A stretch of DNA of 64,000 nt from Bernardetiaceae bacterium (GTDB taxonomy: Bacteria > Bacteroidota > Bacteroidia > Cytophagales > Thermoflexibacteraceae), in assembly GCA_025056255.1 (NCBI GenBank), contig JANWVT010000013.1, positions 1-64,000 of the forward strand, read 5' to 3'. A program made the position numbers and the translations under genes. How positions within the stretch are numbered: the first letter of the stretch is position 1; each line of letters opens with the position of its first letter. Of the stretch, positions 1-64,000 are shown piece by piece. The notes beneath the pieces were generated by a model, which was given only the letters and a program-made list of their open reading frames with translations, had not been told where the DNA came from and made no database searches.

Positions 1-2
1 AG

Positions 3-305
3 GAATGGATTTTTGTAGAGCACATAGCCAAGGCAATGGCAGATACTTTTCGCGACGAATTACCCGACTACAATGCCCGCATGCAACTGAAAGCACACTT
101 TTTTGCCGACCTGCAATTCCTTACAGAGCACATGCAAGCATGGAAAGAGCCTTTTTTGGAAACCCTAAAAAGGTACTTGGAAGAGCTGCCCGATATTGCC
201 GATGAAGTGCTGGACGTACTCTACCTGTTTGCCGATGCCTCTGAAAACACATCGGAAGAAGAAGAGCGCGTTATTAACGACATACGCACGCAATTAGGCA
301 TTTGA
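3..305 (+). CDS. 5'-truncated conserved hypothetical protein, C-terminal part
   Basis: The reading frame is open from the left edge of the window (codon at position 3) to a TGA at 303-305, so the gene starts outside. An internal ATG at 36 exists, but the codons before it (reading EWIFVEHIAKA) continue the same acidic, helical style, so I treat them as coding. The visible 100 residues are charged and predicted alpha-helical, with no signal peptide, membrane segment or motif I recognise. The last 12 bases overlap the convergent hydrolase gene on the other strand. Function unknown. Confidence 0.6.
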   Translation, partial: EWIFVEHIAKAMADTFRDELPDYNARMQLKAHFFADLQFLTEHMQAWKEPFLETLKRYLEELPDIADEVLDVLYLFADASENTSEEEERVINDIRTQLGI

Positions 306-1082
306 AGAATCAGCAAAACGGATGCCTTTTGCTTTGGCTGCTGCATAAATGGGTTCGCCCAAATGCCCTAAGCCGGGAACATCGCTCATGCAATCGGTCA
401 GCACAATCATTTTTTGCGCCAACTCGGGGGCATAGTCCATTGCTTGTTTCAGGCTAGTAGCTACGCAGTGCGATTTAGCCTCCCCTGCTAAATACACATT
501 ATCATAAACCATTAAGTCGGCAATGAGCGAGGTATTCAACTGTGTTTCTGGGCGGTCGGCTACGGGAATCTGCGCCTGAAAAATGCCAAAATGTTCAGTG
601 AGTGGGTAGGTACCCTTTTGAATGGTTATGTATTGTTTGCCGCCGCGCGTCCATTGCCGAAGTGCCTCCATCAGCGTGTCGTCTATGGCACTGCCTTTGG
701 AGTGAGTCAGACAATGCTCGGGCCATATAAGATGTGGAAACTGCCCTTGTGCTTCCAAATCAGCCAAATATTGTGCAGCCTTTTCAGGTTCAAACTGCGG
801 TATCCAACGACCTGCTTGCACGTCGGCAAAGGTAATTTGGGTGAAAGGAGCAGGCGGGTTGCCGTTGCTGTCGCGCCAGAAGTTCGGATGCGAAATATCA
901 TTGACTGGGTGGCTGTCTATGGTTACAAAAATCTGCGCCAGTTCATTGCCTTTGCGTGTAATGAAGCGTGCCAGCCTTTGCATGTCTTCTACTGCACCGG
1001 GAACAAACAGTGCACCTTGCGGGTTGCAAAAATCGTATTGGGGGTCTATAATTAGCAGGGCATTTTGTGCTTTCATGGTCAT
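294..1082 (-). CDS. Nicotinamidase/isochorismatase-like cysteine hydrolase
   Basis: A 262-residue cytoplasmic alpha/beta hydrolase of the isochorismatase superfamily. The expected triad is visible: D13 in LLIIDPQYDF, K156 in TIQKGTYP and C206 in GEAKSHCVATS. A DSH motif (D56, H58) plus H65 matches the metal-binding site of PncA-type nicotinamidases. That makes deamidation of nicotinamide to nicotinate (NAD salvage) a reasonable guess, but the protein is some 50 residues longer than typical PncA, so another amide substrate is possible. Two starts are available, ATG at 1082 and ATG at 1076; either preserves the fold. It converges on the preceding gene with a 12-base overlap. Confidence 0.8.
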   Translation of the reverse strand: MTMKAQNALLIIDPQYDFCNPQGALFVPGAVEDMQRLARFITRKGNELAQIFVTIDSHPVNDISHPNFWRDSNGNPPAPFTQITFADVQAGRWIPQFEPEKAAQYLADLEAQGQFPHLIWPEHCLTHSKGSAIDDTLMEALRQWTRGGKQYITIQKGTYPLTEHFGIFQAQIPVADRPETQLNTSLIADLMVYDNVYLAGEAKSHCVATSLKQAMDYAPELAQKMIVLTDCMSDVPGLGHLGEPIYAAAKAKGIRFADSSNA

Positions 1083-1120
1083 AAGAATGGTGTGTTACCC
1101 TACATAACGTATTTTTTACA

Positions 1121-2446
1121 CTAAGGTTTCGCCAGTCGCTTGATATTGGCTCCTAAGGCATTCAGGCGTTTGTCGATGTGTTGATAGCCACGGTCAATTT
1201 GTTCAGCATTGTGAATCACGCTTTTCCCTTGTGCTGAGAGTGCTGCAATTAGCAGGGAAACTCCTGCGCGAATGTCGGGCGAAGTCATCTGAATACCACG
1301 CAGCGGATATTTGCGGTCTAAGCCGATGACCGTAGCGCGGTGGGGGTCGCATAGGATAATTTGAGCCCCCATATCTATTAGCTTGTCTACAAAGAATAGG
1401 CGGCTTTCAAACATTTTTTGGTGAATCAGCACCGTTCCTTTTGCCTGTGTGGCTGTAACCAGTACAATGCTCAGCAAATCAGGTGTAAAGCCGGGCCAAG
1501 GTGCATCGGCAATTGTCAGGATAGAGCCATCGAGAAATTTGTCAATATGGTAATGTTTTTGCGCTGGGATGTGGATATCATCATTTACAAAAACCATTTG
1601 AATACCCAAGCGCTGAAATACAGTCGGAATCAAGCCCAGCATATCTATGCGGGCATTTTTAATAGTGAGCTCCGATGCAGTCATAGCTGCCAAACCAATG
1701 AAGCTACCCACTTCAATCATATCGGGGAGCAAGGTATGTTCTGTTCCACCGAGGCTTTCTACACCGTCAATGGTGAGCAAATTGGAGCCAATGCCTGAGA
1801 TTTGTGCTCCCATTCGGTTGAGCATTGCGCAAAGTTGTTGCAAATAGGGTTCGCAAGCGGCATTGTAAATGGTTGTTCTGCCTTTGGCAAGTACGGCAGT
1901 CATTACTATGTTGGCTGTACCTGTTACCGAAGCCTCATCTAACAAGATGTAAGTACCTTTGAGTTGCGTAGCATCAATGTGGTAGAAATTGTCATCGGCA
2001 TCGTAGTTGAAACGCGCACCGAGTTTTTCAAAACCGAGAAAGTGCGTATCTAACCTGCGGCGTCCGATTTTATCGCCTCCCGGTTTGGGCATTTTACTTT
2101 TTCCAAAACGTGCCAACAACGGACCAAGAATCATGATAGAACCACGCAAGGCAGATGCCTTTTTGCGGAAATCTTCGGTTTCTAAATAATCTATGTTGAT
2201 ATTTTTAGCAGTAAAGCGATAACTTCTACCAGCAGGATGTTCGCCCAAATACTCTACGGCTACTCCTAAGGCGGCAAGCAGCTCAATCAGTTTGTTAACG
2301 TCTAAAATATCGGGTATGTGGTGAACAGTTACCGGCTCAGAGGTGAGTAGCACTGCACACAAAATTTGCAATGCCTCATTTTTGGCTCCTTGTGGAATAA
2401 TTTCGCCTTTCAGATGTGCGCCACCGCTTACTTCAAAAGTTGCCAT
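1121..2446 (-). CDS. murA: UDP-N-acetylglucosamine 1-carboxyvinyltransferase, Asp-type active site
   Basis: MurA (441 residues) transfers enolpyruvate from PEP to UDP-GlcNAc, the first committed step of peptidoglycan synthesis in the cytoplasm. The start at 2446 gives the usual N-terminus with K22-N23 (E. coli numbering is the same) in GAKNEALQ; the open frame extends further upstream but would overlap the thiolase promoter and looks non-coding. The catalytic loop reads PGGDKIGRRRLDTH: the Cys of E. coli MurA (Cys115) is replaced by Asp (D125 here). Asp forms are known from fosfomycin-insensitive MurA of Chlamydia and Mycobacterium, so intrinsic fosfomycin resistance is inferred. It is transcribed divergently from the thiolase gene. 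Confidence 0.95.
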   Translation of the reverse strand: MATFEVSGGAHLKGEIIPQGAKNEALQILCAVLLTSEPVTVHHIPDILDVNKLIELLAALGVAVEYLGEHPAGRSYRFTAKNINIDYLETEDFRKKASALRGSIMILGPLLARFGKSKMPKPGGDKIGRRRLDTHFLGFEKLGARFNYDADDNFYHIDATQLKGTYILLDEASVTGTANIVMTAVLAKGRTTIYNAACEPYLQQLCAMLNRMGAQISGIGSNLLTIDGVESLGGTEHTLLPDMIEVGSFIGLAAMTASELTIKNARIDMLGLIPTVFQRLGIQMVFVNDDIHIPAQKHYHIDKFLDGSILTIADAPWPGFTPDLLSIVLVTATQAKGTVLIHQKMFESRLFFVDKLIDMGAQIILCDPHRATVIGLDRKYPLRGIQMTSPDIRAGVSLLIAALSAQGKSVIHNAEQIDRGYQHIDKRLNALGANIKRLAKP

Positions 2447-2615
2447 GTACGGTAAGGGTTTTAGATGCAATTGTATAAATGCAACGGGCGACAAAAATAA
2501 AGATATGTTCTCATGAAACAGAACAATGCCTAACGAAAAACAACGTGTCCATTTTGCTTCGCCCAGAACAAGAACTAATAAATATTCGGCTTGCATAATA
2601 TTTTTTGAAAAATGC

Positions 2616-2646
2616 TTGGCGAGATAGGTGCATATGGTTAGATTTG
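2616..2646 (+). promoter_or_regulatory. Bacteroidota-type promoter of the thiolase gene
   Basis: CTTG (TTG at 2616-2618), a 20-bp spacer, then TAGATTTG (2639-2646), matching the TTG/TAnnTTTG form of Bacteroidota primary-sigma promoters. The expected transcript start leaves a leader of about 30 bases before the ATG at 2685. Confidence 0.5.
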
Positions 2647-2684
2647 CATAAACACCTAATTCCAGACATTTCAAACCGGTCATT

Positions 2685-3860
2685 ATGGACGCATATATTG
2701 TAGCAGGCTATCGCTCAGCCGTAGGAAAAGCAAGTCGTGGCGGTTTTCGCTTCACGCGCCCTGACGATTTGGCAGCCGACGTCATCAAACATTTGGTATC
2801 TTCTATTCCTCACTTTGATGCTTCCCGCGTAGATGACCTAATTGTAGGCAACGCTGTTCCGGAAGCAGAGCAAGGCATGCAAATGGCGCGCATGATTTCA
2901 CTGCTTTCGTTGCCTATCAACGTGCCGGGCGTTACTATCAATCGCTACTGCGGCTCAGGCGTAGAAGCCATTGCTATGGCAACTGCCAAAATAAAAGCGG
3001 GTCATGCCGAGTGTATTATTGCTGGCGGTACAGAATCTATGTCGCTGGTGCCAACAACTGGGTGGAAAACCGCTCTTAACTGGAAAATTGCTGAAAAACA
3101 TCCCGACTATTATCTGGGTATGGGACTAACCGCCGAGCAAGTGGCACAAGAGTTCAAAATCTCTCGCGAAAAAGCAGATGAATTTTCTTTCTACTCGCAC
3201 CAGAAAGCCATTGCAGCCATTCAAGCAGGCAAGTTTAAGGATGAAATTGTACCTATTACTGTTACAGAAACCTATGTAGATGAAACTGGCAAGAAAAAAC
3301 AACGCCAATTTGTAGTAGATACCGATGAAGGACCGCGCGCTGATACCTCCTTAGAAGCACTTGCTAAATTAAAGCCTGTTTTTGCTATGGGAGGACAAGT
3401 AACAGCTGGCAACTCTTCTCAAACTTCTGATGGCGCTGCTTTCGTAATGGTGATGTCTGAGCGGATGATGAACGAGCTGGGACTAAAACCCATTGCTCGC
3501 ATGATGGCTTATGCAGTTGAAGGAGTACACCCGCGTATTATGGGCATTGGTCCGGTGGCGGCAGTGCCCAAAGCTCTCAAACAAGCAGGTTTGAAACTAG
3601 CAGACATTCAGCTCATTGAACTCAACGAAGCCTTTGCTGCACAAGCCCTTGCCGTGATGCAGGAATTAGACCTCAACCCAGAAATTACTAACGTAAATGG
3701 CGGCGCTATTGCTCTGGGGCATCCTTTGGGTTGTACCGGTACAAAACTCTCTATTCAGTTGTTCAACGAGATGCGTCGGCGCAACTTAAAGTATGGCATG
3801 GTAACAGCTTGCGTAGGCGGCGGACAAGGCGTAGCAGGTATCTATGAATTACTGAATTAA
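2685..3860 (+). CDS. fadA: Acetyl-CoA acyltransferase (3-ketoacyl-CoA thiolase)
   Basis: A 391-residue cytoplasmic thiolase, full family length. The nucleophile C89 sits in [10 protein letters not shown], the His in [14 protein letters not shown] (H346), the second Cys in [10 protein letters not shown] (C376), and NEAFAAQ is intact. The family either cleaves 3-ketoacyl-CoA in beta-oxidation or condenses two acetyl-CoA. The degradative reading is favoured by an acyl-CoA dehydrogenase in the same window, although no hydratase/dehydrogenase partner lies beside it. It has its own promoter and terminator, so it is monocistronic. Confidence 0.9.
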
Positions 3861-3884
3861 TTAACAGGTAACGTTCAATTGCTC

Positions 3885-3918
3885 AAAAACCGACAGATGG
3901 CAAATCTGTCGGTTTTTT
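3885..3918 (+). terminator. Intrinsic terminator of the thiolase gene
   Basis: A perfect 14-bp stem (3885-3898 with 3904-3917; core ACCGACAGAT) around a five-base loop, ending in a run of T. The A-run on the other side lets it also act on the minus strand for readthrough of nothing upstream; its main client is the thiolase mRNA. Confidence 0.85.
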
Positions 3919-3993
3919 GTTGCTTTTAAGAAAGCTAATTGTTGAACACCTAACAGTTGAGAGCAATTTGCCTACAGCATAGCAATTTGAACT

Positions 3994-4848
3994 TTACTTG
4001 CCTTTTTTGGCTTCCGCAATTAGCTTTTCATTTAGGCGAACGTAGTCGTTGTTATTGGCTTCTTTTGCCATTGCCATTGAGCGTTCAGCAGTAGCAATAG
4101 CTTCTTTGAATTTGCCGAGCTTGTATTCAATTTTAGCTTTTAGGTGAACTGTCCAGTACTGGGGTTGCCATTCTACCGACTTAGTAATCAGGTCGTAAGC
4201 ACGCACCATGTCTTTATCGTTGTCATATAAGTAGCTAGCAATTTGATAATACAAACCAGCATCTTTTTTAGGGTCTAAGGCACGTTCAATTTGTGCCATC
4301 ACTTTTTTGTCTACCTCTGTTTCAATGCGGAAGCGAACCGCTGTTTTCTCCCACATCAATTCTACCAGAGCACTGTTGGGTTTCAGGTCGGCAAAGTTGA
4401 TGGTAAAAGTCTCAACTGGGGTAGGTAGGGTTTCTGGTTTTACTTCAAAACGCACCGCATCTTCTTCTTGTTTGTAACTAAGCGTACTTGCATTAGGATT
4501 TTTGTTGAAAATAATTACCCAGTTATTTTGCCCGGGAATGGTAAATAGTGAGTAATCTCCTTTTGGAAGGTTTTTACCCGCAATAGTTACTTCGTCGGTA
4601 AAAGTAAACTTAGTTGCTGCATTAGCACCTGTGCGCCATAGCGCGCCGTAGGGTACTAAGTCGCCAAAAATCACGCGCCCTTTCATAGAGGGGCGGGAAT
4701 AAGACACGGTAATTTCTCCTAAACCCACTGCTTGCGTAATTCTGGCTGCTGGGCTGGGTTGGGGCGTATTTAACTGTTGAGCCTTTGCCGATGCTGCTAT
4801 GGCAAAAGTCATCAATACCCATACAAAGTGTTTCATGCTTGTTTTCAT
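3994..4848 (-). CDS. DUF2911 domain secreted protein
   Basis: A 284-residue protein with a signal peptide (MKHFVWVLMTFAIAASAKAQ, cleavage after AKA-Q likely). Residues about 25-170 form the DUF2911 domain, recognised by ITVSYSRPSMKGRVIFGDLVPYG-like spacing and the GALWRTGANAATKFTF stretch. The C-terminal part (about 190-280) is helical and looks like two TPR-type hairpins, ending lysine-rich. DUF2911 proteins are common in Bacteroidota and of unknown function, probably periplasmic. A TATTTTTG box at 4877-4884 (minus strand) lies about 30 bases upstream and could be its promoter. Confidence 0.85.
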   Translation of the reverse strand: MKTSMKHFVWVLMTFAIAASAKAQQLNTPQPSPAARITQAVGLGEITVSYSRPSMKGRVIFGDLVPYGALWRTGANAATKFTFTDEVTIAGKNLPKGDYSLFTIPGQNNWVIIFNKNPNASTLSYKQEEDAVRFEVKPETLPTPVETFTINFADLKPNSALVELMWEKTAVRFRIETEVDKKVMAQIERALDPKKDAGLYYQIASYLYDNDKDMVRAYDLITKSVEWQPQYWTVHLKAKIEYKLGKFKEAIATAERSMAMAKEANNNDYVRLNEKLIAEAKKGK

Positions 4849-4901
4849 TATGCTTATAGATTTTGATTTGAGCAGTCAAAAATACTTCAATATTAGGTCA
4901 A

Positions 4902-5117
4902 CTATTTCCTCAGTGCAGCTTGCTTGCGTTTTTTTTGATTAGTGCTCTCGTCTTTTTTCAGCATATTTTGGTATTTTTCCTTCCAAACTTGCTCTGGCAT
5001 GTAATGAGGGCAAGAAGAGCGCTTCTGACAAGAGGCAAAACTGATGAGCATCATCAGTAGCAGCTTAAAAACAATTTTTGACAAACATTGTTCATGCGTA
5101 GAAGATTGTGCTTTCAT
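4902..5117 (-). CDS. Small lipoprotein, unknown function
   Basis: A 71-residue protein starting MKAQSSTHEQ. The longer frame upstream would run across the start of the divergent kinase gene, so the ATG at 5117 is preferred. It has a short hydrophobic stretch ending in a lipobox (LISFASC-Q), so it is predicted to be exported and lipidated. The mature part is short, with SCPHYMPEQVW then a Lys/Gln/Arg-rich tail. I recognise no family. It is 45 bp from the kinase gene, divergently arranged. Confidence 0.6.
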   Translation of the reverse strand: MKAQSSTHEQCLSKIVFKLLLMMLISFASCQKRSSCPHYMPEQVWKEKYQNMLKKDESTNQKKRKQAALRK

Positions 5118-5162
5118 TTTGTCTCTGCTACCAACTAGCAACAATTTTACTAACTTTTCCAA

Positions 5163-7070
5163 ATGTTCGAAAACATTTCCATAAAGTACAAGATTACCTT
5201 CATAGCGCTGTTGGTAAGCATTATAGCATTGTTTTTTGCCATGTCGGTACTCTTTGTATTCGATTTGTTCAATAAAGAGGCCGAGATGTTGGATAATCTG
5301 AGGCAAAAAGCGCTGCAAATCCACGATAAAAACAAAGATTTAATGCGCTATCATATGCTTTCGCGGGTAGAGCGCAACATTCGCACAGCTATGCTCAACG
5401 AACCCTACATTACTACGGTGGTTGTTTATGACACAACAGGAGAAGCATTTTTTATTTATCGCCGCGATAGCAACAAACTAAACCAAGTGTTTAAACTGCC
5501 GCCAGACCAAGACTATCATGTGAGTATCTGGAACAATTCATTAGAAGTACATCAGCGCTATGTGAGCGACGAGGGTATCAAAGAAGGTGAAATCTACATT
5601 CATTCAGAACTTTCACCACTTTATGTGCGTGCTAAGCAATACAGTTACGTTTTTACTTTCACCTTCTTTTTAGCGCTTATTCTATCAATGCTGCTGGCTA
5701 CTTTTCTGCAAAAATTTATTTCACAACCTATTTTAGCATTAGCGGCTATGACCCAGCGCATTTCTAACGACCCCACCTATACTCCCCCCGACGATACCTC
5801 TACTCCCCGCACAGATGAAATAGGCGTTTTGATTCATAATTTCAACGAAATGCTCAAGCGCCTCAGGCAACAAAATGATGCACTGGTGCTGGCCAAAGAA
5901 CAAGCGGAGAGCTCTTCCAAAGCCAAAGAGCAATTTTTAGCAAACATTAGCCACGAGATCCGAACACCTATGAATGCCGTAATGGGCATGACCGATTTGT
6001 TGTTGGACACAAGGCTTACCCCTATGCAGCGAGAGTACCTGCAAATTATTCGCAGTTCCTCTGAAAATCTGCTGGTGATTATCAACGATATTTTAGACCT
6101 GTCTAAAGTTGCATCTGGCAAAATGACCTTTGAAAAGCAGCCTCTCTACCTGCAAAACATGATTCAAAATTTGGTTGTTTCCTACAAATCCAAAACCGAT
6201 GCAAAAGGATTACAGATTAATCTGGAAATAGATGAGTGCATCCCAACTGTACTCATAGGCGACTCTGTTCGGCTTAATCAGATTTTGGTCAATCTTTTCA
6301 GCAATGCTATCAAATTTACAGAAAGGGGCAGCATTACTATTGGCGCACGTTTGCTTGGCGTAACGGCTGAGAAAATTCATTTAGAAATATTTGTGCAAGA
6401 CACAGGCATTGGCATACCGGAACACATGCAACAGCATATTTTTGAACCGTTTACACAGGCAAGTAGTGATACGGCGCGCAAATACGGAGGCACTGGTTTG
6501 GGGCTTTCTATCTGTAAACAACTGGTTGAGCTGCAAGGAGGAAAAATTTACGTAGAAAGCAAGCCCGGTGTAGGAAGTAAGTTTACCTTTCAAATCAGCT
6601 TTGAAAAAGCTGCCCAAACAACCACCGATGTGACTGAGCTATCGCAGCCTGCCAGTGCTGCTGCCGAAGCAGTTGCCACAGCCGATGTCCGCATCTTGCT
6701 TGCAGAAGACAACGAGTTTAATCAGGTATTGGTAACTACCCTACTGAAAAAGTGGGGCATGCAAGCCACTGTTGTCAACAATGGTCGCCAAGCAGTAGAA
6801 GAGATACTTAGCCACGACTATGACTTGGTGCTCATGGACGTACAAATGCCTGAAATAGATGGCTACCAAGCCGCCCGACACATCAGACAACTCCCATATC
6901 CTAAAAAATCTAACATTCCCATTATTGCTATGACGGCTTCTGCACTCAAAGGAGAAGTAGAGCGATGCATGGCAGCCGGCATGAATGATTTTATTGCCAA
7001 ACCTTTCGATAAACAGCTGCTTCGGGATAAAATTCTCCGGTATTTGCCCGCTCGCGATGCAGATGAGTGA
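5163..7070 (+). CDS. Hybrid sensor histidine kinase with receiver domain
   Basis: A 635-residue inner-membrane hybrid kinase. Order: TM helix about 11-33, periplasmic sensor region about 35-158, TM helix about 160-183, HAMP about 184-240, HisKA with phospho-acceptor H264 in [14 protein letters not shown], HATPase with N box (NLFSNAIKF), G1 (DTGIGIP) and G2 (GGTGLGLSI), then a C-terminal receiver with D559 in [11 protein letters not shown]. The sensor region resembles small CHASE8/dCache-like inputs but I cannot assign a ligand. No HPt or output gene adjoins it; the HPt protein at the right edge of the window is a conceivable but unproven partner. Confidence 0.92.
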
Positions 7071-7101
7071 GCGAAGTAGCAGTGTAACGCAAGTGCTTTT
7101 T

Positions 7102-8469
7102 TTAAAGATTGAACAACAATAAGCCAATAATGGCAAGCGACAACAACAAAAGCCAAATTTGCTGCAAAACGGAAAGTTGCCTCACGCGCATACCTTTACG
7201 AAAAAACATCTGGAAGGGAACTTGCAAATAAAAATAGACCGATACTACTGTGGCAACAAAACCCAATACAAATAAAAAAAGCAAGAGCGGTGCTTGTGTT
7301 TGTTGCCATTTTTGCCAAAGAGCTGAAAATACTACTAACTTGGCAGCAAACCCTGCTGTGGGGGGCAGCCCAATGAATCCTGCCATGGCTACAAGCATAG
7401 CAATACCTGCCAAAGGAACAGCGAGTCCTGTTCCGGCAAATGTTTTTATTTGTTGGCTATTGGTTTGGCGCTCCTTCCACGCCATTACAGCAAAAGCTAA
7501 AAAATTCATTAGCAAATACGCCCACAAATAATAAATCAGTGCTTCGGTATTTTGGGCAATGATTGCCGCCAGCAAAAAACCGGCTTGCGCAATAGCTGAA
7601 TAAGCCATTAGCCTGCGCATATTGGTTTGCCAAATAGCCGTTAGTGTACCTAATAACAAAGTAGCTAAGGCAGATACACCAAGCACATTGTCCATTTGTG
7701 GCTGATAAAGTATTGCAATGGCAGCCAACGCACCTACTTTGGGAACAACAGTTAAGAAAGCAGCCACAGGTAAATGTGCCCCTTGTAACACATCGGGCGT
7801 CCAAATATGAAATGGAACAGCAGAAGTTTTGAAGAGTAACCCTGTTAGAATGAGTAAAAAAATCAACTCTATACTCCATGCAGGTATGCCTTCGGGCACA
7901 TGTTGCAGTCCATTTAAGCTACCGCTAACATTCCACCACAGCGAAATGCCGTAGAGCATCAGTGCCGAAGAGAAAATGCCAAACAAAACATATTTCACGC
8001 CTGCTTCGATAGCCTGCTTATCAGCCGTAAAAAATACCAGTCCGTAACTACAAATCGAAACTGTCTCCAATGCTATCAGTAGTAGGGCAAAATGTTGAGC
8101 GCGTGCCAAAAGCAACAACCCCAATAGCACTCCACACAACAATACGTAATACTCTGAGCGAACAGGGGCAGCAGGAAAAACAACCCCCAACAATATGGTA
8201 AGCAAAACGCCACTAGTAAGCAACATCCCAAACTGACGCACCAGTGGACTTTCCACTGCCATGCTGAAAAAAAATGATGCTGTTGTTTCTACTGCTAAGA
8301 AACACTGACCCAACAGCAGTGTTGTCAAACCTGCCAGTGCAATTTTCAATAGTATCCTTTCATGATTTTTTACAACTATCTGCACCAATAGCAGCACAAT
8401 GATAAGGATTGCTACAACAATTTCCTGCCATAGCAATGCCATACTGCGCACAATATTTTCTGTCAGCAT
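7102..8469 (-). CDS. nuoN: NADH-quinone oxidoreductase subunit N
   Basis: A 455-residue, roughly 14-helix antiporter-like subunit of respiratory complex I. Proton-path residues are visible: E135 (LIALETVSICSYG), K159 (AGVKYVLFG), K214 with H221 (FKTSAVPFHIWTPDV) and K244 (VVPKVGALA). These are characteristic of NuoN rather than NuoL/NuoM, as is the length. It is unusual in standing alone: the rpsT terminator lies 20 bp upstream of its start and the convergent kinase gene lies downstream, so no other nuo gene is in its transcription unit here. It must assemble with subunits encoded elsewhere. Confidence 0.92.
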   Translation of the reverse strand: MLTENIVRSMALLWQEIVVAILIIVLLLVQIVVKNHERILLKIALAGLTTLLLGQCFLAVETTASFFFSMAVESPLVRQFGMLLTSGVLLTILLGVVFPAAPVRSEYYVLLCGVLLGLLLLARAQHFALLLIALETVSICSYGLVFFTADKQAIEAGVKYVLFGIFSSALMLYGISLWWNVSGSLNGLQHVPEGIPAWSIELIFLLILTGLLFKTSAVPFHIWTPDVLQGAHLPVAAFLTVVPKVGALAAIAILYQPQMDNVLGVSALATLLLGTLTAIWQTNMRRLMAYSAIAQAGFLLAAIIAQNTEALIYYLWAYLLMNFLAFAVMAWKERQTNSQQIKTFAGTGLAVPLAGIAMLVAMAGFIGLPPTAGFAAKLVVFSALWQKWQQTQAPLLLFLFVLGFVATVVSVYFYLQVPFQMFFRKGMRVRQLSVLQQIWLLLLSLAIIGLLLFNL

Positions 8470-8489
8470 AGAGATAGGCTATAAACAGA

Positions 8490-8512
8490 AAAGCCACCGG
8501 TAACAGGTGGCT
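8490..8512 (-). terminator. Intrinsic terminator of rpsT
   Basis: On the minus strand AGCCACC - 7-base loop - GGTGGCT (492-498 with 506-512 of this kilobase) is followed by TTTTCTG. It lies between rpsT and nuoN and separates the two transcripts. Confidence 0.7.
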
Positions 8513-8548
8513 GTTAATCATTTTGTACAATACCGACAGCACTTCCCA

Positions 8549-8806
8549 TTAGGAAGCCAAAGAAGCAACAAACTTGGTCAACTTCGATTTGTTGTTAGCT
8601 GCTTTTTTCCAGTGGATAATATTTTTCCGTGCTAAACGGTCGAGCTTAGAGTAAACCACTTTCAGCAGTGCTTGCGCTTCTTCTTTGTTGGTCATAGCGC
8701 GTAGCCGCTTAATGAGCGTGCGAGTTGTTTTATACTGATAGCGGTTGCGGATGCGCTTAGTTTCGTTAGAGCGAATTCTTTTCAGTGCAGACTTATGATT
8801 TGCCAT
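8549..8806 (-). CDS. rpsT: 30S ribosomal protein S20
   Basis: An 85-residue, strongly basic protein beginning MANHKSALKRIRSNETKRIR, the unmistakable S20 N-terminus. S20 binds the 5' domain of 16S rRNA during 30S assembly. Length and composition are normal. It is a single-gene unit with a good promoter (8857-8887) and a terminator (8490-8512). Confidence 0.97.
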   Translation of the reverse strand: MANHKSALKRIRSNETKRIRNRYQYKTTRTLIKRLRAMTNKEEAQALLKVVYSKLDRLARKNIIHWKKAANNKSKLTKFVASLAS

Positions 8807-8856
8807 TGCTCAGATATTTATCGTCAGAAACATTCGTTGCAAAACTTTTAAGGCTG

Positions 8857-8887
8857 CAAAGGTAGCAGCATTTTGCTTATTATCAAA
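8857..8887 (-). promoter_or_regulatory. Promoter of rpsT
   Basis: Minus-strand TTTG (8887-8884), 19-bp spacer, TACCTTTG (8864-8857): a textbook Bacteroidota promoter. It overlaps the last codons of the terC-like gene; the leader would be about 45 bases. Confidence 0.75.
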
Positions 8888-9611
8888 AGTTTGCGCCGCT
8901 TTTTTTCCGAAGGCGAATATTGAGCAACTCTACTACAAACGAATATGCCATAGCAAAGTACACATAACCCTTTGGAAAATGGAAGTCTAAACTTTCGGCA
9001 ACCAGTAACACCCCTATCATAATCAGAAAAGAAAGCGCGAGCATTTTTACTGTTGGATGTCGCTCCACATAGTCGCTAATTTGATTAACAAATGCCACCA
9101 TTACACCAATAGAAATAATAATAGCAATAGCCATGATGATAATTTCCTTCACTAAACCTATGGCAGTAAGAATGGAGTCGAAAGAGAATACAATGTCCAC
9201 AAAAATGATTTGCAGCATCACCCATGCTAAGCCAGTAGAGACGGTGTTCTTCAATTCTTCTTCGGTTTTACCGGCATGCTCCATTTTGGCGTGAATTTCG
9301 GAAGTGCTTTTAGCAATTAAAAAAAGTCCTCCTGCCATTAAAATAAGGTCTTTGCCGCTAAAGCCAATGCCCATCAAGGTCAACAAGTCGGCATTGAGTC
9401 CAATAATCCACTTGACCACAAGCAACAGCAGCAAACGCACTACTAACGCCGACAGCAATCCTACTTTTCTGCCTATAGGTTGCTGCGCAACTGGCAGTCG
9501 AGAAGCAATAATAGAGATAAAAATAACATTGTCTATACCTAAGACAATTTCAAGTGCGGTTAGAGTAAGTAAACTGATAATCCCTTCGGTTGTAAACAAT
9601 ACGTCGAACAT
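8883..9611 (-). CDS. TerC family integral membrane protein
   Basis: A 242-residue protein with about seven hydrophobic helices. Two family signatures are visible: ALEIVLGIDNVIF near residue 20 and FVDIVFSFDSILTAIGL in the middle, each with the acidic residues that line the proposed ion path of the TerC/Alx/MeeF group. Members export Mn2+ or other metals, or help load metal onto exoenzymes. No tellurite-resistance partners (terZABDE) are nearby, so a housekeeping manganese-related role is more likely than tellurite resistance. Confidence 0.85.
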   Translation of the reverse strand: MFDVLFTTEGIISLLTLTALEIVLGIDNVIFISIIASRLPVAQQPIGRKVGLLSALVVRLLLLLVVKWIIGLNADLLTLMGIGFSGKDLILMAGGLFLIAKSTSEIHAKMEHAGKTEEELKNTVSTGLAWVMLQIIFVDIVFSFDSILTAIGLVKEIIIMAIAIIISIGVMVAFVNQISDYVERHPTVKMLALSFLIMIGVLLVAESLDFHFPKGYVYFAMAYSFVVELLNIRLRKKSGANF

Positions 9612-9741
9612 GGTGTTTAGGCTGTAAAATGCGGCAATTTACAAGAAGCACGGGGAAAATGAGCAGATTAAAAACATTTCTTAGAACGTATGCATGCATA
9701 ACTTTCTGGGGCAATTGCATCTAATTCGCACAAAAAGCCAT

Positions 9742-9749
9742 TAAATTTG
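9742..9749 (+). promoter_or_regulatory. -7 box candidate for the acyl-CoA dehydrogenase gene
   Basis: TAAATTTG, matching TAnnTTTG, 40 bp before the ATG at 9790. No TTTG at ideal spacing was seen upstream, so only the -7 element is claimed. Confidence 0.4.
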
Positions 9750-9789
9750 AAGCTACAGATATTTCTCCAATCAAACGACCTTTCAAGTT

Positions 9790-10929
9790 ATGAACTTTCA
9801 ACTCACTGAAGAACATCTGGCTGTGCAGCAAGCTGCGCGAGAGTTTGCACAAACCGAACTGTTACCCGGGGTGATAGAACGCGACGAACATCAGATTTTT
9901 CCTGCCGAGCAAATAAAAAAAATGGGCGAATTAGGTTTTATGGGTATGATGGTGTCGCCTGAGTATGGTGGCAGCGGCATGGATACAATTTCCTACGTAC
10001 TGGCAATGGAAGAGATTTCCAAAGTAGATGCTTCGGCTTCGGTATGTATGTCGGTTAATAATTCGCTAGTTTGCTGGGGCATAGAAACCTACGGCACCGA
10101 AGAGCAGAAACGCAAATATTTGCCCCGCCTCGCCAAAGGAGAAATAATTGGGGCGTTCTGCCTTTCCGAACCCGAAGCCGGCAGCGATGCCACCAGCCAG
10201 CGAACCACTGCTGTGGACATGGGCGACTACTACTTGCTAAATGGAACTAAAAACTGGATTACTAACGGCAATAGTGCTTCGGTTTATATTGTAATTGCTC
10301 AAACCTATCCAGAAAAACGACACAAAGGCATTAATGCTTTTATCGTAGAACGCGATACTCCCGGCTTTGTAGTTGGCAAAAAAGAAAACAAACTTGGTAT
10401 CCGTGGCTCCGACACACACTCGCTAATGTTTACAGACGTGAAAGTGCCCAAAGCCAACCGCATCGGACCAGACGGATTTGGTTTTACCTTTGCCATGGAA
10501 ACCCTCAACGGCGGTCGTATTGGTATTGCTGCCCAAGCATTAGGAATAGCCTCTGGTGCCTACGAACTAGCGTTAAAGTATTCCAAAGAGCGTAAGGCAT
10601 TTGGGCAAGAAATTTACAAACACCAAGCCATTGCCTTTAAGTTGGCAGACATGGCTACGCAAATAGAAGCAGCGCGTTTGTTGTGTTTCAAAGCCGCTTA
10701 CTTGAAAGACCAACACGCCGAATATGCACAAGCCAGTGCTATGGCAAAATTGTTTGCCTCCCAAGTGGCAATGGACGTAACCACAGAAGCAGTACAGATA
10801 CACGGTGGTTATGGGTATGTAAAAGAGTTTCACGTAGAACGCCTCATGCGCGACGCCAAGATTACTCAGATTTATGAAGGCACTTCCGAAATTCAGAAAA
10901 TTGTCATTTCTCGTGGAATTTTAAAATAA
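9790..10929 (+). CDS. Acyl-CoA dehydrogenase (short/medium-chain or butyryl type)
   Basis: A 379-residue FAD enzyme oxidising acyl-CoA to trans-2-enoyl-CoA in the cytoplasm. Order: N-terminal helical domain 1-120, beta domain with CLSEPEAGSDA and WITNG, C-terminal helical domain with ERKAFGQEIYKHQAI. The catalytic base is E363 in IYEGTSEIQ, the position used by short- and medium-chain enzymes. IHGGYGYVKEFHVERLMRDAK is also intact in spacing. No electron-transfer flavoprotein gene adjoins. It is monocistronic with a terminator downstream. Confidence 0.93.
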   Translation: MNFQLTEEHLAVQQAAREFAQTELLPGVIERDEHQIFPAEQIKKMGELGFMGMMVSPEYGGSGMDTISYVLAMEEISKVDASASVCMSVNNSLVCWGIETYGTEEQKRKYLPRLAKGEIIGAFCLSEPEAGSDATSQRTTAVDMGDYYLLNGTKNWITNGNSASVYIVIAQTYPEKRHKGINAFIVERDTPGFVVGKKENKLGIRGSDTHSLMFTDVKVPKANRIGPDGFGFTFAMETLNGGRIGIAAQALGIASGAYELALKYSKERKAFGQEIYKHQAIAFKLADMATQIEAARLLCFKAAYLKDQHAEYAQASAMAKLFASQVAMDVTTEAVQIHGGYGYVKEFHVERLMRDAKITQIYEGTSEIQKIVISRGILK

Positions 10930-10941
10930 AAACAGAGGGGT

Positions 10942-10978
10942 AAAATCGGTAGTTATTCATTGCTTATCCGATTTTTTT
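10942..10978 (+). terminator. Terminator after the acyl-CoA dehydrogenase gene
   Basis: AAAATCGG (10942-10949) pairs with CCGATTTT (10968-10975) across an 18-base loop and is followed by T residues. The loop is long, so efficiency is uncertain. Confidence 0.6.
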
Positions 10979-11041
10979 CCTAATTTATCTGATTTCCCTC
11001 CCTGTTGGTCGAAAGGCTGTAAATTGTATTACGCGATTGCA

Positions 11042-11049
11042 TAACTTTG
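11042..11049 (+). promoter_or_regulatory. -7 box of a short transcript upstream of porU
   Basis: TAACTTTG matches TAnnTTTG. The nearest TTG upstream (11024-11026) is only 15 bp away, shorter than the 18-20 bp seen at other promoters in this window, so the -33 part is weak. Confidence 0.45.
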
Positions 11050-11053
11050 TACC

Positions 11054-11153
11054 AGAGAGAGTTGAAGAACAAGATTCGACATTTTTTAAGGATTATTTGG
11101 TTTAATTGTTAAAGCTGTAGAGCCTGCCCTCGTTGAGAGCAGGTTCTTTTTTT
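11054..11153 (+). ncRNA. Candidate small RNA or attenuated leader before porU
   Basis: Between a -7 box (11042-11049) and a strong terminator (11120-11153) lie about 100 bases without a convincing ORF. The 5' part is purine-rich (AGAGAGAGTTGAAGAAC), the middle A/T-rich. The unit could be an independent small RNA or the terminated leader of a longer porU message. I cannot match it to a known RNA family by eye. The 5' end is approximate. Confidence 0.4.
11120..11153 (+). terminator. Strong intrinsic terminator upstream of porU
   Basis: GAGCCTGC (11120-11127) pairs with GCAGGTTC (11139-11146), with an inner CTC/GAG step and a three-base loop, then seven T in a row (11147-11153). No gene on the plus strand ends just before it, which implies that the transcript it ends is the short unit starting near 11054. 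Confidence 0.8.
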
Positions 11154-11171
11154 ATTGTCGCCTCATCGGCG

Positions 11172-11179
11172 TAAATTTG
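11172..11179 (+). promoter_or_regulatory. -7 box of porU
   Basis: TAAATTTG, 24 bp before the porU ATG and just after the terminator, so porU probably has its own start point. A T-run (11147-11153) lies at the -33 distance instead of a clean TTTG. Confidence 0.45.
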
Positions 11180-11203
11180 AACACTATCCTACCTTAACCG
11201 ATA

Positions 11204-14200
11204 ATGAGATATCGTATTGGTTTGTTGTGCTGTTTGTTCTTCTATGTTGATTTAGCTTTTGCTCAGCCGCTTGCTCAAAATCCAACATACAAATTGGCTA
11301 TCCCCAAAACAGGCATTTACCGTATCAACAGGTCTTTGTTGAGGGAAATGGGTGTCAATCCAGAGGAAATTGACCCACGTCGTATTCGCATATGGAGTGC
11401 AGAAGGAGGCATGCTACCACAAGCCAATAGTGCGCCTCGAAGCGGGTTAGTAGAATTACCTATTTACGTACAGGGAGAGCAAGATGGCAGGTTTGATGCC
11501 AATGATTTTATTGTGTTTTACGCCCAAGGAGCAGACAAAATATGGCCAGACGCTGCTCGTAGGCAAATTAGGCATGAAAAAAATCTTTACGACGACTACA
11601 ACTACTGCTTTTTGAGTATTGATGCTACCAACGGGAAACGCATCAGCCAACAAAGCCTTGTTCCAGAAACGAATGCAGTTATCTCCGATTTTCAGACTTT
11701 TTTTTATCATGAGAAAGACGATTTTAACTTGGTGAGCTCTGGTAGGCGCTGGTTTGGCGAACGTTTCGACATAGTGAACGAACATACAATCCGTTTTCCT
11801 GCAAACGGCTGGATTTCAGGCACAAGTATACAGATACAATCGGCAGTAATGGCGCAGTCTGTCAGCCCAACTACTTTTAGTTGGCAGCTCAACGGACAAG
11901 ACCTTGGCAGTCGGCAAATGGCAGTGGTGCCTGCCGGTACGTACGCGCGCCGAGGAACCATTGCTGAGGTGGCTTTTAGCCTTATTCCTACTCTGCCTGC
12001 CGGTACCAATGAGTTTGTTGTGCGCATACGCTACGACAGAGCAGGCAACCACGCTGCATTTGGACATTTAGACTACCTCACCCTCAGCTATCAGCGTCGG
12101 CTACAACTTTATGAAAACCCCACCCTCTTCCGTTCGTTTGCAGCCACCGAGCAAACCACTAATACTTTTCGCATAGCAGCTGCCACAGCCGACTTACAGG
12201 TATGGGATATCACTGATGTTGCCAGTCCGCAAGTAATGAGGATGCGCTTTTCGGGCAATGAGGCATTTTTCAGTGCTGCCAATCCACAGCGGCAACTGCG
12301 CGAGTATGCCATTTTTCGCACCGAAGGACTACCTGAACCTCGCTTTGTGGGCATTGTAGCCCCACAAAACTTGCGAGAGACAACGCCACGCCCCGAGTTG
12401 CTCATAGTGGCAGCCCCTCCTTTTCTGCCAGCTGCTCAGCGGCTTGCCGAGTTTCGCCGCCAACACGACGGCTTGCAAGTGGAAGTAGTCAGCACAGAGC
12501 AAGTGTACAATGAGTTTTCTTCTGGTCGGAAAGACCTCACAGCCATCCGCGACTTTGTTCGCCACCGCTATTTACAACCCCAAAGCCAGCTACAATACCT
12601 GTTGCTTTTTGGGGATGCCTCCTACGATTACAAAGACCGAACCCCTAACAATACTAACTTTGTTCCAGTTTACCAGTCTTACGAATCGCTGCACCCCATT
12701 TTCAGCTTTTCATCCGACGATTACTTTGGCTTTTTAGACGAACACGAAGGAACTTGGGAAGAAGATTTTGGCGGGGCGTATAATCTGGAAATTGGTATAG
12801 GGCGTTTACCTGTTAAAACGGCACGCGAGGCAGCAGCAGTAGTAGATAAACTCATTTACTACACTACTGCTGCTACACTAGGAGAGTGGAGAAGGCGGAT
12901 TGTATTTGTAGCCGATGACGGTGATTTTAATGTTCACCTTACCGATAGTGAACAACTTTCTACCCTTGTACAACAACGTAGCCCCAGTAGCCAAATTAAA
13001 AAAATTTACATAGATGCTTTCCCGCAAGTAGCTACTCCTACAGGAAGGCGCTCCCCTCAGGCACGCGAGGCACTCAACCGGCAAATAGCAGAGGGCGCTC
13101 TAATTGTCAATTATACCGGTCATGGTTCAGAAACAGGCTGGGCTTCAGAAGCAATTTTGGATGTTGTTTCCATTAACAACTGGACTAACTACGACCGTCT
13201 GCCTTTAATGATAACAGCTACTTGCGAATTTGGGCGGTATGACAACCCTTTTCTCACTTCCGGCGCAGAGTATGCCCTACTCAATCCGCGCGGCGGTGCT
13301 ATTGCCTTGATAACCACTACGCGACCCGTTTTTTCCAGCACCAATTTTATCTTAAACGAAGCATTCTACAAAGCAGTATTTGCCTCTATCAATGGTCGGA
13401 TGCCTCGTTTAGGCGACATACAACGGCAAACCAAAAACAACAGCATCAATGGCGTAGTCAATCGAAATTTTGCCTTATTAGGCGACCCCTCGATGCAATT
13501 AGCCTTACCTCAACAACAAATAACTTTTACTAATGCTCCAGATACACTCAAAGCACTGGCTAATGTTGTATTGACTGGCGAAGTGCAACAGCAAGGCAAT
13601 TTAGACGCCAACTTCAATGGCTTGCTGCAAATAGAAGTAATGGACAAAGAGTTTGAAATGCAGACGCTTGGCGACGAGGATGCGCCTGCAATGTATCGAG
13701 ACCGTCCTTCTGTTTTATTTCGCGGTTTGGCAAGCGTGCGGCAAGGGCGCTTCTCTGTGCAGTTTACTGTGCCCAAAAACATCAACTATGTTTGGGGGAA
13801 GGGTAAAATTTATGCTTATGCCATGGATAATAACCGCAATGCAGATGCAGCCGGAGTATGGGATGCCATAGTAGGTGGCACCACGACTAACATCATACCC
13901 GACAATACCCCGCCTCAGATACGCCTTTTTATGGATAGCGAACAGTTCCAAAATGGAGGCTCAACTCGACCCGACACTGAACTATTAGCTTTTTTCCAAG
14001 ATGATACCGGCATTAATATTAGCCGTACAGGTATTGGGCACGATATTGTGGCTACCTTAGATGAGCGTCAAACTTTTATACTGAATGATTTGTATGGCGC
14101 CGATATAGATAACCCAAGAAAAGGCAGCTTGCGACTCCCTCTGAAAGGACTTGAAAAAGGTGAGCATCGTATCCATGTAAAAGCGTGGGACTTGCACAAC

Positions 14201-14569
14201 AACCCAGCAGAGGCTACCATACGCTTTTGGGTAGAAGAAGAACCTTTGCAAATTACAGATGTCAAAGTATTTCCTAATCCTGTTACGTCGCACACCGATG
14301 TTCTTCGGTGGCAATTTACGCACAACCGAACTGGTAGCGACTTTGCTGTGAGCGTTGTGCTTTACGACCTAATGGGCAGAAAAATTGCTGAACAACAAAC
14401 TGAGTTATACAATGTTAGACAAACACAAATAGAAATATTGCAAGAAGCCATGCCAATAGAACTTCGCGACTTGGCTAAGGGAGCATACTTGTATCAAGTC
14501 ATCATAGAATCGCTGTCGGGTGGCAAAGAAAAGGCGCGCTTTTTTGGGCGAGTAATTGTGATGCGTTGA
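11204..14569 (+). CDS. porU: Type IX secretion sortase PorU (C25 gingipain-type)
   Basis: A 1121-residue secreted protein with a signal peptide ending FAQ. PorU sits on the cell surface, removes the C-terminal signal of type IX cargo and links cargo to A-LPS. The C25 peptidase domain covers about 395-770, with the catalytic dyad H640 (NYTGHGSETGW) and C674 (TATCEFGRYDNP). A beta-rich region follows. The last ~95 residues (from VFPNPVTSHTD) resemble a type A sorting domain, in line with PorU itself carrying a retained CTD. The gene is followed by porV, the usual genetic and physical partner (attachment complex PorU-PorV-PorQ-PorZ). Confidence 0.93.
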   Translation: MRYRIGLLCCLFFYVDLAFAQPLAQNPTYKLAIPKTGIYRINRSLLREMGVNPEEIDPRRIRIWSAEGGMLPQANSAPRSGLVELPIYVQGEQDGRFDANDFIVFYAQGADKIWPDAARRQIRHEKNLYDDYNYCFLSIDATNGKRISQQSLVPETNAVISDFQTFFYHEKDDFNLVSSGRRWFGERFDIVNEHTIRFPANGWISGTSIQIQSAVMAQSVSPTTFSWQLNGQDLGSRQMAVVPAGTYARRGTIAEVAFSLIPTLPAGTNEFVVRIRYDRAGNHAAFGHLDYLTLSYQRRLQLYENPTLFRSFAATEQTTNTFRIAAATADLQVWDITDVASPQVMRMRFSGNEAFFSAANPQRQLREYAIFRTEGLPEPRFVGIVAPQNLRETTPRPELLIVAAPPFLPAAQRLAEFRRQHDGLQVEVVSTEQVYNEFSSGRKDLTAIRDFVRHRYLQPQSQLQYLLLFGDASYDYKDRTPNNTNFVPVYQSYESLHPIFSFSSDDYFGFLDEHEGTWEEDFGGAYNLEIGIGRLPVKTAREAAAVVDKLIYYTTAATLGEWRRRIVFVADDGDFNVHLTDSEQLSTLVQQRSPSSQIKKIYIDAFPQVATPTGRRSPQAREALNRQIAEGALIVNYTGHGSETGWASEAILDVVSINNWTNYDRLPLMITATCEFGRYDNPFLTSGAEYALLNPRGGAIALITTTRPVFSSTNFILNEAFYKAVFASINGRMPRLGDIQRQTKNNSINGVVNRNFALLGDPSMQLALPQQQITFTNAPDTLKALANVVLTGEVQQQGNLDANFNGLLQIEVMDKEFEMQTLGDEDAPAMYRDRPSVLFRGLASVRQGRFSVQFTVPKNINYVWGKGKIYAYAMDNNRNADAAGVWDAIVGGTTTNIIPDNTPPQIRLFMDSEQFQNGGSTRPDTELLAFFQDDTGINISRTGIGHDIVATLDERQTFILNDLYGADIDNPRKGSLRLPLKGLEKGEHRIHVKAWDLHNNPAEATIRFWVEEEPLQITDVKVFPNPVTSHTDVLRWQFTHNRTGSDFAVSVVLYDLMGRKIAEQQTELYNVRQTQIEILQEAMPIELRDLAKGAYLYQVIIESLSGGKEKARFFGRVIVMR

Positions 14570-14708
14570 TATATTGCTTTTTTAAGCCCTACCTGCTAAT
14601 ATTGCTGCCAAATCGCGTTTTCTGTGCGCAATCTGGTTTGCCTATGCTGTATGCTCTACCCGTTAGTTTTATCCAGTGAAGGTTAATCCCATTTAATTTT
14701 CCATTTGT

Positions 14709-15893
14709 ATGTTTCTTAACAAGCAAGTAATTGTAGCCCTCTGCATTAGTTGGCTTCCTATGTGGGCGTTGGCGCAGAATTCGGGGAGCGTATTAGGGCA
14801 AGACCAGAGTAGGCGTGTCATACCTGTTGCTGTGCCGTTTTTAACCATTGCGCCCGACTCGCGCTCAGGAGCAATGGGGGATGTAGGGGCAGCCATTTCG
14901 CCAGATGCTAACGCTATTCATTGGAATCCGGCAAAGCTGGCATTTATTGAGCAAGCCAGTGGATTTAGCCTTTCCTATAATCCTTGGCTCATACGCTTGG
15001 TGAACGATATGTGGCTCAGCTACTTGTCTGGCTACAAGCGCCTGAGTAAATTAGAAACCGTTGGAGGTTCTATTCGTTACATGAACTTGGGCAGCATGCA
15101 GTTTACCGATTTGCTGGGCAATCCGTTGCAAGAGTTTAACCCCCGCGAAATAGCTATCGACATCACCTACGCACGTAAACTTTCCAGTAACCTAAGCATT
15201 GCCCCAGCATTCCGATTTATTCACTCCAACCTAGCAGGTAACATTAGCAATGCTGGAACTAACATAAACGCACAGCCCGGCAATACCGTAGCTGTTGATT
15301 TGGGGGTGTATTACCAGAAAGCAGCCAACTTTGGCGCTATTCCAGGCAGTATTGCTTTTGGCGGGAATATTTCCAATGTGGGGCTGAAGCTTACCTACAA
15401 CGACCCAGAAAGCCGAGACTTTATTCCAACCAACCTGCGCTTAGGTACCGCCCTAACCGGTGAATTTGATGAGTACAACAAGCTCACCTTTGCCTTCGAT
15501 CTCAATAAGCTCATGGTGCCTTCGCCTGTACTGCAAAACGGAAGGCTGACCATCCCTAACCGCTCGTTGGTCTCTGGCATCTTTGGCTCTTTTAGCGATG
15601 CCCCGCTGAGCGAGGAGCTGCAGGAAATTATGCTTGCCGTAGGCATGGAATATTGGTACAACGATATTTTTGCCCTACGCGGGGGCTACTTTCACGAAGC
15701 TGATTCCAAAGGCGGACGCAAATTTGCCACAGTAGGAGCAGGGCTGAAATTCAACGTGTTGAATATCAACTTTGCCTATCTGATACCTATGCGTCAAAAT
15801 ATGCCCCTTGCCGATACTTTGCGCTTTTCACTGTTGTTCAACTTCAACGGTAAAAGTACGCCTGCTAACAACGAAACCGACATAAGCGAATAG
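14709..15893 (+). CDS. porV: Type IX secretion outer-membrane shuttle protein PorV
   Basis: A 394-residue FadL-like outer-membrane beta-barrel with signal peptide (…WLPMWALAQ). The start of the mature part, VIPVAVPFLTIAPDSRSGAMGDVGAA, has the spacing typical of PorV; the alternating hydrophobic pattern continues to the end. PorV collects cargo from the SprA translocon and delivers it to PorU. The 139 bp separating it from porU show no terminator, so co-transcription is plausible. It ends 3 bp from the convergent TPR gene. Confidence 0.92.
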   Translation: MFLNKQVIVALCISWLPMWALAQNSGSVLGQDQSRRVIPVAVPFLTIAPDSRSGAMGDVGAAISPDANAIHWNPAKLAFIEQASGFSLSYNPWLIRLVNDMWLSYLSGYKRLSKLETVGGSIRYMNLGSMQFTDLLGNPLQEFNPREIAIDITYARKLSSNLSIAPAFRFIHSNLAGNISNAGTNINAQPGNTVAVDLGVYYQKAANFGAIPGSIAFGGNISNVGLKLTYNDPESRDFIPTNLRLGTALTGEFDEYNKLTFAFDLNKLMVPSPVLQNGRLTIPNRSLVSGIFGSFSDAPLSEELQEIMLAVGMEYWYNDIFALRGGYFHEADSKGGRKFATVGAGLKFNVLNINFAYLIPMRQNMPLADTLRFSLLFNFNGKSTPANNETDISE

Positions 15894-15896
15894 CAC

Positions 15897-17147
15897 TTAG
15901 CGACATAACTTTTCATAAGCCCTTTTTGCTTGGGAGTTGCCCATGGAAATAGCCGTTTGCAAGTCGCGACAACTTTCTGTGCTTCGCCGTGCGTAATACA
16001 AAGCAATGCCCCGATTGTAGTACACATCGGGCTGAGCAGCATCTATTGCCAGCGACTGCGTATAGTCAAAAACAGCTTTTTCATAATTGCCTTTTTTGAA
16101 GTAACAATTGGCACGAAGATTATATCCCTTAGCAGAGGGAGCAAGACTAAGCGCTTTTGAAAAATCTGCCAAAGCCGCATCGGTCAAAAGCATTTTTTGT
16201 TTTGCAATTCCTCGATTCAAGTAAAGGGCTGCTTCCCTGTAGCCATGTTGCTCAGCACTGTCAAAGTCGGCAATAGCAGCAGCATACTGTTTTTCTTCTA
16301 ACAACAGCAAACCTTTTTGAGCAAAAGCAACTGCATTATCGGGTTGTTCAGCAATAATGACTTGCAAGCGGTGTTTTTGCACTTGCCCGTTGCCAATGCC
16401 CAAGGCAAGCCGCGCCTGATGATGTTGTGGGTCTTGCCACAATGCGCGCTGAAAGTCGGCTTGTGCTGCTATTTCATTTCCCAATTGCCTGTACAGCACT
16501 CCCCTTGCATAGTATAATTCGGCGTCTGCCATTTGACCATCGCCAATGGCAGCCGTGTAGTCCTCGATAGCCCCAAGCAAGTTGCCAGTTTTCTCCCGCG
16601 CTTTTGCGCGCAGCCTGTAAGCATGTGTTTTCCGATTGTGCATGCTAAACATATTCAAAACACCTGCATGGCTTTGTGTAAAGTAAACAGCGTTTGTTGC
16701 TGGCAAGCGCTCATCGGGCAGGGCTAACAACTGGTCTAAGTCGGCAATGACAAATCCATACAATCCTTGTTGAAAGCGCAAGTGCGCACGGTTGAACAAA
16801 GCCTCAGCAAAATATGGGTTTAGCTCCAGTGCTTTGTTGTAGTCTGCAAGTGCCTCTTCGGTAGCTTTCAGCTCTTCTAAACATCGGGCGCGTTCAAAAT
16901 AAAACTGTCCTTGCAAAGGCTGTACACTAATCAAGCGGTCGTAGTAAGCCAATGCAGAAGCAAAGTTACCTTGGTTGAAAAGCCGATTGGCATGCGCTTC
17001 TATCTCATCAGCATTTTTTAAATAAAAGGCACGCACCTGAGCAGCTGAGTCGCGAACAGCAGGGAAATAACTTTCAGCAGGTTGTGCTTGCAAAAACAGA
17101 GGTGCTACGCAACTCCACAAAGAGCATATAGCCACACATGGCTTCAT
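15897..17147 (-). CDS. Secreted tetratricopeptide-repeat protein
   Basis: A 416-residue protein. The ATG at 17147 is chosen because it begins a signal peptide (MKPCVAICSLWSCVAPLFLQAQ); the frame extends 90 bases further up but would run into the rpoN start. Some nine to ten TPR units follow, e.g. ASALAYYDRLISVQPLQGQFYFERA, ALADYNKALELNPYFAEALFNRA and AVFDYTQSLAIDAAQPDVYYNRG-like blocks. Such proteins serve as periplasmic or outer-membrane scaffolds. No catalytic domain is seen, and the partner is unknown. Confidence 0.8.
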   Translation of the reverse strand: MKPCVAICSLWSCVAPLFLQAQPAESYFPAVRDSAAQVRAFYLKNADEIEAHANRLFNQGNFASALAYYDRLISVQPLQGQFYFERARCLEELKATEEALADYNKALELNPYFAEALFNRAHLRFQQGLYGFVIADLDQLLALPDERLPATNAVYFTQSHAGVLNMFSMHNRKTHAYRLRAKAREKTGNLLGAIEDYTAAIGDGQMADAELYYARGVLYRQLGNEIAAQADFQRALWQDPQHHQARLALGIGNGQVQKHRLQVIIAEQPDNAVAFAQKGLLLLEEKQYAAAIADFDSAEQHGYREAALYLNRGIAKQKMLLTDAALADFSKALSLAPSAKGYNLRANCYFKKGNYEKAVFDYTQSLAIDAAQPDVYYNRGIALYYARRSTESCRDLQTAISMGNSQAKRAYEKLCR

Positions 17148-17247
17148 GGCGACAAGAAAATTATACCAATAAGTTAAACCCTTTTTCAAGAAAAAGCGTA
17201 ACTTAGCAAAAAGCGTTCCACAGTTTTTCTTTTTCACCCCGACGATT

Positions 17248-18762
17248 ATGCAAAAAATAACACAGGTTCAGTCGCTTACTCAAAAGCTATCGCCGCAACA
17301 AATTCAGTTTATTAAACTGTTGCAGGTGCCTACTGCCGAACTGCAGTCGCGCATTGAAGAAGAATTAGCTGAAAATCCGGCGCTGGAAGAAGGACGCAGC
17401 GATGACGATGACTATGCCAAAGAAAAAGAAGAAACTGATATTGGCGAAGATGAATACGACAATATAGATGACTTAGGCGAAGGTATTGACGAGGAATACG
17501 GGCATGAAGAAAACGAAAGCTTAGATAGTTTTGATTTCAGTATGTCGGACTATTTGTCCGACAACGACGATGCAGGCTACAAAATGCAAGGCGACGGACC
17601 GGGCACAGAAGAAGAACGCGAGATGCCCTTGGCTACCAGCGACTCGCTAACCGACTCGCTCATTGCCCAACTGGGCTACTTAGACTTAGACGAACGAGAG
17701 TATGCCATTGGTATGCAACTGATTGGCAATATAGACAGCGAAGGATATATCCGCCGCGAGTTACGAGGTATCGTAAATGACTTAATCTTTACGCAAAACA
17801 TTGAAACTACCGAAGAAGAGGTAGAAAAAATTTTGCACAAAATTCAAACTTTTGACCCACCGGGAATTGCAGCAAGAAACCTGCAAGAATGTTTAGAGCT
17901 CCAGCTAAAACGAAAAGACCAGCGCGACCCCAATGTGCGCAATGCATTGCGGATTATTTCGCTGTGTTTCGATGAGTTTATCAAGAAACATTATCACAAA
18001 ATTGAAAAACGTTTAGACATCACCGAAGAACAGTTAAAAGATGCAGTAGATATCATTACACATCTCAATCCGAAGCCCGGAGAAAGCACCAGCGACTTTT
18101 CTCGCAATCACTACATCACCCCAGACTTCATTTTGCGTACCGACGAACAAGGACGGTTCCACCTAACGCTCAACGCCCGCAATGCACCCGACTTGCGCAT
18201 CAGTCGCTCTTACTTGGAAATGTTAGATTCATATGAAAAAAGTAGCAAGAAGGACAAGTCGCTTAAACAAGCTGTTATGTTTCTCAAGCAAAAGTTAGAT
18301 GCAGCTAAATGGTTTATTGATGCCATTAAACAACGTCAGCAGACTTTGCTCAAAACCATGAATGCCATTGTAGAATATCAGCGCGAGTATTTCTTAGAGG
18401 GCGACGAGAGCAAATTAAAACCTATGATTCTTAAAGACATCGCCCAAAAAATTGGAATGGATATTTCTACTGTTTCGCGTGTAGCCAACAGCAAATCCAT
18501 TCAAACCGACTTTGGCGTGTTCCCGCTCAAACATTTCTTCTCGGAAAGCATCAGCACAGAATCAGGTGAAGATGTCAGCAGTAAAGAAGTAAAGCATATT
18601 CTCAAAGAAATTATCGATAATGAAAACAAGCGGAAGCCTTACTCCGACGATAAACTGGAAAAAATGCTGAATGAGCGCGGATATAACATCGCCCGCCGAA
18701 CAGTAGCCAAATACAGAGAGCAGATGAACATTCCAGTAGCCCGTCTGCGCAAAGAGTTATGA
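17248..18762 (+). CDS. rpoN: RNA polymerase sigma-54 factor
   Basis: A 504-residue sigma-54. Region I (1-50) is Gln/Leu-rich (MQKITQVQSLTQKLSPQQIQ, activator-contact part), region II (about 50-125) is very acidic (DDDD, EEKEE runs), then the core-binding domain, the HTH, and the RpoN box ARRTVAKYRE near residue 483 that reads the -24 element. Length is normal. It is divergent from the TPR gene and overlaps the next gene by ATGA. No enhancer-binding protein is encoded in the window. Confidence 0.96.
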   Translation: MQKITQVQSLTQKLSPQQIQFIKLLQVPTAELQSRIEEELAENPALEEGRSDDDDYAKEKEETDIGEDEYDNIDDLGEGIDEEYGHEENESLDSFDFSMSDYLSDNDDAGYKMQGDGPGTEEEREMPLATSDSLTDSLIAQLGYLDLDEREYAIGMQLIGNIDSEGYIRRELRGIVNDLIFTQNIETTEEEVEKILHKIQTFDPPGIAARNLQECLELQLKRKDQRDPNVRNALRIISLCFDEFIKKHYHKIEKRLDITEEQLKDAVDIITHLNPKPGESTSDFSRNHYITPDFILRTDEQGRFHLTLNARNAPDLRISRSYLEMLDSYEKSSKKDKSLKQAVMFLKQKLDAAKWFIDAIKQRQQTLLKTMNAIVEYQREYFLEGDESKLKPMILKDIAQKIGMDISTVSRVANSKSIQTDFGVFPLKHFFSESISTESGEDVSSKEVKHILKEIIDNENKRKPYSDDKLEKMLNERGYNIARRTVAKYREQMNIPVARLRKEL

Positions 18763-19385
18763 ACCGTTGGTTTGCCCAATTGCTCTCCGTCGTGTTACAT
18801 CCTTCGCTGATGGGGACTTACTTGTGTGCATTAGCTCTTTTTTGGGGACCTGCCGAGTTTACACAATACAGTGAATCAGTTCGCATGTTGTTGGTAGAGA
18901 TAGTGTTCATCATCACTTTTCTCATACCAACAGGAACAGTCATTTTTTTGCGACAAAGAGGGGTCGTGAAAGACCTGACCTTGCCTAAAAGAGAAGACCG
19001 TTTTGCCCCCTTCTTAGTGAGCTTATTTGCCTACGGTGGAGCAGCTTACTATTTTTTTGTCAAATTGCCTCAGGTGTTTCTGCTACCTGCCATTATGACC
19101 ACCATTTGCTTGGCTATTTTAGCCACCTTATTGCTCACCTTATTTGTTTGCAAAGTGAGCGCTCATGCTACGGGTATTAGTGGCGTAGCGGGTGCTCTTA
19201 TAAGTTTGCAACAGCTGTTCCCCGAATCGGCATTTTTTTACCCCTTAATAGGGGTTATCTTGCTGTGGGGGCTGGTTCTTTCAGCCAGATTGGCATTGCA
19301 GGCGCACTCGTTGAGCGAGTTATTAGCGGGTTCTGCCGTGGGCTTTACGGTTTGTTACATTAGCCTATTGGCATTAGCGCAGTAG
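18759..19385 (+). CDS. PAP2-like phosphatase-family membrane protein
   Basis: A 208-residue protein with about six hydrophobic helices. Two patches recall the PAP2/bacterial undecaprenyl-pyrophosphatase-like motif: KVSAHATGISG (near 138) and ARLALQAHSLSELLAGSAVG (near 177), i.e. K-x-S-x-H-x-x-G and R…H…E…G. The substrate is likely a lipid phosphate, but the first motif K-x6-RP is not clear (KREDRF at about 76 is a candidate). It starts on the rpoN stop codon (ATGA), so translation is coupled. Confidence 0.65.
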   Translation: MNRWFAQLLSVVLHPSLMGTYLCALALFWGPAEFTQYSESVRMLLVEIVFIITFLIPTGTVIFLRQRGVVKDLTLPKREDRFAPFLVSLFAYGGAAYYFFVKLPQVFLLPAIMTTICLAILATLLLTLFVCKVSAHATGISGVAGALISLQQLFPESAFFYPLIGVILLWGLVLSARLALQAHSLSELLAGSAVGFTVCYISLLALAQ

Positions 19386-19440
19386 CACCTAGTAAGTTAC
19401 CTCAAGATGATGCGATTGATCATTTGCAAAAGTTCGATTT

Positions 19441-19492
19441 GCACGCTGCCGTTGCACGCCGCCGTTGCACGCCGCCGTTGCACGCCGCCGTT
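19441..19492 (-). repeat. Four tandem copies of a 13-bp unit (array 1)
   Basis: Read on the minus strand: AACGGCGGCGTGC three times, then AACGGCAGCGTGC. Exactly 52 bp, no spacer. The same unit, also four copies, occurs at 35559-35610 and 50493-50544. The array is intergenic and much more G+C-rich than its flanks. Confidence 0.95.
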
Positions 19493-19520
19493 GTGCATAT
19501 CTCTGCTGACAACTCACACT

Positions 19521-19543
19521 GTTGTTAGCGTCTCACAAACAAC
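19521..19543 (-). repeat. 23-bp inverted repeat beside array 1
   Basis: GTTGTT and AACAAC arms enclose 11 bases; minus-strand loop TGTGAGACGCT. The same arms and an aligned loop (CGCAAGACACA) stand at 50473-50495 next to array 3. In array 1 it lies 28 bp upstream of the first unit (in the orientation of the array). Confidence 0.75.
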
Positions 19544-19742
19544 TATTTAGCATTAATTGCTGTTAGCCCAGTGGCATAGCAGAAAAATGTTTTCTTTGAA
19601 AAGTGCAAAATGAAAAAATGTCCGTGCGTTACTTGTTGGTTGTTGGTAAATACTAATTGTCAATGCGTGCTGTAAGCACTTGTTCAACACAAGAGGCTGT
19701 AAAAGGCTATGTTACCGACCCAAACACCAAAACTACCCAATC

Positions 19743-19779
19743 GAAAAAACCTTTGACAGATTAGCTGCCAAAGGCTTTT
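19743..19779 (-). terminator. Terminator of the small basic protein gene
   Basis: On the minus strand CCTTTG (19774-19769) pairs with CAAAGG (19755-19750), followed by TTTTTT. It lies 38 bp downstream of the stop codon of the 50-residue gene. Confidence 0.6.
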
Positions 19780-19816
19780 ACATTTTGCGCAAAATGTACT
19801 GATAATAGTAAGGAGC

Positions 19817-19969
19817 CTATGCTTTTTTTGCCGCAAAAGATGCCTTGATAGCTTCCACATCCACTTTTTTAATTGTAGGCAATTTGGTAAGCAACTTAAT
19901 GTCGGCAAGGCGTCTTTTTGCGTTGCTAGCGTTGCGTCTGTCTTTCCGCTTCAATCTGGTAACAGCCAT
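19817..19969 (-). CDS. Small basic conserved protein (50 aa)
   Basis: Product starts MAVTRLKRKDRRNASNAKRR and ends IKASFAAKKA, 50 residues, with 18 Lys/Arg. The ATG at 19969 is preferred to the one 12 codons upstream because the preceding residues (MHYICGSLNVTT) break the basic, helical pattern. The composition suggests a nucleic-acid or ribosome-associated protein; I believe proteins of this kind are common as unnamed ORFs in Cytophagales, but I cannot name the family. It has its own terminator. Confidence 0.7.
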   Translation of the reverse strand: MAVTRLKRKDRRNASNAKRRLADIKLLTKLPTIKKVDVEAIKASFAAKKA

Positions 19970-20072
19970 GGTTGTAACGTTTAATGAGCCGCAAATGTAG
20001 TGCATTTTTAAGTTTTTGAGCGTGATTGAGCTATTTTTTTAATAATAGGCTAATGCTGTTGGGCTTGGTGAA

Positions 20073-20080
20073 TAGCTTTG
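20073..20080 (+). promoter_or_regulatory. -7 box candidate of hutH
   Basis: TAGCTTTG, identical to the box of the thrA leader, 36 bp before the hutH ATG. No well-spaced TTTG was found upstream. Confidence 0.35.
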
Positions 20081-20116
20081 CATTTGTTTTTACTTATTTA
20101 ATAATGTAGTTGTAAC

Positions 20117-21679
20117 ATGTCTGTTTTTCGTTTTGGGGAAGATACCCTCACTCCCTCAGTAGCTTTGCAAATAGTAAAAGGCAATTGCAAAGGCATTTTT
20201 TCTAATCGAACGCGTCAAAAGATAGCCGCTGCTCGGGCAGCAGTAGAAAGCATGGTTGCTGCTGGGCAAGTAGTTTATGGCATCAATACTGGCTTTGGCT
20301 CGCTTTGCACCACCGTTATTTCACCGGAACAAACCGCTTTGTTGCAATTCAATTTGTTGCGCAGTCATAGTGTTGGGGTAGGGGCTCCGCTTGCCAACGA
20401 CCTTGCTAAGTTGATGCTCATTCTAAAAGCACATTCGCTGGCAATGGGTTTCTCGGGTGTTTCTATGGATGTAATGGAAAGGATACTATTGCACATAGAA
20501 ACCGATGCTATTCCAGTGGTGCCTACTCAGGGTTCTGTGGGAGCGTCGGGCGACTTAGCGCCTTTGGCACATCTTTTCTTGCCCCTCATAGGACTAGGAT
20601 ACGTTAGTTGGCAAGGCAAAATCTTACCTGCTGAATCATGGTTGCAACAGATGGGCTTGTCTCCGCTCGAATTACACGCGAAAGAAGGGTTGGCACTCAT
20701 CAACGGCACACAGTTTATAGCAGCACATGCAGTAAAAGTAGTAGAAAGGCTGCACAACTGTTTAGAAAATGCTGATATTATTGGCGCAATGACCTTAGAG
20801 GGCGTACTGGGCTCTGTAAGTCCGTTTGATGAACAGTTACATGCCATCCGTCCTTTTGTAGGCGCCCAGCACGTAGCCTATCGCTTGCGCACCCTACTGA
20901 AAGACTCGCCTATGGTAGCCTCCCACGCCAATTGCGGGCGCGTACAAGACCCCTATTCCATTCGCTGCATGCCGCAAGTGCATGGCGCTTCGCGCAATGC
21001 TTGGCTGCATTTGAAAGACTTGGTTACAACAGAAATCAACTCAGTTACCGACAATCCGATTATTTTAGACCATCAGCGTGCTGTTAGCGGAGGCAATTTT
21101 CATGGGCAACTGTTGGCACTACCCTTAGACTATGCTGCCATAGCTGCTGCCGAGTTAGGCAACATTTCCGACCGCCGCATTTATTTGTTGTTAGAAGGAC
21201 CTGCCGGTTTGCCAGTGCTGCTCATGCGCAATACTGGCATCAATTCAGGATTTATGATTCCACAATACACATCAGCAGCTTTGGTAAGTGAAAATAAATC
21301 ACTGTGCTTTCCGGCAAGTGTAGACAGCATTCCTACTTCATTAGGACAAGAAGACCACGTGAGTATGGGCAGCATCAGTGGGCGCAAGGCATTGCAAGTG
21401 ATTGAAAATTTAGAAAATATTTTAGCTATTGAACTGCTCTGTGCCGCCCAAGCCTTCGATTTTCGTCGCCCTTTGCGCTCTACTGCTTTGCTAGAGGCTT
21501 GCCATGAATTGGTGCGTAGTCACATAGATCATGCAGAAAGCGACCGGCTATTCTACAACGATATTTTACAAGCACAGCAAATTGTGCGCGAACAATGGTT
21601 GCCCAAAACAGTGGCTCAGGCAGCAGCAAGGTATCACATTACTTTGGAAAGTCCTTGGCAGGCACTTTTTAATTTTTAA
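20117..21679 (+). CDS. hutH: Histidine ammonia-lyase
   Basis: A 520-residue lyase converting L-histidine to urocanate and ammonia. The self-forming MIO cofactor triad A143-S144-G145 lies in GSVGASGDLAPLAHL. Specificity residues read SH (NLLRSHSVGVG), the HAL type, rather than HL (tyrosine) or FL (phenylalanine). QEDHVSMGSISGRKA is intact. No other hut gene (hutU, hutI, hutG) adjoins, so the rest of the histidine pathway must be elsewhere or the urocanate has another use. It ends directly against the convergent DoxX-like gene. Confidence 0.92.
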   Translation: MSVFRFGEDTLTPSVALQIVKGNCKGIFSNRTRQKIAAARAAVESMVAAGQVVYGINTGFGSLCTTVISPEQTALLQFNLLRSHSVGVGAPLANDLAKLMLILKAHSLAMGFSGVSMDVMERILLHIETDAIPVVPTQGSVGASGDLAPLAHLFLPLIGLGYVSWQGKILPAESWLQQMGLSPLELHAKEGLALINGTQFIAAHAVKVVERLHNCLENADIIGAMTLEGVLGSVSPFDEQLHAIRPFVGAQHVAYRLRTLLKDSPMVASHANCGRVQDPYSIRCMPQVHGASRNAWLHLKDLVTTEINSVTDNPIILDHQRAVSGGNFHGQLLALPLDYAAIAAAELGNISDRRIYLLLEGPAGLPVLLMRNTGINSGFMIPQYTSAALVSENKSLCFPASVDSIPTSLGQEDHVSMGSISGRKALQVIENLENILAIELLCAAQAFDFRRPLRSTALLEACHELVRSHIDHAESDRLFYNDILQAQQIVREQWLPKTVAQAAARYHITLESPWQALFNF

Positions 21680-22072
21680 TTAGCGTTTGCGCACCCACCA
21701 TGCCCAAGCAATTAGCAACGGATGGATAAAAAGCAAACGCACCCAAGCTATCCACAATGGTACACAAAGCCCGCCTGCCACACAAGCGCCAATTTGAATA
21801 AAATAAATGTGAGAGGGAATAAAGGCTATCAGGAGTGCTATAATCCCCCAAACAGCCCACTGCCTCAGTGGCGCTATTAGCAAACCTACTCCAGAGGCAA
21901 TTTCTGCTGCCCCTGCTAAGGTGTTAATTAGCTGGGGGTAAGGAAAATAGGTGGGTATCAGCGGATAGTAAAAATTGGGCATTACAAAGTGATTTATGCC
22001 GGCTAATGTAAAAAATATTGCCAGTAGGTGGCGTGCCAAGTAGCGCAGCTGATTTTCCCATTCAGTGCTCAT
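21680..22072 (-). CDS. DoxX-like membrane protein
   Basis: A 130-residue protein with four hydrophobic helices. The first reads LLAIFFTLAGINHFVMP, followed by YYPLIP, and the second AGAAEIASGVGLLI, both typical of the DoxX/DoxD and MauE superfamily of quinone-linked or redox-related membrane proteins. The conserved Glu of the second helix is present. Specific function not known. It is divergent from the DUF3276 gene. Confidence 0.75.
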   Translation of the reverse strand: MSTEWENQLRYLARHLLAIFFTLAGINHFVMPNFYYPLIPTYFPYPQLINTLAGAAEIASGVGLLIAPLRQWAVWGIIALLIAFIPSHIYFIQIGACVAGGLCVPLWIAWVRLLFIHPLLIAWAWWVRKR

Positions 22073-22126
22073 GCATTAAATTTAGATGAAAAATAGCGAG
22101 AAAATGCTGTTTTTTGATGTTGTTTT

Positions 22127-22156
22127 TTTGTATCATAAAAGAAAATCATATCTTTG
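22127..22156 (+). promoter_or_regulatory. Promoter of the DUF3276 gene
   Basis: TTTG (22127-22130), 18-bp spacer, TATCTTTG (22149-22156): a full consensus Bacteroidota promoter. It shows that a TTG at 22154 lies inside the -7 box and cannot be the start codon of the gene. Confidence 0.8.
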
Positions 22157-22183
22157 ACAGCCAACCAAATATCAATTAGGAAC

Positions 22184-22519
22184 GTGGAAGACTTTAAAGA
22201 AAACGGTGAAATCTACTCCCAGCGCATTAGAGCGGGAAAGCGTACGTATTTTTTTGACATTAAATCTACTCGTGGTAATGATTATTACATTACTATCACC
22301 GAAAGTAAAAAGCGAATCACTCCTGACGGATTTGTGTACGACAAACACAAAATCTTCCTTTACAAGGAAGATTTCTTCAAGTTTGCCGAAGCGCTTAATC
22401 AGGCAATTGAACATATCAAACAAAACCTCATGCCCGATGTGGATTTTAGCCAATTCGAGCAATCGGAAGTGGAAGAATCATTTGACGGGCTTTCTGAAGA
22501 AGGCTTAAAATGGGACTGA
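22184..22519 (+). CDS. DUF3276 / PUR-alpha-like nucleic-acid binding protein
   Basis: A 111-residue protein. The start is a GTG at 22184 preceded by AGGA, because the promoter excludes the earlier TTG. The core GEIYSQRIRAGKRTYFFDIK followed by GNDYYITITESKK and HKIFLYKEDFFKFAEAL is the single PUR repeat characteristic of DUF3276 proteins of Bacteroidota and spirochaetes. The spirochaete homologue is known to bind nucleic acid. The tail is acidic. It is probably a homodimeric RNA/ssDNA-binding regulator in the cytoplasm. Confidence 0.85.
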   Translation: MEDFKENGEIYSQRIRAGKRTYFFDIKSTRGNDYYITITESKKRITPDGFVYDKHKIFLYKEDFFKFAEALNQAIEHIKQNLMPDVDFSQFEQSEVEESFDGLSEEGLKWD

Positions 22520-22609
22520 TACCCTTTGGGGCAAGTACCATGCAACAGACACAGGCAACATTTGCTTATTGTAGTATAACTGTTTTTTTTTGCAGCAAAT
22601 ATTAAAACT

Positions 22610-23398
22610 GTGTCTGACTCGCTTGTTATTATCCCGACCTACAACGAACTAGAAAATATTGAGCCCATTATTCGTGCAGTAATGGGCTTGTCTTTTTTAC
22701 CCGACTTGCTCATTATAGACGACGGCTCTCCTGACGGAACAGCTGAAAAAGTGAAGGTGTTGCAGCAAGAGTTTCCCGGCAGGCTGCACTTAGAACAACG
22801 CAAAGGGAAGCTAGGACTGGGTACAGCATACATCCATGGATTTCGCTATGCATTGGCACGCCACTATGAGTATATTTTTGAAATGGATGCCGACTTTTCG
22901 CACAATCCTGCCGATTTGCCGCGTTTGTATCATGCGTGTGCCGAAGAGGGCTATGACCTTGCTATTGGCTCTCGCTACATCAATGGTGTAACAGTTATCA
23001 ACTGGCCTATAGGGCGAGTTTTGATGTCTTATTTTGCCAGTACCTACGTACGCTTGATAACAGGCATGAACATTATGGATACTACGGCTGGCTTTAAATG
23101 CTATCGGCGAACGGTGCTTGCCAACATCGATTTGGATAAAATTAAATTTATTGGCTATGCTTTCCAAATCGAAATGAAGTTCAATGCTTGGAAACTCGGC
23201 TTCAAAATCAAAGAAGTTCCCATCATCTTCAAAGACCGCGAAAAAGGTGTGTCTAAAATGTCTAGTAAAATTTTTAAAGAAGCCTTTTTCGGTGTTTTAC
23301 AAATCAAAATTTGCAGTTGGTTCCGCACTTACCACCGGAAAGTAGAAGCTACACCGCAAGTTCTTCCTGTAAATAGTCAGGCATCTGATTGCGGTTGA
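22610..23398 (+). CDS. Polyprenol monophosphomannose-synthase-like glycosyltransferase (GT2)
   Basis: A 262-residue GT2 enzyme starting at a GTG. Motifs in order: PTYNELENIEPII, IDDGSPDGTAE, EMDADFSHNP (DXD) and AGFKCYRR; this is the Dpm1 layout without the C-terminal membrane domain. It probably moves a sugar from a nucleotide donor onto a polyprenyl phosphate. The 3' end overlaps the convergent hflX gene by 50 bases, so both C-termini share sequence on opposite strands. Confidence 0.88.
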   Translation: MSDSLVIIPTYNELENIEPIIRAVMGLSFLPDLLIIDDGSPDGTAEKVKVLQQEFPGRLHLEQRKGKLGLGTAYIHGFRYALARHYEYIFEMDADFSHNPADLPRLYHACAEEGYDLAIGSRYINGVTVINWPIGRVLMSYFASTYVRLITGMNIMDTTAGFKCYRRTVLANIDLDKIKFIGYAFQIEMKFNAWKLGFKIKEVPIIFKDREKGVSKMSSKIFKEAFFGVLQIKICSWFRTYHRKVEATPQVLPVNSQASDCG

Positions 23399-24593
23399 GG
23401 AAGTTAGGATAGATGCTAAAATACTTTTTGGCAATTTCTTGCATCATCATTTGCCGCAACTCGTTGATATTGATTTTTTGTTGCGCCGAAATAAAAATAG
23501 CACGAGAGCCATTGTTCAGATACATGGTTTTGAGTTGCTCTAAAGTAGGCTTCCCCTGATGTATTTCAAAAGGCTCACCATTTTCCAGTTCGGGGTTTTG
23601 GTAAGCATCAATTTTATTGAAAACCAAAATGGTTGTTTTGTTGCCTGCACCTATATCGGCAAGTGTTTTGTTTACAACCTCTATATGCTCTTCAAACGAT
23701 GGGTGCGAAATATCTACTACATGCAGCAAAATATCTGCTTCTACAATTTCTGAAAGAGTAGATTTAAAACTTTCTACCAATTGTGTGGGTAATTTGCGGA
23801 TAAAACCAACGGTATCGGTTAGTAAAAAAGGGATTTGGTCTATTACCACTTTGCGCACTGTAGCATCTACGGTTGCAAACAATTTGTTTTCTGCAAAAAC
23901 ATCTGCTTTGCTGAGCAAGTTCATCAAGGTAGATTTTCCTACATTGGTGTACCCCACGAGGGCTACGCGCACCATTGTCTCGCGCGACTTGCGTTGGGTT
24001 TCTCCTTGTTTTTCGATGCGGTTGAGTTTTTCGCGCAACAGGGCAATTTTATCGCGCACAATTCGACGGTCGGTTTCCAGTTCGCTTTCACCCGGACCGC
24101 CGCGCACGCCTACGCCGCCTTGTTGGCGTGAAAGGTGCGTCCACATGCGCGTTAGGCGTGGCAGCATGTACTGCATTTGCGCCAGCTCTACCTGTGTGCG
24201 CGCCTGTACGGTCTTAGCGCGCAACAAAAATATTTCAATAATGAGCATCGTGCGGTCTAAAATTTTGCACTTCAGCTCTTTTTCTAAGTTGCGCATTTGC
24301 GAACTGCTCAGTTCGTCGTCAAAAATGACCATGGTGGGCTTCTCTGCCTGCACAAATGTCTGAATTTCTGCCAATTTCCCTTTACCAACAAAAGTGCGCG
24401 GATGCGGGCGTTCTAATTTCTGGCGAAATTTTTTCAGCGTGCGAATACCTGCTGTCTCAGCTAAAAACTCAAGCTCATTCAAATATTCAATTGCTTGTGC
24501 TTCGGTTTGCTTTTGTGTAATCACCGCTACCAGAACAGCTGTGGGCTGAACAGGGGCGGTGTCTATCATTTTATTTTTATTTTTTTCCATCAT
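23349..24593 (-). CDS. hflX: Ribosome-associated GTPase HflX
   Basis: A 414-residue GTPase. The N-terminal HflX domain (about 20-190) contains RPHPRTFVGKGKLAEI and QGGVGVRGGPGESELE; the G domain starts at about 210 with GYTNVGKST, then DTVGFIRKLP and FNKID. HflX binds the 50S subunit and splits stalled 70S ribosomes under heat or antibiotic stress. Its start overlaps the mutS stop (ATGA). Length is normal for Bacteroidota. Confidence 0.95.
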   Translation of the reverse strand: MMEKNKNKMIDTAPVQPTAVLVAVITQKQTEAQAIEYLNELEFLAETAGIRTLKKFRQKLERPHPRTFVGKGKLAEIQTFVQAEKPTMVIFDDELSSSQMRNLEKELKCKILDRTMLIIEIFLLRAKTVQARTQVELAQMQYMLPRLTRMWTHLSRQQGGVGVRGGPGESELETDRRIVRDKIALLREKLNRIEKQGETQRKSRETMVRVALVGYTNVGKSTLMNLLSKADVFAENKLFATVDATVRKVVIDQIPFLLTDTVGFIRKLPTQLVESFKSTLSEIVEADILLHVVDISHPSFEEHIEVVNKTLADIGAGNKTTILVFNKIDAYQNPELENGEPFEIHQGKPTLEQLKTMYLNNGSRAIFISAQQKININELRQMMMQEIAKKYFSIYPNFLNRNQMPDYLQEELAV

Positions 24594-27223
24594 TTGCTTA
24601 ACAAATTCTTGATTTCATTTAGTTTCAGCAGAGCTTCTACTGGTGAAATGGTGTTAATGTCTAATTGCTCTATCATTTCTTTAACCTGTGCATACCGAGG
24701 GTCGGCGGCTTCAAACAGACTCATTTGGTACACCTGAGGTTTAGGCAGGCGGCTCAGTTTTGCCTGTATCTGTTTGCGATGATGCTCGCGAGAGCTGTCT
24801 TTTTCCAAGTGCTGCATAATTTCGTGTGCGCGAATCACCACAGAGTTGGGCATACCTGCCAGTTGTGCTACATGGATGCCAAAGCTGTGCTCGCTACCGC
24901 CCGGCATCAGTTTGCGCAGGAACACAACTTTGCCGCCTGTTTCTTTTACGGCTACATTGTAGTTGCGAATGCGCTCATGTTCGGCTGCCAGTGCGTTAAG
25001 CTCGTGGTAGTGCGTGGCAAACAGCGTTTTGGGGCGAAACTTGGGGTGGTTGTGCAAATGCTCTACAATTGCCCAAGCAATGGAAATGCCGTCGTAGGTG
25101 CTTGTGCCGCGCCCGATTTCGTCCATAATCAACAGGCTGCGCTCGCTGAGGTTGTTTAGGATGCTTGCCGTTTCGGTCATTTCTACCATGAAGGTACTCT
25201 CACCGCGAGAGAGGTTGTCGCTTGCCCCCACACGGGTAAAAACCTTGTCCACCAGACCTATCTTGGCTTCGGCAGCAGGCACGAAGCTGCCCATTTGCGC
25301 CATTAGCACAATCAGTGCGGTTTGCCGCAACAGGGCAGATTTACCCGCCATATTCGGTCCTGTAATGATGATAATTTGCTGATTTTCGGTATCTAAAAAA
25401 ATGTCGTTGGGGACATATTGCTCGCCCGGGGGCAATTGCCGCTCAATAACGGGATGCCTGCCTGCGCGGATGTCGATAGCCTGATGCTCGCCGATAACAG
25501 GGCGCACATAGCCATAAGCTGCTGCCGCATCGGCAAAGGACAGCAGACAGTCCAGTGTTGCCACTACTTTTGCATTTTGCTGAATGGGTAGTACGTATTC
25601 TGCGGCAGTGGTGACCAATTGCTGGAAAATTTGCAGTTCCAGTGCTGCCATTTTTTCCTCTGCTGTTAGAATTTTTTCCTCATAGACTTTCAATTCTTCG
25701 GTGATGTAGCGCTCTGCGTTGGCAAGGGTTTGTTTGCGAATCCAGTCGGCAGGGACTTTGTCTTTGTGCGTATTGCTGACTTCTATGTAGTACCCGAAAA
25801 CTTTGTTATAGTTGATTTTCAGCGAGTTGATACCTGTTCGCTGTATTTCTCGGTCTAAAATCTGTTTAAGAAAATCTTTGCTTGAAAATGCGATGGCACG
25901 CAGTTCATCCAGTTCAGGATGTACGCCTGTACGGATGAGATTGCCTTGGTTAATTAGTGCAGGTGCGTCTTCGTTGAGCTCCGCTCCAATTTTATCCAGC
26001 AGGAATTGACAAGGATTGAGTTGGTCGGCTAATTGCTTCCACACGGGCAGGTGGGCATGTGTGAGCAACAGCTTTACGGGCTGCACCTGCAACAGCGAGC
26101 GGCGCAATTGCTGCAACTCCCGCGGATTGATGCGTCCAGCAGCTACTTTGGAAACCATGCGTTCCAAGTCGCCAATGGCAGCAAAATAGCGGCTCAACTG
26201 CTCGCGAAAGTCTTCATGTTCAACCAAATATGCTACGGCAGTCAGTCTTTCGTCTATTTTTGCCTTGTTGGTCAGCGGCAGGGCTACCCACTTTTTCAGC
26301 AGACGTGCGCCCATTGGGGTGCGGGTATGGTCTAATATCTGAATCAGCGGCACTCCGCCTTCGTGTTGCGGGTAGAGCAGTTCCAAATTGCGCACCGTAA
26401 AACGGTCTAACCAAACGTAGCCCTCCTCTTCAATACGGCTGATGGAAGAAATATGGCGAATTTCTTTGTGTTCGGTGGCTTCTAAGTAGTACAGCGCTGC
26501 CCCTGCTGCTACAATTCCCTCAGGTAGGTTTTCTATGCCAAAACCTTTGAGCGAAGCGGTTTCAAAGTGCCGCGTCAGCTTTTCATAAGCGTAGTCGTAG
26601 TGAAACACCCATTCCTCTACCGGATAGCTGCTGATTTTGTCGGCGGCACCTGTGGCTATGAAATGTTCTTCCCAAAACTTCTTGCAGGACTTGCTGAAAA
26701 TAATTTCGGCAGGGGCAAAGTTTTGCAGCAGCCGTTGGATGTGCGCAAGGCTGCCCTGTGTGGTTAGGAACTCACCCGTGCTGATGTCCAGCAGTGCAAT
26801 ACCGATAGCTTGGTTGCTGCCGGCAAGGTGCAAGGCGCAGAGGTAGTTGTTGCGGCGCGTGTCTAACACTTGGTCATGATAGGCAACGCCGGGCGTAATT
26901 AGCTCGGTAACACCGCGTTTGACTAATCCTTTGGCAAAGCGTGGGTCTTCCAGTTGGTCGCAAATGGCAACGCGCTCGCCTGCCCGCACCAGCTTAGGCA
27001 AGTAAGTGTCTAAGGCATGATGCGGAAAGCCAGCCAATGCTACCTCTGCTGCCGCACCGTTGGCGCGTTTGGTGAGCACAATATCCAAAATGCGGCTTGC
27101 CCGCACCGCATCTTCGCCAAAGGTTTCATAAAAATCACCCACGCGAAACAGCAGTAAAGCACCCGGATACTTGGCTTTAAAAGCCTTGTACTGTTGCATC
27201 AAGGGGGTTTCTTTGGGGCTCAT
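24590..27223 (-). CDS. mutS: DNA mismatch repair protein MutS
   Basis: An 877-residue MutS1. The mismatch-wedge motif F31-Y32-E33 is present in FRVGDFYETFGED. The ATPase Walker A is GPNMAGKSALL (K628), with STFMVEMTETA, DEIGRGTSTYDG and ATHYHEL downstream. It recognises mispairs and small loops and recruits MutL. It is the middle gene of a coupled run: its ATG overlaps the stop of the OLD-like gene and its stop overlaps the hflX start, each as ATGA. Confidence 0.97.
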   Translation of the reverse strand: MSPKETPLMQQYKAFKAKYPGALLLFRVGDFYETFGEDAVRASRILDIVLTKRANGAAAEVALAGFPHHALDTYLPKLVRAGERVAICDQLEDPRFAKGLVKRGVTELITPGVAYHDQVLDTRRNNYLCALHLAGSNQAIGIALLDISTGEFLTTQGSLAHIQRLLQNFAPAEIIFSKSCKKFWEEHFIATGAADKISSYPVEEWVFHYDYAYEKLTRHFETASLKGFGIENLPEGIVAAGAALYYLEATEHKEIRHISSISRIEEEGYVWLDRFTVRNLELLYPQHEGGVPLIQILDHTRTPMGARLLKKWVALPLTNKAKIDERLTAVAYLVEHEDFREQLSRYFAAIGDLERMVSKVAAGRINPRELQQLRRSLLQVQPVKLLLTHAHLPVWKQLADQLNPCQFLLDKIGAELNEDAPALINQGNLIRTGVHPELDELRAIAFSSKDFLKQILDREIQRTGINSLKINYNKVFGYYIEVSNTHKDKVPADWIRKQTLANAERYITEELKVYEEKILTAEEKMAALELQIFQQLVTTAAEYVLPIQQNAKVVATLDCLLSFADAAAAYGYVRPVIGEHQAIDIRAGRHPVIERQLPPGEQYVPNDIFLDTENQQIIIITGPNMAGKSALLRQTALIVLMAQMGSFVPAAEAKIGLVDKVFTRVGASDNLSRGESTFMVEMTETASILNNLSERSLLIMDEIGRGTSTYDGISIAWAIVEHLHNHPKFRPKTLFATHYHELNALAAEHERIRNYNVAVKETGGKVVFLRKLMPGGSEHSFGIHVAQLAGMPNSVVIRAHEIMQHLEKDSSREHHRKQIQAKLSRLPKPQVYQMSLFEAADPRYAQVKEMIEQLDINTISPVEALLKLNEIKNLLSK

Positions 27224-29181
27224 GGGGTAGTGATGATTTTGTCAAGCAATGTTGTAATGTCTTCGGGCAGCATTTCCATTGCATCAATAATTTCATCATC
27301 AGTAAAAGACACACGAAACTCGGCATCTATTTGTTGGCGCAGGTTTTTGAGTAGCTTGCGTCCATCGCACATATCTAACTTATTTGCTTCCCATTCCCTC
27401 TCAAAAAAATCGCGCATGGAGTCCGCTATACTGCCGATTTCCAATGATTTTTTGAAAATGATATTATTCAGTGCAGCAGCAAAATCAGCAATATTCCGAC
27501 TGCCTGATTGCTTCACTAATTCCCTGATTTTTTCAGTTTGAATAATCGTGCCGTTGATGACAGCTTCGGTCGCAAAGTTTTCATAAATGGCTTCTTTTTG
27601 CTTTTCGCAAAGTTGTAAAAGCAAAGCCTGCATATCGGTTTGCTCCCACTGTTGGCGCAGCGCATCGTCTTTTATTTTGCTTGCGACTAATTTTTGAATC
27701 GCTGCCGCATTAATCAAATAATTTTCAATTTGCCTTTTGCTGAGATAATGCAAGCGATCAGGGTAATGGCTAAAATATTTTTGCCTGAACTCCTCTATGT
27801 CCTCAGGCTTTATTTCATCGCGGTCAAGTACAAGCAGCCAGGGCGAAGAAAGCACGTCTTTCTGTAATTTCTGAATCAGGTTGACTAATTTGTAACGGTC
27901 GCCTTTTCCTTGCATACTTACAAAAGCAACTGTTTTTTCGTTAATCAGATGTGCATAGCCGGCTTTTGCAGCAAAAGAAAGTAAATATGTTTTATCACTA
28001 TCGCCCTCTACAAATACAATGACTTTGGGTTGCAGCGCATAGTGAATCGCTTCTACGGGATAGCCCAGATTTTGAACAGCCTCCTGCCAGCCATTGGCGG
28101 CTGTTGCCGGATAAACCCTCACTCCTTTGGCTTCATTGGTCAGTAAAAAGACTTTATCCAGCCCGACTTCTTGCATCAGCACAAGGCTATGCGTGGTCAT
28201 AATAAACTGAATATCAGCAGATAGCTGTTTAATATAACGCGCAAAATCGCGGATAAGCGTCGGGTGCATATGTACCTCCGGCTCATCCATCAGCACAATG
28301 CGCGGTTTGAGCAGCAGGATGGCGGCCAACATCAGCACCAGCGATTGCATCCCTTGTCCGGTGTGCCTGATGTCATAAGGAACTGATTTTGAATGGCCAT
28401 TGTCGCGCATGGTTTCTCTGATGTGCAACTCAAATTCGCCGATTTCTTCGTTGTGAACAACGTCTATATCGTCAATTTCTGTAAAAATGGCTAGCAGTCG
28501 TTTTTTAAAATCCTCAAAATCAGTAGTATTTTTCTTTTTGAGCGCATAAAGCAAGCCACGAATCCTGTTTTGCCCCACTTTATCCGTTTTTTCCAACTCC
28601 GACAGTGGCACAAAACGTTCTTTGTCTTCTATGTTGCCTTTGGAATCCAGATAAAGCGGTGTTTTATGGCTATCCTGAAAACTTGCACCCGTTAAAATGG
28701 CTTGCATTTCATATATGAACCGCTGTTCGGTTGTATCGGCAGATGTAAAATCTATATCAACGTGATAATTATGATTCACGATGCGCCTGTTGACAAAAAC
28801 GGCATTCCGACGAAACGAAATGGTAGCGTTACTGATTTTTTCGGAAAGCACTGCTTTTGTCTGCTCCCCCGACAGCGTAGGAACTCCGCGTGCAATCTGT
28901 CTGTCGCAGGCGATTTTAATAAAAGTCTGCCATTCATCGGCAGAAAAACGCATATCGCCTTTGATGTCTAAGTTACCGTCTTGCTGTAAAAAATTAAAAT
29001 CATTTACTTCTACGTTTTCTGCATTGAGCAACTTGCGAATGGCTTTCAGGATACTTGTTTTTCCCGTGTTGTTTGCGCCCACCAATACGTTGATGTCTTC
29101 GTTAAACACAATAGTAGGTTCAGGCAGTTGCAGGCTGCTGATCTTACGGAAATTTTGCAAATACAAAGACTGTAACTTCAT
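27220..29181 (-). CDS. OLD family ATP-dependent nuclease (AAA + Toprim)
   Basis: A 653-residue, stand-alone (class 1) OLD-type protein. The N-terminal ABC/RecF-like ATPase has Walker A GANNTGKTS at 35-43, a signature-like region near DIRHTGQGMQS, and Walker B VLMDEPEVHMHP near 290 followed by TTHSL. The C-terminal Toprim domain has E392 in VFVEGDSDK and the LVLDRDE acidic pair. OLD proteins are metal-dependent DNA nucleases; some act in phage exclusion. Here it is translationally coupled to mutS, which argues for either a repair role or a recently settled defence gene. No Gabija-type helicase partner is present. Confidence 0.85.
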   Translation of the reverse strand: MKLQSLYLQNFRKISSLQLPEPTIVFNEDINVLVGANNTGKTSILKAIRKLLNAENVEVNDFNFLQQDGNLDIKGDMRFSADEWQTFIKIACDRQIARGVPTLSGEQTKAVLSEKISNATISFRRNAVFVNRRIVNHNYHVDIDFTSADTTEQRFIYEMQAILTGASFQDSHKTPLYLDSKGNIEDKERFVPLSELEKTDKVGQNRIRGLLYALKKKNTTDFEDFKKRLLAIFTEIDDIDVVHNEEIGEFELHIRETMRDNGHSKSVPYDIRHTGQGMQSLVLMLAAILLLKPRIVLMDEPEVHMHPTLIRDFARYIKQLSADIQFIMTTHSLVLMQEVGLDKVFLLTNEAKGVRVYPATAANGWQEAVQNLGYPVEAIHYALQPKVIVFVEGDSDKTYLLSFAAKAGYAHLINEKTVAFVSMQGKGDRYKLVNLIQKLQKDVLSSPWLLVLDRDEIKPEDIEEFRQKYFSHYPDRLHYLSKRQIENYLINAAAIQKLVASKIKDDALRQQWEQTDMQALLLQLCEKQKEAIYENFATEAVINGTIIQTEKIRELVKQSGSRNIADFAAALNNIIFKKSLEIGSIADSMRDFFEREWEANKLDMCDGRKLLKNLRQQIDAEFRVSFTDDEIIDAMEMLPEDITTLLDKIITTP

Positions 29182-29218
29182 GGAACGGGAGTCTTACAAT
29201 TAAAATAAGCCCTTCAAT

Positions 29219-29932
29219 TTACACATTCGCCCGCAATTGGCGTATTAGGGCTGCCATATCCTTAGGATAAGGCGCTTCTGCATACAGCAACTTGCCGTTT
29301 AAGTCAGTAAATTCCAACCCAAAAGCATGAAGTGCCACGCGGTTAATCAGCGGTTGTTCTTCGGTAAACTTTTTCAGGTTGAAACGGCGTTTTAACTCGG
29401 AAAGGTACAATTTGTGCCCACCGTAAAATTCATCGGCAACAATTGGGGCTTTGAGGCAAGCTAAGTGAATGCGAATTTGATGCATCCGTCCCGTTAGCGG
29501 AAAGCATTCTACTAATGTATGCCTTTTGAATACTTCTTTGGTATAAAAAATTGTTTCGGCTTCTTTGCCTTCCTGTTTGTCGATGCGCACGCCGCCCCCC
29601 GATGTTTGAGCAATGGGCAGATATACATCTACTCCATCAAACTGGTGGATGCCCTCTACCACAGCATGGTATATTTTTTTAACGGCACGGTCTTCAAATT
29701 GAATAGCTAAGTTGCGATAAGCTTCGGGATTTTTGGCAATTGCCAAAATACCGCTCGTTTCCTTGTCTAAGCGATGACACACTTGAGCATCCTCCCAGTA
29801 GGCTTTTGCTAAGCGAATAATACTGGGGGTATTAATCGTGCGTTCGTCTAAGGTAGAAACGTGAGGGGGCTTGTTAATCAGGATGTAGTCCTTGTCTTCG
29901 TGCAGAATTAAATCTTCCAATCGAATTCTCAT
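29219..29932 (-). CDS. RluA-type RNA pseudouridine synthase
   Basis: A 237-residue enzyme isomerising uridine to pseudouridine in rRNA or tRNA. The catalytic D56 is in VCHRLDKETSG; GRMHQIRIHLA and the C-terminal HAFGLEF pattern complete the RluA family. There is no N-terminal S4 domain, so it resembles the short RluA/RluC-like forms common in Bacteroidota. Target site cannot be told from sequence. Confidence 0.9.
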   Translation of the reverse strand: MRIRLEDLILHEDKDYILINKPPHVSTLDERTINTPSIIRLAKAYWEDAQVCHRLDKETSGILAIAKNPEAYRNLAIQFEDRAVKKIYHAVVEGIHQFDGVDVYLPIAQTSGGGVRIDKQEGKEAETIFYTKEVFKRHTLVECFPLTGRMHQIRIHLACLKAPIVADEFYGGHKLYLSELKRRFNLKKFTEEQPLINRVALHAFGLEFTDLNGKLLYAEAPYPKDMAALIRQLRANV

Positions 29933-29954
29933 TCTGCAAAATTACGCCACTTGT

Positions 29955-31247
29955 CTAAAACTTGTACAACAGCCCACCACCCAGCGAGATCCATTGCGGA
30001 TTTGCTCGTAGATGAGGGGTTTGATAGACAGAAGTCAGGCTACGCCGATAGGTAGCATCTAAATGAATACCAACCTGTGGTGTAAGGTTGTAGAAGATGC
30101 CTATACCTGCCAGCCCACTGATGTTGAATCGCTTATAGTCGCCAAAGCTGTACTGTACCCCTTCTACTTGGCTGCTGTTAATATGGTGGCTCAAGGTAAA
30201 GTCGCTTGCAATACCTGCGGAGATTTGATAGCCAAATTTTCCTTCGGAAACATAAGCGATTTGCAACGGTAGGCTCAGCATTTGCATATTGACATCGATG
30301 CTATTGGCTTTGGCAGCACTACCCTGTAAAAACGGCGGCAGAATCAGTTCTGCAGAACTGTTGATGCTGTACGCATTGCGCATCAAGGTGAGCCCCGAGC
30401 GAATTGCCCACTTGCGACTGACAAAGTAACTGCCATCTATCTGTAAGCTCACCGAAGACTTATTGAACAAGCTGTCTGTCAGATCGTTATAAACAACAGA
30501 GGCATCTGCATATTGTCCTCGGATAAATGGGGTAGGTTGTGCATTGCTCACTTGCGAAAAGCCGGGAGAAAATCTGTTATGTGCAACTATTAGTCCTATC
30601 CATCCGCGACGAGAGGCGGCAAGTTCCTCGGGCTTAGCTAACTCTTCATGAGCTGGAACGGTAAGAGGCAATATTTTTATTTGCGAGTGTTGAATAGGCG
30701 CTTCGGTATGCAAGGGTTGCAATTTTGTCAGAGGCAAAAATGCAACAGATGTATGGCTGTTCTCAGCAAGTTGAACATGGGGGAAGGGCTGTTGTTCTCT
30801 ATTTTGCTGAGATGCGCCTGCTACAAATCCTTTTGGGGATTTGCTATCCGTAACAGCTATGCTATGGACAGGCGGACGCGTGCCATTACCAGCAGGTTGA
30901 GAAGATGTTTGTGGGTTAGGGGTGAAGGCAGGGTCGGCTTGTGGTTGCATGCCGGCTTTTTCAGACTCAGGTTGTAAGGTAACAGGAGGGTTGGTAACAG
31001 TTTTTTCAATAGCAACAGAAGGAGGGTTGTTGAAGAATGAGCGGTAAACAACATAGGAGGTAGAAAGTGCAAACAGCATAATAGCTGCCGCAATGCCCAG
31101 TTGTTTCAACTTTGGTAAAACAACTACATGCGGTTTTTTAGTTACCTCGCGCTCTATGCGTTCCCAAACTTTTTCAGAGGGCATTAGTTCAGCATTTTCA
31201 AATGCCTCTCTAAAAATATCCTCCCATTCCTTACCGTTGCTTTTCAT
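29955..31247 (-). CDS. Anti-sigma-like N-terminus fused to an outer-membrane beta-barrel
   Basis: A 430-residue protein. Residues 1-45 (EWEDIFREAFENAELMPSEKVWERIE) are acidic and helical as in Bacteroidota anti-sigma/beta-barrel fusions; a TM helix follows at about 48-70 (QLGIAAAIMLFALSTSYVVY). A Pro/Ser/Gln-rich linker runs to about 200, and the C-terminal 190 residues look like an eight-strand PorT/OmpW-type barrel ending GGGLLYKF. It overlaps the ECF sigma gene by 17 bases and is probably its regulator. One chain would have to reach from inner to outer membrane through the linker. Confidence 0.7.
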   Translation of the reverse strand: MKSNGKEWEDIFREAFENAELMPSEKVWERIEREVTKKPHVVVLPKLKQLGIAAAIMLFALSTSYVVYRSFFNNPPSVAIEKTVTNPPVTLQPESEKAGMQPQADPAFTPNPQTSSQPAGNGTRPPVHSIAVTDSKSPKGFVAGASQQNREQQPFPHVQLAENSHTSVAFLPLTKLQPLHTEAPIQHSQIKILPLTVPAHEELAKPEELAASRRGWIGLIVAHNRFSPGFSQVSNAQPTPFIRGQYADASVVYNDLTDSLFNKSSVSLQIDGSYFVSRKWAIRSGLTLMRNAYSINSSAELILPPFLQGSAAKANSIDVNMQMLSLPLQIAYVSEGKFGYQISAGIASDFTLSHHINSSQVEGVQYSFGDYKRFNISGLAGIGIFYNLTPQVGIHLDATYRRSLTSVYQTPHLRANPQWISLGGGLLYKF

Positions 31248-31800
31248 AAACTTTTGACTCGTCTTTTGCCAGCATTTTTTGTATCAACGCCTTAGCTCTT
31301 GCATACTGCGATTTTGATGTTCCCTCAGAAATGCCTAACATTTCTGCAATTTCGTGGTGCTTATATCCCTCAATGGCATACAGGTTAAAAATAGCCTGAT
31401 AGCCCGGTGAGAGTTTTTGGATGATTGCCAGTAATTCTTTGAAGTCGTATGACTGGTCTGTCAAATTTTCAGATACAGGCTCTTCGGTTACTTCATCTAC
31501 ATCGTCCATGTGCATCTTGTCAAGCAGCCGACGGTTTTGCTTTAAGGCGGTATTGACAACGATGCGCTTGACCCAATACTCCAATGTAGAATCGCCTTTG
31601 AAATTGCCAATGGCTCCGAAAATCTTGACAAAAGACTCTTGCAAAATATCTTCGGCTTCAAAGGTGGTTTTAGAATAGCGCAGCGCTACTACGTACATTT
31701 TCTTGTAGAATCGTTCGTAGAGTGCGCGTTGCGCTTTTCCATTGCCTCTGGCGCACATCTCAATCAGCTCTTCTTCTGTCCATTCCTTCGGCTGCATCAT
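31231..31800 (-). CDS. ECF-type RNA polymerase sigma factor
   Basis: A 189-residue sigma-70 family factor with region 2 (RYSKTTFEAEDILQESFVKIF) and region 4 (LSPGYQAIFNLYAIEGYKHHEIAEMLGISEGTSKSQ) and no region 3, i.e. an ECF factor. The start is either of two ATG codons at 31800/31797. The downstream gene overlaps it and carries an anti-sigma-like N-terminus, so the pair forms a standard sigma/anti-sigma cistron. The signal is unknown, perhaps the barrel domain of the partner. Confidence 0.92.
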   Translation of the reverse strand: MMQPKEWTEEELIEMCARGNGKAQRALYERFYKKMYVVALRYSKTTFEAEDILQESFVKIFGAIGNFKGDSTLEYWVKRIVVNTALKQNRRLLDKMHMDDVDEVTEEPVSENLTDQSYDFKELLAIIQKLSPGYQAIFNLYAIEGYKHHEIAEMLGISEGTSKSQYARAKALIQKMLAKDESKVYEKQR

Positions 31801-31820
31801 GGCTTTGTCGTCAGTTATGG

Positions 31821-31973
31821 TTAGAAGAATCGCTGTTCATCAAAAAGACCCTGCAGATAATCAATTAGTTGCATGGCACAACGAATATTTTTCGCATTCA
31901 CACAGCAATCGGTCAATTTAGCGCCAATAAGTGCGCCTTCAAGCAGCATAAAGGTGTTGGCGTAAAAATCCAT
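31821..31973 (-). CDS. Putative 50-residue protein upstream of the sigma factor
   Basis: A short ORF, ATG at 31973 to TAA at 31821, ending 20 bp before the sigma-factor start in the same orientation. The product begins MDFYANTFMLLEGALIGAKL, contains DCCVNAKNIRC and ends LIDYLQGLFDEQRFF. The regular hydrophobic/charged pattern looks coding and helical, and three Cys lie close together (CC…C). No family recognised. It could be the first gene of the sigma operon, or a small regulator of it. Confidence 0.5.
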   Translation of the reverse strand: MDFYANTFMLLEGALIGAKLTDCCVNAKNIRCAMQLIDYLQGLFDEQRFF

Positions 31974-32053
31974 ATGTGCAAATGGGTTGAAGATGTTTTT
32001 GATTTAGATTCGACCTATGATGTAGTCTTTTACGTTTAAACTTAGCGAAAAGG

Positions 32054-35000
32054 TTACAGCGACTTACCTACTCCGAGAATAAATCGGTTCAAATTTACGT
32101 AATGCCCTTCTAAGGGACGGTTTGCCCAAATAGGCACATCTACGCGAATAATGAGTGGCTTATAGGCGCGATTTTCTCCACCGAGGTAAATAGTGGCGTA
32201 TGTCCCAAAACCTACATCAGCCAACCATTCCGACCGATTGCGTCGGCTGTACAGCAGCCCGCCATCGGCAAACAGATAACTGTTGATTTGTATGTACTGT
32301 TTCAGTTTTTTTGAGCGCATGGCAATGAGTTTGCTAAAATCCCACTCTACGTTGGCGCTGATGCCGTGCCTGCCGATAAAAGAGCGCTGCAATGAACCAA
32401 AGGATTGAGGGGCAAATCCGCGGATGTTCATGCCGCCTGCCATGTGCAACCTGTTCCATTCGCTGTCTTCGGTGATGAAAAACAAAGGCGAAAAAATGGC
32501 GGCTTCGGTAAAGCGATTACTCAATAGCTGCTCGGGGTTAGCACCTGCTGCATATAAATCGGACTCAAAATGCAAGAGTGCACCTTGGGTAAAGCGGGCA
32601 TAGCCGCGCATGCGCAGGTCTGACTTTTTGCCCACAAGGGTGTGTTTCCATTCGCCTTCCAAGTAGCCGTAGTTGTCGGGCGTTACCCAAAAGGGATTGC
32701 GCAAGAGCAATTTTGCCTGTCCATGGCTCTTGCTTTTTTGATAAAATCGTGTGAGCGAAGTGTTTAGCGTGCTGTTGGCAACACCAATGCGCCAAAAGGC
32801 AGGATAGTGCAGGTAGTTGCGGTCGGTATTTGACGGACGATACAACAGTTGTTGGCTGATTTCTAACAGGTGGTAGTTGGGATTGTACTGGTCGCGTCGG
32901 CGGAAGATGCGCGAAAGACCTATTTGGTGCCTGTAAATGCCCGCATTCCATTTAGCATTCAGGTGTTGCTGCCAGTGGGGCATCCAAGGTAGGTAGTAGC
33001 CGTTGAGGCTCAGTTGTGCCGACCAAGGTCGGTGAAAAGGTTGCTGTCCTTCGGGGATGTTGTTTTGCAACAGCCCTGTGTTCCACCAAAAGGCAAGCAA
33101 CCAGCTTTTTCTGCCCTCAAAATAATCGCCCGAAAGCCGTGCCCCTACCTGCAAACCATCGTAGTTATTGTACCAAGGGTCGGGGCGCCAGAAATATTGC
33201 CAACCGCGCCAGTAGGGCAGGTTTTTTACTTTGTGTTCCCATTGAACAGGAGGCAGTTTGCGCTGCCATATGTTGTTGCTGCGGTCAGTGTCGGCAAGGG
33301 TTTGAGAGGTATCTATTTCTACGCGAACAGGTGGCGCCTCTAAGTGAACAATAGCTGTATAGCGGCGGTTCAACACGCTGCCCCAGCCCGTCCATTTGGG
33401 CAAGATACTTGCTTGCGTAGGTTTTTGAAGCCATTCATTGGGTATGTGGAAATTTTTCACTTCGCCATTGCGAAGGGTAATGCTAAGGTCTAAGGGCATT
33501 TGCATATCGCCTTTGCGGGTCAGTTCCAAGCGATATTCGCCCGATTTTTTGCCTTTGCGAAGCCCTGTAACAGCATAATCGACAGTTTTAGTAGTTTCTA
33601 ACCATTGGTCAAAAAACCAGTTGAGGTTTTGTCCGGTAGTGGCAGCTACGCTTTGGCGGAAGTCTTCGGGATAAGGATGTTTGAATTTCCAACGCTGTAC
33701 ATAGTCGGCAATGGCGCGGTAGAAAAGCTCATCGCCCAGTACATAGCGCAGTTGCATGAGCATCGTGCCGCCTTTGGAATAGGCAAGCCCGTAGCCGCCT
33801 GTTTGACCGATACCACCGTTGAAGTCGTTGGAATGAGTATTGAGCGGCTTGTCAAATCCCTGATGAACGGCATCTAAGTACGGGTAAATCAGCCTTGCAT
33901 AGCCGAAATTGTAGGGTTGCAGTCGGCGTGTAATGGCTTTGCTTTTTACGCTCTGCGGCACTTCTTTGCCGCCGTAGAGCTGTTCCAGCATCCAAACCGT
34001 CAGGAATTCGGCAAAACCTTCGTCCATAAAAGCGCGGTAAGTTTCGTTGTTGGCAAGCATCCCATAAAACCATTGATGCGCCAATTCATGTGCAATCAGC
34101 CCAACATTACCTGGGTAAAAGCCATTAACAATTGCCATCATGCCGTATTCGGTGCCGTCTTGCGCATCGGCAACTACTAACGAGGGGTATTCGTATGCGC
34201 CAAACTGTTCGCTGTACAGGCGCATCATAAGGGCTACCAGTCCGGGTATTTCTTGCCAACGAGCAGCGTGAGGCTCGCGTGCTAGCACTTGAATTTTGGT
34301 GCCTCGCAAAATAATTTCGCCAATTCGGTAAGTTGGGTCGGCAGTGAAGGCGAAATTATGCACGTTGTTGGCTTTGAAATGCCACGTCTTGGTTTTTCCA
34401 TTCGCTTCGGGAATAATAATAGAGGGTTGCTCGTATAAAGGCTTGTTTTTGAAGTTGCTCAGTTGCAAGCGCTTTTTAAGGTCAGCAGGCAACACTTCTT
34501 CCTCGTTAATTAGCAGTCCAGTTGCACCAACAATGTACTGCTGTGGCAAAGTAAGTTGCACCTCAAAATTGCCGAATTCGGCGTAGTATTCTTTGTCTAA
34601 ATGTTGCGGCGTATGCCACCCGTAGCGGTCATATACGCATACGACCGGATACCAATGCACCGCGTTGTAGTGTTTAACCCCATATTGCCGAAACATTTTT
34701 TGTCGGCGGCGCATTGTTCCCCCGTCGTCAAAAAAAGTGCGGAAGCGAATTTTGACCTGCAAGGAATCGCCTGCTTGTAGCGGTTGGTTCAGGCGCACTT
34801 CCATAATGGTATTGTCTATGGTGTACTGCACAGAGTCACCATTAACGAGCAGCCCGTCTATCAGCGTGCCAAGCCCCGCTGCCTCGTTGCTACCAAAGCG
34901 AACAGGCGCACGATTAGCTCGATAAAGATGATGATAATACGATTCTGGCTGGAAAGCATTGGCATACAGGTGAAAATACAGCCTGTTTAAGGTATGGGGA

Positions 35001-35176
35001 GAACGGTTGTAATAGGTCAGCAAAGCCTCTGCTGCAATGAAGTCAGCACGGTCATCTAAGTTAGCAATTATCTGATAATCAGCTTGTTGTTGCCAATATT
35101 CACTTTGCCCAAATGCTAATGAGATGAGAAAAAAAAGCGCTAGCCATGCGCCTAAGGAGTAAATGGTGCGACACAT
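32054..35176 (-). CDS. M1 family zinc metallopeptidase with C-terminal barrel-like region
   Basis: A 1040-residue secreted protein. The ATG at 35176 begins a clear signal peptide (MCRTIYSLGAWLALFFLISL, cleavage near FGQ); the longer frame above it is rejected. The gluzincin site is H363-E364-L-A-H367 with the third ligand E386 (18 residues on), in the M1 arrangement. After about residue 600 the chain is rich in aromatic beta-strands and includes MNIRGFAPQSFG, similar to the RGF loop motif of Omp85-type surface antigens, so an outer-membrane-embedded C-terminus is inferred. It would cleave N-terminal residues from peptides at the cell surface or in the periplasm. Confidence 0.8.
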   Translation of the reverse strand: MCRTIYSLGAWLALFFLISLAFGQSEYWQQQADYQIIANLDDRADFIAAEALLTYYNRSPHTLNRLYFHLYANAFQPESYYHHLYRANRAPVRFGSNEAAGLGTLIDGLLVNGDSVQYTIDNTIMEVRLNQPLQAGDSLQVKIRFRTFFDDGGTMRRRQKMFRQYGVKHYNAVHWYPVVCVYDRYGWHTPQHLDKEYYAEFGNFEVQLTLPQQYIVGATGLLINEEEVLPADLKKRLQLSNFKNKPLYEQPSIIIPEANGKTKTWHFKANNVHNFAFTADPTYRIGEIILRGTKIQVLAREPHAARWQEIPGLVALMMRLYSEQFGAYEYPSLVVADAQDGTEYGMMAIVNGFYPGNVGLIAHELAHQWFYGMLANNETYRAFMDEGFAEFLTVWMLEQLYGGKEVPQSVKSKAITRRLQPYNFGYARLIYPYLDAVHQGFDKPLNTHSNDFNGGIGQTGGYGLAYSKGGTMLMQLRYVLGDELFYRAIADYVQRWKFKHPYPEDFRQSVAATTGQNLNWFFDQWLETTKTVDYAVTGLRKGKKSGEYRLELTRKGDMQMPLDLSITLRNGEVKNFHIPNEWLQKPTQASILPKWTGWGSVLNRRYTAIVHLEAPPVRVEIDTSQTLADTDRSNNIWQRKLPPVQWEHKVKNLPYWRGWQYFWRPDPWYNNYDGLQVGARLSGDYFEGRKSWLLAFWWNTGLLQNNIPEGQQPFHRPWSAQLSLNGYYLPWMPHWQQHLNAKWNAGIYRHQIGLSRIFRRRDQYNPNYHLLEISQQLLYRPSNTDRNYLHYPAFWRIGVANSTLNTSLTRFYQKSKSHGQAKLLLRNPFWVTPDNYGYLEGEWKHTLVGKKSDLRMRGYARFTQGALLHFESDLYAAGANPEQLLSNRFTEAAIFSPLFFITEDSEWNRLHMAGGMNIRGFAPQSFGSLQRSFIGRHGISANVEWDFSKLIAMRSKKLKQYIQINSYLFADGGLLYSRRNRSEWLADVGFGTYATIYLGGENRAYKPLIIRVDVPIWANRPLEGHYVNLNRFILGVGKSL

Positions 35177-35558
35177 TGCCGCAAATTTATAAGATAGTAT
35201 CGGCTTTGTGATAGTTTTTATTTGAGCGAAGCTTAACAAGTAAACTGCCAACTCTAACATGAATGAGGCAATGTTGGCTGGGCAGTCAATAAATAAACAA
35301 GGATTAGCCTCAAATATGTTTGTTATTGCACCTTGCAAACAATTTGTTTTCGGACATATGTTCACAAAGAGAAGTCGTATTTTTCCAAGTGATGCGAGTT
35401 ACACAGCATTAGCTTTTGCTGTTGGCAAATCACTGAGGGTAAGCCAAAAAATTTCATTTTTCAAAGCAAACAACTTTTGCTACGCTGCTGTGTTAACAGC
35501 AAGCAATCATTATAAAACCTTGTACAGCTTTTTGCCAGGGGGGTGGTGAGCAATTAAC

Positions 35559-35610
35559 AACGGCGGCGTGCAACGGCGGCGTGCAACGGCAGCGTGCAAC
35601 GGCGGCATGG
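35559..35610 (+). repeat. Four tandem copies of a 13-bp unit (array 2)
   Basis: Units: AACGGCGGCGTGC twice, AACGGCAGCGTGC, then AACGGCGGCATGG. Exactly 52 bp, followed by CAATTAC; array 3 is likewise followed by CAATTG. A degenerate GGTGAGCAATTAAC precedes it where array 3 has the inverted repeat. Confidence 0.95.
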
Positions 35611-35717
35611 CAATTACATTTTTACATGACTAACCGCAATACTTGCGTTCCAATCATACTTCTATTACTACAGCTTACATGAAACGCAAATTGCTTTATA
35701 TGCGAGCTTATGAATAC

Positions 35718-35753
35718 AAAAGCCGTCCTGATGCAATGTATCGGGACGGCTTT
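35718..35753 (-). terminator. Intrinsic terminator of hppA
   Basis: A 14-bp stem with one G-T pair (35719-35732 with 35740-35753; core AAAGCCGTCC), seven-base loop, and TTTTG on the minus-strand exit side. It lies 25 bp beyond the hppA stop. Confidence 0.75.
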
Positions 35754-35777
35754 GCAATGTACCGAAGTGTTTTTTGG

Positions 35778-37976
35778 TTATACAATAAATGGTGCTAATA
35801 CCAAGGCTACGATAGAAATAAGTTTCAGCAAGATATTCAGCGAAGGACCGGAGGTGTCTTTAAAGGGGTCGCCTACGGTGTCGCCTACTACTGCTGCCTT
35901 GTGGGGGTCAGACTTTTTGTAGTAAACCTGACCGTTAATTTCAACTCCTTCCTCAAAGCTCTTCTTGGCGTTGTCCCATGCGCCACCTGCATTGGACTGG
36001 AAAATTGCCATCAGTACTCCGGAAACAGTTACGCCTGCCAGTAACCCTCCGAGCGCTTCTTTTCCCATGCCTGGCATCAAGCCAATAGCAACGGGTGCAG
36101 CCACTGCTAGTAAGCCCGGCAGCACCATTTCGCGAATGGCAGCTTGTGTGGAAATTTCTACACACTTGCCATACTGAGCCTTTCCATCGGCTTCTTGGAA
36201 GGTTTTTACATCGGCTTCGCTCCAATCTTTTTGGTCTTTGTCGCCATTGCGACGCATTACCTCCAAAGCCCGCTTCAATTGCGGAATCTCATTGAATTGG
36301 CGCCGAACCTCTTGAATCATAGACATAGCTGCTCGTCCTACGGCACCCATTGCCAAAGCAGAAAATACAAAAGGCAACATGCCGCCAATGAGGAGTCCTG
36401 CCATCACGTTGGCTTTGGAAATATCAATAGAGGGCAGCTTAGCAGAAGTCATATAAGCGCCAAATAGCGCCAGAGCAGTGAGAGCAGCCGAGGCAATAGC
36501 AAAACCTTTTCCAATAGCGGCAGTGGTGTTGCCTACTGCATCTAGCTTATCGGTACGGTTGCGCACTTCTTTGGGTAGTTCGCTCATTTCGGCAATACCG
36601 CCGGCATTGTCTGAGATGGGTCCGTACGCATCTACCGCCAGTTGAATACCCAAATTAGAGAGCATTCCTACGGCAGCAATAGCAATACCATACAAGCCGC
36701 CAAAGTGGAATGCTAACACAATAGAAATTGCAATAATAAGTACGGGCAAGGCGGTGCTCATCATGCCTACGCCTAAGCCAGCAATAATATTAGTAGCAGC
36801 ACCTGTTGAAGACTGCCGCACGATAGATAGCACTGGGCTTTTGCCCATGCCCGTGTAGTATTCCGTAATAATACCTACCAGCACGCCACCAATCAGCCCC
36901 ACCACAGTTGCAATGAAGATACCCATAGAGGTCATTTCACGAGTAACACCATATAAGGTATCGTTAAATAGCCATTTTTCTGGCAACATACTGGTAATGA
37001 TGAAATAGGAAAGCACGACCATAATGGCAGAAGAGCCGAACTCGCCAATATTGAGCGCCTTTTGAGGATTACCACCTTCTTTCACTTTTACGAAAAACGT
37101 TCCAATAATAGAAACCAGAATGCCTACACCTGCTAGCATGAGAGGCAACAACACAGCCGAAAGCCCGTTAAATGTTTTGTCGAGTCCGATAAATTCAGCA
37201 TTCATGAAGGCAGCACCCAATACCATTGTGCCGATAATGGAACCTACATAGCTTTCGAATAGGTCTGCACCCATGCCCGCAACATCCCCTACGTTATCGC
37301 CCACGTTATCGGCAATAGTAGCGGGGTTGAGGGGGTGGTCTTCGGGGATACCTGCCTCTACTTTGCCCACTAAGTCGGCACCTACGTCGGCGGCTTTGGT
37401 GTAGATGCCTCCTCCTACACGTGCAAAAAGGGCAATAGAAGAGGCACCAAAAGAAAAGCCAGTGAGCACGGTAATCACGCGTGTAACATTTTCAGCAGTA
37501 TCGCTGCCAAACAAGTGGCTGTAGACAATAAACAACACGCTCAACCCAATGACGCCTAAACCTACCACGCCCATACCCATTACTGAGCCACCAGCAAAAG
37601 CAACTTCTAAGGCTTTGCCTAAGCTGTTGCGGGCTGCTGCCGTGGTTCGCACATTAGCCTTGGTAGCTACGCGCATCCCAATAAACCCTGCCAAAGCAGA
37701 AGAGAAAGCCCCCAGCACAAAGGATAGCGCTACTAACGGAGAAGAAGTTTGGTCGTTGGCTGAAACCCCAAGCAAAATAGCAATAGCCAGTACAAAAACA
37801 GCTAAAATGCGGTATTCAGCCTTTAAAAATGCCATAGCACCCTCGGCTATGCGCGCTGCAATGGCTGCCATTTTAGGTGAGCCGACATCTTGTTTATTAA
37901 TCCATGCCGTGCGAATAAAAACGTATAGGAGACCAATTGCTCCCAATCCGGGTAACACGTAGATAAGGTTTTTCAT
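35778..37976 (-). CDS. hppA: K+-dependent membrane-bound pyrophosphatase (ion pump)
   Basis: A 732-residue, about 16-helix protein that hydrolyses PPi and pumps Na+ or H+ across the inner membrane. Substrate-site motifs are intact: [31 protein letters not shown] and, near the C-terminus, KSFEEGVEI and [10 protein letters not shown]. The [10 protein letters not shown] motif has Ala where K+-independent pumps have Lys, so K+ stimulation is predicted. Na+ versus H+ cannot be decided without a structure-based alignment. Monocistronic with its own promoter and terminator. Confidence 0.95.
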
Positions 37977-38025
37977 GCAAAATCTGATTTCGTTGTAAGT
38001 TTCAGGTTATACACTTGCAAGATTG

Positions 38026-38057
38026 CAAAGATAAACGAACACAGCTTTGATTTGCAA
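38026..38057 (-). promoter_or_regulatory. Promoter of hppA
   Basis: Minus-strand TTG (38057-38055), 21-bp spacer, TATCTTTG (38033-38026), about 45 bases before the ATG after allowing for the start point. Confidence 0.55.
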
Positions 38058-38150
38058 GAAAATACACTAACCTTGCAGCGCGCTTCCATAAAGAAAGGTT
38101 GCACAGTTCAGGGGCTTTCTCTATCTTAACTGCCCAATCAAAGAATCATC

Positions 38151-39434
38151 ATGGTGCAAAATGCTTTTTCGGCGCTAAGTTGGCAGCGCACGCTCTACGT
38201 CAACGGCTTTGCAGGCAAACGCCCCAAAGTGCCTGCACAATGGCACGAGCTGTACAAAGCAGGCAAAGAGGTTATGTCGGAAAAGGCTTTTGCCTACATA
38301 GCTGGTGGAGCAGGTTTGGAAAAAACCATGGAAGCCAATCGTCGCGGCTTTGAGCAGCTGCAAATTGTGCCGCGCATGTTGCAAAATGTAGAACAGCGCA
38401 ACCTAAGCATCACGCTTTTTGGCAAGTTACTGCCTTCGCCTTTCCTGCTCAGCCCCATAGGTGTGTTGGAAATGGTGCATAGCGAGGCAGATTTGGCAGT
38501 GGCACGAGCAGCGGCAGCATTCCATGTTCCTTTTATTTTCTCCAACCAAGCCTCTGTGCCAATGGAGCAAACAGCTGCTGCTATGGGCAACAGCCCCAGA
38601 TGGTTTCAACTTTATTGGAGTAAGTCGGATGAGTTAGTAGCCAGTTTGGTACAGCGTGCCGAACGCAGTGGCTGCCAAGCCATTGTGGTTACCTTAGATA
38701 CTACAATGCTCGGTTGGCGTCCGCGCGACCTAAATTTGGGCTATTTGCCTTTTATGGAAGGCAAAGGTATTGCACAATACACTTCCGACCCTGTTTTTAT
38801 GCAACTGGTACGCGAACAGTTGCACCAACCACAAGCGCTGGAAACCAAGCCCCCCATTACTTGGCAAGCCATCAGAGGGCTGTGGAAAATGGCGAGCGCT
38901 TTTCCCGGCAATCCTTTGGCGAATATGTTTTCGCCACTGCCTCGTGCTGCTGTGAGGCTATTTGTCAATATCTACTCGCGCCCTTCACTCACTTGGGAAA
39001 ACCTGCGATTTTTGCGGCAGCATACGCGTTTACCAATCGTATTGAAAGGTATTTTACACCCAGAAGATGCTCGCCGTGCAATAGATGAAGGCATTGATGG
39101 CATCATGGTCTCTAACCATGGTGGCAGGCAAGTGGACGGTGCCATTGCTGCCATAGATGCCTTGCCCGAGATAGTACAGGCTGTTGCAGGCAAAATTCCC
39201 GTGCTGATGGATAGCGGCATTCGTTCCGGTGCCGATGCTTTCAAAGCGCTTGCCTTAGGGGCTACGGCGGTGGGTATTGGCAGACCCTATGCCTTTGGAT
39301 TGGCAATTGGTGGAGAAAGAGGTGTTCGCGAAGTAATTAGCCATTTTCTTGCAGACCTTGAACTCAACATGGCGCTATCAGGATGCAAAAATATATTGGA
39401 GGTTAGGGAAGCTACCTTAAAAAGGCGCTCATAA
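38151..39434 (+). CDS. FMN-dependent 2-hydroxy-acid oxidase/dehydrogenase
   Basis: A 427-residue TIM-barrel flavoenzyme of the lactate oxidase/glycolate oxidase/L-lactate dehydrogenase family. The catalytic H323 and R326 are in VSNHGGRQVDG; FQLYW, TLDTTMLGWRPRDL and VLKGILHPEDA mark the FMN and substrate sites; DSGIRSGADAFKALALGA binds phosphate. It oxidises an L-2-hydroxy acid to the 2-oxo acid. The N-terminal 40 residues precede the usual family start. The substrate cannot be told from sequence. Confidence 0.88.
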   Translation: MVQNAFSALSWQRTLYVNGFAGKRPKVPAQWHELYKAGKEVMSEKAFAYIAGGAGLEKTMEANRRGFEQLQIVPRMLQNVEQRNLSITLFGKLLPSPFLLSPIGVLEMVHSEADLAVARAAAAFHVPFIFSNQASVPMEQTAAAMGNSPRWFQLYWSKSDELVASLVQRAERSGCQAIVVTLDTTMLGWRPRDLNLGYLPFMEGKGIAQYTSDPVFMQLVREQLHQPQALETKPPITWQAIRGLWKMASAFPGNPLANMFSPLPRAAVRLFVNIYSRPSLTWENLRFLRQHTRLPIVLKGILHPEDARRAIDEGIDGIMVSNHGGRQVDGAIAAIDALPEIVQAVAGKIPVLMDSGIRSGADAFKALALGATAVGIGRPYAFGLAIGGERGVREVISHFLADLELNMALSGCKNILEVREATLKRRS

Positions 39435-39546
39435 ATTTCAATTTCCGCGCCCTGTTACACGCCCTGTTATCTAATCATCTTGTTAACCTCAAAAAAACTG
39501 TAAAAAGGTATGGGGTGCTAACAACGGCACAGTCGCTTAGTAATAA

Positions 39547-39590
39547 AAAAATCCGAAGGGTAAGCGGAGCAACCGTTCCTTCGGATTTTT
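39547..39590. terminator. Bidirectional terminator between the hydroxy-acid oxidase and thrA
   Basis: AAAAATCCGAAGG (39547-39559) pairs perfectly with CCTTCGGATTTTT (39578-39590). With T-runs on both exits it serves the convergent genes on either side. Confidence 0.85.
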
Positions 39591-39605
39591 GCAGATAAGC
39601 GAGGC

Positions 39606-42050
39606 TCAGGACAAATAATTAGCAATGCGAATTAAGTCGGCAAATACGCCCGCTGCCGTTACCTCTGCTCCTGCGCCCGAGCCTTTCACCACCATTGGGC
39701 GCTCCGGATAACGAACGGTTGTAAAGGCAATAATATTGTCTGAGCCGGAGAGTGAAGCAAAAGGATGTTCTTGCCCAACAGCATCAAGAGAAATGGTAGC
39801 TTTTCCGTCTTCAAAACGGGCGATGCAGCGCAATTTTTCGCCTTTTTCAGCAGCTTGTTGGCGCATACGCTCAAAGTGAGCATCATAAGTTTCCAACACT
39901 TGGAAAAACTCCTCTACGGTTGGGGCATCCATGCAAGGTTGGGGCAAAAACCCGTTAATAGTAATATCTTCAAACTCCATGGCATAGCCACATTCGCGTG
40001 CCAGAATGAGAATTTTGCGTCCTACGTCTTTGCAACTCAGGTCTTCACGCGGGTCGGGTTCGGTATAGCCTTTTTGCTTAGCTTCTTTCACTACTTGGCT
40101 AAAAGGTACTGAGCCATCGAAAGTGTTGAAAATATAAGATAATGTGCCGGATAGCACTGCCTCTATGCGAATAATTTTATCGCCGCTGTTGATTAAGTCG
40201 CGCAAAGTGCTAATGACAGGTAGCGCCGCTCCTACATTGGTTTCATAAAGCATGATAACACCGTGCTGCTTAGCAAGGCGCCGATTGCGAATGTATTGTT
40301 CATAACTGCTTGAAGAGGCAATTTTATTAGGTGTAACGATTGAAATACTGGCTTTGAGAATTTCGTCGTATGTGTTAGCAACTACCGCACTGGCAGTATT
40401 ATCTACAAACACCGAATTGGCAAGATTGATTTCATTCATTTGCTTAACAAACTCATGAATATCAGAAGGCACACCGCCTTCCAGCTCTTCGCGCCATTGC
40501 TCAATTGAAATGCCGTTTTCTTTGAACAACATTTTGCGGCTATTGGCAAGTCCCACAATGCGAAACTCAAGGTTGTATTCTTGTCTGAGATAGTCGCGCT
40601 GGGCTTGCATTTGTTTGAGCAAGGTACTACCGATTAGCCCTGTACCTGCCATAAAAATATTGAGCACTTTTGTGTCCGACTCAAAGAATGCTTGGTGCAA
40701 TGCTCGGAGAGCTTTCACTTCATCTGCCTTACTAATAACGGCTGAGATGTTCAGCTCCGAAGAACCTTGTGCAATAGCTACTACGTTGATACCGTTGCGT
40801 CCTAATGCTTGGAACATCCGCCCAGCAACGCCACTAGTGCGTCGCATATCTTTGCCTACAATGGCAATAATAGAAAGGTTGGTTTCTACAATTACCTCAT
40901 CCAGTAGTGCATTGCGAATTTCAAAGGCAAATTCTTTTTCGATGAGTTGCTTTGCAGTTGCCGATTCTTCGGGTTTTACAGCCAGACAAATGGAGTGTTC
41001 GGAAGAAGCTTGTGTGATGAGGATAACGCTAATTTTACCTGCTGCCAATGCACCAAACAAGCGGGCAGAAATACCAGCTACTCCTACCATACCACTTCCT
41101 TGTACACGCAACAGCGCAATATGGCTAATTGAAGTAATGCCTTTAATCGGGCGACCATTGTAGGCAGACTCTTTGCTAATGAAGGTGCCTTGAAAGTCGG
41201 TATTGAACGTATTGCGAATTACAATGGGAACATCTGCCTTCATGGCTGGTACCATTGTGGGAGGGTAAATAACTTTTGCCCCAAAATGCGACATTTCCAT
41301 AGCTTCCTCATAGGTCAGTGCCGGAATAGACTGAGCCTGCGGTACTTTACGCGGGTCGCAAGTCATCACCCCGTCCACGTCTGTCCAAATCTCGGCGACG
41401 GAAGCCTGCAAAGCTGCTGCAAAAATGGAGCATGTGTAATCCGAACCGCCGCGTCCCAATGTAACCGTATCGCCGTTAGGGGCGCTGCCAATAAATCCTG
41501 TAGCAATAATTAGTCCCGGGGTAGCCGCCACATATTCCTGAATTAGCGGATTGGTAGCTTCAAAATCAACAGTGGCATTGCCATAACGCCCGTCGGTTTT
41601 GATAACTTTGGTAGTATCCAAATACGTTGCCAGCAAGCCCTGTTCGCGTGCTGCCTCGCTGATGATAGTGCAGGAGAGTCGTTCGCCAAAACTCATGACG
41701 TAGTCCAATGCGCGCACACTCATTTCATTAAGCAGAAAAATGCCATTGAGTAGCTCTTCCAACTCGTTGAGCATAGCTTTTACTTTGGCGAGTGTGGCAC
41801 TTTGTTGGCGAACATCTATGAGTTCTTTTACACAGTCTAAGTGGCGTTTCTCAATATGGGCAAAAAGTGTTTTGTAATTTGTATCGTCGTTGGCGGCAGC
41901 TTTTGCCGTTGCAATGAGTTCATCGGTGATGCCTCCCAACGCCGAACATACTACTACTTTTGCTTCTGGGTCATTTTTGATAATGTTTACCACATGGCGG
42001 ATGCGCTCGGCATTTTGCACCGAAGAGCCTCCGAATTTTAGTACTTTCAT
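39606..42050 (-). CDS. thrA: Bifunctional aspartokinase / homoserine dehydrogenase
   Basis: An 814-residue fusion catalysing the first and third steps from aspartate to threonine and methionine. The kinase part (1 to about 300) starts MKVLKFGGSSVQN and has LGRGGSDYTCSI; two ACT-like regulatory units span about 310-460 (VGVAGISARLFGAL, VAGRMFQALGRNGIN); the dehydrogenase part (about 465 to end) begins IFMAGTGLIGSTLL and has PDPREDLSCKDVGRKILILAR-like spacing. The rest of the Thr operon (thrB, thrC) is not adjacent. The attenuator upstream suggests control by charged tRNA-Thr. Confidence 0.95.
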   Translation of the reverse strand: MKVLKFGGSSVQNAERIRHVVNIIKNDPEAKVVVCSALGGITDELIATAKAAANDDTNYKTLFAHIEKRHLDCVKELIDVRQQSATLAKVKAMLNELEELLNGIFLLNEMSVRALDYVMSFGERLSCTIISEAAREQGLLATYLDTTKVIKTDGRYGNATVDFEATNPLIQEYVAATPGLIIATGFIGSAPNGDTVTLGRGGSDYTCSIFAAALQASVAEIWTDVDGVMTCDPRKVPQAQSIPALTYEEAMEMSHFGAKVIYPPTMVPAMKADVPIVIRNTFNTDFQGTFISKESAYNGRPIKGITSISHIALLRVQGSGMVGVAGISARLFGALAAGKISVILITQASSEHSICLAVKPEESATAKQLIEKEFAFEIRNALLDEVIVETNLSIIAIVGKDMRRTSGVAGRMFQALGRNGINVVAIAQGSSELNISAVISKADEVKALRALHQAFFESDTKVLNIFMAGTGLIGSTLLKQMQAQRDYLRQEYNLEFRIVGLANSRKMLFKENGISIEQWREELEGGVPSDIHEFVKQMNEINLANSVFVDNTASAVVANTYDEILKASISIVTPNKIASSSSYEQYIRNRRLAKQHGVIMLYETNVGAALPVISTLRDLINSGDKIIRIEAVLSGTLSYIFNTFDGSVPFSQVVKEAKQKGYTEPDPREDLSCKDVGRKILILARECGYAMEFEDITINGFLPQPCMDAPTVEEFFQVLETYDAHFERMRQQAAEKGEKLRCIARFEDGKATISLDAVGQEHPFASLSGSDNIIAFTTVRYPERPMVVKGSGAGAEVTAAGVFADLIRIANYLS

Positions 42051-42073
42051 AATAGGTTTGGATGAGTGAGGTT

Positions 42074-42105
42074 AAAAACAATTCAGACACTTCTTGTGCC
42101 GTTGT
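42074..42105 (-). terminator. Attenuator terminator in front of thrA
   Basis: Minus strand: ACAA-C-GGCAC-loop AAGAA-GTGTC-TGAA-TTGT followed by TTTT. The inner five-pair stem (one G-T) and outer four-pair stem are separated by a small internal loop. It ends 24 bp before the thrA ATG, the right place for regulated termination. Confidence 0.55.
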
Positions 42106-42150
42106 CAAATAGCTACAAAACAGAAATAAGTTCGATACGAGTGTGTACAG

Positions 42151-42228
42151 TTAGCATGCCCCGAAGGGCATAGTGGTTGTCATGCCGCATGTGGTTGTGT
42201 TGTGAAAAGCAGCAATTATTGCGAACAT
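42151..42228 (-). CDS. Threonine-rich leader peptide of thrA
   Basis: ATG at 42228 to TAA at 42151, 25 codons. The product begins MFAIIAAFH, contains NTTTCGMTTTM and ends PFGAC: six Thr, three Met (with start) and two adjacent Ile in 25 residues. These are the amino acids made from the pathway that thrA opens. A hairpin overlaps its last codons and a terminator lies 45 bp further on, before thrA. This is the layout of ribosome-mediated attenuation as in the E. coli thr leader. The peptide is too short for a product of its own. Confidence 0.8.
   Translation of the reverse strand: MFAIIAAFHNTTTCGMTTTMPFGAC
42156..42171 (-). promoter_or_regulatory. Hairpin at the end of the leader peptide
   Basis: ATGCCC-TTCG-GGGCAT on the minus strand: a six-pair stem closed by a stable UUCG loop, over the last codons of the leader peptide. 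An alternative pairing of the upstream GGCAT (Gly-Met codons) with ATGCC exists, so ribosome position could choose between the two. Confidence 0.55.
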
Positions 42229-42254
42229 ACTGTACCGGTGTGGATAAGGCGTTG

Positions 42255-42262
42255 CAAAGCTA
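42255..42262 (-). promoter_or_regulatory. -7 box of the thrA leader transcript
   Basis: TAGCTTTG on the minus strand, 26 bp before the leader-peptide ATG. Upstream on that strand is a T-rich tract (CTTTTTTG) in place of a single well-placed TTTG. Confidence 0.5.
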
Positions 42263-42387
42263 TCAATAAAATTTTGCAAAAAAGAAAAAACCGAGTGGGT
42301 TTTATTGCAGTTTTATTTGTTGCCAGATTAACTCCGATGCAACAATTTTGCACAGAGATATTTCAATTACACTAAATCACTTGAATT

Positions 42388-43209
42388 ATGGGACAAATTC
42401 AATGGGAAACCATTAAGGAATACAAAGAAATTTTGTTCACCTACTACAATGGCATTGGCAAAATTAGCATCAATCGCCCGCATGTGCACAATGCCTTTAC
42501 GCCGCTAACAGTGCAAGAAATGATTGATGCTATGACGCACTGCCGCTACGACGACCGCATTGGTGTTGTTATTCTAACCGGTGAAGGCGGTAAAGCTTTT
42601 TGCAGTGGCGGCGACCAAAGCGTGCGCGGGCATGGTGGCTACGTAGGCGAAGATGGCGTACCGCGGCTTAACGTATTAGACTTGCAAAAGCTTATCCGAA
42701 GCATTCCCAAACCTGTCATTGCCATGGTAGCAGGCTGGGCAATTGGCGGCGGGCATGTGCTGCACGTAGTCTGTGACCTTACCATTGCTGCCGATAATGC
42801 CCGCTTCGGACAAACCGGACCGAAGGTAGGTAGCTTTGATGGTGGCTTTGGCGCCAGTTATCTGGCTCGCATTGTTGGGCAGAAAAAAGCCCGCGAAATT
42901 TGGTATCTATGCGACCAGTACGATGCACAAGAAGCCCTGCAAATGGGCTTGGTGAACAAAGTGGTGCCGTTGGAAAAGTTGGAAGAAGAAACAGTAGCTT
43001 GGTGTAACAAAATCTTGGAAAAATCTCCGATTGCACTGCGCATGCTGAAAGCCTCTTTTAATGCCGAGCTAGACGGACAGGCAGGCATTCAAGAACTGGC
43101 AGGTAATGCCACCCTACTCTACTACCTGACCGACGAAGCCAAAGAAGGTAAAAATGCTTTCTTAGAAAAACGCAAGCCCGACTTTAGCAAGTTTCCTAAG
43201 TTTCCGTAA
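42388..43209 (+). CDS. menB: 1,4-Dihydroxy-2-naphthoyl-CoA synthase
   Basis: A 273-residue crotonase-fold enzyme of menaquinone synthesis, closing the second ring of o-succinylbenzoyl-CoA. MenB hallmarks are present: [65 protein letters not shown] and the C-terminal [18 protein letters not shown]. These separate it from beta-oxidation hydratases. The other men genes are not in the window. Expected location is the cytoplasm, near the membrane. Confidence 0.95.
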
Positions 43210-43304
43210 TAGTCGTGTGAGCCAAACGGTTGGTCAAATTGGCTGATACTGAGTAGCAGTATGCAGTTTCCCTCTAAACAAGTTTGCAGTATGACAACTT
43301 AAAT

Positions 43305-43778
43305 ATGACCAACTATCCCTTCAGCTTTGTTCCGCAAGACCGCCTCATATGGGTTTCTGCCTACGACAAAGAAACCTTGTGTAGAAAAATTATAGCGGCG
43401 ACCTATCAGCAAGGTGAAGCCCGCATGAGTCGGCATAAGTTTAATGGAATAAGCACTGGCGATGGTAGTTTCCAACTGGCACAGTGGGTCAGCCATCCCA
43501 ACCTGTTTTTGCCGCTGTTGCACTGCAAAATTGAACCAACCCAATCAGGATGCCTGATTTTTGTACGGTGCAGCCTGTTTTTCAGCACGCAGGTATTGGT
43601 GGCAGCAGGTTTATTGTTCTTATTGGCTGCTGCACTGTATTACTTAACCATACAAAAAGAGTGGATTTACTCTGTTACTCTTTTGCTTGCCATGGGTTTG
43701 TTTTACCTGACCGTTTTAGGGAACTATCACCTGCAAAAACAAATCAGTTTACATTTGTTGCAAAGGGTAATTGCATAA
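43305..43778 (+). CDS. Hypothetical membrane protein (157 aa)
   Basis: Starts MTNYPFSFVP at 43305; a TTG 21 bases earlier is less likely. Residues 1-95 are soluble, with FNGISTGDGSFQLAQWV, then two TM helices at about 103-122 and 128-145, and a short tail QKQISLHLLQRVIA. The layout (soluble head, two C-terminal helices) is seen in many uncharacterised Bacteroidota proteins. No family recognised. It sits 95 bp after menB. Confidence 0.6.
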   Translation: MTNYPFSFVPQDRLIWVSAYDKETLCRKIIAATYQQGEARMSRHKFNGISTGDGSFQLAQWVSHPNLFLPLLHCKIEPTQSGCLIFVRCSLFFSTQVLVAAGLLFLLAAALYYLTIQKEWIYSVTLLLAMGLFYLTVLGNYHLQKQISLHLLQRVIA

Positions 43779-43846
43779 GTCGGCTGCTCACCCCCAAAAT
43801 AAAATCCTAATTTGACTAATTTGGTTGCCCAAACAAACCGGATTGC

Positions 43847-46800
43847 ATGAAGACTATACGTTATGGAATAGCCCTTACGCTTGTGTTGCTTGGCTGTAAG
43901 CAGGAAAACAATACTTATCAACCACAAGATGCACTCTTTACTGCACTTTCGCCTGCCGAAACAGGCATCCGTTTCACTAATACCGTTACCCCCGAAAAGG
44001 ATTTCAACATATTCAACTACCGCAATTTTTACAACGGTGGCGGGGTTGCCATTGGCGACATCAACAACGACGGGCTGCCCGATATTTTCCTAACCTCCAA
44101 TCAGGGCGACTGCAAATTGTTTTTGAACAAAGGCAACTTCCAATTTGAAGACATCACCCAAAAAGCAGGAGTAGCCGGCAAACGCGCATGGAGCACAGGG
44201 GTAACCTTTGCCGACATCAACGCCGACGGCTGGATGGATATTTACGTGTGCAACAGCGGCAATAAAAAAGGTGATGACAAAGCCAACGAACTCTACATCA
44301 ACAACGGCAACCTGACTTTTACCGAAAAAGCCGCTGAGTACGGCTTAGACGACCGCGGCTATGGCACACACGCCGCCTTCTTTGACTACGACCGCGATGG
44401 CGACTTAGACCTCTACCTGCTCAACAACAGTTTTACGCCCATCGGGCGGCTGGGCTATGCCAACCTGCGCGAACAACGCGACCCGCTCGGTGGCGACAAG
44501 CTCTTCCGCAACGACAACGGTAAGTTTACCGATGTAAGCGAACAAGCAGGCATCTACGGCAGCCTTATCGGCTTTGGGCTGGGCATCACCATTGGAGATG
44601 TAAATAATGACAACTGGCTGGATATTTACATTTCCAACGACTTTTACGAACGCGACTACCTCTATGTGAATCAACGCAACGGCACGTTTGCCGAACTTTC
44701 CAAAGATTACTTCCAACACGAGAGCCTCTCTTCCATGGGAGCCGATATTGCCGACCTGAACAACGACGGCTGGCAGGATATCTACGTAACCGATATGCTG
44801 CCTTGGGACGATTACCGCCTGAAAACCACCACTACCTTTGAAGGCTATGACCTCTTTAACCTCAAACTCAGCCGCGATTTTTACTACCAGTACAACCAAA
44901 ATTCGCTGCAACTTAACAACGGCAATGGCACATTCAGCGAAGTGGCACGGCTGGCACAAGTCCATGCCACCGATTGGAGCTGGGGAGCACTCATTTTTGA
45001 CATGGACAACGACGGGCAAAAAGACATTTTCGTTGCCAACGGTATCCATAAAAACCTCACCGACCAAGATTTTGTCAATTTTCTGGCAAGCGAAGAAAAT
45101 CTGCGCCGCGTACAAACCGGTAATTTCAACATTCAGGAATATTTAGACCTGATGGAAACCAAACCCGTAAGCAACTATGCCTTCCACAACATGGGCAACA
45201 TGCATTTTGTAAACAAAGCCCGCGAATGGGGACTTGGTGAACCCGGCTTTTCCAACGGAGCAGCCTATGGCGACTTGGACAACGACGGCGACTTAGACCT
45301 GATTGTGAACAACGTGAACATGCCCGTTGGCATTTACCGCAATAATGCAACAGAGAAGTTAGGAAACAACTTCCTGAAAATCAAACTTAAAGGCACACCT
45401 ACCAATCCCAACGGAATCGGAGCGAAAGTGGCTGTTTACCACGGCGGCACTGTGCAATGGTTGCAACAAATGCCCAATCGCGGCTTTCAGTCTTCGGTAG
45501 ATTGGACACTGGTATTTGGCTTAGGCAAAGCTACACAAATAGATTCGGTTGTGGTCATCTGGACAGACGACAAGATGCAGACCTTGGGCAAAACCCAAAT
45601 CAATCAGACCTTAACACTTAACTATGCCAACGCCAACCAAACTTGGCAACCCGAAAAAGTACAATCCGAAGGCTATTTTGCCGATGCCACTGCCCAAACA
45701 GGGCTTCAGTTCGTTCATCGGGAAAGCGAGTTTGTGGACTTCAAACGCGATGCGCTGCTCAAACAAAAATACTCTACGCAAGGTCCTGCACTGGCAACGG
45801 GCGATGTAAACGGCGACGGGCTGGAAGATATTTTCTTTGGCGGTGCAGCAGGTCAGCCCTCGCAGCTTTGGCTGCAACAAACCGGCGGAAAGTTTGCTCT
45901 CAAACCTGTTGCTGCCTTCGATGCCGACAAAGCTACCGAAGCCGTTGATGCAGTTTTCTTTGATGCCGACGGCGACGGCGACATGGATTTGTTTGTAGTT
46001 ACGGGCAGCAACGAGTTCAACCCCGAAGATGACCTGTTGCAAGACTTGCTCTACCTCAACGACGGCAAAGGCAATTTCACCAAAGATGAGCGCTTGCCCA
46101 AACTCTACGACAGCGGAGCAGCCGTTGCTGCCGCCGATTTTGACAAAGATGGCGATACAGACCTTTTCGTAGCTAACCGGCTGATTCCTGCTAAATACGG
46201 ACTGAATCCGCCGCATACCTTGCTCATTAACGACGGAACAGGCAATTTTAAAAACTATACCAAGCGCTACCTGCCCGACATGGAAACAATCGGGATGCTG
46301 ACCGATGCGGCATGGGCAGACACCGACGGCGACGGCTACCAAGATTTGATACTTTTCGGCGAGTGGAACGCCCCCATTTTGTACAAAAATCAGCAAGGAC
46401 GCCATTTCATAGCCGATGAATCTTTTGCCAAAGCGGCGGCAAGCGGCTTTTGGCATACTGTTGTGCCAATGGATGTGGATAATGACGGCGACATAGACCT
46501 GATAGCGGGCAATTTGGGGCTAAATTCTCGTCTGCGGATAGATGCCGCACATCCGGCTGAGTTGCACATCAACGATTTTGACCGCAACGGCGAAATTGAG
46601 CAAATTATTTCTTGCCCTGCCGAAGATGGCAAAAACTACCCCATGCTGCTCAAAGGCGACCTGCAAGTGCAGGTGCCAATGATTAAGAAAAAATACCTGA
46701 AATTCACCGACTATGCCGCCAAACCTATCAACCAAATATTTGATGCGGCGCAAATGGAAGGCGCTATCGTAAAAACTGCCACCGAACAGCGCACGGGAGT

Positions 46801-47155
46801 TTTTATTAACAACGGCGCGGCAGGCTGGGAGTTCCGCCCACTGGCATGGCAGGCACAAGTATCGCCCGTGCAGGCTATTCTGCCGATGGATTTCAACGGC
46901 GACGGCAATACAGACTTGTTACTGGCTGGCAACTTCTTCGACGTGCTACCCGAAATTGTGCGCTATGATGCCCTGTATGGACTACTGCTGGCAGGCGACG
47001 GCAAAGGAAACTTCAATCCTGTGCATCCCTTAGAAAGCCGTATGGTCATGAAAGGGCAGGTGCGCCACCTAAGAGCAGTGACGCCTAAAAATGGTAAACC
47101 GCTAATTATTGCTGCTAAAAACAATGAGCCAGTACAAGTGTGGCGGGTGAAATAA
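43847..47155 (+). CDS. Large FG-GAP/VCBS-repeat lipoprotein with UnbV (CRTAC1) domain
   Basis: A 1102-residue lipoprotein (lipobox ALTLVLLGC-K near residue 17). It has at least ten FG-GAP/VCBS units with D-x-[DN]-x-DG calcium loops, e.g. GDINNDGLPDIFL, FDYDRDGDLDLYL and GDLDNDGDLDLIV, forming one or two beta-propellers. An ASPIC/UnbV domain lies near 505-590 (NPNGIGAKVAVYHGG, MPNRGFQSSVDWTLVFGLG). A second propeller follows to the C-terminus. Such proteins are exported, bind Ca2+ and in Bacteroidota are often linked to polymer uptake, though no SusC/SusD pair is next to it. Long antisense frames inside are artefacts of its repeats. Confidence 0.9.
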   Translation: MKTIRYGIALTLVLLGCKQENNTYQPQDALFTALSPAETGIRFTNTVTPEKDFNIFNYRNFYNGGGVAIGDINNDGLPDIFLTSNQGDCKLFLNKGNFQFEDITQKAGVAGKRAWSTGVTFADINADGWMDIYVCNSGNKKGDDKANELYINNGNLTFTEKAAEYGLDDRGYGTHAAFFDYDRDGDLDLYLLNNSFTPIGRLGYANLREQRDPLGGDKLFRNDNGKFTDVSEQAGIYGSLIGFGLGITIGDVNNDNWLDIYISNDFYERDYLYVNQRNGTFAELSKDYFQHESLSSMGADIADLNNDGWQDIYVTDMLPWDDYRLKTTTTFEGYDLFNLKLSRDFYYQYNQNSLQLNNGNGTFSEVARLAQVHATDWSWGALIFDMDNDGQKDIFVANGIHKNLTDQDFVNFLASEENLRRVQTGNFNIQEYLDLMETKPVSNYAFHNMGNMHFVNKAREWGLGEPGFSNGAAYGDLDNDGDLDLIVNNVNMPVGIYRNNATEKLGNNFLKIKLKGTPTNPNGIGAKVAVYHGGTVQWLQQMPNRGFQSSVDWTLVFGLGKATQIDSVVVIWTDDKMQTLGKTQINQTLTLNYANANQTWQPEKVQSEGYFADATAQTGLQFVHRESEFVDFKRDALLKQKYSTQGPALATGDVNGDGLEDIFFGGAAGQPSQLWLQQTGGKFALKPVAAFDADKATEAVDAVFFDADGDGDMDLFVVTGSNEFNPEDDLLQDLLYLNDGKGNFTKDERLPKLYDSGAAVAAADFDKDGDTDLFVANRLIPAKYGLNPPHTLLINDGTGNFKNYTKRYLPDMETIGMLTDAAWADTDGDGYQDLILFGEWNAPILYKNQQGRHFIADESFAKAAASGFWHTVVPMDVDNDGDIDLIAGNLGLNSRLRIDAAHPAELHINDFDRNGEIEQIISCPAEDGKNYPMLLKGDLQVQVPMIKKKYLKFTDYAAKPINQIFDAAQMEGAIVKTATEQRTGVFINNGAAGWEFRPLAWQAQVSPVQAILPMDFNGDGNTDLLLAGNFFDVLPEIVRYDALYGLLLAGDGKGNFNPVHPLESRMVMKGQVRHLRAVTPKNGKPLIIAAKNNEPVQVWRVK

Positions 47156-47206
47156 GCAAAGCTGACCAGATGCTAAAAAGTTTTGTTTAATTCAAGACAG
47201 CAGTAC

Positions 47207-47274
47207 GCCTACACCGTAGTGCGCCTTCGCACGCGCTACAAATGAATGGTTCGCGAGACGAAACAACGGTAGGC
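47207..47274. repeat. Solitary palindromic element related to the array-associated inverted repeat
   Basis: Outer arms GCCTA…CCGT and ACGG…TAGGC pair (with a two-base bulge) around two inner hairpins: GTGCG-CCTT-CGCAC (47219-47232) and a GTTCG-type hairpin inside 47246-47267. The second part, GGTTCGCGAGACGAAACAAC, aligns with the loop and right arm of the inverted repeats at 50473 and 19521. It lies in the 166-bp gap between the FG-GAP gene and anmK. Confidence 0.55.
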
Positions 47275-47321
47275 TAAAAATTGAATTTTCCAAATATGGA
47301 ATAGCATCACTCACGTCGGTA

Positions 47322-48401
47322 TCAGGACATACGCAGGCATTCCCAAAAAGCACCGCCGCAATTGTCTGCCAAGGCGCCAGTAACGGAGGCTAAACAGTTA
47401 GGTTGCCTTAGGTAGCGCAGTAGTCCTAAGAAGGCAAATACAATGGCTTCTTTAAACGCAATAATCTCTGGGGCAGGAACAACTATTTCAGCATGCGGCA
47501 GTTGGCTACGCAGCAGCTCTACAAAAAAAGTATTAAAAGCACCTCCGCCTGTGAGTAATATCTTGGGGTGTTTGTGTTCGAACTGCTTGATGTTCTTAGC
47601 CAACTGCAGTACAGAATAATGCACTGCTGTACAGAGCAAATCGGCTACTGTGGCACGGCTTGCTTCTATCAGCGGCACATAGTATGCAACAAAGTGCTCC
47701 TTACCCAACGACTTTGGAAAAGGCTTTTGTAAATAAGGGTCTGCATTGAACTGTTCCAACAAGTCGGCGAGCACCTTGCCACTGCGAGCTACTGCTCCAC
47801 TCTTATCATATGGCATCCCCAGTTGATTGGCGAGAAAGTTAAAAATCATGTTCGTAAAGGCTACATCATAAGAAATGCGCTTGCCCTCATACTCGGTGGA
47901 AAAGTTGGAAATGCCTCCCAAATTCACACAAAAATCATACTGCGCAAAAAGCAAGCGGTCGCCTAAGGGCACAAGTGGTGCACCTTGTCCACCTAAGGCT
48001 ACATCTAACTGGCGAAAATCACAAATGACCGGATAGCCTGCCGTAGCTGCTAAGGCAGCTCCATTTCCAATTTGAGCAGTAAGCCCAATGGCAGGCTGGT
48101 GAAAAATAGTATGCCCATGAGAAGCAATAAAAAGAGGCTTTTGGGCTTGTTTACTGATAAACAACCGTGCCTGTTCGCCAAAATAGCGCCCCAGTGTTAC
48201 GTCGGTAAGTGCGTAGTCGAATGCGCTGCTGTTTTCTAATGTGCTTAACTTGGCTTGCCACTCTTCACTGTAAGGCACCGTTTCGGCATTGCATAAACGA
48301 AACTGCCACTGTTTGTTTTGCCAAAATTCAACCAATGCCAAATCAAGTCCGTCTAAAGAAGTTCCAGACATCATGCCAAGTACATAAACGCTGTTTTGCA
48401 T
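47322..48401 (-). CDS. anmK: Anhydro-N-acetylmuramic acid kinase
   Basis: A 359-residue sugar kinase of the ASKHA fold; phosphorylates 1,6-anhydroMurNAc to MurNAc-6-P in cell-wall recycling. Motifs: GMMSGTSLDGLDLALVEF at the N-terminus, SHGHTIFHQP, DFRQLDVALGGQGAPLVP and VNLGGISN. The last is the second phosphate-binding part. MurQ is not adjacent. Its start lies under the promoter of the divergent gene. Confidence 0.94.
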   Translation of the reverse strand: MQNSVYVLGMMSGTSLDGLDLALVEFWQNKQWQFRLCNAETVPYSEEWQAKLSTLENSSAFDYALTDVTLGRYFGEQARLFISKQAQKPLFIASHGHTIFHQPAIGLTAQIGNGAALAATAGYPVICDFRQLDVALGGQGAPLVPLGDRLLFAQYDFCVNLGGISNFSTEYEGKRISYDVAFTNMIFNFLANQLGMPYDKSGAVARSGKVLADLLEQFNADPYLQKPFPKSLGKEHFVAYYVPLIEASRATVADLLCTAVHYSVLQLAKNIKQFEHKHPKILLTGGGAFNTFFVELLRSQLPHAEIVVPAPEIIAFKEAIVFAFLGLLRYLRQPNCLASVTGALADNCGGAFWECLRMS

Positions 48402-48424
48402 ATGGGGCTAATCACTTATTTTTG
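48395..48424 (+). promoter_or_regulatory. Promoter of the 48.4-kb gene group, seven bases from the start codon
   Basis: TTTG (48395-48398), 18-bp spacer, TATTTTTG (48417-48424). The ATG of the next gene is at 48432, only seven bases after the -7 box, so the transcript should begin at or very near the start codon (leaderless mRNA). Confidence 0.65.
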
Positions 48425-48431
48425 TTAAATC

Positions 48432-48839
48432 ATGAGAAAAGATATCGTATTTCCAGTTGTAGAAGGCATTCGAGTAGCCATTGCCTGCCAAGATGAAACA
48501 GCAGAGACGCCTGCATGGGCAGTTTACCTACTCAACACCAACGCATTTGACATAGACAATGTGCTAGTTGTTTCCAAAGGGTACAGTGAAAAACAGCAAC
48601 CACAACAACAGCGCACCTCTATTTTGCGGCAATATTTGGGCACCATTGCTGCTGGTGAACATATTCAAATAGAACTGATAGACCCCTCCGTATTTCATTT
48701 GTTCAATGAATACTGGGTGAGCTATTACGTAGATGGACAAATCTATGACAAGAAATTCATTTTTGTTCCAGAAAGCATTATAGGTGAAAATTTGGTTTAC
48801 ATTCCGCAACTGAAATTAAAAGGTGTTTTGCACTATTGA
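48432..48839 (+). CDS. Conserved hypothetical protein (135 aa)
   Basis: A soluble, probably beta-rich protein beginning MRKDIVFPVVEGIRVAIACQ and containing NTNAFDIDNVLVVSKGY and FHLFNEYWVSYYVDG. No signal peptide or membrane helix. I do not recognise a characterised family; such proteins occur as unnamed ORFs in related bacteria. It is the first gene of a same-strand group with the nuclease-like gene 27 bp downstream, so a shared role is possible. Confidence 0.75.
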   Translation: MRKDIVFPVVEGIRVAIACQDETAETPAWAVYLLNTNAFDIDNVLVVSKGYSEKQQPQQQRTSILRQYLGTIAAGEHIQIELIDPSVFHLFNEYWVSYYVDGQIYDKKFIFVPESIIGENLVYIPQLKLKGVLHY

Positions 48840-48866
48840 TGCTGTGCTCAAAGCCGATAATTTATT

Positions 48867-49523
48867 ATGCGAAATGACTTTTACTTTCAAATCAAAATTG
48901 CTGCTGCACAAGTAGCCTATGCCAAAGCCTTAGTTGAGCACTCTATCCAATACCACACCGTTCCTAACATTTGGGACAACACCGAAAAAGTAAAAGAAAC
49001 GGCAGATTTGCGGTTCACAGGCACACTGGGCGAAGTAGTATTTGCCGATACCTACGGACTGGCAAGACCCACTCGCTCTTTTGGGGCAGCAGACGGGCAA
49101 GATTTGGGTAAAGATTTCCAACTACTGGTAAATGGCAAGGTTTGCAACTTCGACATTAAAACCATGCGCCGAAACACCAATCTGTTTTACACTGGCTATG
49201 TGCTCAATATCCCCTCTTCCCAGTTGCACAAAAAGCACTCACTTACAGATTACTATTTCCATATCAGTATTCACCCCAAAACAGCTAACGACACAGATTT
49301 AGTTGCATCTTTTGTTGGCTTTGTTAGCAAAGAAGAAATTAAAAATGGTGTGGTTGGCAAATTTTATCCTGCTGGTTCTTGGCGCACCAGAAAAGACGGA
49401 ACAAAGTTTCAATTTCATGAAGATACTTACGAAGTAGATTTAAGCGACCTCACAGCCCCACCGCTAAATGACAACATTAGGCAACTCAATGGTTTTGCTA
49501 TGCGCCACATTAGAGCAAAATAA
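48867..49523 (+). CDS. Putative PD-(D/E)XK-fold nuclease
   Basis: A 218-residue soluble protein. A likely PD-(D/E)XK centre is visible: E56 (TGTLGEVVFAD), D83 (DLGKDFQLLV) and D96-I-K98 (CNFDIKTMRR), spaced as in type II restriction and repair nucleases, with a helix bearing E56 first and the two-strand hairpin after it. The C-terminal half includes DYYFHISIHPK and SFVGFVSKEEIKNG. I recognise no named family. Its neighbours are an unknown protein and a DEDD exonuclease, with no methyltransferase nearby, so a classical restriction system is unlikely. Confidence 0.6.
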   Translation: MRNDFYFQIKIAAAQVAYAKALVEHSIQYHTVPNIWDNTEKVKETADLRFTGTLGEVVFADTYGLARPTRSFGAADGQDLGKDFQLLVNGKVCNFDIKTMRRNTNLFYTGYVLNIPSSQLHKKHSLTDYYFHISIHPKTANDTDLVASFVGFVSKEEIKNGVVGKFYPAGSWRTRKDGTKFQFHEDTYEVDLSDLTAPPLNDNIRQLNGFAMRHIRAK

Positions 49524-49600
49524 CCAAACGCAACGGTTGGTTTGCAGGCGAATTTTTTAATTTGTAACAATTCTATTGTGGTTTGAACGGCTTTGCGGCT

Positions 49601-50338
49601 ATGACTCCACCTATGCTAGCGCAAATTTTCCGCGAACTTAAAAATTTGCTGTTCATAGACATTGAAACGGTTGCCCTGCAGCCCGATTTAGATTTGCTAG
49701 ACAGCGCTATGCAAGCACTTTGGAAAAAGCGGGCAAATCGTTTAGCCCCAGACCAACCTGCTGCCGACCTGTACCGACAATATGCAGCACTCTCTGCCGA
49801 ATTTGGAAAAATTATTTGTATTGCAGCTGGTTATTTTTACCTTAGCGAGGAACAGCAACTTTGTTTGCGCATCAAATCGTTTTCAGGCAAAAACGAAAAA
49901 CAATTGCTGACAGACTTTAAAGAACTATTAGAAAACCGATTCAACAAGCGCACGCGGTTGGTAGCCCACAATGGCAAACATTTCGACTACCCTTATTTGT
50001 GCCGCCGAATGCTGATTAACCGCATTGCGCCACCCGCTATTTTGAACATTGCCGACCAAAAACCATGGGAAATTACTCATTTAGACACAATGGAAATGTG
50101 GCAATACGGCGACAGACGCTACTTCACTTCTTTAAGACTACTGGCAACAATTTTTGGCATCAACATAGGAGAAGATACCATGGAGGGCAGTATGGTACAT
50201 GATGTATTCTATCGCGACGAGGACTACGAGCGCATAGCCGCCTATTGCCGTCAAGATGTGCGCGTGACGGCACAGGTTTATTTGGCAATGCGTGGCTATC
50301 CGGATGTGGCATCTGAAAACATTGTCGAACTTTCGTAA
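49601..50338 (+). CDS. Predicted 3'-5' exonuclease (DEDD, PolB-exo-like)
   Basis: A 245-residue RNase H-like exonuclease. ATG at 49601 is chosen over a TTG 18 bases earlier. Exo I is LFIDIETVAL (D-x-E), Exo II is LVAHNGKHFDYPYLCRR, and Exo III ends YCRQDVRVTAQVY. These fit the stand-alone exonucleases related to the proofreading domain of family B polymerases. Metal-dependent hydrolysis of ssDNA or RNA from the 3' end is the expected activity. It lies 77 bp after the putative nuclease in the same direction. Confidence 0.82.
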   Translation: MTPPMLAQIFRELKNLLFIDIETVALQPDLDLLDSAMQALWKKRANRLAPDQPAADLYRQYAALSAEFGKIICIAAGYFYLSEEQQLCLRIKSFSGKNEKQLLTDFKELLENRFNKRTRLVAHNGKHFDYPYLCRRMLINRIAPPAILNIADQKPWEITHLDTMEMWQYGDRRYFTSLRLLATIFGINIGEDTMEGSMVHDVFYRDEDYERIAAYCRQDVRVTAQVYLAMRGYPDVASENIVELS

Positions 50339-50472
50339 ATCAGCTTGACAGTCAGTTGCTTACAGTGGTAAAAAAGCAGGAACAGGTCGGAAAAAGTATG
50401 GCTTTATTTGGCATTTTGCTATATCTGCACAATACTACAAACCCTGTGCTCGTGTGTGTGCTCATATACCGC

Positions 50473-50495
50473 GTTGTTCGCAAGACACAAACAAC
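50473..50495 (+). repeat. 23-bp inverted repeat fused to array 3
   Basis: GTTGTT-CGCAAGACACA-AACAAC. Arms and loop length match the element at 19521-19543. The right arm is shared with the first repeat unit, and CCGC before the left arm can pair with GGCGG after it to lengthen the stem. Confidence 0.75.
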
Positions 50496-50544
50496 GGCGG
50501 CGTGCAACGGCAACGTGCAACGGCAACGTGCAACGGCGGCGTTG
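50493..50544 (+). repeat. Four tandem copies of a 13-bp unit (array 3)
   Basis: Units: AACGGCGGCGTGC, AACGGCAACGTGC twice, AACGGCGGCGTTG. Exactly 52 bp and followed by CAATTG. Variation is concentrated at positions 7-8 of the unit (GG, AG or AA), as in the other arrays. Confidence 0.95.
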
Positions 50545-50623
50545 CAATTGAGTTGTCCAATGCATAATGGCATCACTTACATCACATCAGCCAACAGCAC
50601 ACAACTTTTTGAAAGTAGTACTG

Positions 50624-51319
50624 CTAAACATTTGCCAATGCCAGCACGCCAATTGCTCGGCAACCTTTCTGAACAAGAGGCTTCGCACAAGCTTCAATAG
50701 TAGCTCCTGTAGTAACTACGTCATCTACCAACAGAATCCGCAAGTTTGCTACTTCTGCTTGTGGTAACAGTTGAAATGCGTTTGCCATATTTGCAATACG
50801 CTGCTCTTGTTCCATATAAACCTGCGATACAGTAGCTTTGGCACGAATCACCAAGTCCTCTCGCAGTGCAATACCTGTGGTTTGGCTAATGCCTTGTGCA
50901 AAACAAGCAGCTTGATTGTATCCTCGCCGTTTTTGTCGATCCTTGTGTAATGGCACGGGCACCAAACAGTCAAACTGTTTACTAATATCCACAGCAGCCA
51001 ACTGAGAGCCGTACCATTTGCCCAAATAAATCCCCAGTTCGCAACGGCGGTTGTACTTTATCTCATGTGCCAGCAACTGTGCTATTCCTCCTTCTGAAAA
51101 ATGCAAAAATGCAGACGCATAAACAATCGGTAAACTGCCCTTAAACTTGTCAAACATCTGATTTTCAGTAGGAAACCGATGGAAGTTGGTTAGTGGAAAA
51201 TGCAGCCTACAGTAGGTACAAACCATTTCTTCTTCCAATAGCAATGCCGACCGGCATGCTCCACAAAGGTTAGGAAAAACCAGTTGTACAAAATCGTGCC
51301 ACCACCGAGCTAACAACAT
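50624..51319 (-). CDS. comF: ComF family phosphoribosyltransferase-like protein
   Basis: A 231-residue protein. Four Cys at 19, 22, 34 and 37 (LCGAC…VCTYC) form the N-terminal zinc finger; the C-terminal phosphoribosyltransferase fold carries the PRPP motif LLVDDVVTTGATI and the KDRQKRRGYNQA loop. ComF-type proteins take part in DNA uptake, moving ssDNA across the inner membrane in competent Firmicutes and Proteobacteria; a role in Bacteroidota is inferred from homology. It is alone on the minus strand. Confidence 0.9.
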   Translation of the reverse strand: MLLARWWHDFVQLVFPNLCGACRSALLLEEEMVCTYCRLHFPLTNFHRFPTENQMFDKFKGSLPIVYASAFLHFSEGGIAQLLAHEIKYNRRCELGIYLGKWYGSQLAAVDISKQFDCLVPVPLHKDRQKRRGYNQAACFAQGISQTTGIALREDLVIRAKATVSQVYMEQEQRIANMANAFQLLPQAEVANLRILLVDDVVTTGATIEACAKPLVQKGCRAIGVLALANV

Positions 51320-51362
51320 ATGGCTGCTTTGATGTACTTTTAAGGTAAATTTAAACAGTTAC

Positions 51363-51722
51363 ATGGGAAAAATCGAAGAGTTCAATCAGTATCGCAGCCG
51401 CATGAACGAGCGCATTCTGAGCTCAGACAACTTGGTTATCAAGCGCTTTTTCAATTTAGATACAAATGCCTATGCTGCAGGGCGTTTAGATGTGCGCACC
51501 AAAGAAATGATAGGATTGGCTTGTTCCATGGTGTTGCGCTGCGACGACTGCATCAAATACCACATTGGCAAATGTGTAGAAGCTGGTGTAAGCCCAGAAG
51601 AAATAGAAGAAGTATTTTCCATTGCTTTGGTAATTGGTGGCAGCATTGTTATTCCACATTTGCGCCGTGCTGTGGAGTATTTAGACGAATTTAAACAACA
51701 ACAAGCCCGTGATGATACCTAA
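51363..51722 (+). CDS. AhpD-like carboxymuconolactone decarboxylase family protein
   Basis: A 119-residue all-helical protein with the redox motif C60-x-x-C63 and H67 in LRCDDCIKYHIGKCVEAGV, and EEIEEVFSIALVIGG afterwards. This is the AhpD/CMD-like fold, an alkylhydroperoxidase-type disulfide reductase, not the decarboxylase itself. The next gene overlaps its end by 14 bases, so they are co-translated. Confidence 0.88.
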   Translation: MGKIEEFNQYRSRMNERILSSDNLVIKRFFNLDTNAYAAGRLDVRTKEMIGLACSMVLRCDDCIKYHIGKCVEAGVSPEEIEEVFSIALVIGGSIVIPHLRRAVEYLDEFKQQQARDDT

Positions 51723-52065
51723 TGAAACCAACCTTAAAAAAGACTGGGAGGCACTTTTAGAGCGACTGGAAGCTCATTTTGGCAAAAAACCAGACCTCAA
51801 TGCCATTTTGTTTCTCATTGGCGTACAAGAACTGGGGCAGGGCGTACGCCCTTTTAGCAAAGAAGAGAAACAAGACCTCATGCATATTGCTGTTTGCAAA
51901 GTACTGAGCTATGCTGGGTTTTACGAGTTAGAAGGATTAGATGCAGACGGTTGGCCACACTGGAAGCCAACTGCCAAGCTACCCTTCCTCAACCTTCGTT
52001 TGCAAGAAGAACTACTCAAACAACACATCATAGAGTATTTCCAAAAAGAAGTATTTAGCCAATAA
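51709..52065 (+). CDS. Conserved hypothetical protein (118 aa)
   Basis: Begins MMIPNETNLKKDWEALLERL; a second ATG three bases on is equally possible. The soluble helical protein contains DLNAILFLIGVQELGQG, KEEKQDLMHIAVCKVL and DGWPHWKPT. I do not know a function; the tight overlap with the AhpD-like gene suggests a joint role. Confidence 0.78.
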   Translation: MMIPNETNLKKDWEALLERLEAHFGKKPDLNAILFLIGVQELGQGVRPFSKEEKQDLMHIAVCKVLSYAGFYELEGLDADGWPHWKPTAKLPFLNLRLQEELLKQHIIEYFQKEVFSQ

Positions 52066-52212
52066 ACTTGTGAAAATTGCCTTATAAAAAAGTTGCTATT
52101 GCAACAGATATTTGGATAGGCAAATGCGCTTCGTAGATGCTGCAATATGTGCCATACAACGAACATACATTGCAGCATGCAGAAGCGAAACGTTTGTAAT
52201 CGGTTCAAAAAC

Positions 52213-52977
52213 ATGAAAATCATCAGTTACAACGTGAACGGCATTCGCGCCGCCATAAAAAAAGGCTTTGTAGAATGGCTTGCACAAGAACAGCCCGATA
52301 TTTTATGCTTGCAAGAGGTGAAAGCCTCGCCTGCTCAGATAGATATAACGCCTTTTACCCAAATGGGCTACACACCCTACTGGCATGAGGCAGAAAAGAA
52401 AGGTTATAGCGGCGTAGCTATTTTTTCAAAAATACAACCTGTCCATATCACCTATGGCATGGGGAACCCTAAGTATGATGTAGAAGGGCGTGTAATCAAG
52501 TTCGACCTGCCACATTTTTCTATCTTAAATGTATATATGCCCTCTGGCACTACCGGCGAAAAAAGACAGCAGTTTAAGTACGAATGGTTAGACGATTTTA
52601 TGGTTTACTTGCAAGAGCTGAAACAGCAGCAAATTGGCTTGCTCATAGGCGGCGACTTCAACATTGCCCACCGACCAATAGATATTCACAATCCGGTTGC
52701 TAACAAAAATAGCTCTGGCTTTTTACCCCAAGAACGCGCATGGATGGACGCCTTATTTAGCCAAGGATTTGTAGATTTATTTCGCAAATTTCACCCAGAA
52801 CCGCACCGCTATACGTGGTGGAGCACACGTGCTAATGCACGTGCCAGAAACTTAGGCTGGCGAATAGATTACTGGGTAGCTGACTTTACGCTACAAGAAC
52901 AAGTTACAGATTGCGATATTTTGCAACAAGTTATACACTCCGACCACTGTCCGGTAACTGTAAAAATTCGTGTGTAG
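52213..52977 (+). CDS. xth: Exodeoxyribonuclease III / AP endonuclease
   Basis: A 254-residue enzyme of the exonuclease-endonuclease-phosphatase superfamily; cuts at abasic sites and has 3'-5' exonuclease activity in base-excision repair. The ATG at 52213 gives the family start MKIISYNVNGIRAA. Catalytic residues: N7, E35 (CLQEVKA), the GGDFNIAH pair and the C-terminal SDHCPV His. RIDYWVAD is also typical. Earlier in-frame start codons are rejected because they add an unrelated Cys/Asn-rich segment. Confidence 0.94.
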   Translation: MKIISYNVNGIRAAIKKGFVEWLAQEQPDILCLQEVKASPAQIDITPFTQMGYTPYWHEAEKKGYSGVAIFSKIQPVHITYGMGNPKYDVEGRVIKFDLPHFSILNVYMPSGTTGEKRQQFKYEWLDDFMVYLQELKQQQIGLLIGGDFNIAHRPIDIHNPVANKNSSGFLPQERAWMDALFSQGFVDLFRKFHPEPHRYTWWSTRANARARNLGWRIDYWVADFTLQEQVTDCDILQQVIHSDHCPVTVKIRV

Positions 52978-53108
52978 TATTGTTCCTTTATTTGCACAGT
53001 GATTTTTTATGCTTAATATAGCAAGCATAATTATCAATTTGCATATTGTTTTCAATGCTTTGTACCTTGCAGCAAAACCTTGAATCTATGATGCTTAACC
53101 CATTTTAT

Positions 53109-54908
53109 ATGCGCAACACTTTAATTGAAAAAGCGAAAAGGCTTTCCAAGTTTATTGTGGGGCTACTATTGCTTTTCACTTTTTACAGCTGTTCTTCTGA
53201 TAATGCAGAGCAACAATCTAACACCCTGCGCGAGGCAGCGGGCGGGCGTTTTTACGGAGGCATATTGCGTATTAATGAAACAGAATACATCAAAACCTTA
53301 TATCCACCTTCCATTGTAGATGTGTATTCTTATCGCGTAGCCACCCACATCTACGAAGGACTTTTTAAGTTCGACCAAGTTACCATGGAAGTCATTAAAT
53401 CCTTAGCAGATACTTTTTATGTAGATACTACCAAAACCATTTATACGTTTAAGATTAAGCCGGGCGTATTTTTTCACGACGACCCAGCTTTTGAAGGAGG
53501 CAAAGGACGTGAACTGACTGCTGAAGACGTGAAATACTGCTTCACACAAGTATGTACCCAAAGCCCCGACAACCAGTCTTTCCACTTGTTTGATGGCATC
53601 CTCAAAGGAGCCAAGGCTTATTATGAAGCATCGGCAGGCGGCAAAAAGCCCAACTTTGAAATAGAAGGTATCAAAATAGTAGACCGGTACACTATTCAGC
53701 TCATTTTGGAACGCCCCTACTCGCTACTGCTTTCTAACTTAGCTCGTAGCGGTTGTTTTATCTATCCGCGCGAAGCCCATGAAAAATATGGCACCGAAAT
53801 GAAATTCAAAGCAGTGGGTACAGGTCCTTTCGTTTTGAAAAATATTGACGACAACAACTCGATTACTCTAAAACGCAACCCGAACTATCACCGCAAAGAC
53901 CAATTTGGCAATCAGTTACCTTTGTTAGATGGCGTATTTATTCAATTTATCCGCGAAAAACGAACCGAGTTTTTTGAGTTCAAAAAAGGCAACTTAGACA
54001 TGATGTATCGCCTACCTACCGACTACATCATTGAAATTTTGGAAGAAGCCGAAACTGACCCCGACGGCGGTATTTCTAAGTATACCTTGCAACGCGAGCC
54101 AGAGACCCAAACTCAATTCTACTCCATGCTCAATATTCACCCAGTTTTCAAAGACATTAATGTGCGCAAGGCTTTTTCATATGCTATTGACCGCAAAGAA
54201 ATATTAGACCGCGTACTCAATGGCGAGGGTTACGAAGCTGGCTTATACGGTATTACACCACCTTCGTTTCGTTGGTACGACATTCACAAAATTAAAGGGT
54301 ATGACTTCAACAAAGACTCAGCTTTGTACTACATTGCCAAAGCTGGCTATCCTATGGGTAAAAACTTTCCCAAAATAACCTTAGACCTCAACTCCGAAGG
54401 CGACCGACACACCCTTGTTGCCACCGAAATACAACGTCAACTCAAGGAAGTGCTCAACATAGACATTGATTTGAATGTAATACCGCACTCAGAAATTACT
54501 GACAAGTGTATATCGGGCAACTATGCACTCATTCGCCTGTCTTGGGTTGCCGATTTTCCCAGTCCAGAGAACTTCCTTTGGATGTTCTATCGCAAGCAGC
54601 CTACTTTCAAGCCGGGAGAAAATACCTATCCGAATATCCCGCGTTACTACAACCCGAAGTTTAACGAGAACTACGAAAAGGCATTGGCAGCTTCCAGTAT
54701 AGAAGAACAAACCAAATATTTTCAAGCAGCTGAATCTATCATGATGCAAGACGCTCCTATTTTGGTTTTGTGGTACGACGAGTGCTATCGGTTGTTGCAA
54801 CAGCATGTAGAAAACCTACCCAATAACCCAATGCAGTATCGCGATTTCAGCGAAGTTTTCTTGAAACCTAAAAAAACAGAGCCCCAAGAAGATAAGCCCT
54901 TAAACTGA
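53109..54908 (+). CDS. Peptide/oligopeptide ABC-transporter substrate-binding lipoprotein
   Basis: About 599 residues from the ATG at 53109; an ATG at 53088 is also possible. The N-terminus is a lipoprotein signal (RLSKFIVGLLLLFTFYSC-SS). SBP_bac_5 features: GGILRINETEYIKTLYPP, LADTFYVDTTKTIYTFKIKPGVFFHD, ELTAEDVKYCF, GTGPFVLKN, and KAFSYAIDRKEIL. Such proteins deliver peptides to an inner-membrane permease, but no permease or ATPase gene is beside it. The gene ends 9 bp before yifB. Confidence 0.88.
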   Translation: MRNTLIEKAKRLSKFIVGLLLLFTFYSCSSDNAEQQSNTLREAAGGRFYGGILRINETEYIKTLYPPSIVDVYSYRVATHIYEGLFKFDQVTMEVIKSLADTFYVDTTKTIYTFKIKPGVFFHDDPAFEGGKGRELTAEDVKYCFTQVCTQSPDNQSFHLFDGILKGAKAYYEASAGGKKPNFEIEGIKIVDRYTIQLILERPYSLLLSNLARSGCFIYPREAHEKYGTEMKFKAVGTGPFVLKNIDDNNSITLKRNPNYHRKDQFGNQLPLLDGVFIQFIREKRTEFFEFKKGNLDMMYRLPTDYIIEILEEAETDPDGGISKYTLQREPETQTQFYSMLNIHPVFKDINVRKAFSYAIDRKEILDRVLNGEGYEAGLYGITPPSFRWYDIHKIKGYDFNKDSALYYIAKAGYPMGKNFPKITLDLNSEGDRHTLVATEIQRQLKEVLNIDIDLNVIPHSEITDKCISGNYALIRLSWVADFPSPENFLWMFYRKQPTFKPGENTYPNIPRYYNPKFNENYEKALAASSIEEQTKYFQAAESIMMQDAPILVLWYDECYRLLQQHVENLPNNPMQYRDFSEVFLKPKKTEPQEDKPLN

Positions 54909-54917
54909 CAACAAAAC

Positions 54918-56456
54918 ATGGTAGCTAAGGCATTTGGTGCGGCTGTTTTTGGAGTAGATGCCTCTATCATTACGGTAGAAGTAACCATTATGCAGGGTAC
55001 TGGCTTTATGATGGTAGGTTTGCCCGACAGCGCTGTTAAAGAAAGTACCCAGCGGGTAGAGTCTGCTCTCAAATTTTTTAAGTACAAAATGCCTCGCCAG
55101 CGCATTGTTATTAATATGGCGCCCGCCGACCTGCGCAAAGAGGGCTCTGCATACGACCTTACCATTGCCATTGGCATTTTACATGCCACTGAACAATTGG
55201 CTGTCCATCATTTGGAAAGTTACCTGATTATGGGAGAGCTTTCCTTGGATGGAATGGTAAGACCCATCAAGGGGGTTTTGCCAATTGCCATAGAAGCCCG
55301 CAAAAGAGGCTACCAAACCTTGATTGTTCCCAAAGAAAATGCGCATGAGGCAGCCATAGTCAATAATATTGATGTGATTGGCGTAGCCACCTTGTTAGAA
55401 GCCATTGAACATATCAATGGCACCAAGAAAATTGAACCCCTGAAAAAAGATACGCGAGAATTGTTTTTTCATGAACAAACCCAGTACACAGCCGATTTTG
55501 CACATGTACAAGGGCAAGAAAATATCAAAAGAGCTTTGGAAATTGCTGCTGCTGGCGGGCATAATGTCATTATGATAGGTCCGCCGGGAGCCGGTAAAAC
55601 CATGCTTGCTAAGCGGTTGCCCTCTATACTGCCCATGATGAGCTTGCAAGAAGCACTGGAAACCACCAAGATCCATTCCGTAGCAGGCAAACTGGGCGCT
55701 AAGGCAGGATTAATAGCCCAGCGCCCTTTTCGTGCACCGCACCATACCATCAGCGACGTAGCCTTAGTGGGTGGTGGTGGTATTCCTCAACCCGGAGAGA
55801 TTTCGTTGGCACATAACGGTGTGCTATTTTTAGATGAGTTGCCCGAGTTTAAGCGAAGCGTGTTAGAGGTAATGCGCCAACCCTTAGAAGAACGCCGCAT
55901 TACTATTTCCCGTGCTAAGATAACAGTAGATTTTCCTGCTAACTTTATGTTAGTGGCAAGTATGAACCCTTGCCCATGTGGATACTACAATCATCCAGAG
56001 AAAGAGTGTGTGTGCGGTCCGGGAGTAGTACAGCGCTATCTCAACAAAGTGAGTGGTCCGTTATTAGACCGAATAGACCTGCACGTAGAGGTTACTCCCG
56101 TTTCTTTTGAGCAAATGACCAGCAACCGCCCAGCTGAGAGCAGTGCCCAAATCCGCGAGCGAGTTGTAAAAGCACGTGCTATTCAAACGGAAAGATTTAA
56201 AAACCACCCCGGTATTTATGCCAACGCCATGATGCCTTCGCAAATGGTAAAAGAAATTTGCATTATTAGCAACCCGGGGAAAACATTGCTCAAAACTGCT
56301 ATGGAGCGCTTAGGGCTTTCTGCCCGTGCCTACGACCGCATCTTAAAAGTAGCACGTACGATTGCAGACCTTGCAGGCAGCCCAGACATTAAAATTGAGC
56401 ACTTAGCAGAGGCCATCCAGTACCGAAGTTTAGACCGCGAAAACTGGGCAGGCTAA
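54918..56456 (+). CDS. comM: YifB/ComM family Mg-chelatase-like AAA+ ATPase
   Basis: A 512-residue protein. The N-terminal Lon-like domain (about 1-170) carries KESTQRVESALK and LSLDGMVRPIKGVLP; the AAA+ part has Walker A GPPGAGKTMLAKRLP near 217, ALVGGGGIPQPGEISLAHNGVLFLDELPEF, and a Cys cluster CPCGYYNHPEKECVCG. ComM is a hexameric branch-migration helicase helping integrate DNA in natural transformation. With comF it is a second competence-type gene in the window. Confidence 0.92.
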   Translation: MVAKAFGAAVFGVDASIITVEVTIMQGTGFMMVGLPDSAVKESTQRVESALKFFKYKMPRQRIVINMAPADLRKEGSAYDLTIAIGILHATEQLAVHHLESYLIMGELSLDGMVRPIKGVLPIAIEARKRGYQTLIVPKENAHEAAIVNNIDVIGVATLLEAIEHINGTKKIEPLKKDTRELFFHEQTQYTADFAHVQGQENIKRALEIAAAGGHNVIMIGPPGAGKTMLAKRLPSILPMMSLQEALETTKIHSVAGKLGAKAGLIAQRPFRAPHHTISDVALVGGGGIPQPGEISLAHNGVLFLDELPEFKRSVLEVMRQPLEERRITISRAKITVDFPANFMLVASMNPCPCGYYNHPEKECVCGPGVVQRYLNKVSGPLLDRIDLHVEVTPVSFEQMTSNRPAESSAQIRERVVKARAIQTERFKNHPGIYANAMMPSQMVKEICIISNPGKTLLKTAMERLGLSARAYDRILKVARTIADLAGSPDIKIEHLAEAIQYRSLDRENWAG

Positions 56457-56460
56457 CTGC

Positions 56461-57414
56461 TCAGAATACCGCAGCAGCAATTTGCTTTATCGAGTCGGCG
56501 CGGCTCATGGTGTAATAATGCAGACAAGGTGCACCAAACTTGATTAACTCTTTTGACTGCTGAATGCACCACTCTATTCCCACTTGTTTGACTTGTTGGT
56601 TATTGCTACATTTTTCTACTTCTTGTACTAACTCATCGGGTAAATCGATATGAAAAACGCGAGGCAGTGTATTGAGTTGTGCTTTGGTAGTTAAAGGTTT
56701 CAAACCCGGAATAATCGGAATATTGATACCCATCTGGCGACAGCGGGCTACAAAATCGAAATATTTCCGATTGTCAAAAAACATTTGCGTAACGATGAAG
56801 TCTGCTCCCATATCCACTTTCATTTTCAAATAACGCAAGTCAGACTCCATATTGGGTGCTTCAAAGTGTTTTTCTGGATAACCTGCTACGCCTATGCAGA
56901 AATCAGTAGGAGTGGCATGCTGTAGTTCTTCATCTAAATAGCGCCCATTGTTCATGCCGATTACTTGCCTGAGTAGGTCGGTAGCATGCTCATGTCCGCC
57001 CGGTTGGGGAATGAACACCCCTTCTGACTTAACTGCATCTCCTCGCAACACCAGTACGTTCTCTACGCCCAAATAGTGCAGGTCTATCAGGGCATTTTCA
57101 GTTTCTTCCTTGCTAAATCCTCCACAAATAATGTGTGGCACAGCATCTACCTTGTAGCGGTGCATAATGGCGGCACAAATACCCACAGTGCCGGGGCGCT
57201 TGCGAACAGGCTGCTTCACGAGTATGCCTTCTGAGCTAACCCTGTAAACATACTCTTCTCTGTGGTAGGTAACATCTATAAAAGGAGGGTTAAACTCCAT
57301 CAGTGGGTCTAAAACGCGGAAGATGGAATCGATGCTCTCTCCTTTTATGGGGGGGATGATTTCAAGAGAAAAGAGTGTGGTCTTAGCGTTTTTTAGATGC
57401 TCGGTAACTTTCAC
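56461..57414 (-). CDS. metF: 5,10-Methylenetetrahydrofolate reductase
   Basis: A 317-residue TIM-barrel flavoprotein reducing methylene-THF to methyl-THF for methionine synthesis. Signals: FSLEIIPPIKGESIDS (catalytic Glu), DVTYHREE, NVLVLRGDAVKSEG, GADFIVTQMFFDNRKY and IPIIPGLKPLTTK. It converges on yifB with a 4-bp gap. MetH is not in the window. Confidence 0.95.
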   Translation of the reverse strand: MKVTEHLKNAKTTLFSLEIIPPIKGESIDSIFRVLDPLMEFNPPFIDVTYHREEYVYRVSSEGILVKQPVRKRPGTVGICAAIMHRYKVDAVPHIICGGFSKEETENALIDLHYLGVENVLVLRGDAVKSEGVFIPQPGGHEHATDLLRQVIGMNNGRYLDEELQHATPTDFCIGVAGYPEKHFEAPNMESDLRYLKMKVDMGADFIVTQMFFDNRKYFDFVARCRQMGINIPIIPGLKPLTTKAQLNTLPRVFHIDLPDELVQEVEKCSNNQQVKQVGIEWCIQQSKELIKFGAPCLHYYTMSRADSIKQIAAAVF

Positions 57415-57525
57415 AACAACGACAGATTAAACAGTTAGATATTAGCAAAGTTAGTAGCTTAGGCTTGTAACTTTGTCAATTGCTTTTGCTTTCTTAGTGC
57501 CAAACCCGACCCGGGTAGGCGGTGC

Positions 57526-57720
57526 TTACTTTTTACTGCTCTTAATGCGTTTAGCAGGCGCTTTGGCTTTCCCTTTGCCCGGTCGGAAACCTGTATGTTT
57601 TTTAATATGGGCAGTAGAGCGCCCACGAGCACCTGTTGAACAAGAGCTGCTCCCTATTGCTATTATGCTTATACAGCCAACCATTAGTAGCCATATGGCA
57701 GTGCGCTTTAACACAAACAT
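57526..57720 (-). CDS. Small basic lipoprotein (64 aa)
   Basis: Signal peptide and lipobox (ISIIAIGSSSC-S), then a short basic tail with HIKKHTGFRPGKGKAKAPAK. The tail aligns with that of the next gene, where VKKVTGVHPVTGKPAAPGQ is seen, so the two are diverged paralogues. Probably a surface or periplasmic lipopeptide; function unknown. Confidence 0.65.
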   Translation of the reverse strand: MFVLKRTAIWLLMVGCISIIAIGSSSCSTGARGRSTAHIKKHTGFRPGKGKAKAPAKRIKSSKK

Positions 57721-57787
57721 ATCACTTGACAGGTTGATTTGAACAATATAACAAAGTCAGGGTAAAATACATGCTGCCTACTGGCTG

Positions 57788-57970
57788 TCAATTTTTTTGT
57801 TTCTTTTGCTGCCCAGGTGCAGCAGGCTTACCCGTTACTGGGTGCACACCAGTTACCTTTTTTACTTGCCCCGGCGGTGCGCCATGCGGATGAACTTTGC
57901 ATCCACCCACAGCCAACACAAGTACGAAGGCTGCCACCCATAGCCATAAATAGCTTTTGTTAATTTTCAT
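57788..57970 (-). CDS. Small lipoprotein (60 aa), paralogue of the previous gene
   Basis: Starts MKINKSYLWLWVAAFVLVLA with lipobox AVGGC-K, then HPHGAPPGQVKKVTGVHP and a lysine-rich end (APGQQKKQKN). The PPGQ…KK.TG…APGQ arrangement is, as I recall, frequent in tiny Bacteroidota lipoproteins. A TAAATTTG box (58022-58015, minus strand) lies about 45 bp upstream. Confidence 0.7.
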   Translation of the reverse strand: MKINKSYLWLWVAAFVLVLAVGGCKVHPHGAPPGQVKKVTGVHPVTGKPAAPGQQKKQKN

Positions 57971-58050
57971 AACTTACTCAATTTGCGTAAAAAACAATGT
58001 AAAACACTTTCTACAAATTTACCGTCATTTTTAATGTGTATTTTTACCAA

Positions 58051-58830
58051 ATGAACCTCTCTGAAAATATCGGCATCGTGCTTTCGGGTGGCGGAGCACG
58101 GGGTATATCGCATTTAGGTGCTTTGCAGGCTATCAACGAGTGGGGGATTCGCCCTAAGCTAATTTCAGGAACAAGCGCTGGTGCCATTGTAGGAGCGCTT
58201 TATGCTGCGGGGCAGTCGCCTGCTGAAATTCTCAATTTTATCACCAAGACTAATATTTTGCGCTATTTCAAACCTGCTACCAATTTTACAGGTCTTTTGC
58301 GTTTAGAAAAGACTGCCGAGGCGTTTCGCCTATTTCTTGCCGAAGATAATTTTGAGAGCTTGAAGATACCTTTGTTTGTAAATGCTACTGATATTGAGCG
58401 AGGCGAAACTGTTTTTTTTCATTCAGGTGAACTCATAAAGCCACTACAAGCATCTTCTTGCATTCCATTTTTATTTGAACCTGTAGAAATTGATGGGCGA
58501 TACTATATTGATGGCGGCATTCTGAACAACTTGCCTGTTGAACCTTTGGTAGGACGCTGCGACTATATCATTGGCATCCATTCCAATGCTGTCAGCGAGT
58601 TGAAAATTAGCAATATGAAGCAAGTCATAGAGCGTACCTTCCACTTAGTTATCAATGCTAACATCACTTCTCGCAAACCTTTATGCCATTTGTTTATAGA
58701 GCCTCCCGAAATGGCAGCTTACAAGGTTTTTGATGTAGCCAAAGCGCGTGAGATTTTCGATGTGGGCTACAAACATACGCGGCAGGTACTTGCGCAAGCG
58801 GTGCGAAAACTTCAATCTACAATTGCCTGA
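58051..58830 (+). CDS. Patatin-like phospholipase family protein
   Basis: A 259-residue serine lipid hydrolase. The ATG at 58051 is preferred to an upstream GTG. Oxyanion loop GGGARG (13-18), nucleophile S42 in ISGTSAGAIVG and D154 in YYIDGGILNN form the Ser-Asp dyad. Without a signal peptide or barrel it is probably cytoplasmic or membrane-associated (RssA/YchK-like), acting on phospholipids. The 3' end overlaps the convergent serine hydrolase gene by 19 bases. Confidence 0.92.
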   Translation: MNLSENIGIVLSGGGARGISHLGALQAINEWGIRPKLISGTSAGAIVGALYAAGQSPAEILNFITKTNILRYFKPATNFTGLLRLEKTAEAFRLFLAEDNFESLKIPLFVNATDIERGETVFFHSGELIKPLQASSCIPFLFEPVEIDGRYYIDGGILNNLPVEPLVGRCDYIIGIHSNAVSELKISNMKQVIERTFHLVINANITSRKPLCHLFIEPPEMAAYKVFDVAKAREIFDVGYKHTRQVLAQAVRKLQSTIA

Positions 58831-60137
58831 TAAGCCAATACTTGAAACCTTTGTGAGAGAAACTGATGTTGAGAAGGCCAAACCTGTGTAAAAAACAATC
58901 CAATTAACTCCTCTTTGGGGTCTATCCAGTAAGAGGTAGCATACATGCCACCCCACCGGAAAATACCTTCCGAGCCTAACAATACCGTTGCTTTGGAGGC
59001 ATCAATAATTTCAAAGCCTAAGCCAAATTTGGTGCCACGCCAAGTAGTCAGTTCCCCAATTTGGTTGCGCACCATCAGTTCAATGGTTTTGCGACTGAGC
59101 AGCTGCACGCCATTGTAGCGTCCGCCATTTAGCAACATTTGGGCAAACTTGGCATAGTCGGTAATAGTGCTACACAAGCCTGCACCACCGCTGTGGTAGG
59201 TTTGTGCTCCTTGGGTAGCGTAATCGGCATATTCAGCTGGTTTGGAGTGAGGCATAATTTTGCCGTCTGCTCCTTCCTCGTAAAGACTTACCAAGCGGTC
59301 TTGTTTTTCTTTTGGCACATAGAAAAAAGTATCGTTCATATCTAATGGCTGAAAGATACGTTTCCTGAAAAACTCAGCTAAACTCATTCCCGAAACTTTT
59401 TCTACCAAATATCCTAATACATCGGTACTAAGTCCGTACGTAAATTGCTCGCCCGGCTCGTGCATGAGCGGCAGTTGTGCTAACTTGGGAATAGTTTGCG
59501 ACAGGGTAAGCGGGCGAGTGCTGTGAAACTGCGGAATGCCAGCTTTAATTTGCAGCGGATGCCCATAGGGAATACCAGCAGTATGTGTAAGCAAATGGCG
59601 TATGGTAATTTCATTCTTTGCTGGTACGGCTGTAAAAGAAGTATCACGACTGTTGATAATCAGTTTTTTCAGCACCTTCGGATTTTTAAACTCGGGTATG
59701 AAGTTGGCAATAGGGTCGTCTAATAAAAATTTGCCTTCTTCATATAGCATCATAACTGCCACCGATGTAATGGCTTTGGTCATAGACATAATGCGGAAAA
59801 TATCGTCTTTGTCTAAGGGGGTTTGCGACTCTGCATGGCGGTAGCCAAAGGCTTTGTGATACACAATTTTTCCTCGACGCGCAATCAGGCAAACAGCGCC
59901 GGGAATTGCTTGCTTGGCTACATAATGCTGTACTAACGTATCAATATAGGTAAGGCGATGCGCAAGCATGCCTACTTCATCGGCTGGTGCTACGCTTAGT
60001 AGCTGCCTGTTCATAGTGCTTGCGTGGCTATGAGCTGCTTTGTTCACCTGACCGTCTGGGGGTGACTGACCGGTAGGTTTGCAGGAAAATAAAGCTGCAA
60101 CAATGCTGCAGATACAATAAAGATGCTTGGGTATCAT
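58812..60137 (-). CDS. Serine hydrolase of the beta-lactamase (class C-like) family, lipoprotein
   Basis: A 441-residue protein. The ATG at 60137 begins a lipoprotein signal (MIPKHLYCICSIVAALFSC-K) and leaves a 1-bp gap to the gene upstream. The active site has S-x-x-K in RIMSMTKAITS, Y-x-S in YGLSTDVLGYL, and the HSGGAGL region for the third motif. The family includes esterases, D-aminopeptidases and penicillin-binding-like proteins; the sequence does not say which. Likely periplasmic or outer-membrane anchored. Confidence 0.88.
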   Translation of the reverse strand: MIPKHLYCICSIVAALFSCKPTGQSPPDGQVNKAAHSHASTMNRQLLSVAPADEVGMLAHRLTYIDTLVQHYVAKQAIPGAVCLIARRGKIVYHKAFGYRHAESQTPLDKDDIFRIMSMTKAITSVAVMMLYEEGKFLLDDPIANFIPEFKNPKVLKKLIINSRDTSFTAVPAKNEITIRHLLTHTAGIPYGHPLQIKAGIPQFHSTRPLTLSQTIPKLAQLPLMHEPGEQFTYGLSTDVLGYLVEKVSGMSLAEFFRKRIFQPLDMNDTFFYVPKEKQDRLVSLYEEGADGKIMPHSKPAEYADYATQGAQTYHSGGAGLCSTITDYAKFAQMLLNGGRYNGVQLLSRKTIELMVRNQIGELTTWRGTKFGLGFEIIDASKATVLLGSEGIFRWGGMYATSYWIDPKEELIGLFFTQVWPSQHQFLSQRFQVLAYQAIVD

Positions 60138-60138
60138 G

Positions 60139-61929
60139 CTATTGATGTTTGATGGAGGTAATATAATACTTAACAACCCTATTAAGCAATTGCGGCGGCA
60201 AGGCACCTTCTGCCAAGATGCGATGATGAAACTGCCGAATATCGAATAAGGTGCCTAATTGGTTTTGGGCTTGTTTACGCAACTGCAAAAGCCATCGGCA
60301 ACCGATTAAGTATGTGCAACTGTAGGCAGGAAAAAGCAATATATGATGTAATTTTTTGTTGATTTCTGCCATTGGCAGCGCAGTATGCCGCACTAAATAA
60401 GTAACTGCTTGCCTGTACGTCCAACCATATAGGTGCATGCCCACATCTACTTTTGCTAAGGCTGCCCGCACCAACTGCCGATGGATGAGCCCACAGCGAA
60501 AAGCAGTATTTTCAAAAATAGCTTCTTCGGCTAAAAGTGTTGCAGCGTAGCTGCTCCATCCGTTGGTAAATACCGGCTCGTCCCAGTAGCGGCGAAAGGT
60601 AGGCAGTTTGTATTGTTGCCTCTGATATTGGCGTTGCATCAGTCTGCCCGGCACAATCTCTTGCCCTACAAAAGCCATAATTTCAGCCGGCGGAATAGTA
60701 GTGCTGTCTGCGGGATTGAACAATATTTTGGGTTCAGTAGGGTGCAACTTGCCCGTAGGTACTAAGTCTTCCAATGCAACAGGTATGCGATATAGCTGAT
60801 ATGCTGCGGTGGGAGCAGTCTCAAACAAATAAATGGCTGCTGTATCTAAATATTGGATAGCTTGCTGAATAGCATGTGCAAAAACTATTGGCGGAGTGGT
60901 TTGTGCATTTTGCTGATGCAACTTTTCGTTGAGTTGCCTGTAGGCAGTTTGCCAATCTGGAGCAGGTTTTTTAAGCAGTTTGGTGATTTCATTTTCCAAA
61001 CTGTCTACTATATGGGTTGTGTATTGAAAAAAAGATTGTGGTGAAATGGTTTTTTCGGCGAAATCATTGAATAGCTTGTAGAATTGTACAGTATCGGCAA
61101 TAGCGTGCTGAGGGGGCAGAAAAGAATAGCAATCGTATTTGTCCAAATAATTATAAATTGCCTGAAAAGCGGGGTAAACAGATGTTTCCAGCAACAACAG
61201 CGCTTCTGCATCGAGCTCCTGCTTGGCATCTCTACCAGTTTCTAACCTTGCTAAATACTTTTTGAACTGCAAGTAAATGGGATTGGAAATAGGTTTCACC
61301 GCTAAAAAACGCTCTAATTGCTTTTTGGTAGCAGCAGCAGCAAAACAAGGCAGGTGTTTATTGCATCGGTTGTCTAACCGGAAGGCAGTTTTTAGTGCTT
61401 GGGCGGTATGGCTTGTAAAACCTGCCATTAGTTTTAAATATTCAGAAAAGTCTTTGGTGTTGTGTGGAGCTTGTCCTAACAACATGCGTTCAGTAAAAAT
61501 CAGGTGAATGCCAGAGAAAGGATTGAACGGATGCACAACATCTGTACAGGTATCTGCCATGAGCAGATGCTGGATTTGCCATATTAAAGCATCGGTAGAG
61601 AGTAGTTGTTCGGCATTTTGGCGTTCACGTCGGTAGCTCTGCAATATGGCTAAATCGGCTGCTAAATCGGCAGGGGCAATATCTCGCTCACGTAAAGGTG
61701 GCTGGGGCTTAAACAAAAAACCTAATCTTCGGGTCTGTTCTGAGGTAACGGCACCTGTTTGCCAAGCTTGGCGTGGCAACATGTAACGAGTTGCTACCCG
61801 CTCATAGAAATCTTCTATAGCAAAAGGCTTGTACCAAAATATGCTGATGTACCACAGAAATATCAGAGCAGCTATTGGCAAGCCTATTTTCAACATCCAC
61901 TTGAATGCAGACATAGGCAAGTTTTGCAA
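60139..61929 (-). CDS. DUF885 family protein with degenerate metal site
   Basis: A 596-residue membrane-anchored protein; TM helix at about 11-30 (MLKIGLPIAALIFLWYISIF). The C-terminal half follows DUF885 peptidase-like proteins, but the HExxPGH zinc motif reads Q423-E-I-V-P-G-R429 and the EGWA motif reads N456-G-W-S. VDVGMHLYGWTYRQAVTYL and YSCTYLIG are conserved. With both His gone it is probably not a peptidase. Start at 61929 or the ATG at 61914. The serine hydrolase gene follows at 1 bp, so they are co-transcribed. Confidence 0.72.
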   Translation of the reverse strand: MQNLPMSAFKWMLKIGLPIAALIFLWYISIFWYKPFAIEDFYERVATRYMLPRQAWQTGAVTSEQTRRLGFLFKPQPPLRERDIAPADLAADLAILQSYRRERQNAEQLLSTDALIWQIQHLLMADTCTDVVHPFNPFSGIHLIFTERMLLGQAPHNTKDFSEYLKLMAGFTSHTAQALKTAFRLDNRCNKHLPCFAAAATKKQLERFLAVKPISNPIYLQFKKYLARLETGRDAKQELDAEALLLLETSVYPAFQAIYNYLDKYDCYSFLPPQHAIADTVQFYKLFNDFAEKTISPQSFFQYTTHIVDSLENEITKLLKKPAPDWQTAYRQLNEKLHQQNAQTTPPIVFAHAIQQAIQYLDTAAIYLFETAPTAAYQLYRIPVALEDLVPTGKLHPTEPKILFNPADSTTIPPAEIMAFVGQEIVPGRLMQRQYQRQQYKLPTFRRYWDEPVFTNGWSSYAATLLAEEAIFENTAFRCGLIHRQLVRAALAKVDVGMHLYGWTYRQAVTYLVRHTALPMAEINKKLHHILLFPAYSCTYLIGCRWLLQLRKQAQNQLGTLFDIRQFHHRILAEGALPPQLLNRVVKYYITSIKHQ

Positions 61930-61952
61930 ACACTTGCAAATTAATACCTTTG
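61923..61952 (+). promoter_or_regulatory. Promoter of the alcohol dehydrogenase-like gene
   Basis: TTTG (61923-61926), 18-bp spacer, TACCTTTG (61945-61952). It overlaps the 5' end of the divergent DUF885 gene. The leader would be about 48 bases. Confidence 0.75.
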
Positions 61953-62006
61953 TTTTACATGTGTGGCAACACCCTAACAGCTAACTACTAATCAAGAAAA
62001 AGTAAC

Positions 62007-62981
62007 ATGAAGAGTATTGTTTTTGAACAACTCGGTCGCCCTGAGGAGGTGCTGCAGCTCAAACAAGTAGCAAAACCCACTCCTGCAGCGGGTGAAATAT
62101 TGGTAAAAGTAATGGCAAGCCCTGTTAATCCGTCGGATATTATGTTTGTACAAGGTTTGTACGGTTTGCGTCCTCAGTTGCCCTCTGGGGCAGGCTTTGA
62201 AGGATGTGGAATAATAGAAGCGGTAGGAGCAGGGGTAAACCTTCCCTTAGGCAGCCGCGTAGCTTTCACTACCATTGGGGCGTGGTCGGAATACGTAGTG
62301 GTATCTGCCAGAGCTGTATTTCCACTGCCGGCTACCATGCCCTTTGAAGTAGGTGCGCAAATCTTTGTCAATCCGTTTACTGCTTGGGCAATGTTGCATG
62401 CTGCCAACTTACAAGCCGGGCAATGGCTACTACTCACTGCCGGAGGTTCTACCTTTGGTCAATTGGTGATTCAAATGGCTGCTCGAAGAGGAATTCACAC
62501 CATTTGCACAGTTCGCCGCGATACACAAACAGAACAGTTGCTTGCATTAGGCGCCACTGCGGTTATCAATACCGAGAAAGAATTTTTACCCAAGCGCGTT
62601 AAGGAACTTACCAACGGAGCTATGGCAGACTGCTGCTTTGATGCCACAGGAGGCGATTTGGCGGCGTTGGCGCTCAATAGCTTGAAAAACAAGGGGCACA
62701 TGTGGGTATATGGCATGCTCAGCCTCAAAGAAACGCCAGTAAACAACGGTTTGCTCATTTTCAAAGGACTAACTATTCAAGGCTTCTGGCTAACCGATTG
62801 GCTCAATAACGCCCCTTGTGAGGTGCGGCAGCAAGCTGCACAAGAAATTATTAACCTGCTACACGACGGCACCCTTAAAGTACAAGTAGCTGCTCAATAC
62901 AAAATAGAACAAGCCATACAAGCCGTAACAGCAGCACAACAGGAAGGCAGAACCGGAAAAATTCTGATAACTAACTTTTAA
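62007..62981 (+). CDS. Zinc-free MDR family oxidoreductase (quinone/enoyl reductase-like)
   Basis: A 324-residue medium-chain dehydrogenase/reductase. It has VMASPVNPSDIMFVQGLYG, GAGFEGCGIIEAVGAGV, and the nucleotide-binding stretch LLTAGGSTFGQLVIQMAARRG, with a Rossmann fold at about 140-270. The zinc ligands of alcohol dehydrogenases are missing, as in quinone oxidoreductases and mitochondrial-type 2-enoyl thioester reductases. NADPH is the likely donor. It overlaps the convergent regulator by 4 bases. Confidence 0.87.
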   Translation: MKSIVFEQLGRPEEVLQLKQVAKPTPAAGEILVKVMASPVNPSDIMFVQGLYGLRPQLPSGAGFEGCGIIEAVGAGVNLPLGSRVAFTTIGAWSEYVVVSARAVFPLPATMPFEVGAQIFVNPFTAWAMLHAANLQAGQWLLLTAGGSTFGQLVIQMAARRGIHTICTVRRDTQTEQLLALGATAVINTEKEFLPKRVKELTNGAMADCCFDATGGDLAALALNSLKNKGHMWVYGMLSLKETPVNNGLLIFKGLTIQGFWLTDWLNNAPCEVRQQAAQEIINLLHDGTLKVQVAAQYKIEQAIQAVTAAQQEGRTGKILITNF

Positions 62982-63667
62982 AGCATCTTCAAGTGTTTAA
63001 AAAGCAGTGCCTTATAAGTACCTCCTAAGGGAATGTTCTTTTTTTGAATAATTACGGAATCGTCTTCTACCGAGTCTATTTTATGGTAGTTTACTAAAAA
63101 TGACCGATGAACGCGTAGAAAGTGGGGAGGTAGTTTGGAAGCCATTGCCTTCATAGTAGTGAGCACCAAATATTGCGCTCCCCCTTCCATATGAAATATC
63201 ACATAGTCAGCCATTGCTTCTAAATACAAAATTTTACTCAGTTGTATTTTAACGTACTGATTGGTGCCCGACTTAATAAAAACATTGTCATCGTCAGCAC
63301 CTGTATAAACACGCAACTTGATAAAATCTTTTATCTTTTGAAGCGCCGCATGAAACCGATGATAACGCACTGGCTTCACTAAATAATCAACAACACCATA
63401 CTCAAACGCTTCAATGGCATGTTCAGTTTTAGAAGTAATCAGAACGCATATGATAGGTTCTTTGAGTGTTTGTAGAAGTTCCAGTCCACTCATTTCGGGC
63501 ATGTCAATATCTAAAAAGAGCACATCGAAATGCTCTTTTTCTATCATTTGCAATGCTTGCACAGGATGATTGGAAACAACCACGTGTTGGAAGTAGTTAT
63601 CTCTTCTTGCAAACTCAGCAATCAGCTCTGCGGTAATCAAATCATCATCAAGTACCAAACAGCGCAT
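62978..63667 (-). CDS. LytTR-type response regulator
   Basis: A 229-residue two-domain regulator. The ATG at 63667 gives the receiver start MRCLVLDDDLITAELI; the longer frame would run into the divergent gene. Phospho-acceptor D53 is in FLDIDMPEMSG, with ITSK and YLVKPV (Lys) later. The LytTR DNA-binding domain (about 130-229) has FIKSGTNQYVKIQLSKILYLEAMADYV and FLRVHRSFLVNYHKID. It controls transcription by binding imperfect direct repeats. No LytS-type kinase is adjacent; the HPt protein across the 35-bp divergent gap may belong to the same pathway. Confidence 0.92.
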   Translation of the reverse strand: MRCLVLDDDLITAELIAEFARRDNYFQHVVVSNHPVQALQMIEKEHFDVLFLDIDMPEMSGLELLQTLKEPIICVLITSKTEHAIEAFEYGVVDYLVKPVRYHRFHAALQKIKDFIKLRVYTGADDDNVFIKSGTNQYVKIQLSKILYLEAMADYVIFHMEGGAQYLVLTTMKAMASKLPPHFLRVHRSFLVNYHKIDSVEDDSVIIQKKNIPLGGTYKALLFKHLKML

Positions 63668-63702
63668 ACAAATACAAGTTTTGACAGAAAGATACGCAAT
63701 AT

Positions 63703-64000
63703 ATGGAAGCAAATGAATTTAGTTTGGCATTTTTCAGGGAATCTGCTAATGGTGACAAGCAATTCATGAAATACATCCTCTTGCTAACCGCACGAGAGTT
63801 GCAACAATACTTTGAGCAGTTGACAATGGCTGTACAGGAAGGTCATACTGAACAAATAAGACGTGCTGTTCATAAGCTACGTCCTCATTTAGAATCGCTT
63901 CAAGCCGTTGAATTAGAAAAGCTCATGAGGCAACTGGCTAATGCCCCCTCACCTCCTTCTGCCGAACTTTTGCAAACCTTTCAGCAAAAAGCTGCTTTAC
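63703..64000 (+). CDS. HPt-domain protein, 3' end cut off by the window
   Basis: An open frame from ATG 63703 to the edge (99 codons seen). The helical product starts MEANEFSLAFFRESANGDKQ; H57 in RRAVHKLRPHLESL fits the phosphotransfer site of HPt domains (A-H-K-L-K/R-P). HPt proteins pass phosphate between receivers. It is divergent from the LytTR regulator, and the first kinase in the window (5.2 kb) is a hybrid that would need such a partner. The length of the full protein is unknown. Confidence 0.72.
   Translation, partial: MEANEFSLAFFRESANGDKQFMKYILLLTARELQQYFEQLTMAVQEGHTEQIRRAVHKLRPHLESLQAVELEKLMRQLANAPSPPSAELLQTFQQKAAL

Follow-up and report, generated by a model that had tools for sequence, protein, structure and literature searches.

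The window analysed here is a stretch of 64,000 nucleotides from a Bernardetiaceae bacterium (contig JANWVT010000013.1 of assembly GCA_025056255.1), and it carries on its minus strand a gene for a bifunctional aspartokinase/homoserine dehydrogenase. We take this gene to be thrA, the name given to it in the initial annotation. Upstream of it lies a short Thr-rich ORF that ends 100 nt before thrA and has a compact hairpin over its last codons. The features of the locus, in order of position, are as follows.

39606 to 42050, minus strand: thrA, bifunctional aspartokinase/homoserine dehydrogenase of 814 aa, with its ATG at 42050.
42073 to 42080, minus strand: TGTTTTTA, with a possible 8-position pairing to TGAAAGTA (42049-42042) at the thrA start; weak for the window alone.
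42074 to 42100, minus strand: a proposed terminator made of GGCACAAGAAGTGTC (42100-42086) and a T-run (42078-42074); weak and unsupported.
42141 to 42145, minus strand: CACAC, by eye a degenerate counterpart of CATAC in G006 and G008 and of CATAT in other families.
42151 to 42153, minus strand: leader stop codon TAA, just 3' of the P1 hairpin.
42151 to 42228, minus strand: leader ORF of 25 codons, MFAIIAAFHNTTTCGMTTTMPFGAC followed by the stop, whose core NTTTCGMTTTMP is kept in two relatives of the genus.
42155 to 42172, minus strand: P1 hairpin, TATGCCC-UUCG-GGGCATG, 7 bp, over the last leader codons.
42172 to 42180, minus strand: Thr codon run 2 (codons 17-19), from sequence and genus comparison.
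42190 to 42198, minus strand: Thr codon run 1 (codons 11-13), from sequence and genus comparison.
42230 to 42235, minus strand: GTACAG, which may form an outer stem with CTGTAC (42150-42145); weak.
42255 to 42280, minus strand: promoter-like element, TTTG (42280-42277) plus TAGCTTTG (42262-42255), nearly invariant in all four genomes of the genus.

The box, the 25-codon ORF, the two Thr runs and the UUCG-capped hairpin described in the initial annotation are all present on the minus strand. TAnnTTTG has been reported as the sigma-A consensus of Flavobacterium psychrophilum (PMC9723704). Across the thrA promoter, at 42388-43209 on the plus strand, lies a divergent gene that is MenB/enoyl-CoA hydratase-like by eye, which may mean that the two genes share the conserved AT-rich block.

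The leader ORF in the window is real. Among the 777 small ORFs (ATG-started, 8-60 codons) within the window, only two contain two TTT runs: the leader itself and an ORF near 11484 on the plus strand (MAGLMPM...IFTTTTTTAF). In 672 kb of loci, many of them picked for carrying thrA, 6 of 6459 small ORFs have two such runs, and five of these six are thrA leaders. Within the genus, four genomes were compared, i.e., the window's own, G006, G007 and G008. The leader peptides of G006 and G008 read MFVIVVSLYNTTTCGMTTTMP and MFVTVVSLYNTTTCGMTTTMP, and their core (codons 10-21) differs from that of the window by three synonymous and no nonsynonymous changes. All three would be synonymous by chance with a probability of 0.011 in a simple simulation, and they are common to G006 and G008, so they count as one comparison. 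In codons 1-9, G006 differs from the window by one synonymous and seven nonsynonymous changes (7/8). This pattern of substitutions suggests that the Thr core is under purifying selection.

Conservation in relatives, which had been put forward as a check on the leader, is only partial: the core is kept in two relatives, whereas one of the four genus genomes lacks the Thr runs and none of the nine other family genomes has an ORF with four or more Thr among its 14 final codons. The exception in the genus is G007 (L080), where P1 is kept, but the peptide read from the sequence, MFLPISSPHSTRAIFQQTFMP, contains only two Thr codons. Since G007 is without Thr runs and the count in the rest of the family is 0/9, the Thr leader is either young within the family or often lost. 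The initial annotation had also matched the codons of the peptide to three products of the pathway, which holds for Thr and fails for Ile; Met is conserved, yet one Met codon falls inside an arm of the hairpin. Ile as a signal was rejected because codons 4-5 encode II, IV and TV in three genomes.

How widespread such leaders might be was determined by counting Thr codons at the ends of ORFs in 162 thrA upstream regions (4 from the genus, 9 from the family, 57 from the order, 33 from the class and 59 named loci). At least five Thr in the last 14 codons were found in 26/162 regions on the forward strand and in 0/162 on the reverse strand, and at least six in 16 vs. 0, while the largest forward excess among the other 19 residues was for Lys, with 8 vs. 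1. At least five Thr were also found in 28/69 thrA upstream regions of f19, a neighbouring family, and in 7/25 of family f12. The sequences in these counts are related, so trials are not independent. The set of 162 excludes partial or weak loci (L055, L057, L061, L062, L076 and L077), loci with too little upstream sequence (L028 and L072), loci taken to come from genomes already listed under a G number (L003-L006 and L030) and duplicates (L056, L063 and L070). Genomes were used only if they had a ThrA match at the set E-value, which was the case for 68/148 in the order, 39/198 in the class and 65/78 in f19. For f12, 25 new loci came from 58 places, and the f19 set omits place G393:C96. The proposal that a Thr-codon leader peptide belongs to thrA is thus supported, with a core that changes only synonymously in two relatives and leaders that recur in other families. 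Three loci titled Patescibacteria, Peregrinibacteria and Gracilibacteria (L032, L051 and L054) encode ThrA proteins 48-53% identical to that of the window and have Thr-rich leader ORFs, with strong terminators in L032 and L054; transfer or wrong binning could be their source.

Other amino acid genes were inspected as well. In f19, 17/30 ilvD upstream regions have an ORF end holding at least eight Ile/Leu/Val in 16 codons. Read by eye, such Ile/Leu/Val-rich ilvD leaders in a relative family suggest that this type of control is part of the repertoire of the order. Five of these regions (L349, L350, L367, L370 and L371) show an Ile/Leu/Val-rich ORF and then a hairpin, and are apparent ilv attenuators; a T-run is visible in L349, L350 and L367, while the stretches shown for L370 and L371 end too early. 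A leader scan upstream of hisG, leuA and thrC found none in the four genus genomes, and leuA appears by eye to be inside an operon, so its upstream region is no fair test.

The second conserved component of the leader is P1, identified by both sequence and energy as a hairpin that covers the last part of the leader ORF. Its loop contains the leader stop codon in the three relatives of the genus (CATGCCC-TAAG-GGGCATG in G006 and G008), and in the window the stop is just 3' of P1. Stop-codon hairpins recur in other families with letters that vary by family: ACGGG-GTAA-CCCGT in f19, CCCGG-TAA-CCGGG in f12, CAACCCT-TTAG-GGGGTTG in f4, ACCCC-TTA-GGGGT in f74 and AACCCC-ATAA-GGGGTT in f56. A stop in or across a tight loop with a stem score of at least 14 was found in 11/26 leaders, vs. 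6.5% of 2375 control stops. In this test, the leader of the window scores 0 because its stop follows the hairpin, a layout also found in part of f12, where L280 reads TACCCC-TTCG-GGGGTA and then TAG, with the TTCG loop of the window. Classical attenuators, too, can have a stop codon within their first hairpin, so this feature is not new by itself.

The possible outer stem is GTATAG/CTATAC in G006 and G008, which amounts to one compensatory change in few sequences, and it is missing from the best fold of a longer window transcript. The consensus fold of the four genus sequences, too few for firm conclusions, consists mainly of P1 and the outer stem, and the fold of the whole window leader does not stand out from those of shuffled sequences (z of 0.30, and 1.22 for its 3' part).

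The biosynthetic gene is thus preceded by a small ORF with many codons for the amino acid being made, as in an attenuator. On the strength of this layout and of its counterparts in relatives, we consider that the window element is probably a leader-peptide control of thrA reading charged tRNA-Thr, with the Thr-rich peptide gene as the likely gauge of threonine, similar to the arrangement in E. coli. P1 would be the structure that senses the position of the ribosome. When Thr is plentiful, the ribosome would reach the stop codon and leave, P1 would refold behind the transcribing polymerase, and thrA would be held back. Under Thr shortage, the ribosome would stall on the Thr codons and cover the 5' arm of P1, which would block P1 and allow thrA to be expressed. 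The output might be a polymerase pause some 8-10 nt past P1 with subsequent factor-dependent release, which we regard as likelier than intrinsic termination.

The main rival to a pause/release output is masking of the thrA start, where a working leader peptide would act on thrA translation or mRNA stability through a conserved U-run that pairs with the start codon. The genus has a conserved U-run near -30, and in the predicted ensembles of all four genomes the U and the G of the thrA ATG have a pairing probability of 0.75-0.99. The U-run can pair with UGAAAGUA over 8 positions in the window, G006 and G008, a pairing also present in their consensus fold, and with GAAAGU over 6 positions in G007. 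Together with the lack of a canonical terminator in the window, this means that a translational output remains a candidate. However, 63 of 158 other thrA upstream regions have a match as good as those of the window and G007, which are commonplace because U-rich stretches often match GAAAG; only the G006/G008 match, reached by 5 of the 158, is unusual. In addition, the best fold of a longer window transcript pairs the start with the leader start rather than with the U-run. We consider an output through masking of the start rather unlikely.

A classical attenuator of the type proposed in the initial annotation, relying on an intrinsic terminator at 42100-42074, is distinctly improbable for the window, although a hairpin and a T-run do stand there in the right order. 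GGCACAAGAAGTGTC (42100-42086) forms five pairs with an energy of -4.1 kcal/mol, or -5.9 kcal/mol in a longer two-bulge form that uses part of the T-run. The T-run (42078-42074) begins 7 nt past the 5-bp stem, and terminator-like sites occur at chance rate in our scan (1 observed vs. 0.6 expected). The U-tailed terminator is thus not upheld, and a terminator scan of the window's own leader found none, while the hairpin adjoining the 3' end of thrA itself reaches -16.0 kcal/mol. What else speaks for this alternative comes from other leaders. Terminators of -10 kcal/mol or below, unmatched by any of 15 shuffles, were found in 12/26 thrA leaders, among them L078 (G006), from the window's own genus, at -15.5 kcal/mol. 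Moreover, G006 and G008 carry a hairpin of -12.5 to -13.2 kcal/mol at a similar place, but it is followed by UUGUUAAAC rather than by a U-run, and G008 reaches only -6.2 kcal/mol in the terminator scan. By eye, L007, L010, L017, L032, L053 and L064 have a common terminator form, ACCGACTTCAG...GTCGGTTTT, and these are perhaps a second conserved family of thrA leaders.

Finally, it is very improbable that the ORF is Thr-rich by chance and simply overlies a structured 5' UTR. Even if the genus is represented by only four genomes, one of them without Thr runs, and the fold is not above shuffles, the ORFs with at least five Thr in the 162 upstream regions are confined to the forward strand, the core changes are synonymous and five of the six two-run small ORFs in the 672 kb precede thrA.

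Leader-peptide control reading charged tRNA-Thr is thus the reading that we prefer, and the leaders of f19 offer a glimpse of the form that it might take in the absence of a terminator. Their order is P1, CATAT plus a few letters and CC, a second hairpin and thrA, and P1 with CATAT at a set distance is also scattered among other families. CATAT is the most enriched five-letter word after leader stops, with 36/83 leaders vs. 6/164 control windows placed at -105 from thrA (Fisher 2e-14, related sequences; words present in at least six leaders were tested). The 83 leaders are those of 247 deduplicated upstream regions that have at least four Thr, a threshold that admits some chance ORFs. When 37 leaders with CATAT within 57 nt were considered, 23 have it 13-17 nt past the stop, while in 8 it is 5-6 nt past a stop that itself follows the hairpin. 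The distance from hairpin to CATAT is 8 nt in 8 of 14 leaders measured. Leaders with CATAT mostly have no intrinsic terminator: among those with at least four Thr (n = 83), a strong one was found in 3/36 with CATAT vs. 27/47 without (Fisher 2.5e-6, related sequences, a contrast noticed after looking at the data). The three exceptions are L307, L269 and L078, and in L078 CATAT is at 37 nt, outside the usual distance. In f19 ilvD leaders, CATAT is rare rather than absent, since it occurs no more than 45 nt from the stop in 2/17, with L350 at 17 nt. The window leader has neither CATAT nor a convincing terminator. By eye, the counterpart of CATAT in the genus is CATAC in G006 and G008, GATAT in G007 and CACAC in the window, and kinship of the genus element to the f19 element is possible.

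We built a covariance model, R1, comprising P1, CATAT and P2, from 18 f19 leaders. R1 matches more f19 leaders and the f4 leaders L131 and L132 (E of 5e-5), and weakly f12 (E of at least 0.01) and f74 (0.12 and 0.24). L156 and L164, also f4 leaders, were not recognised. With filters off, it found no leader match in the four genus loci, the window included. Over 41 f19 genomes, with 113 candidates scored per genome, R1 gave 51 matches at E of 1 or below. The 11 matches below 2e-6 are all just upstream of thrA, 9 of them being sequences used to build R1, and there is no strong match away from thrA in these genomes. Weak hits in f19 (E of 0.002-0.2) were taken as chance, because no Thr leader is present at any of the 11 such loci that were inspected. 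From a MAFFT alignment of 27 f19 sequences, RNAalifold recovered only three P1 pairs. In the unfitted alignment A2 the pair count is weak, with the covariation score matched by 126/500 shuffles and further pair types by 492/500, and in the model-fitted alignment A3, which leans towards structure, 0/500 shuffles reach the pair count. By eye, the second hairpin could pair with the CC that follows CATAT or with the GGGG of P1, but we do not rely on this. In L131 and L132 (f4, genus g29), the leader element is about 700 nt upstream of thrA, and in L131 the Thr/Ile-rich leader precedes another gene, itself before thrA, so this leader may control a two-gene unit.

We tentatively suggest, as a scheme somewhat more doubtful than not, that the thrA leaders of the order are of two kinds, one with a textbook terminator and one with P1 and CATAT at a set distance and no terminator, the window's genus being a divergent member of the second kind. 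The latter might rely on a hairpin-stabilised polymerase pause that feeds factor-dependent release.

The best-known relative in function is the thr operon leader of E. coli and other gamma-proteobacteria (Thr_leader, RF00506, in Rfam and Leader_Thr in Pfam), which likewise has a Thr-rich leader ORF directly before thrA. In contrast to it, the window has no convincing terminator and no conserved Ile codons, and thrC is on another contig. Rfam Thr_leader gave no match in the window at gathering score and none at E of 1 or below in 42020-42300. None of two peptides matched the Thr leader peptide HMMs of NCBIfam and Pfam, which is weak evidence with such very short queries. There is no Rfam match in the window to a T-box or metabolite riboswitch, and no Rfam match in 10 leader loci tried (eight f19 and two f12). 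The idea that the same control was built here with unrelated sequence is consistent with the lack of Rfam, Pfam and NCBIfam matches, but the window is not a one-off, since such leaders recur elsewhere.

Closer comparisons can be made within and around the order. The f19 leader shares the Thr ORF, a compact stop-codon hairpin and, mostly, the lack of a canonical terminator, but R1 misses the window and its genus, and CATAT is degenerate in the window. Terminator-type thrA leaders (part of f12, f61 and Ignavibacteriales-type loci) likewise have a Thr-rich ORF before thrA, but no counterpart of their strong hairpin and U-run (-28.8 kcal/mol in G131 and -18.5 kcal/mol in L007) was found in the window. 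In the same phylum, F. psychrophilum is reported to show "strong clues" for leader-peptide attenuation before its amino acid operons (PMC9723704), Bacteroides thetaiotaomicron has small ORFs in 5' UTRs (PMC7366714), and the Bacteroid-trp RNA, RF01692, is listed in PMC2864571. These are likewise cases of, or candidates for, leader-type control of amino acid genes, and the passages concerned do not name a thrA leader. Among the literature matches listed, no title names a thrA leader in this phylum, and an earlier prediction is possible.

Taken together, leader-peptide attenuation is a kind of control already suggested for this phylum, and what appears to be new is a form that has P1 and CATAT but lacks an intrinsic terminator. 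The window's genus would at best be a divergent case of this form. If this is right, leader-peptide control of thrA would be common in the phylum, with one form working without an intrinsic terminator, and P1 plus CATAT would provide a defined element for testing ribosome-polymerase coupling in a group of bacteria that has seen little work on its transcription machinery.
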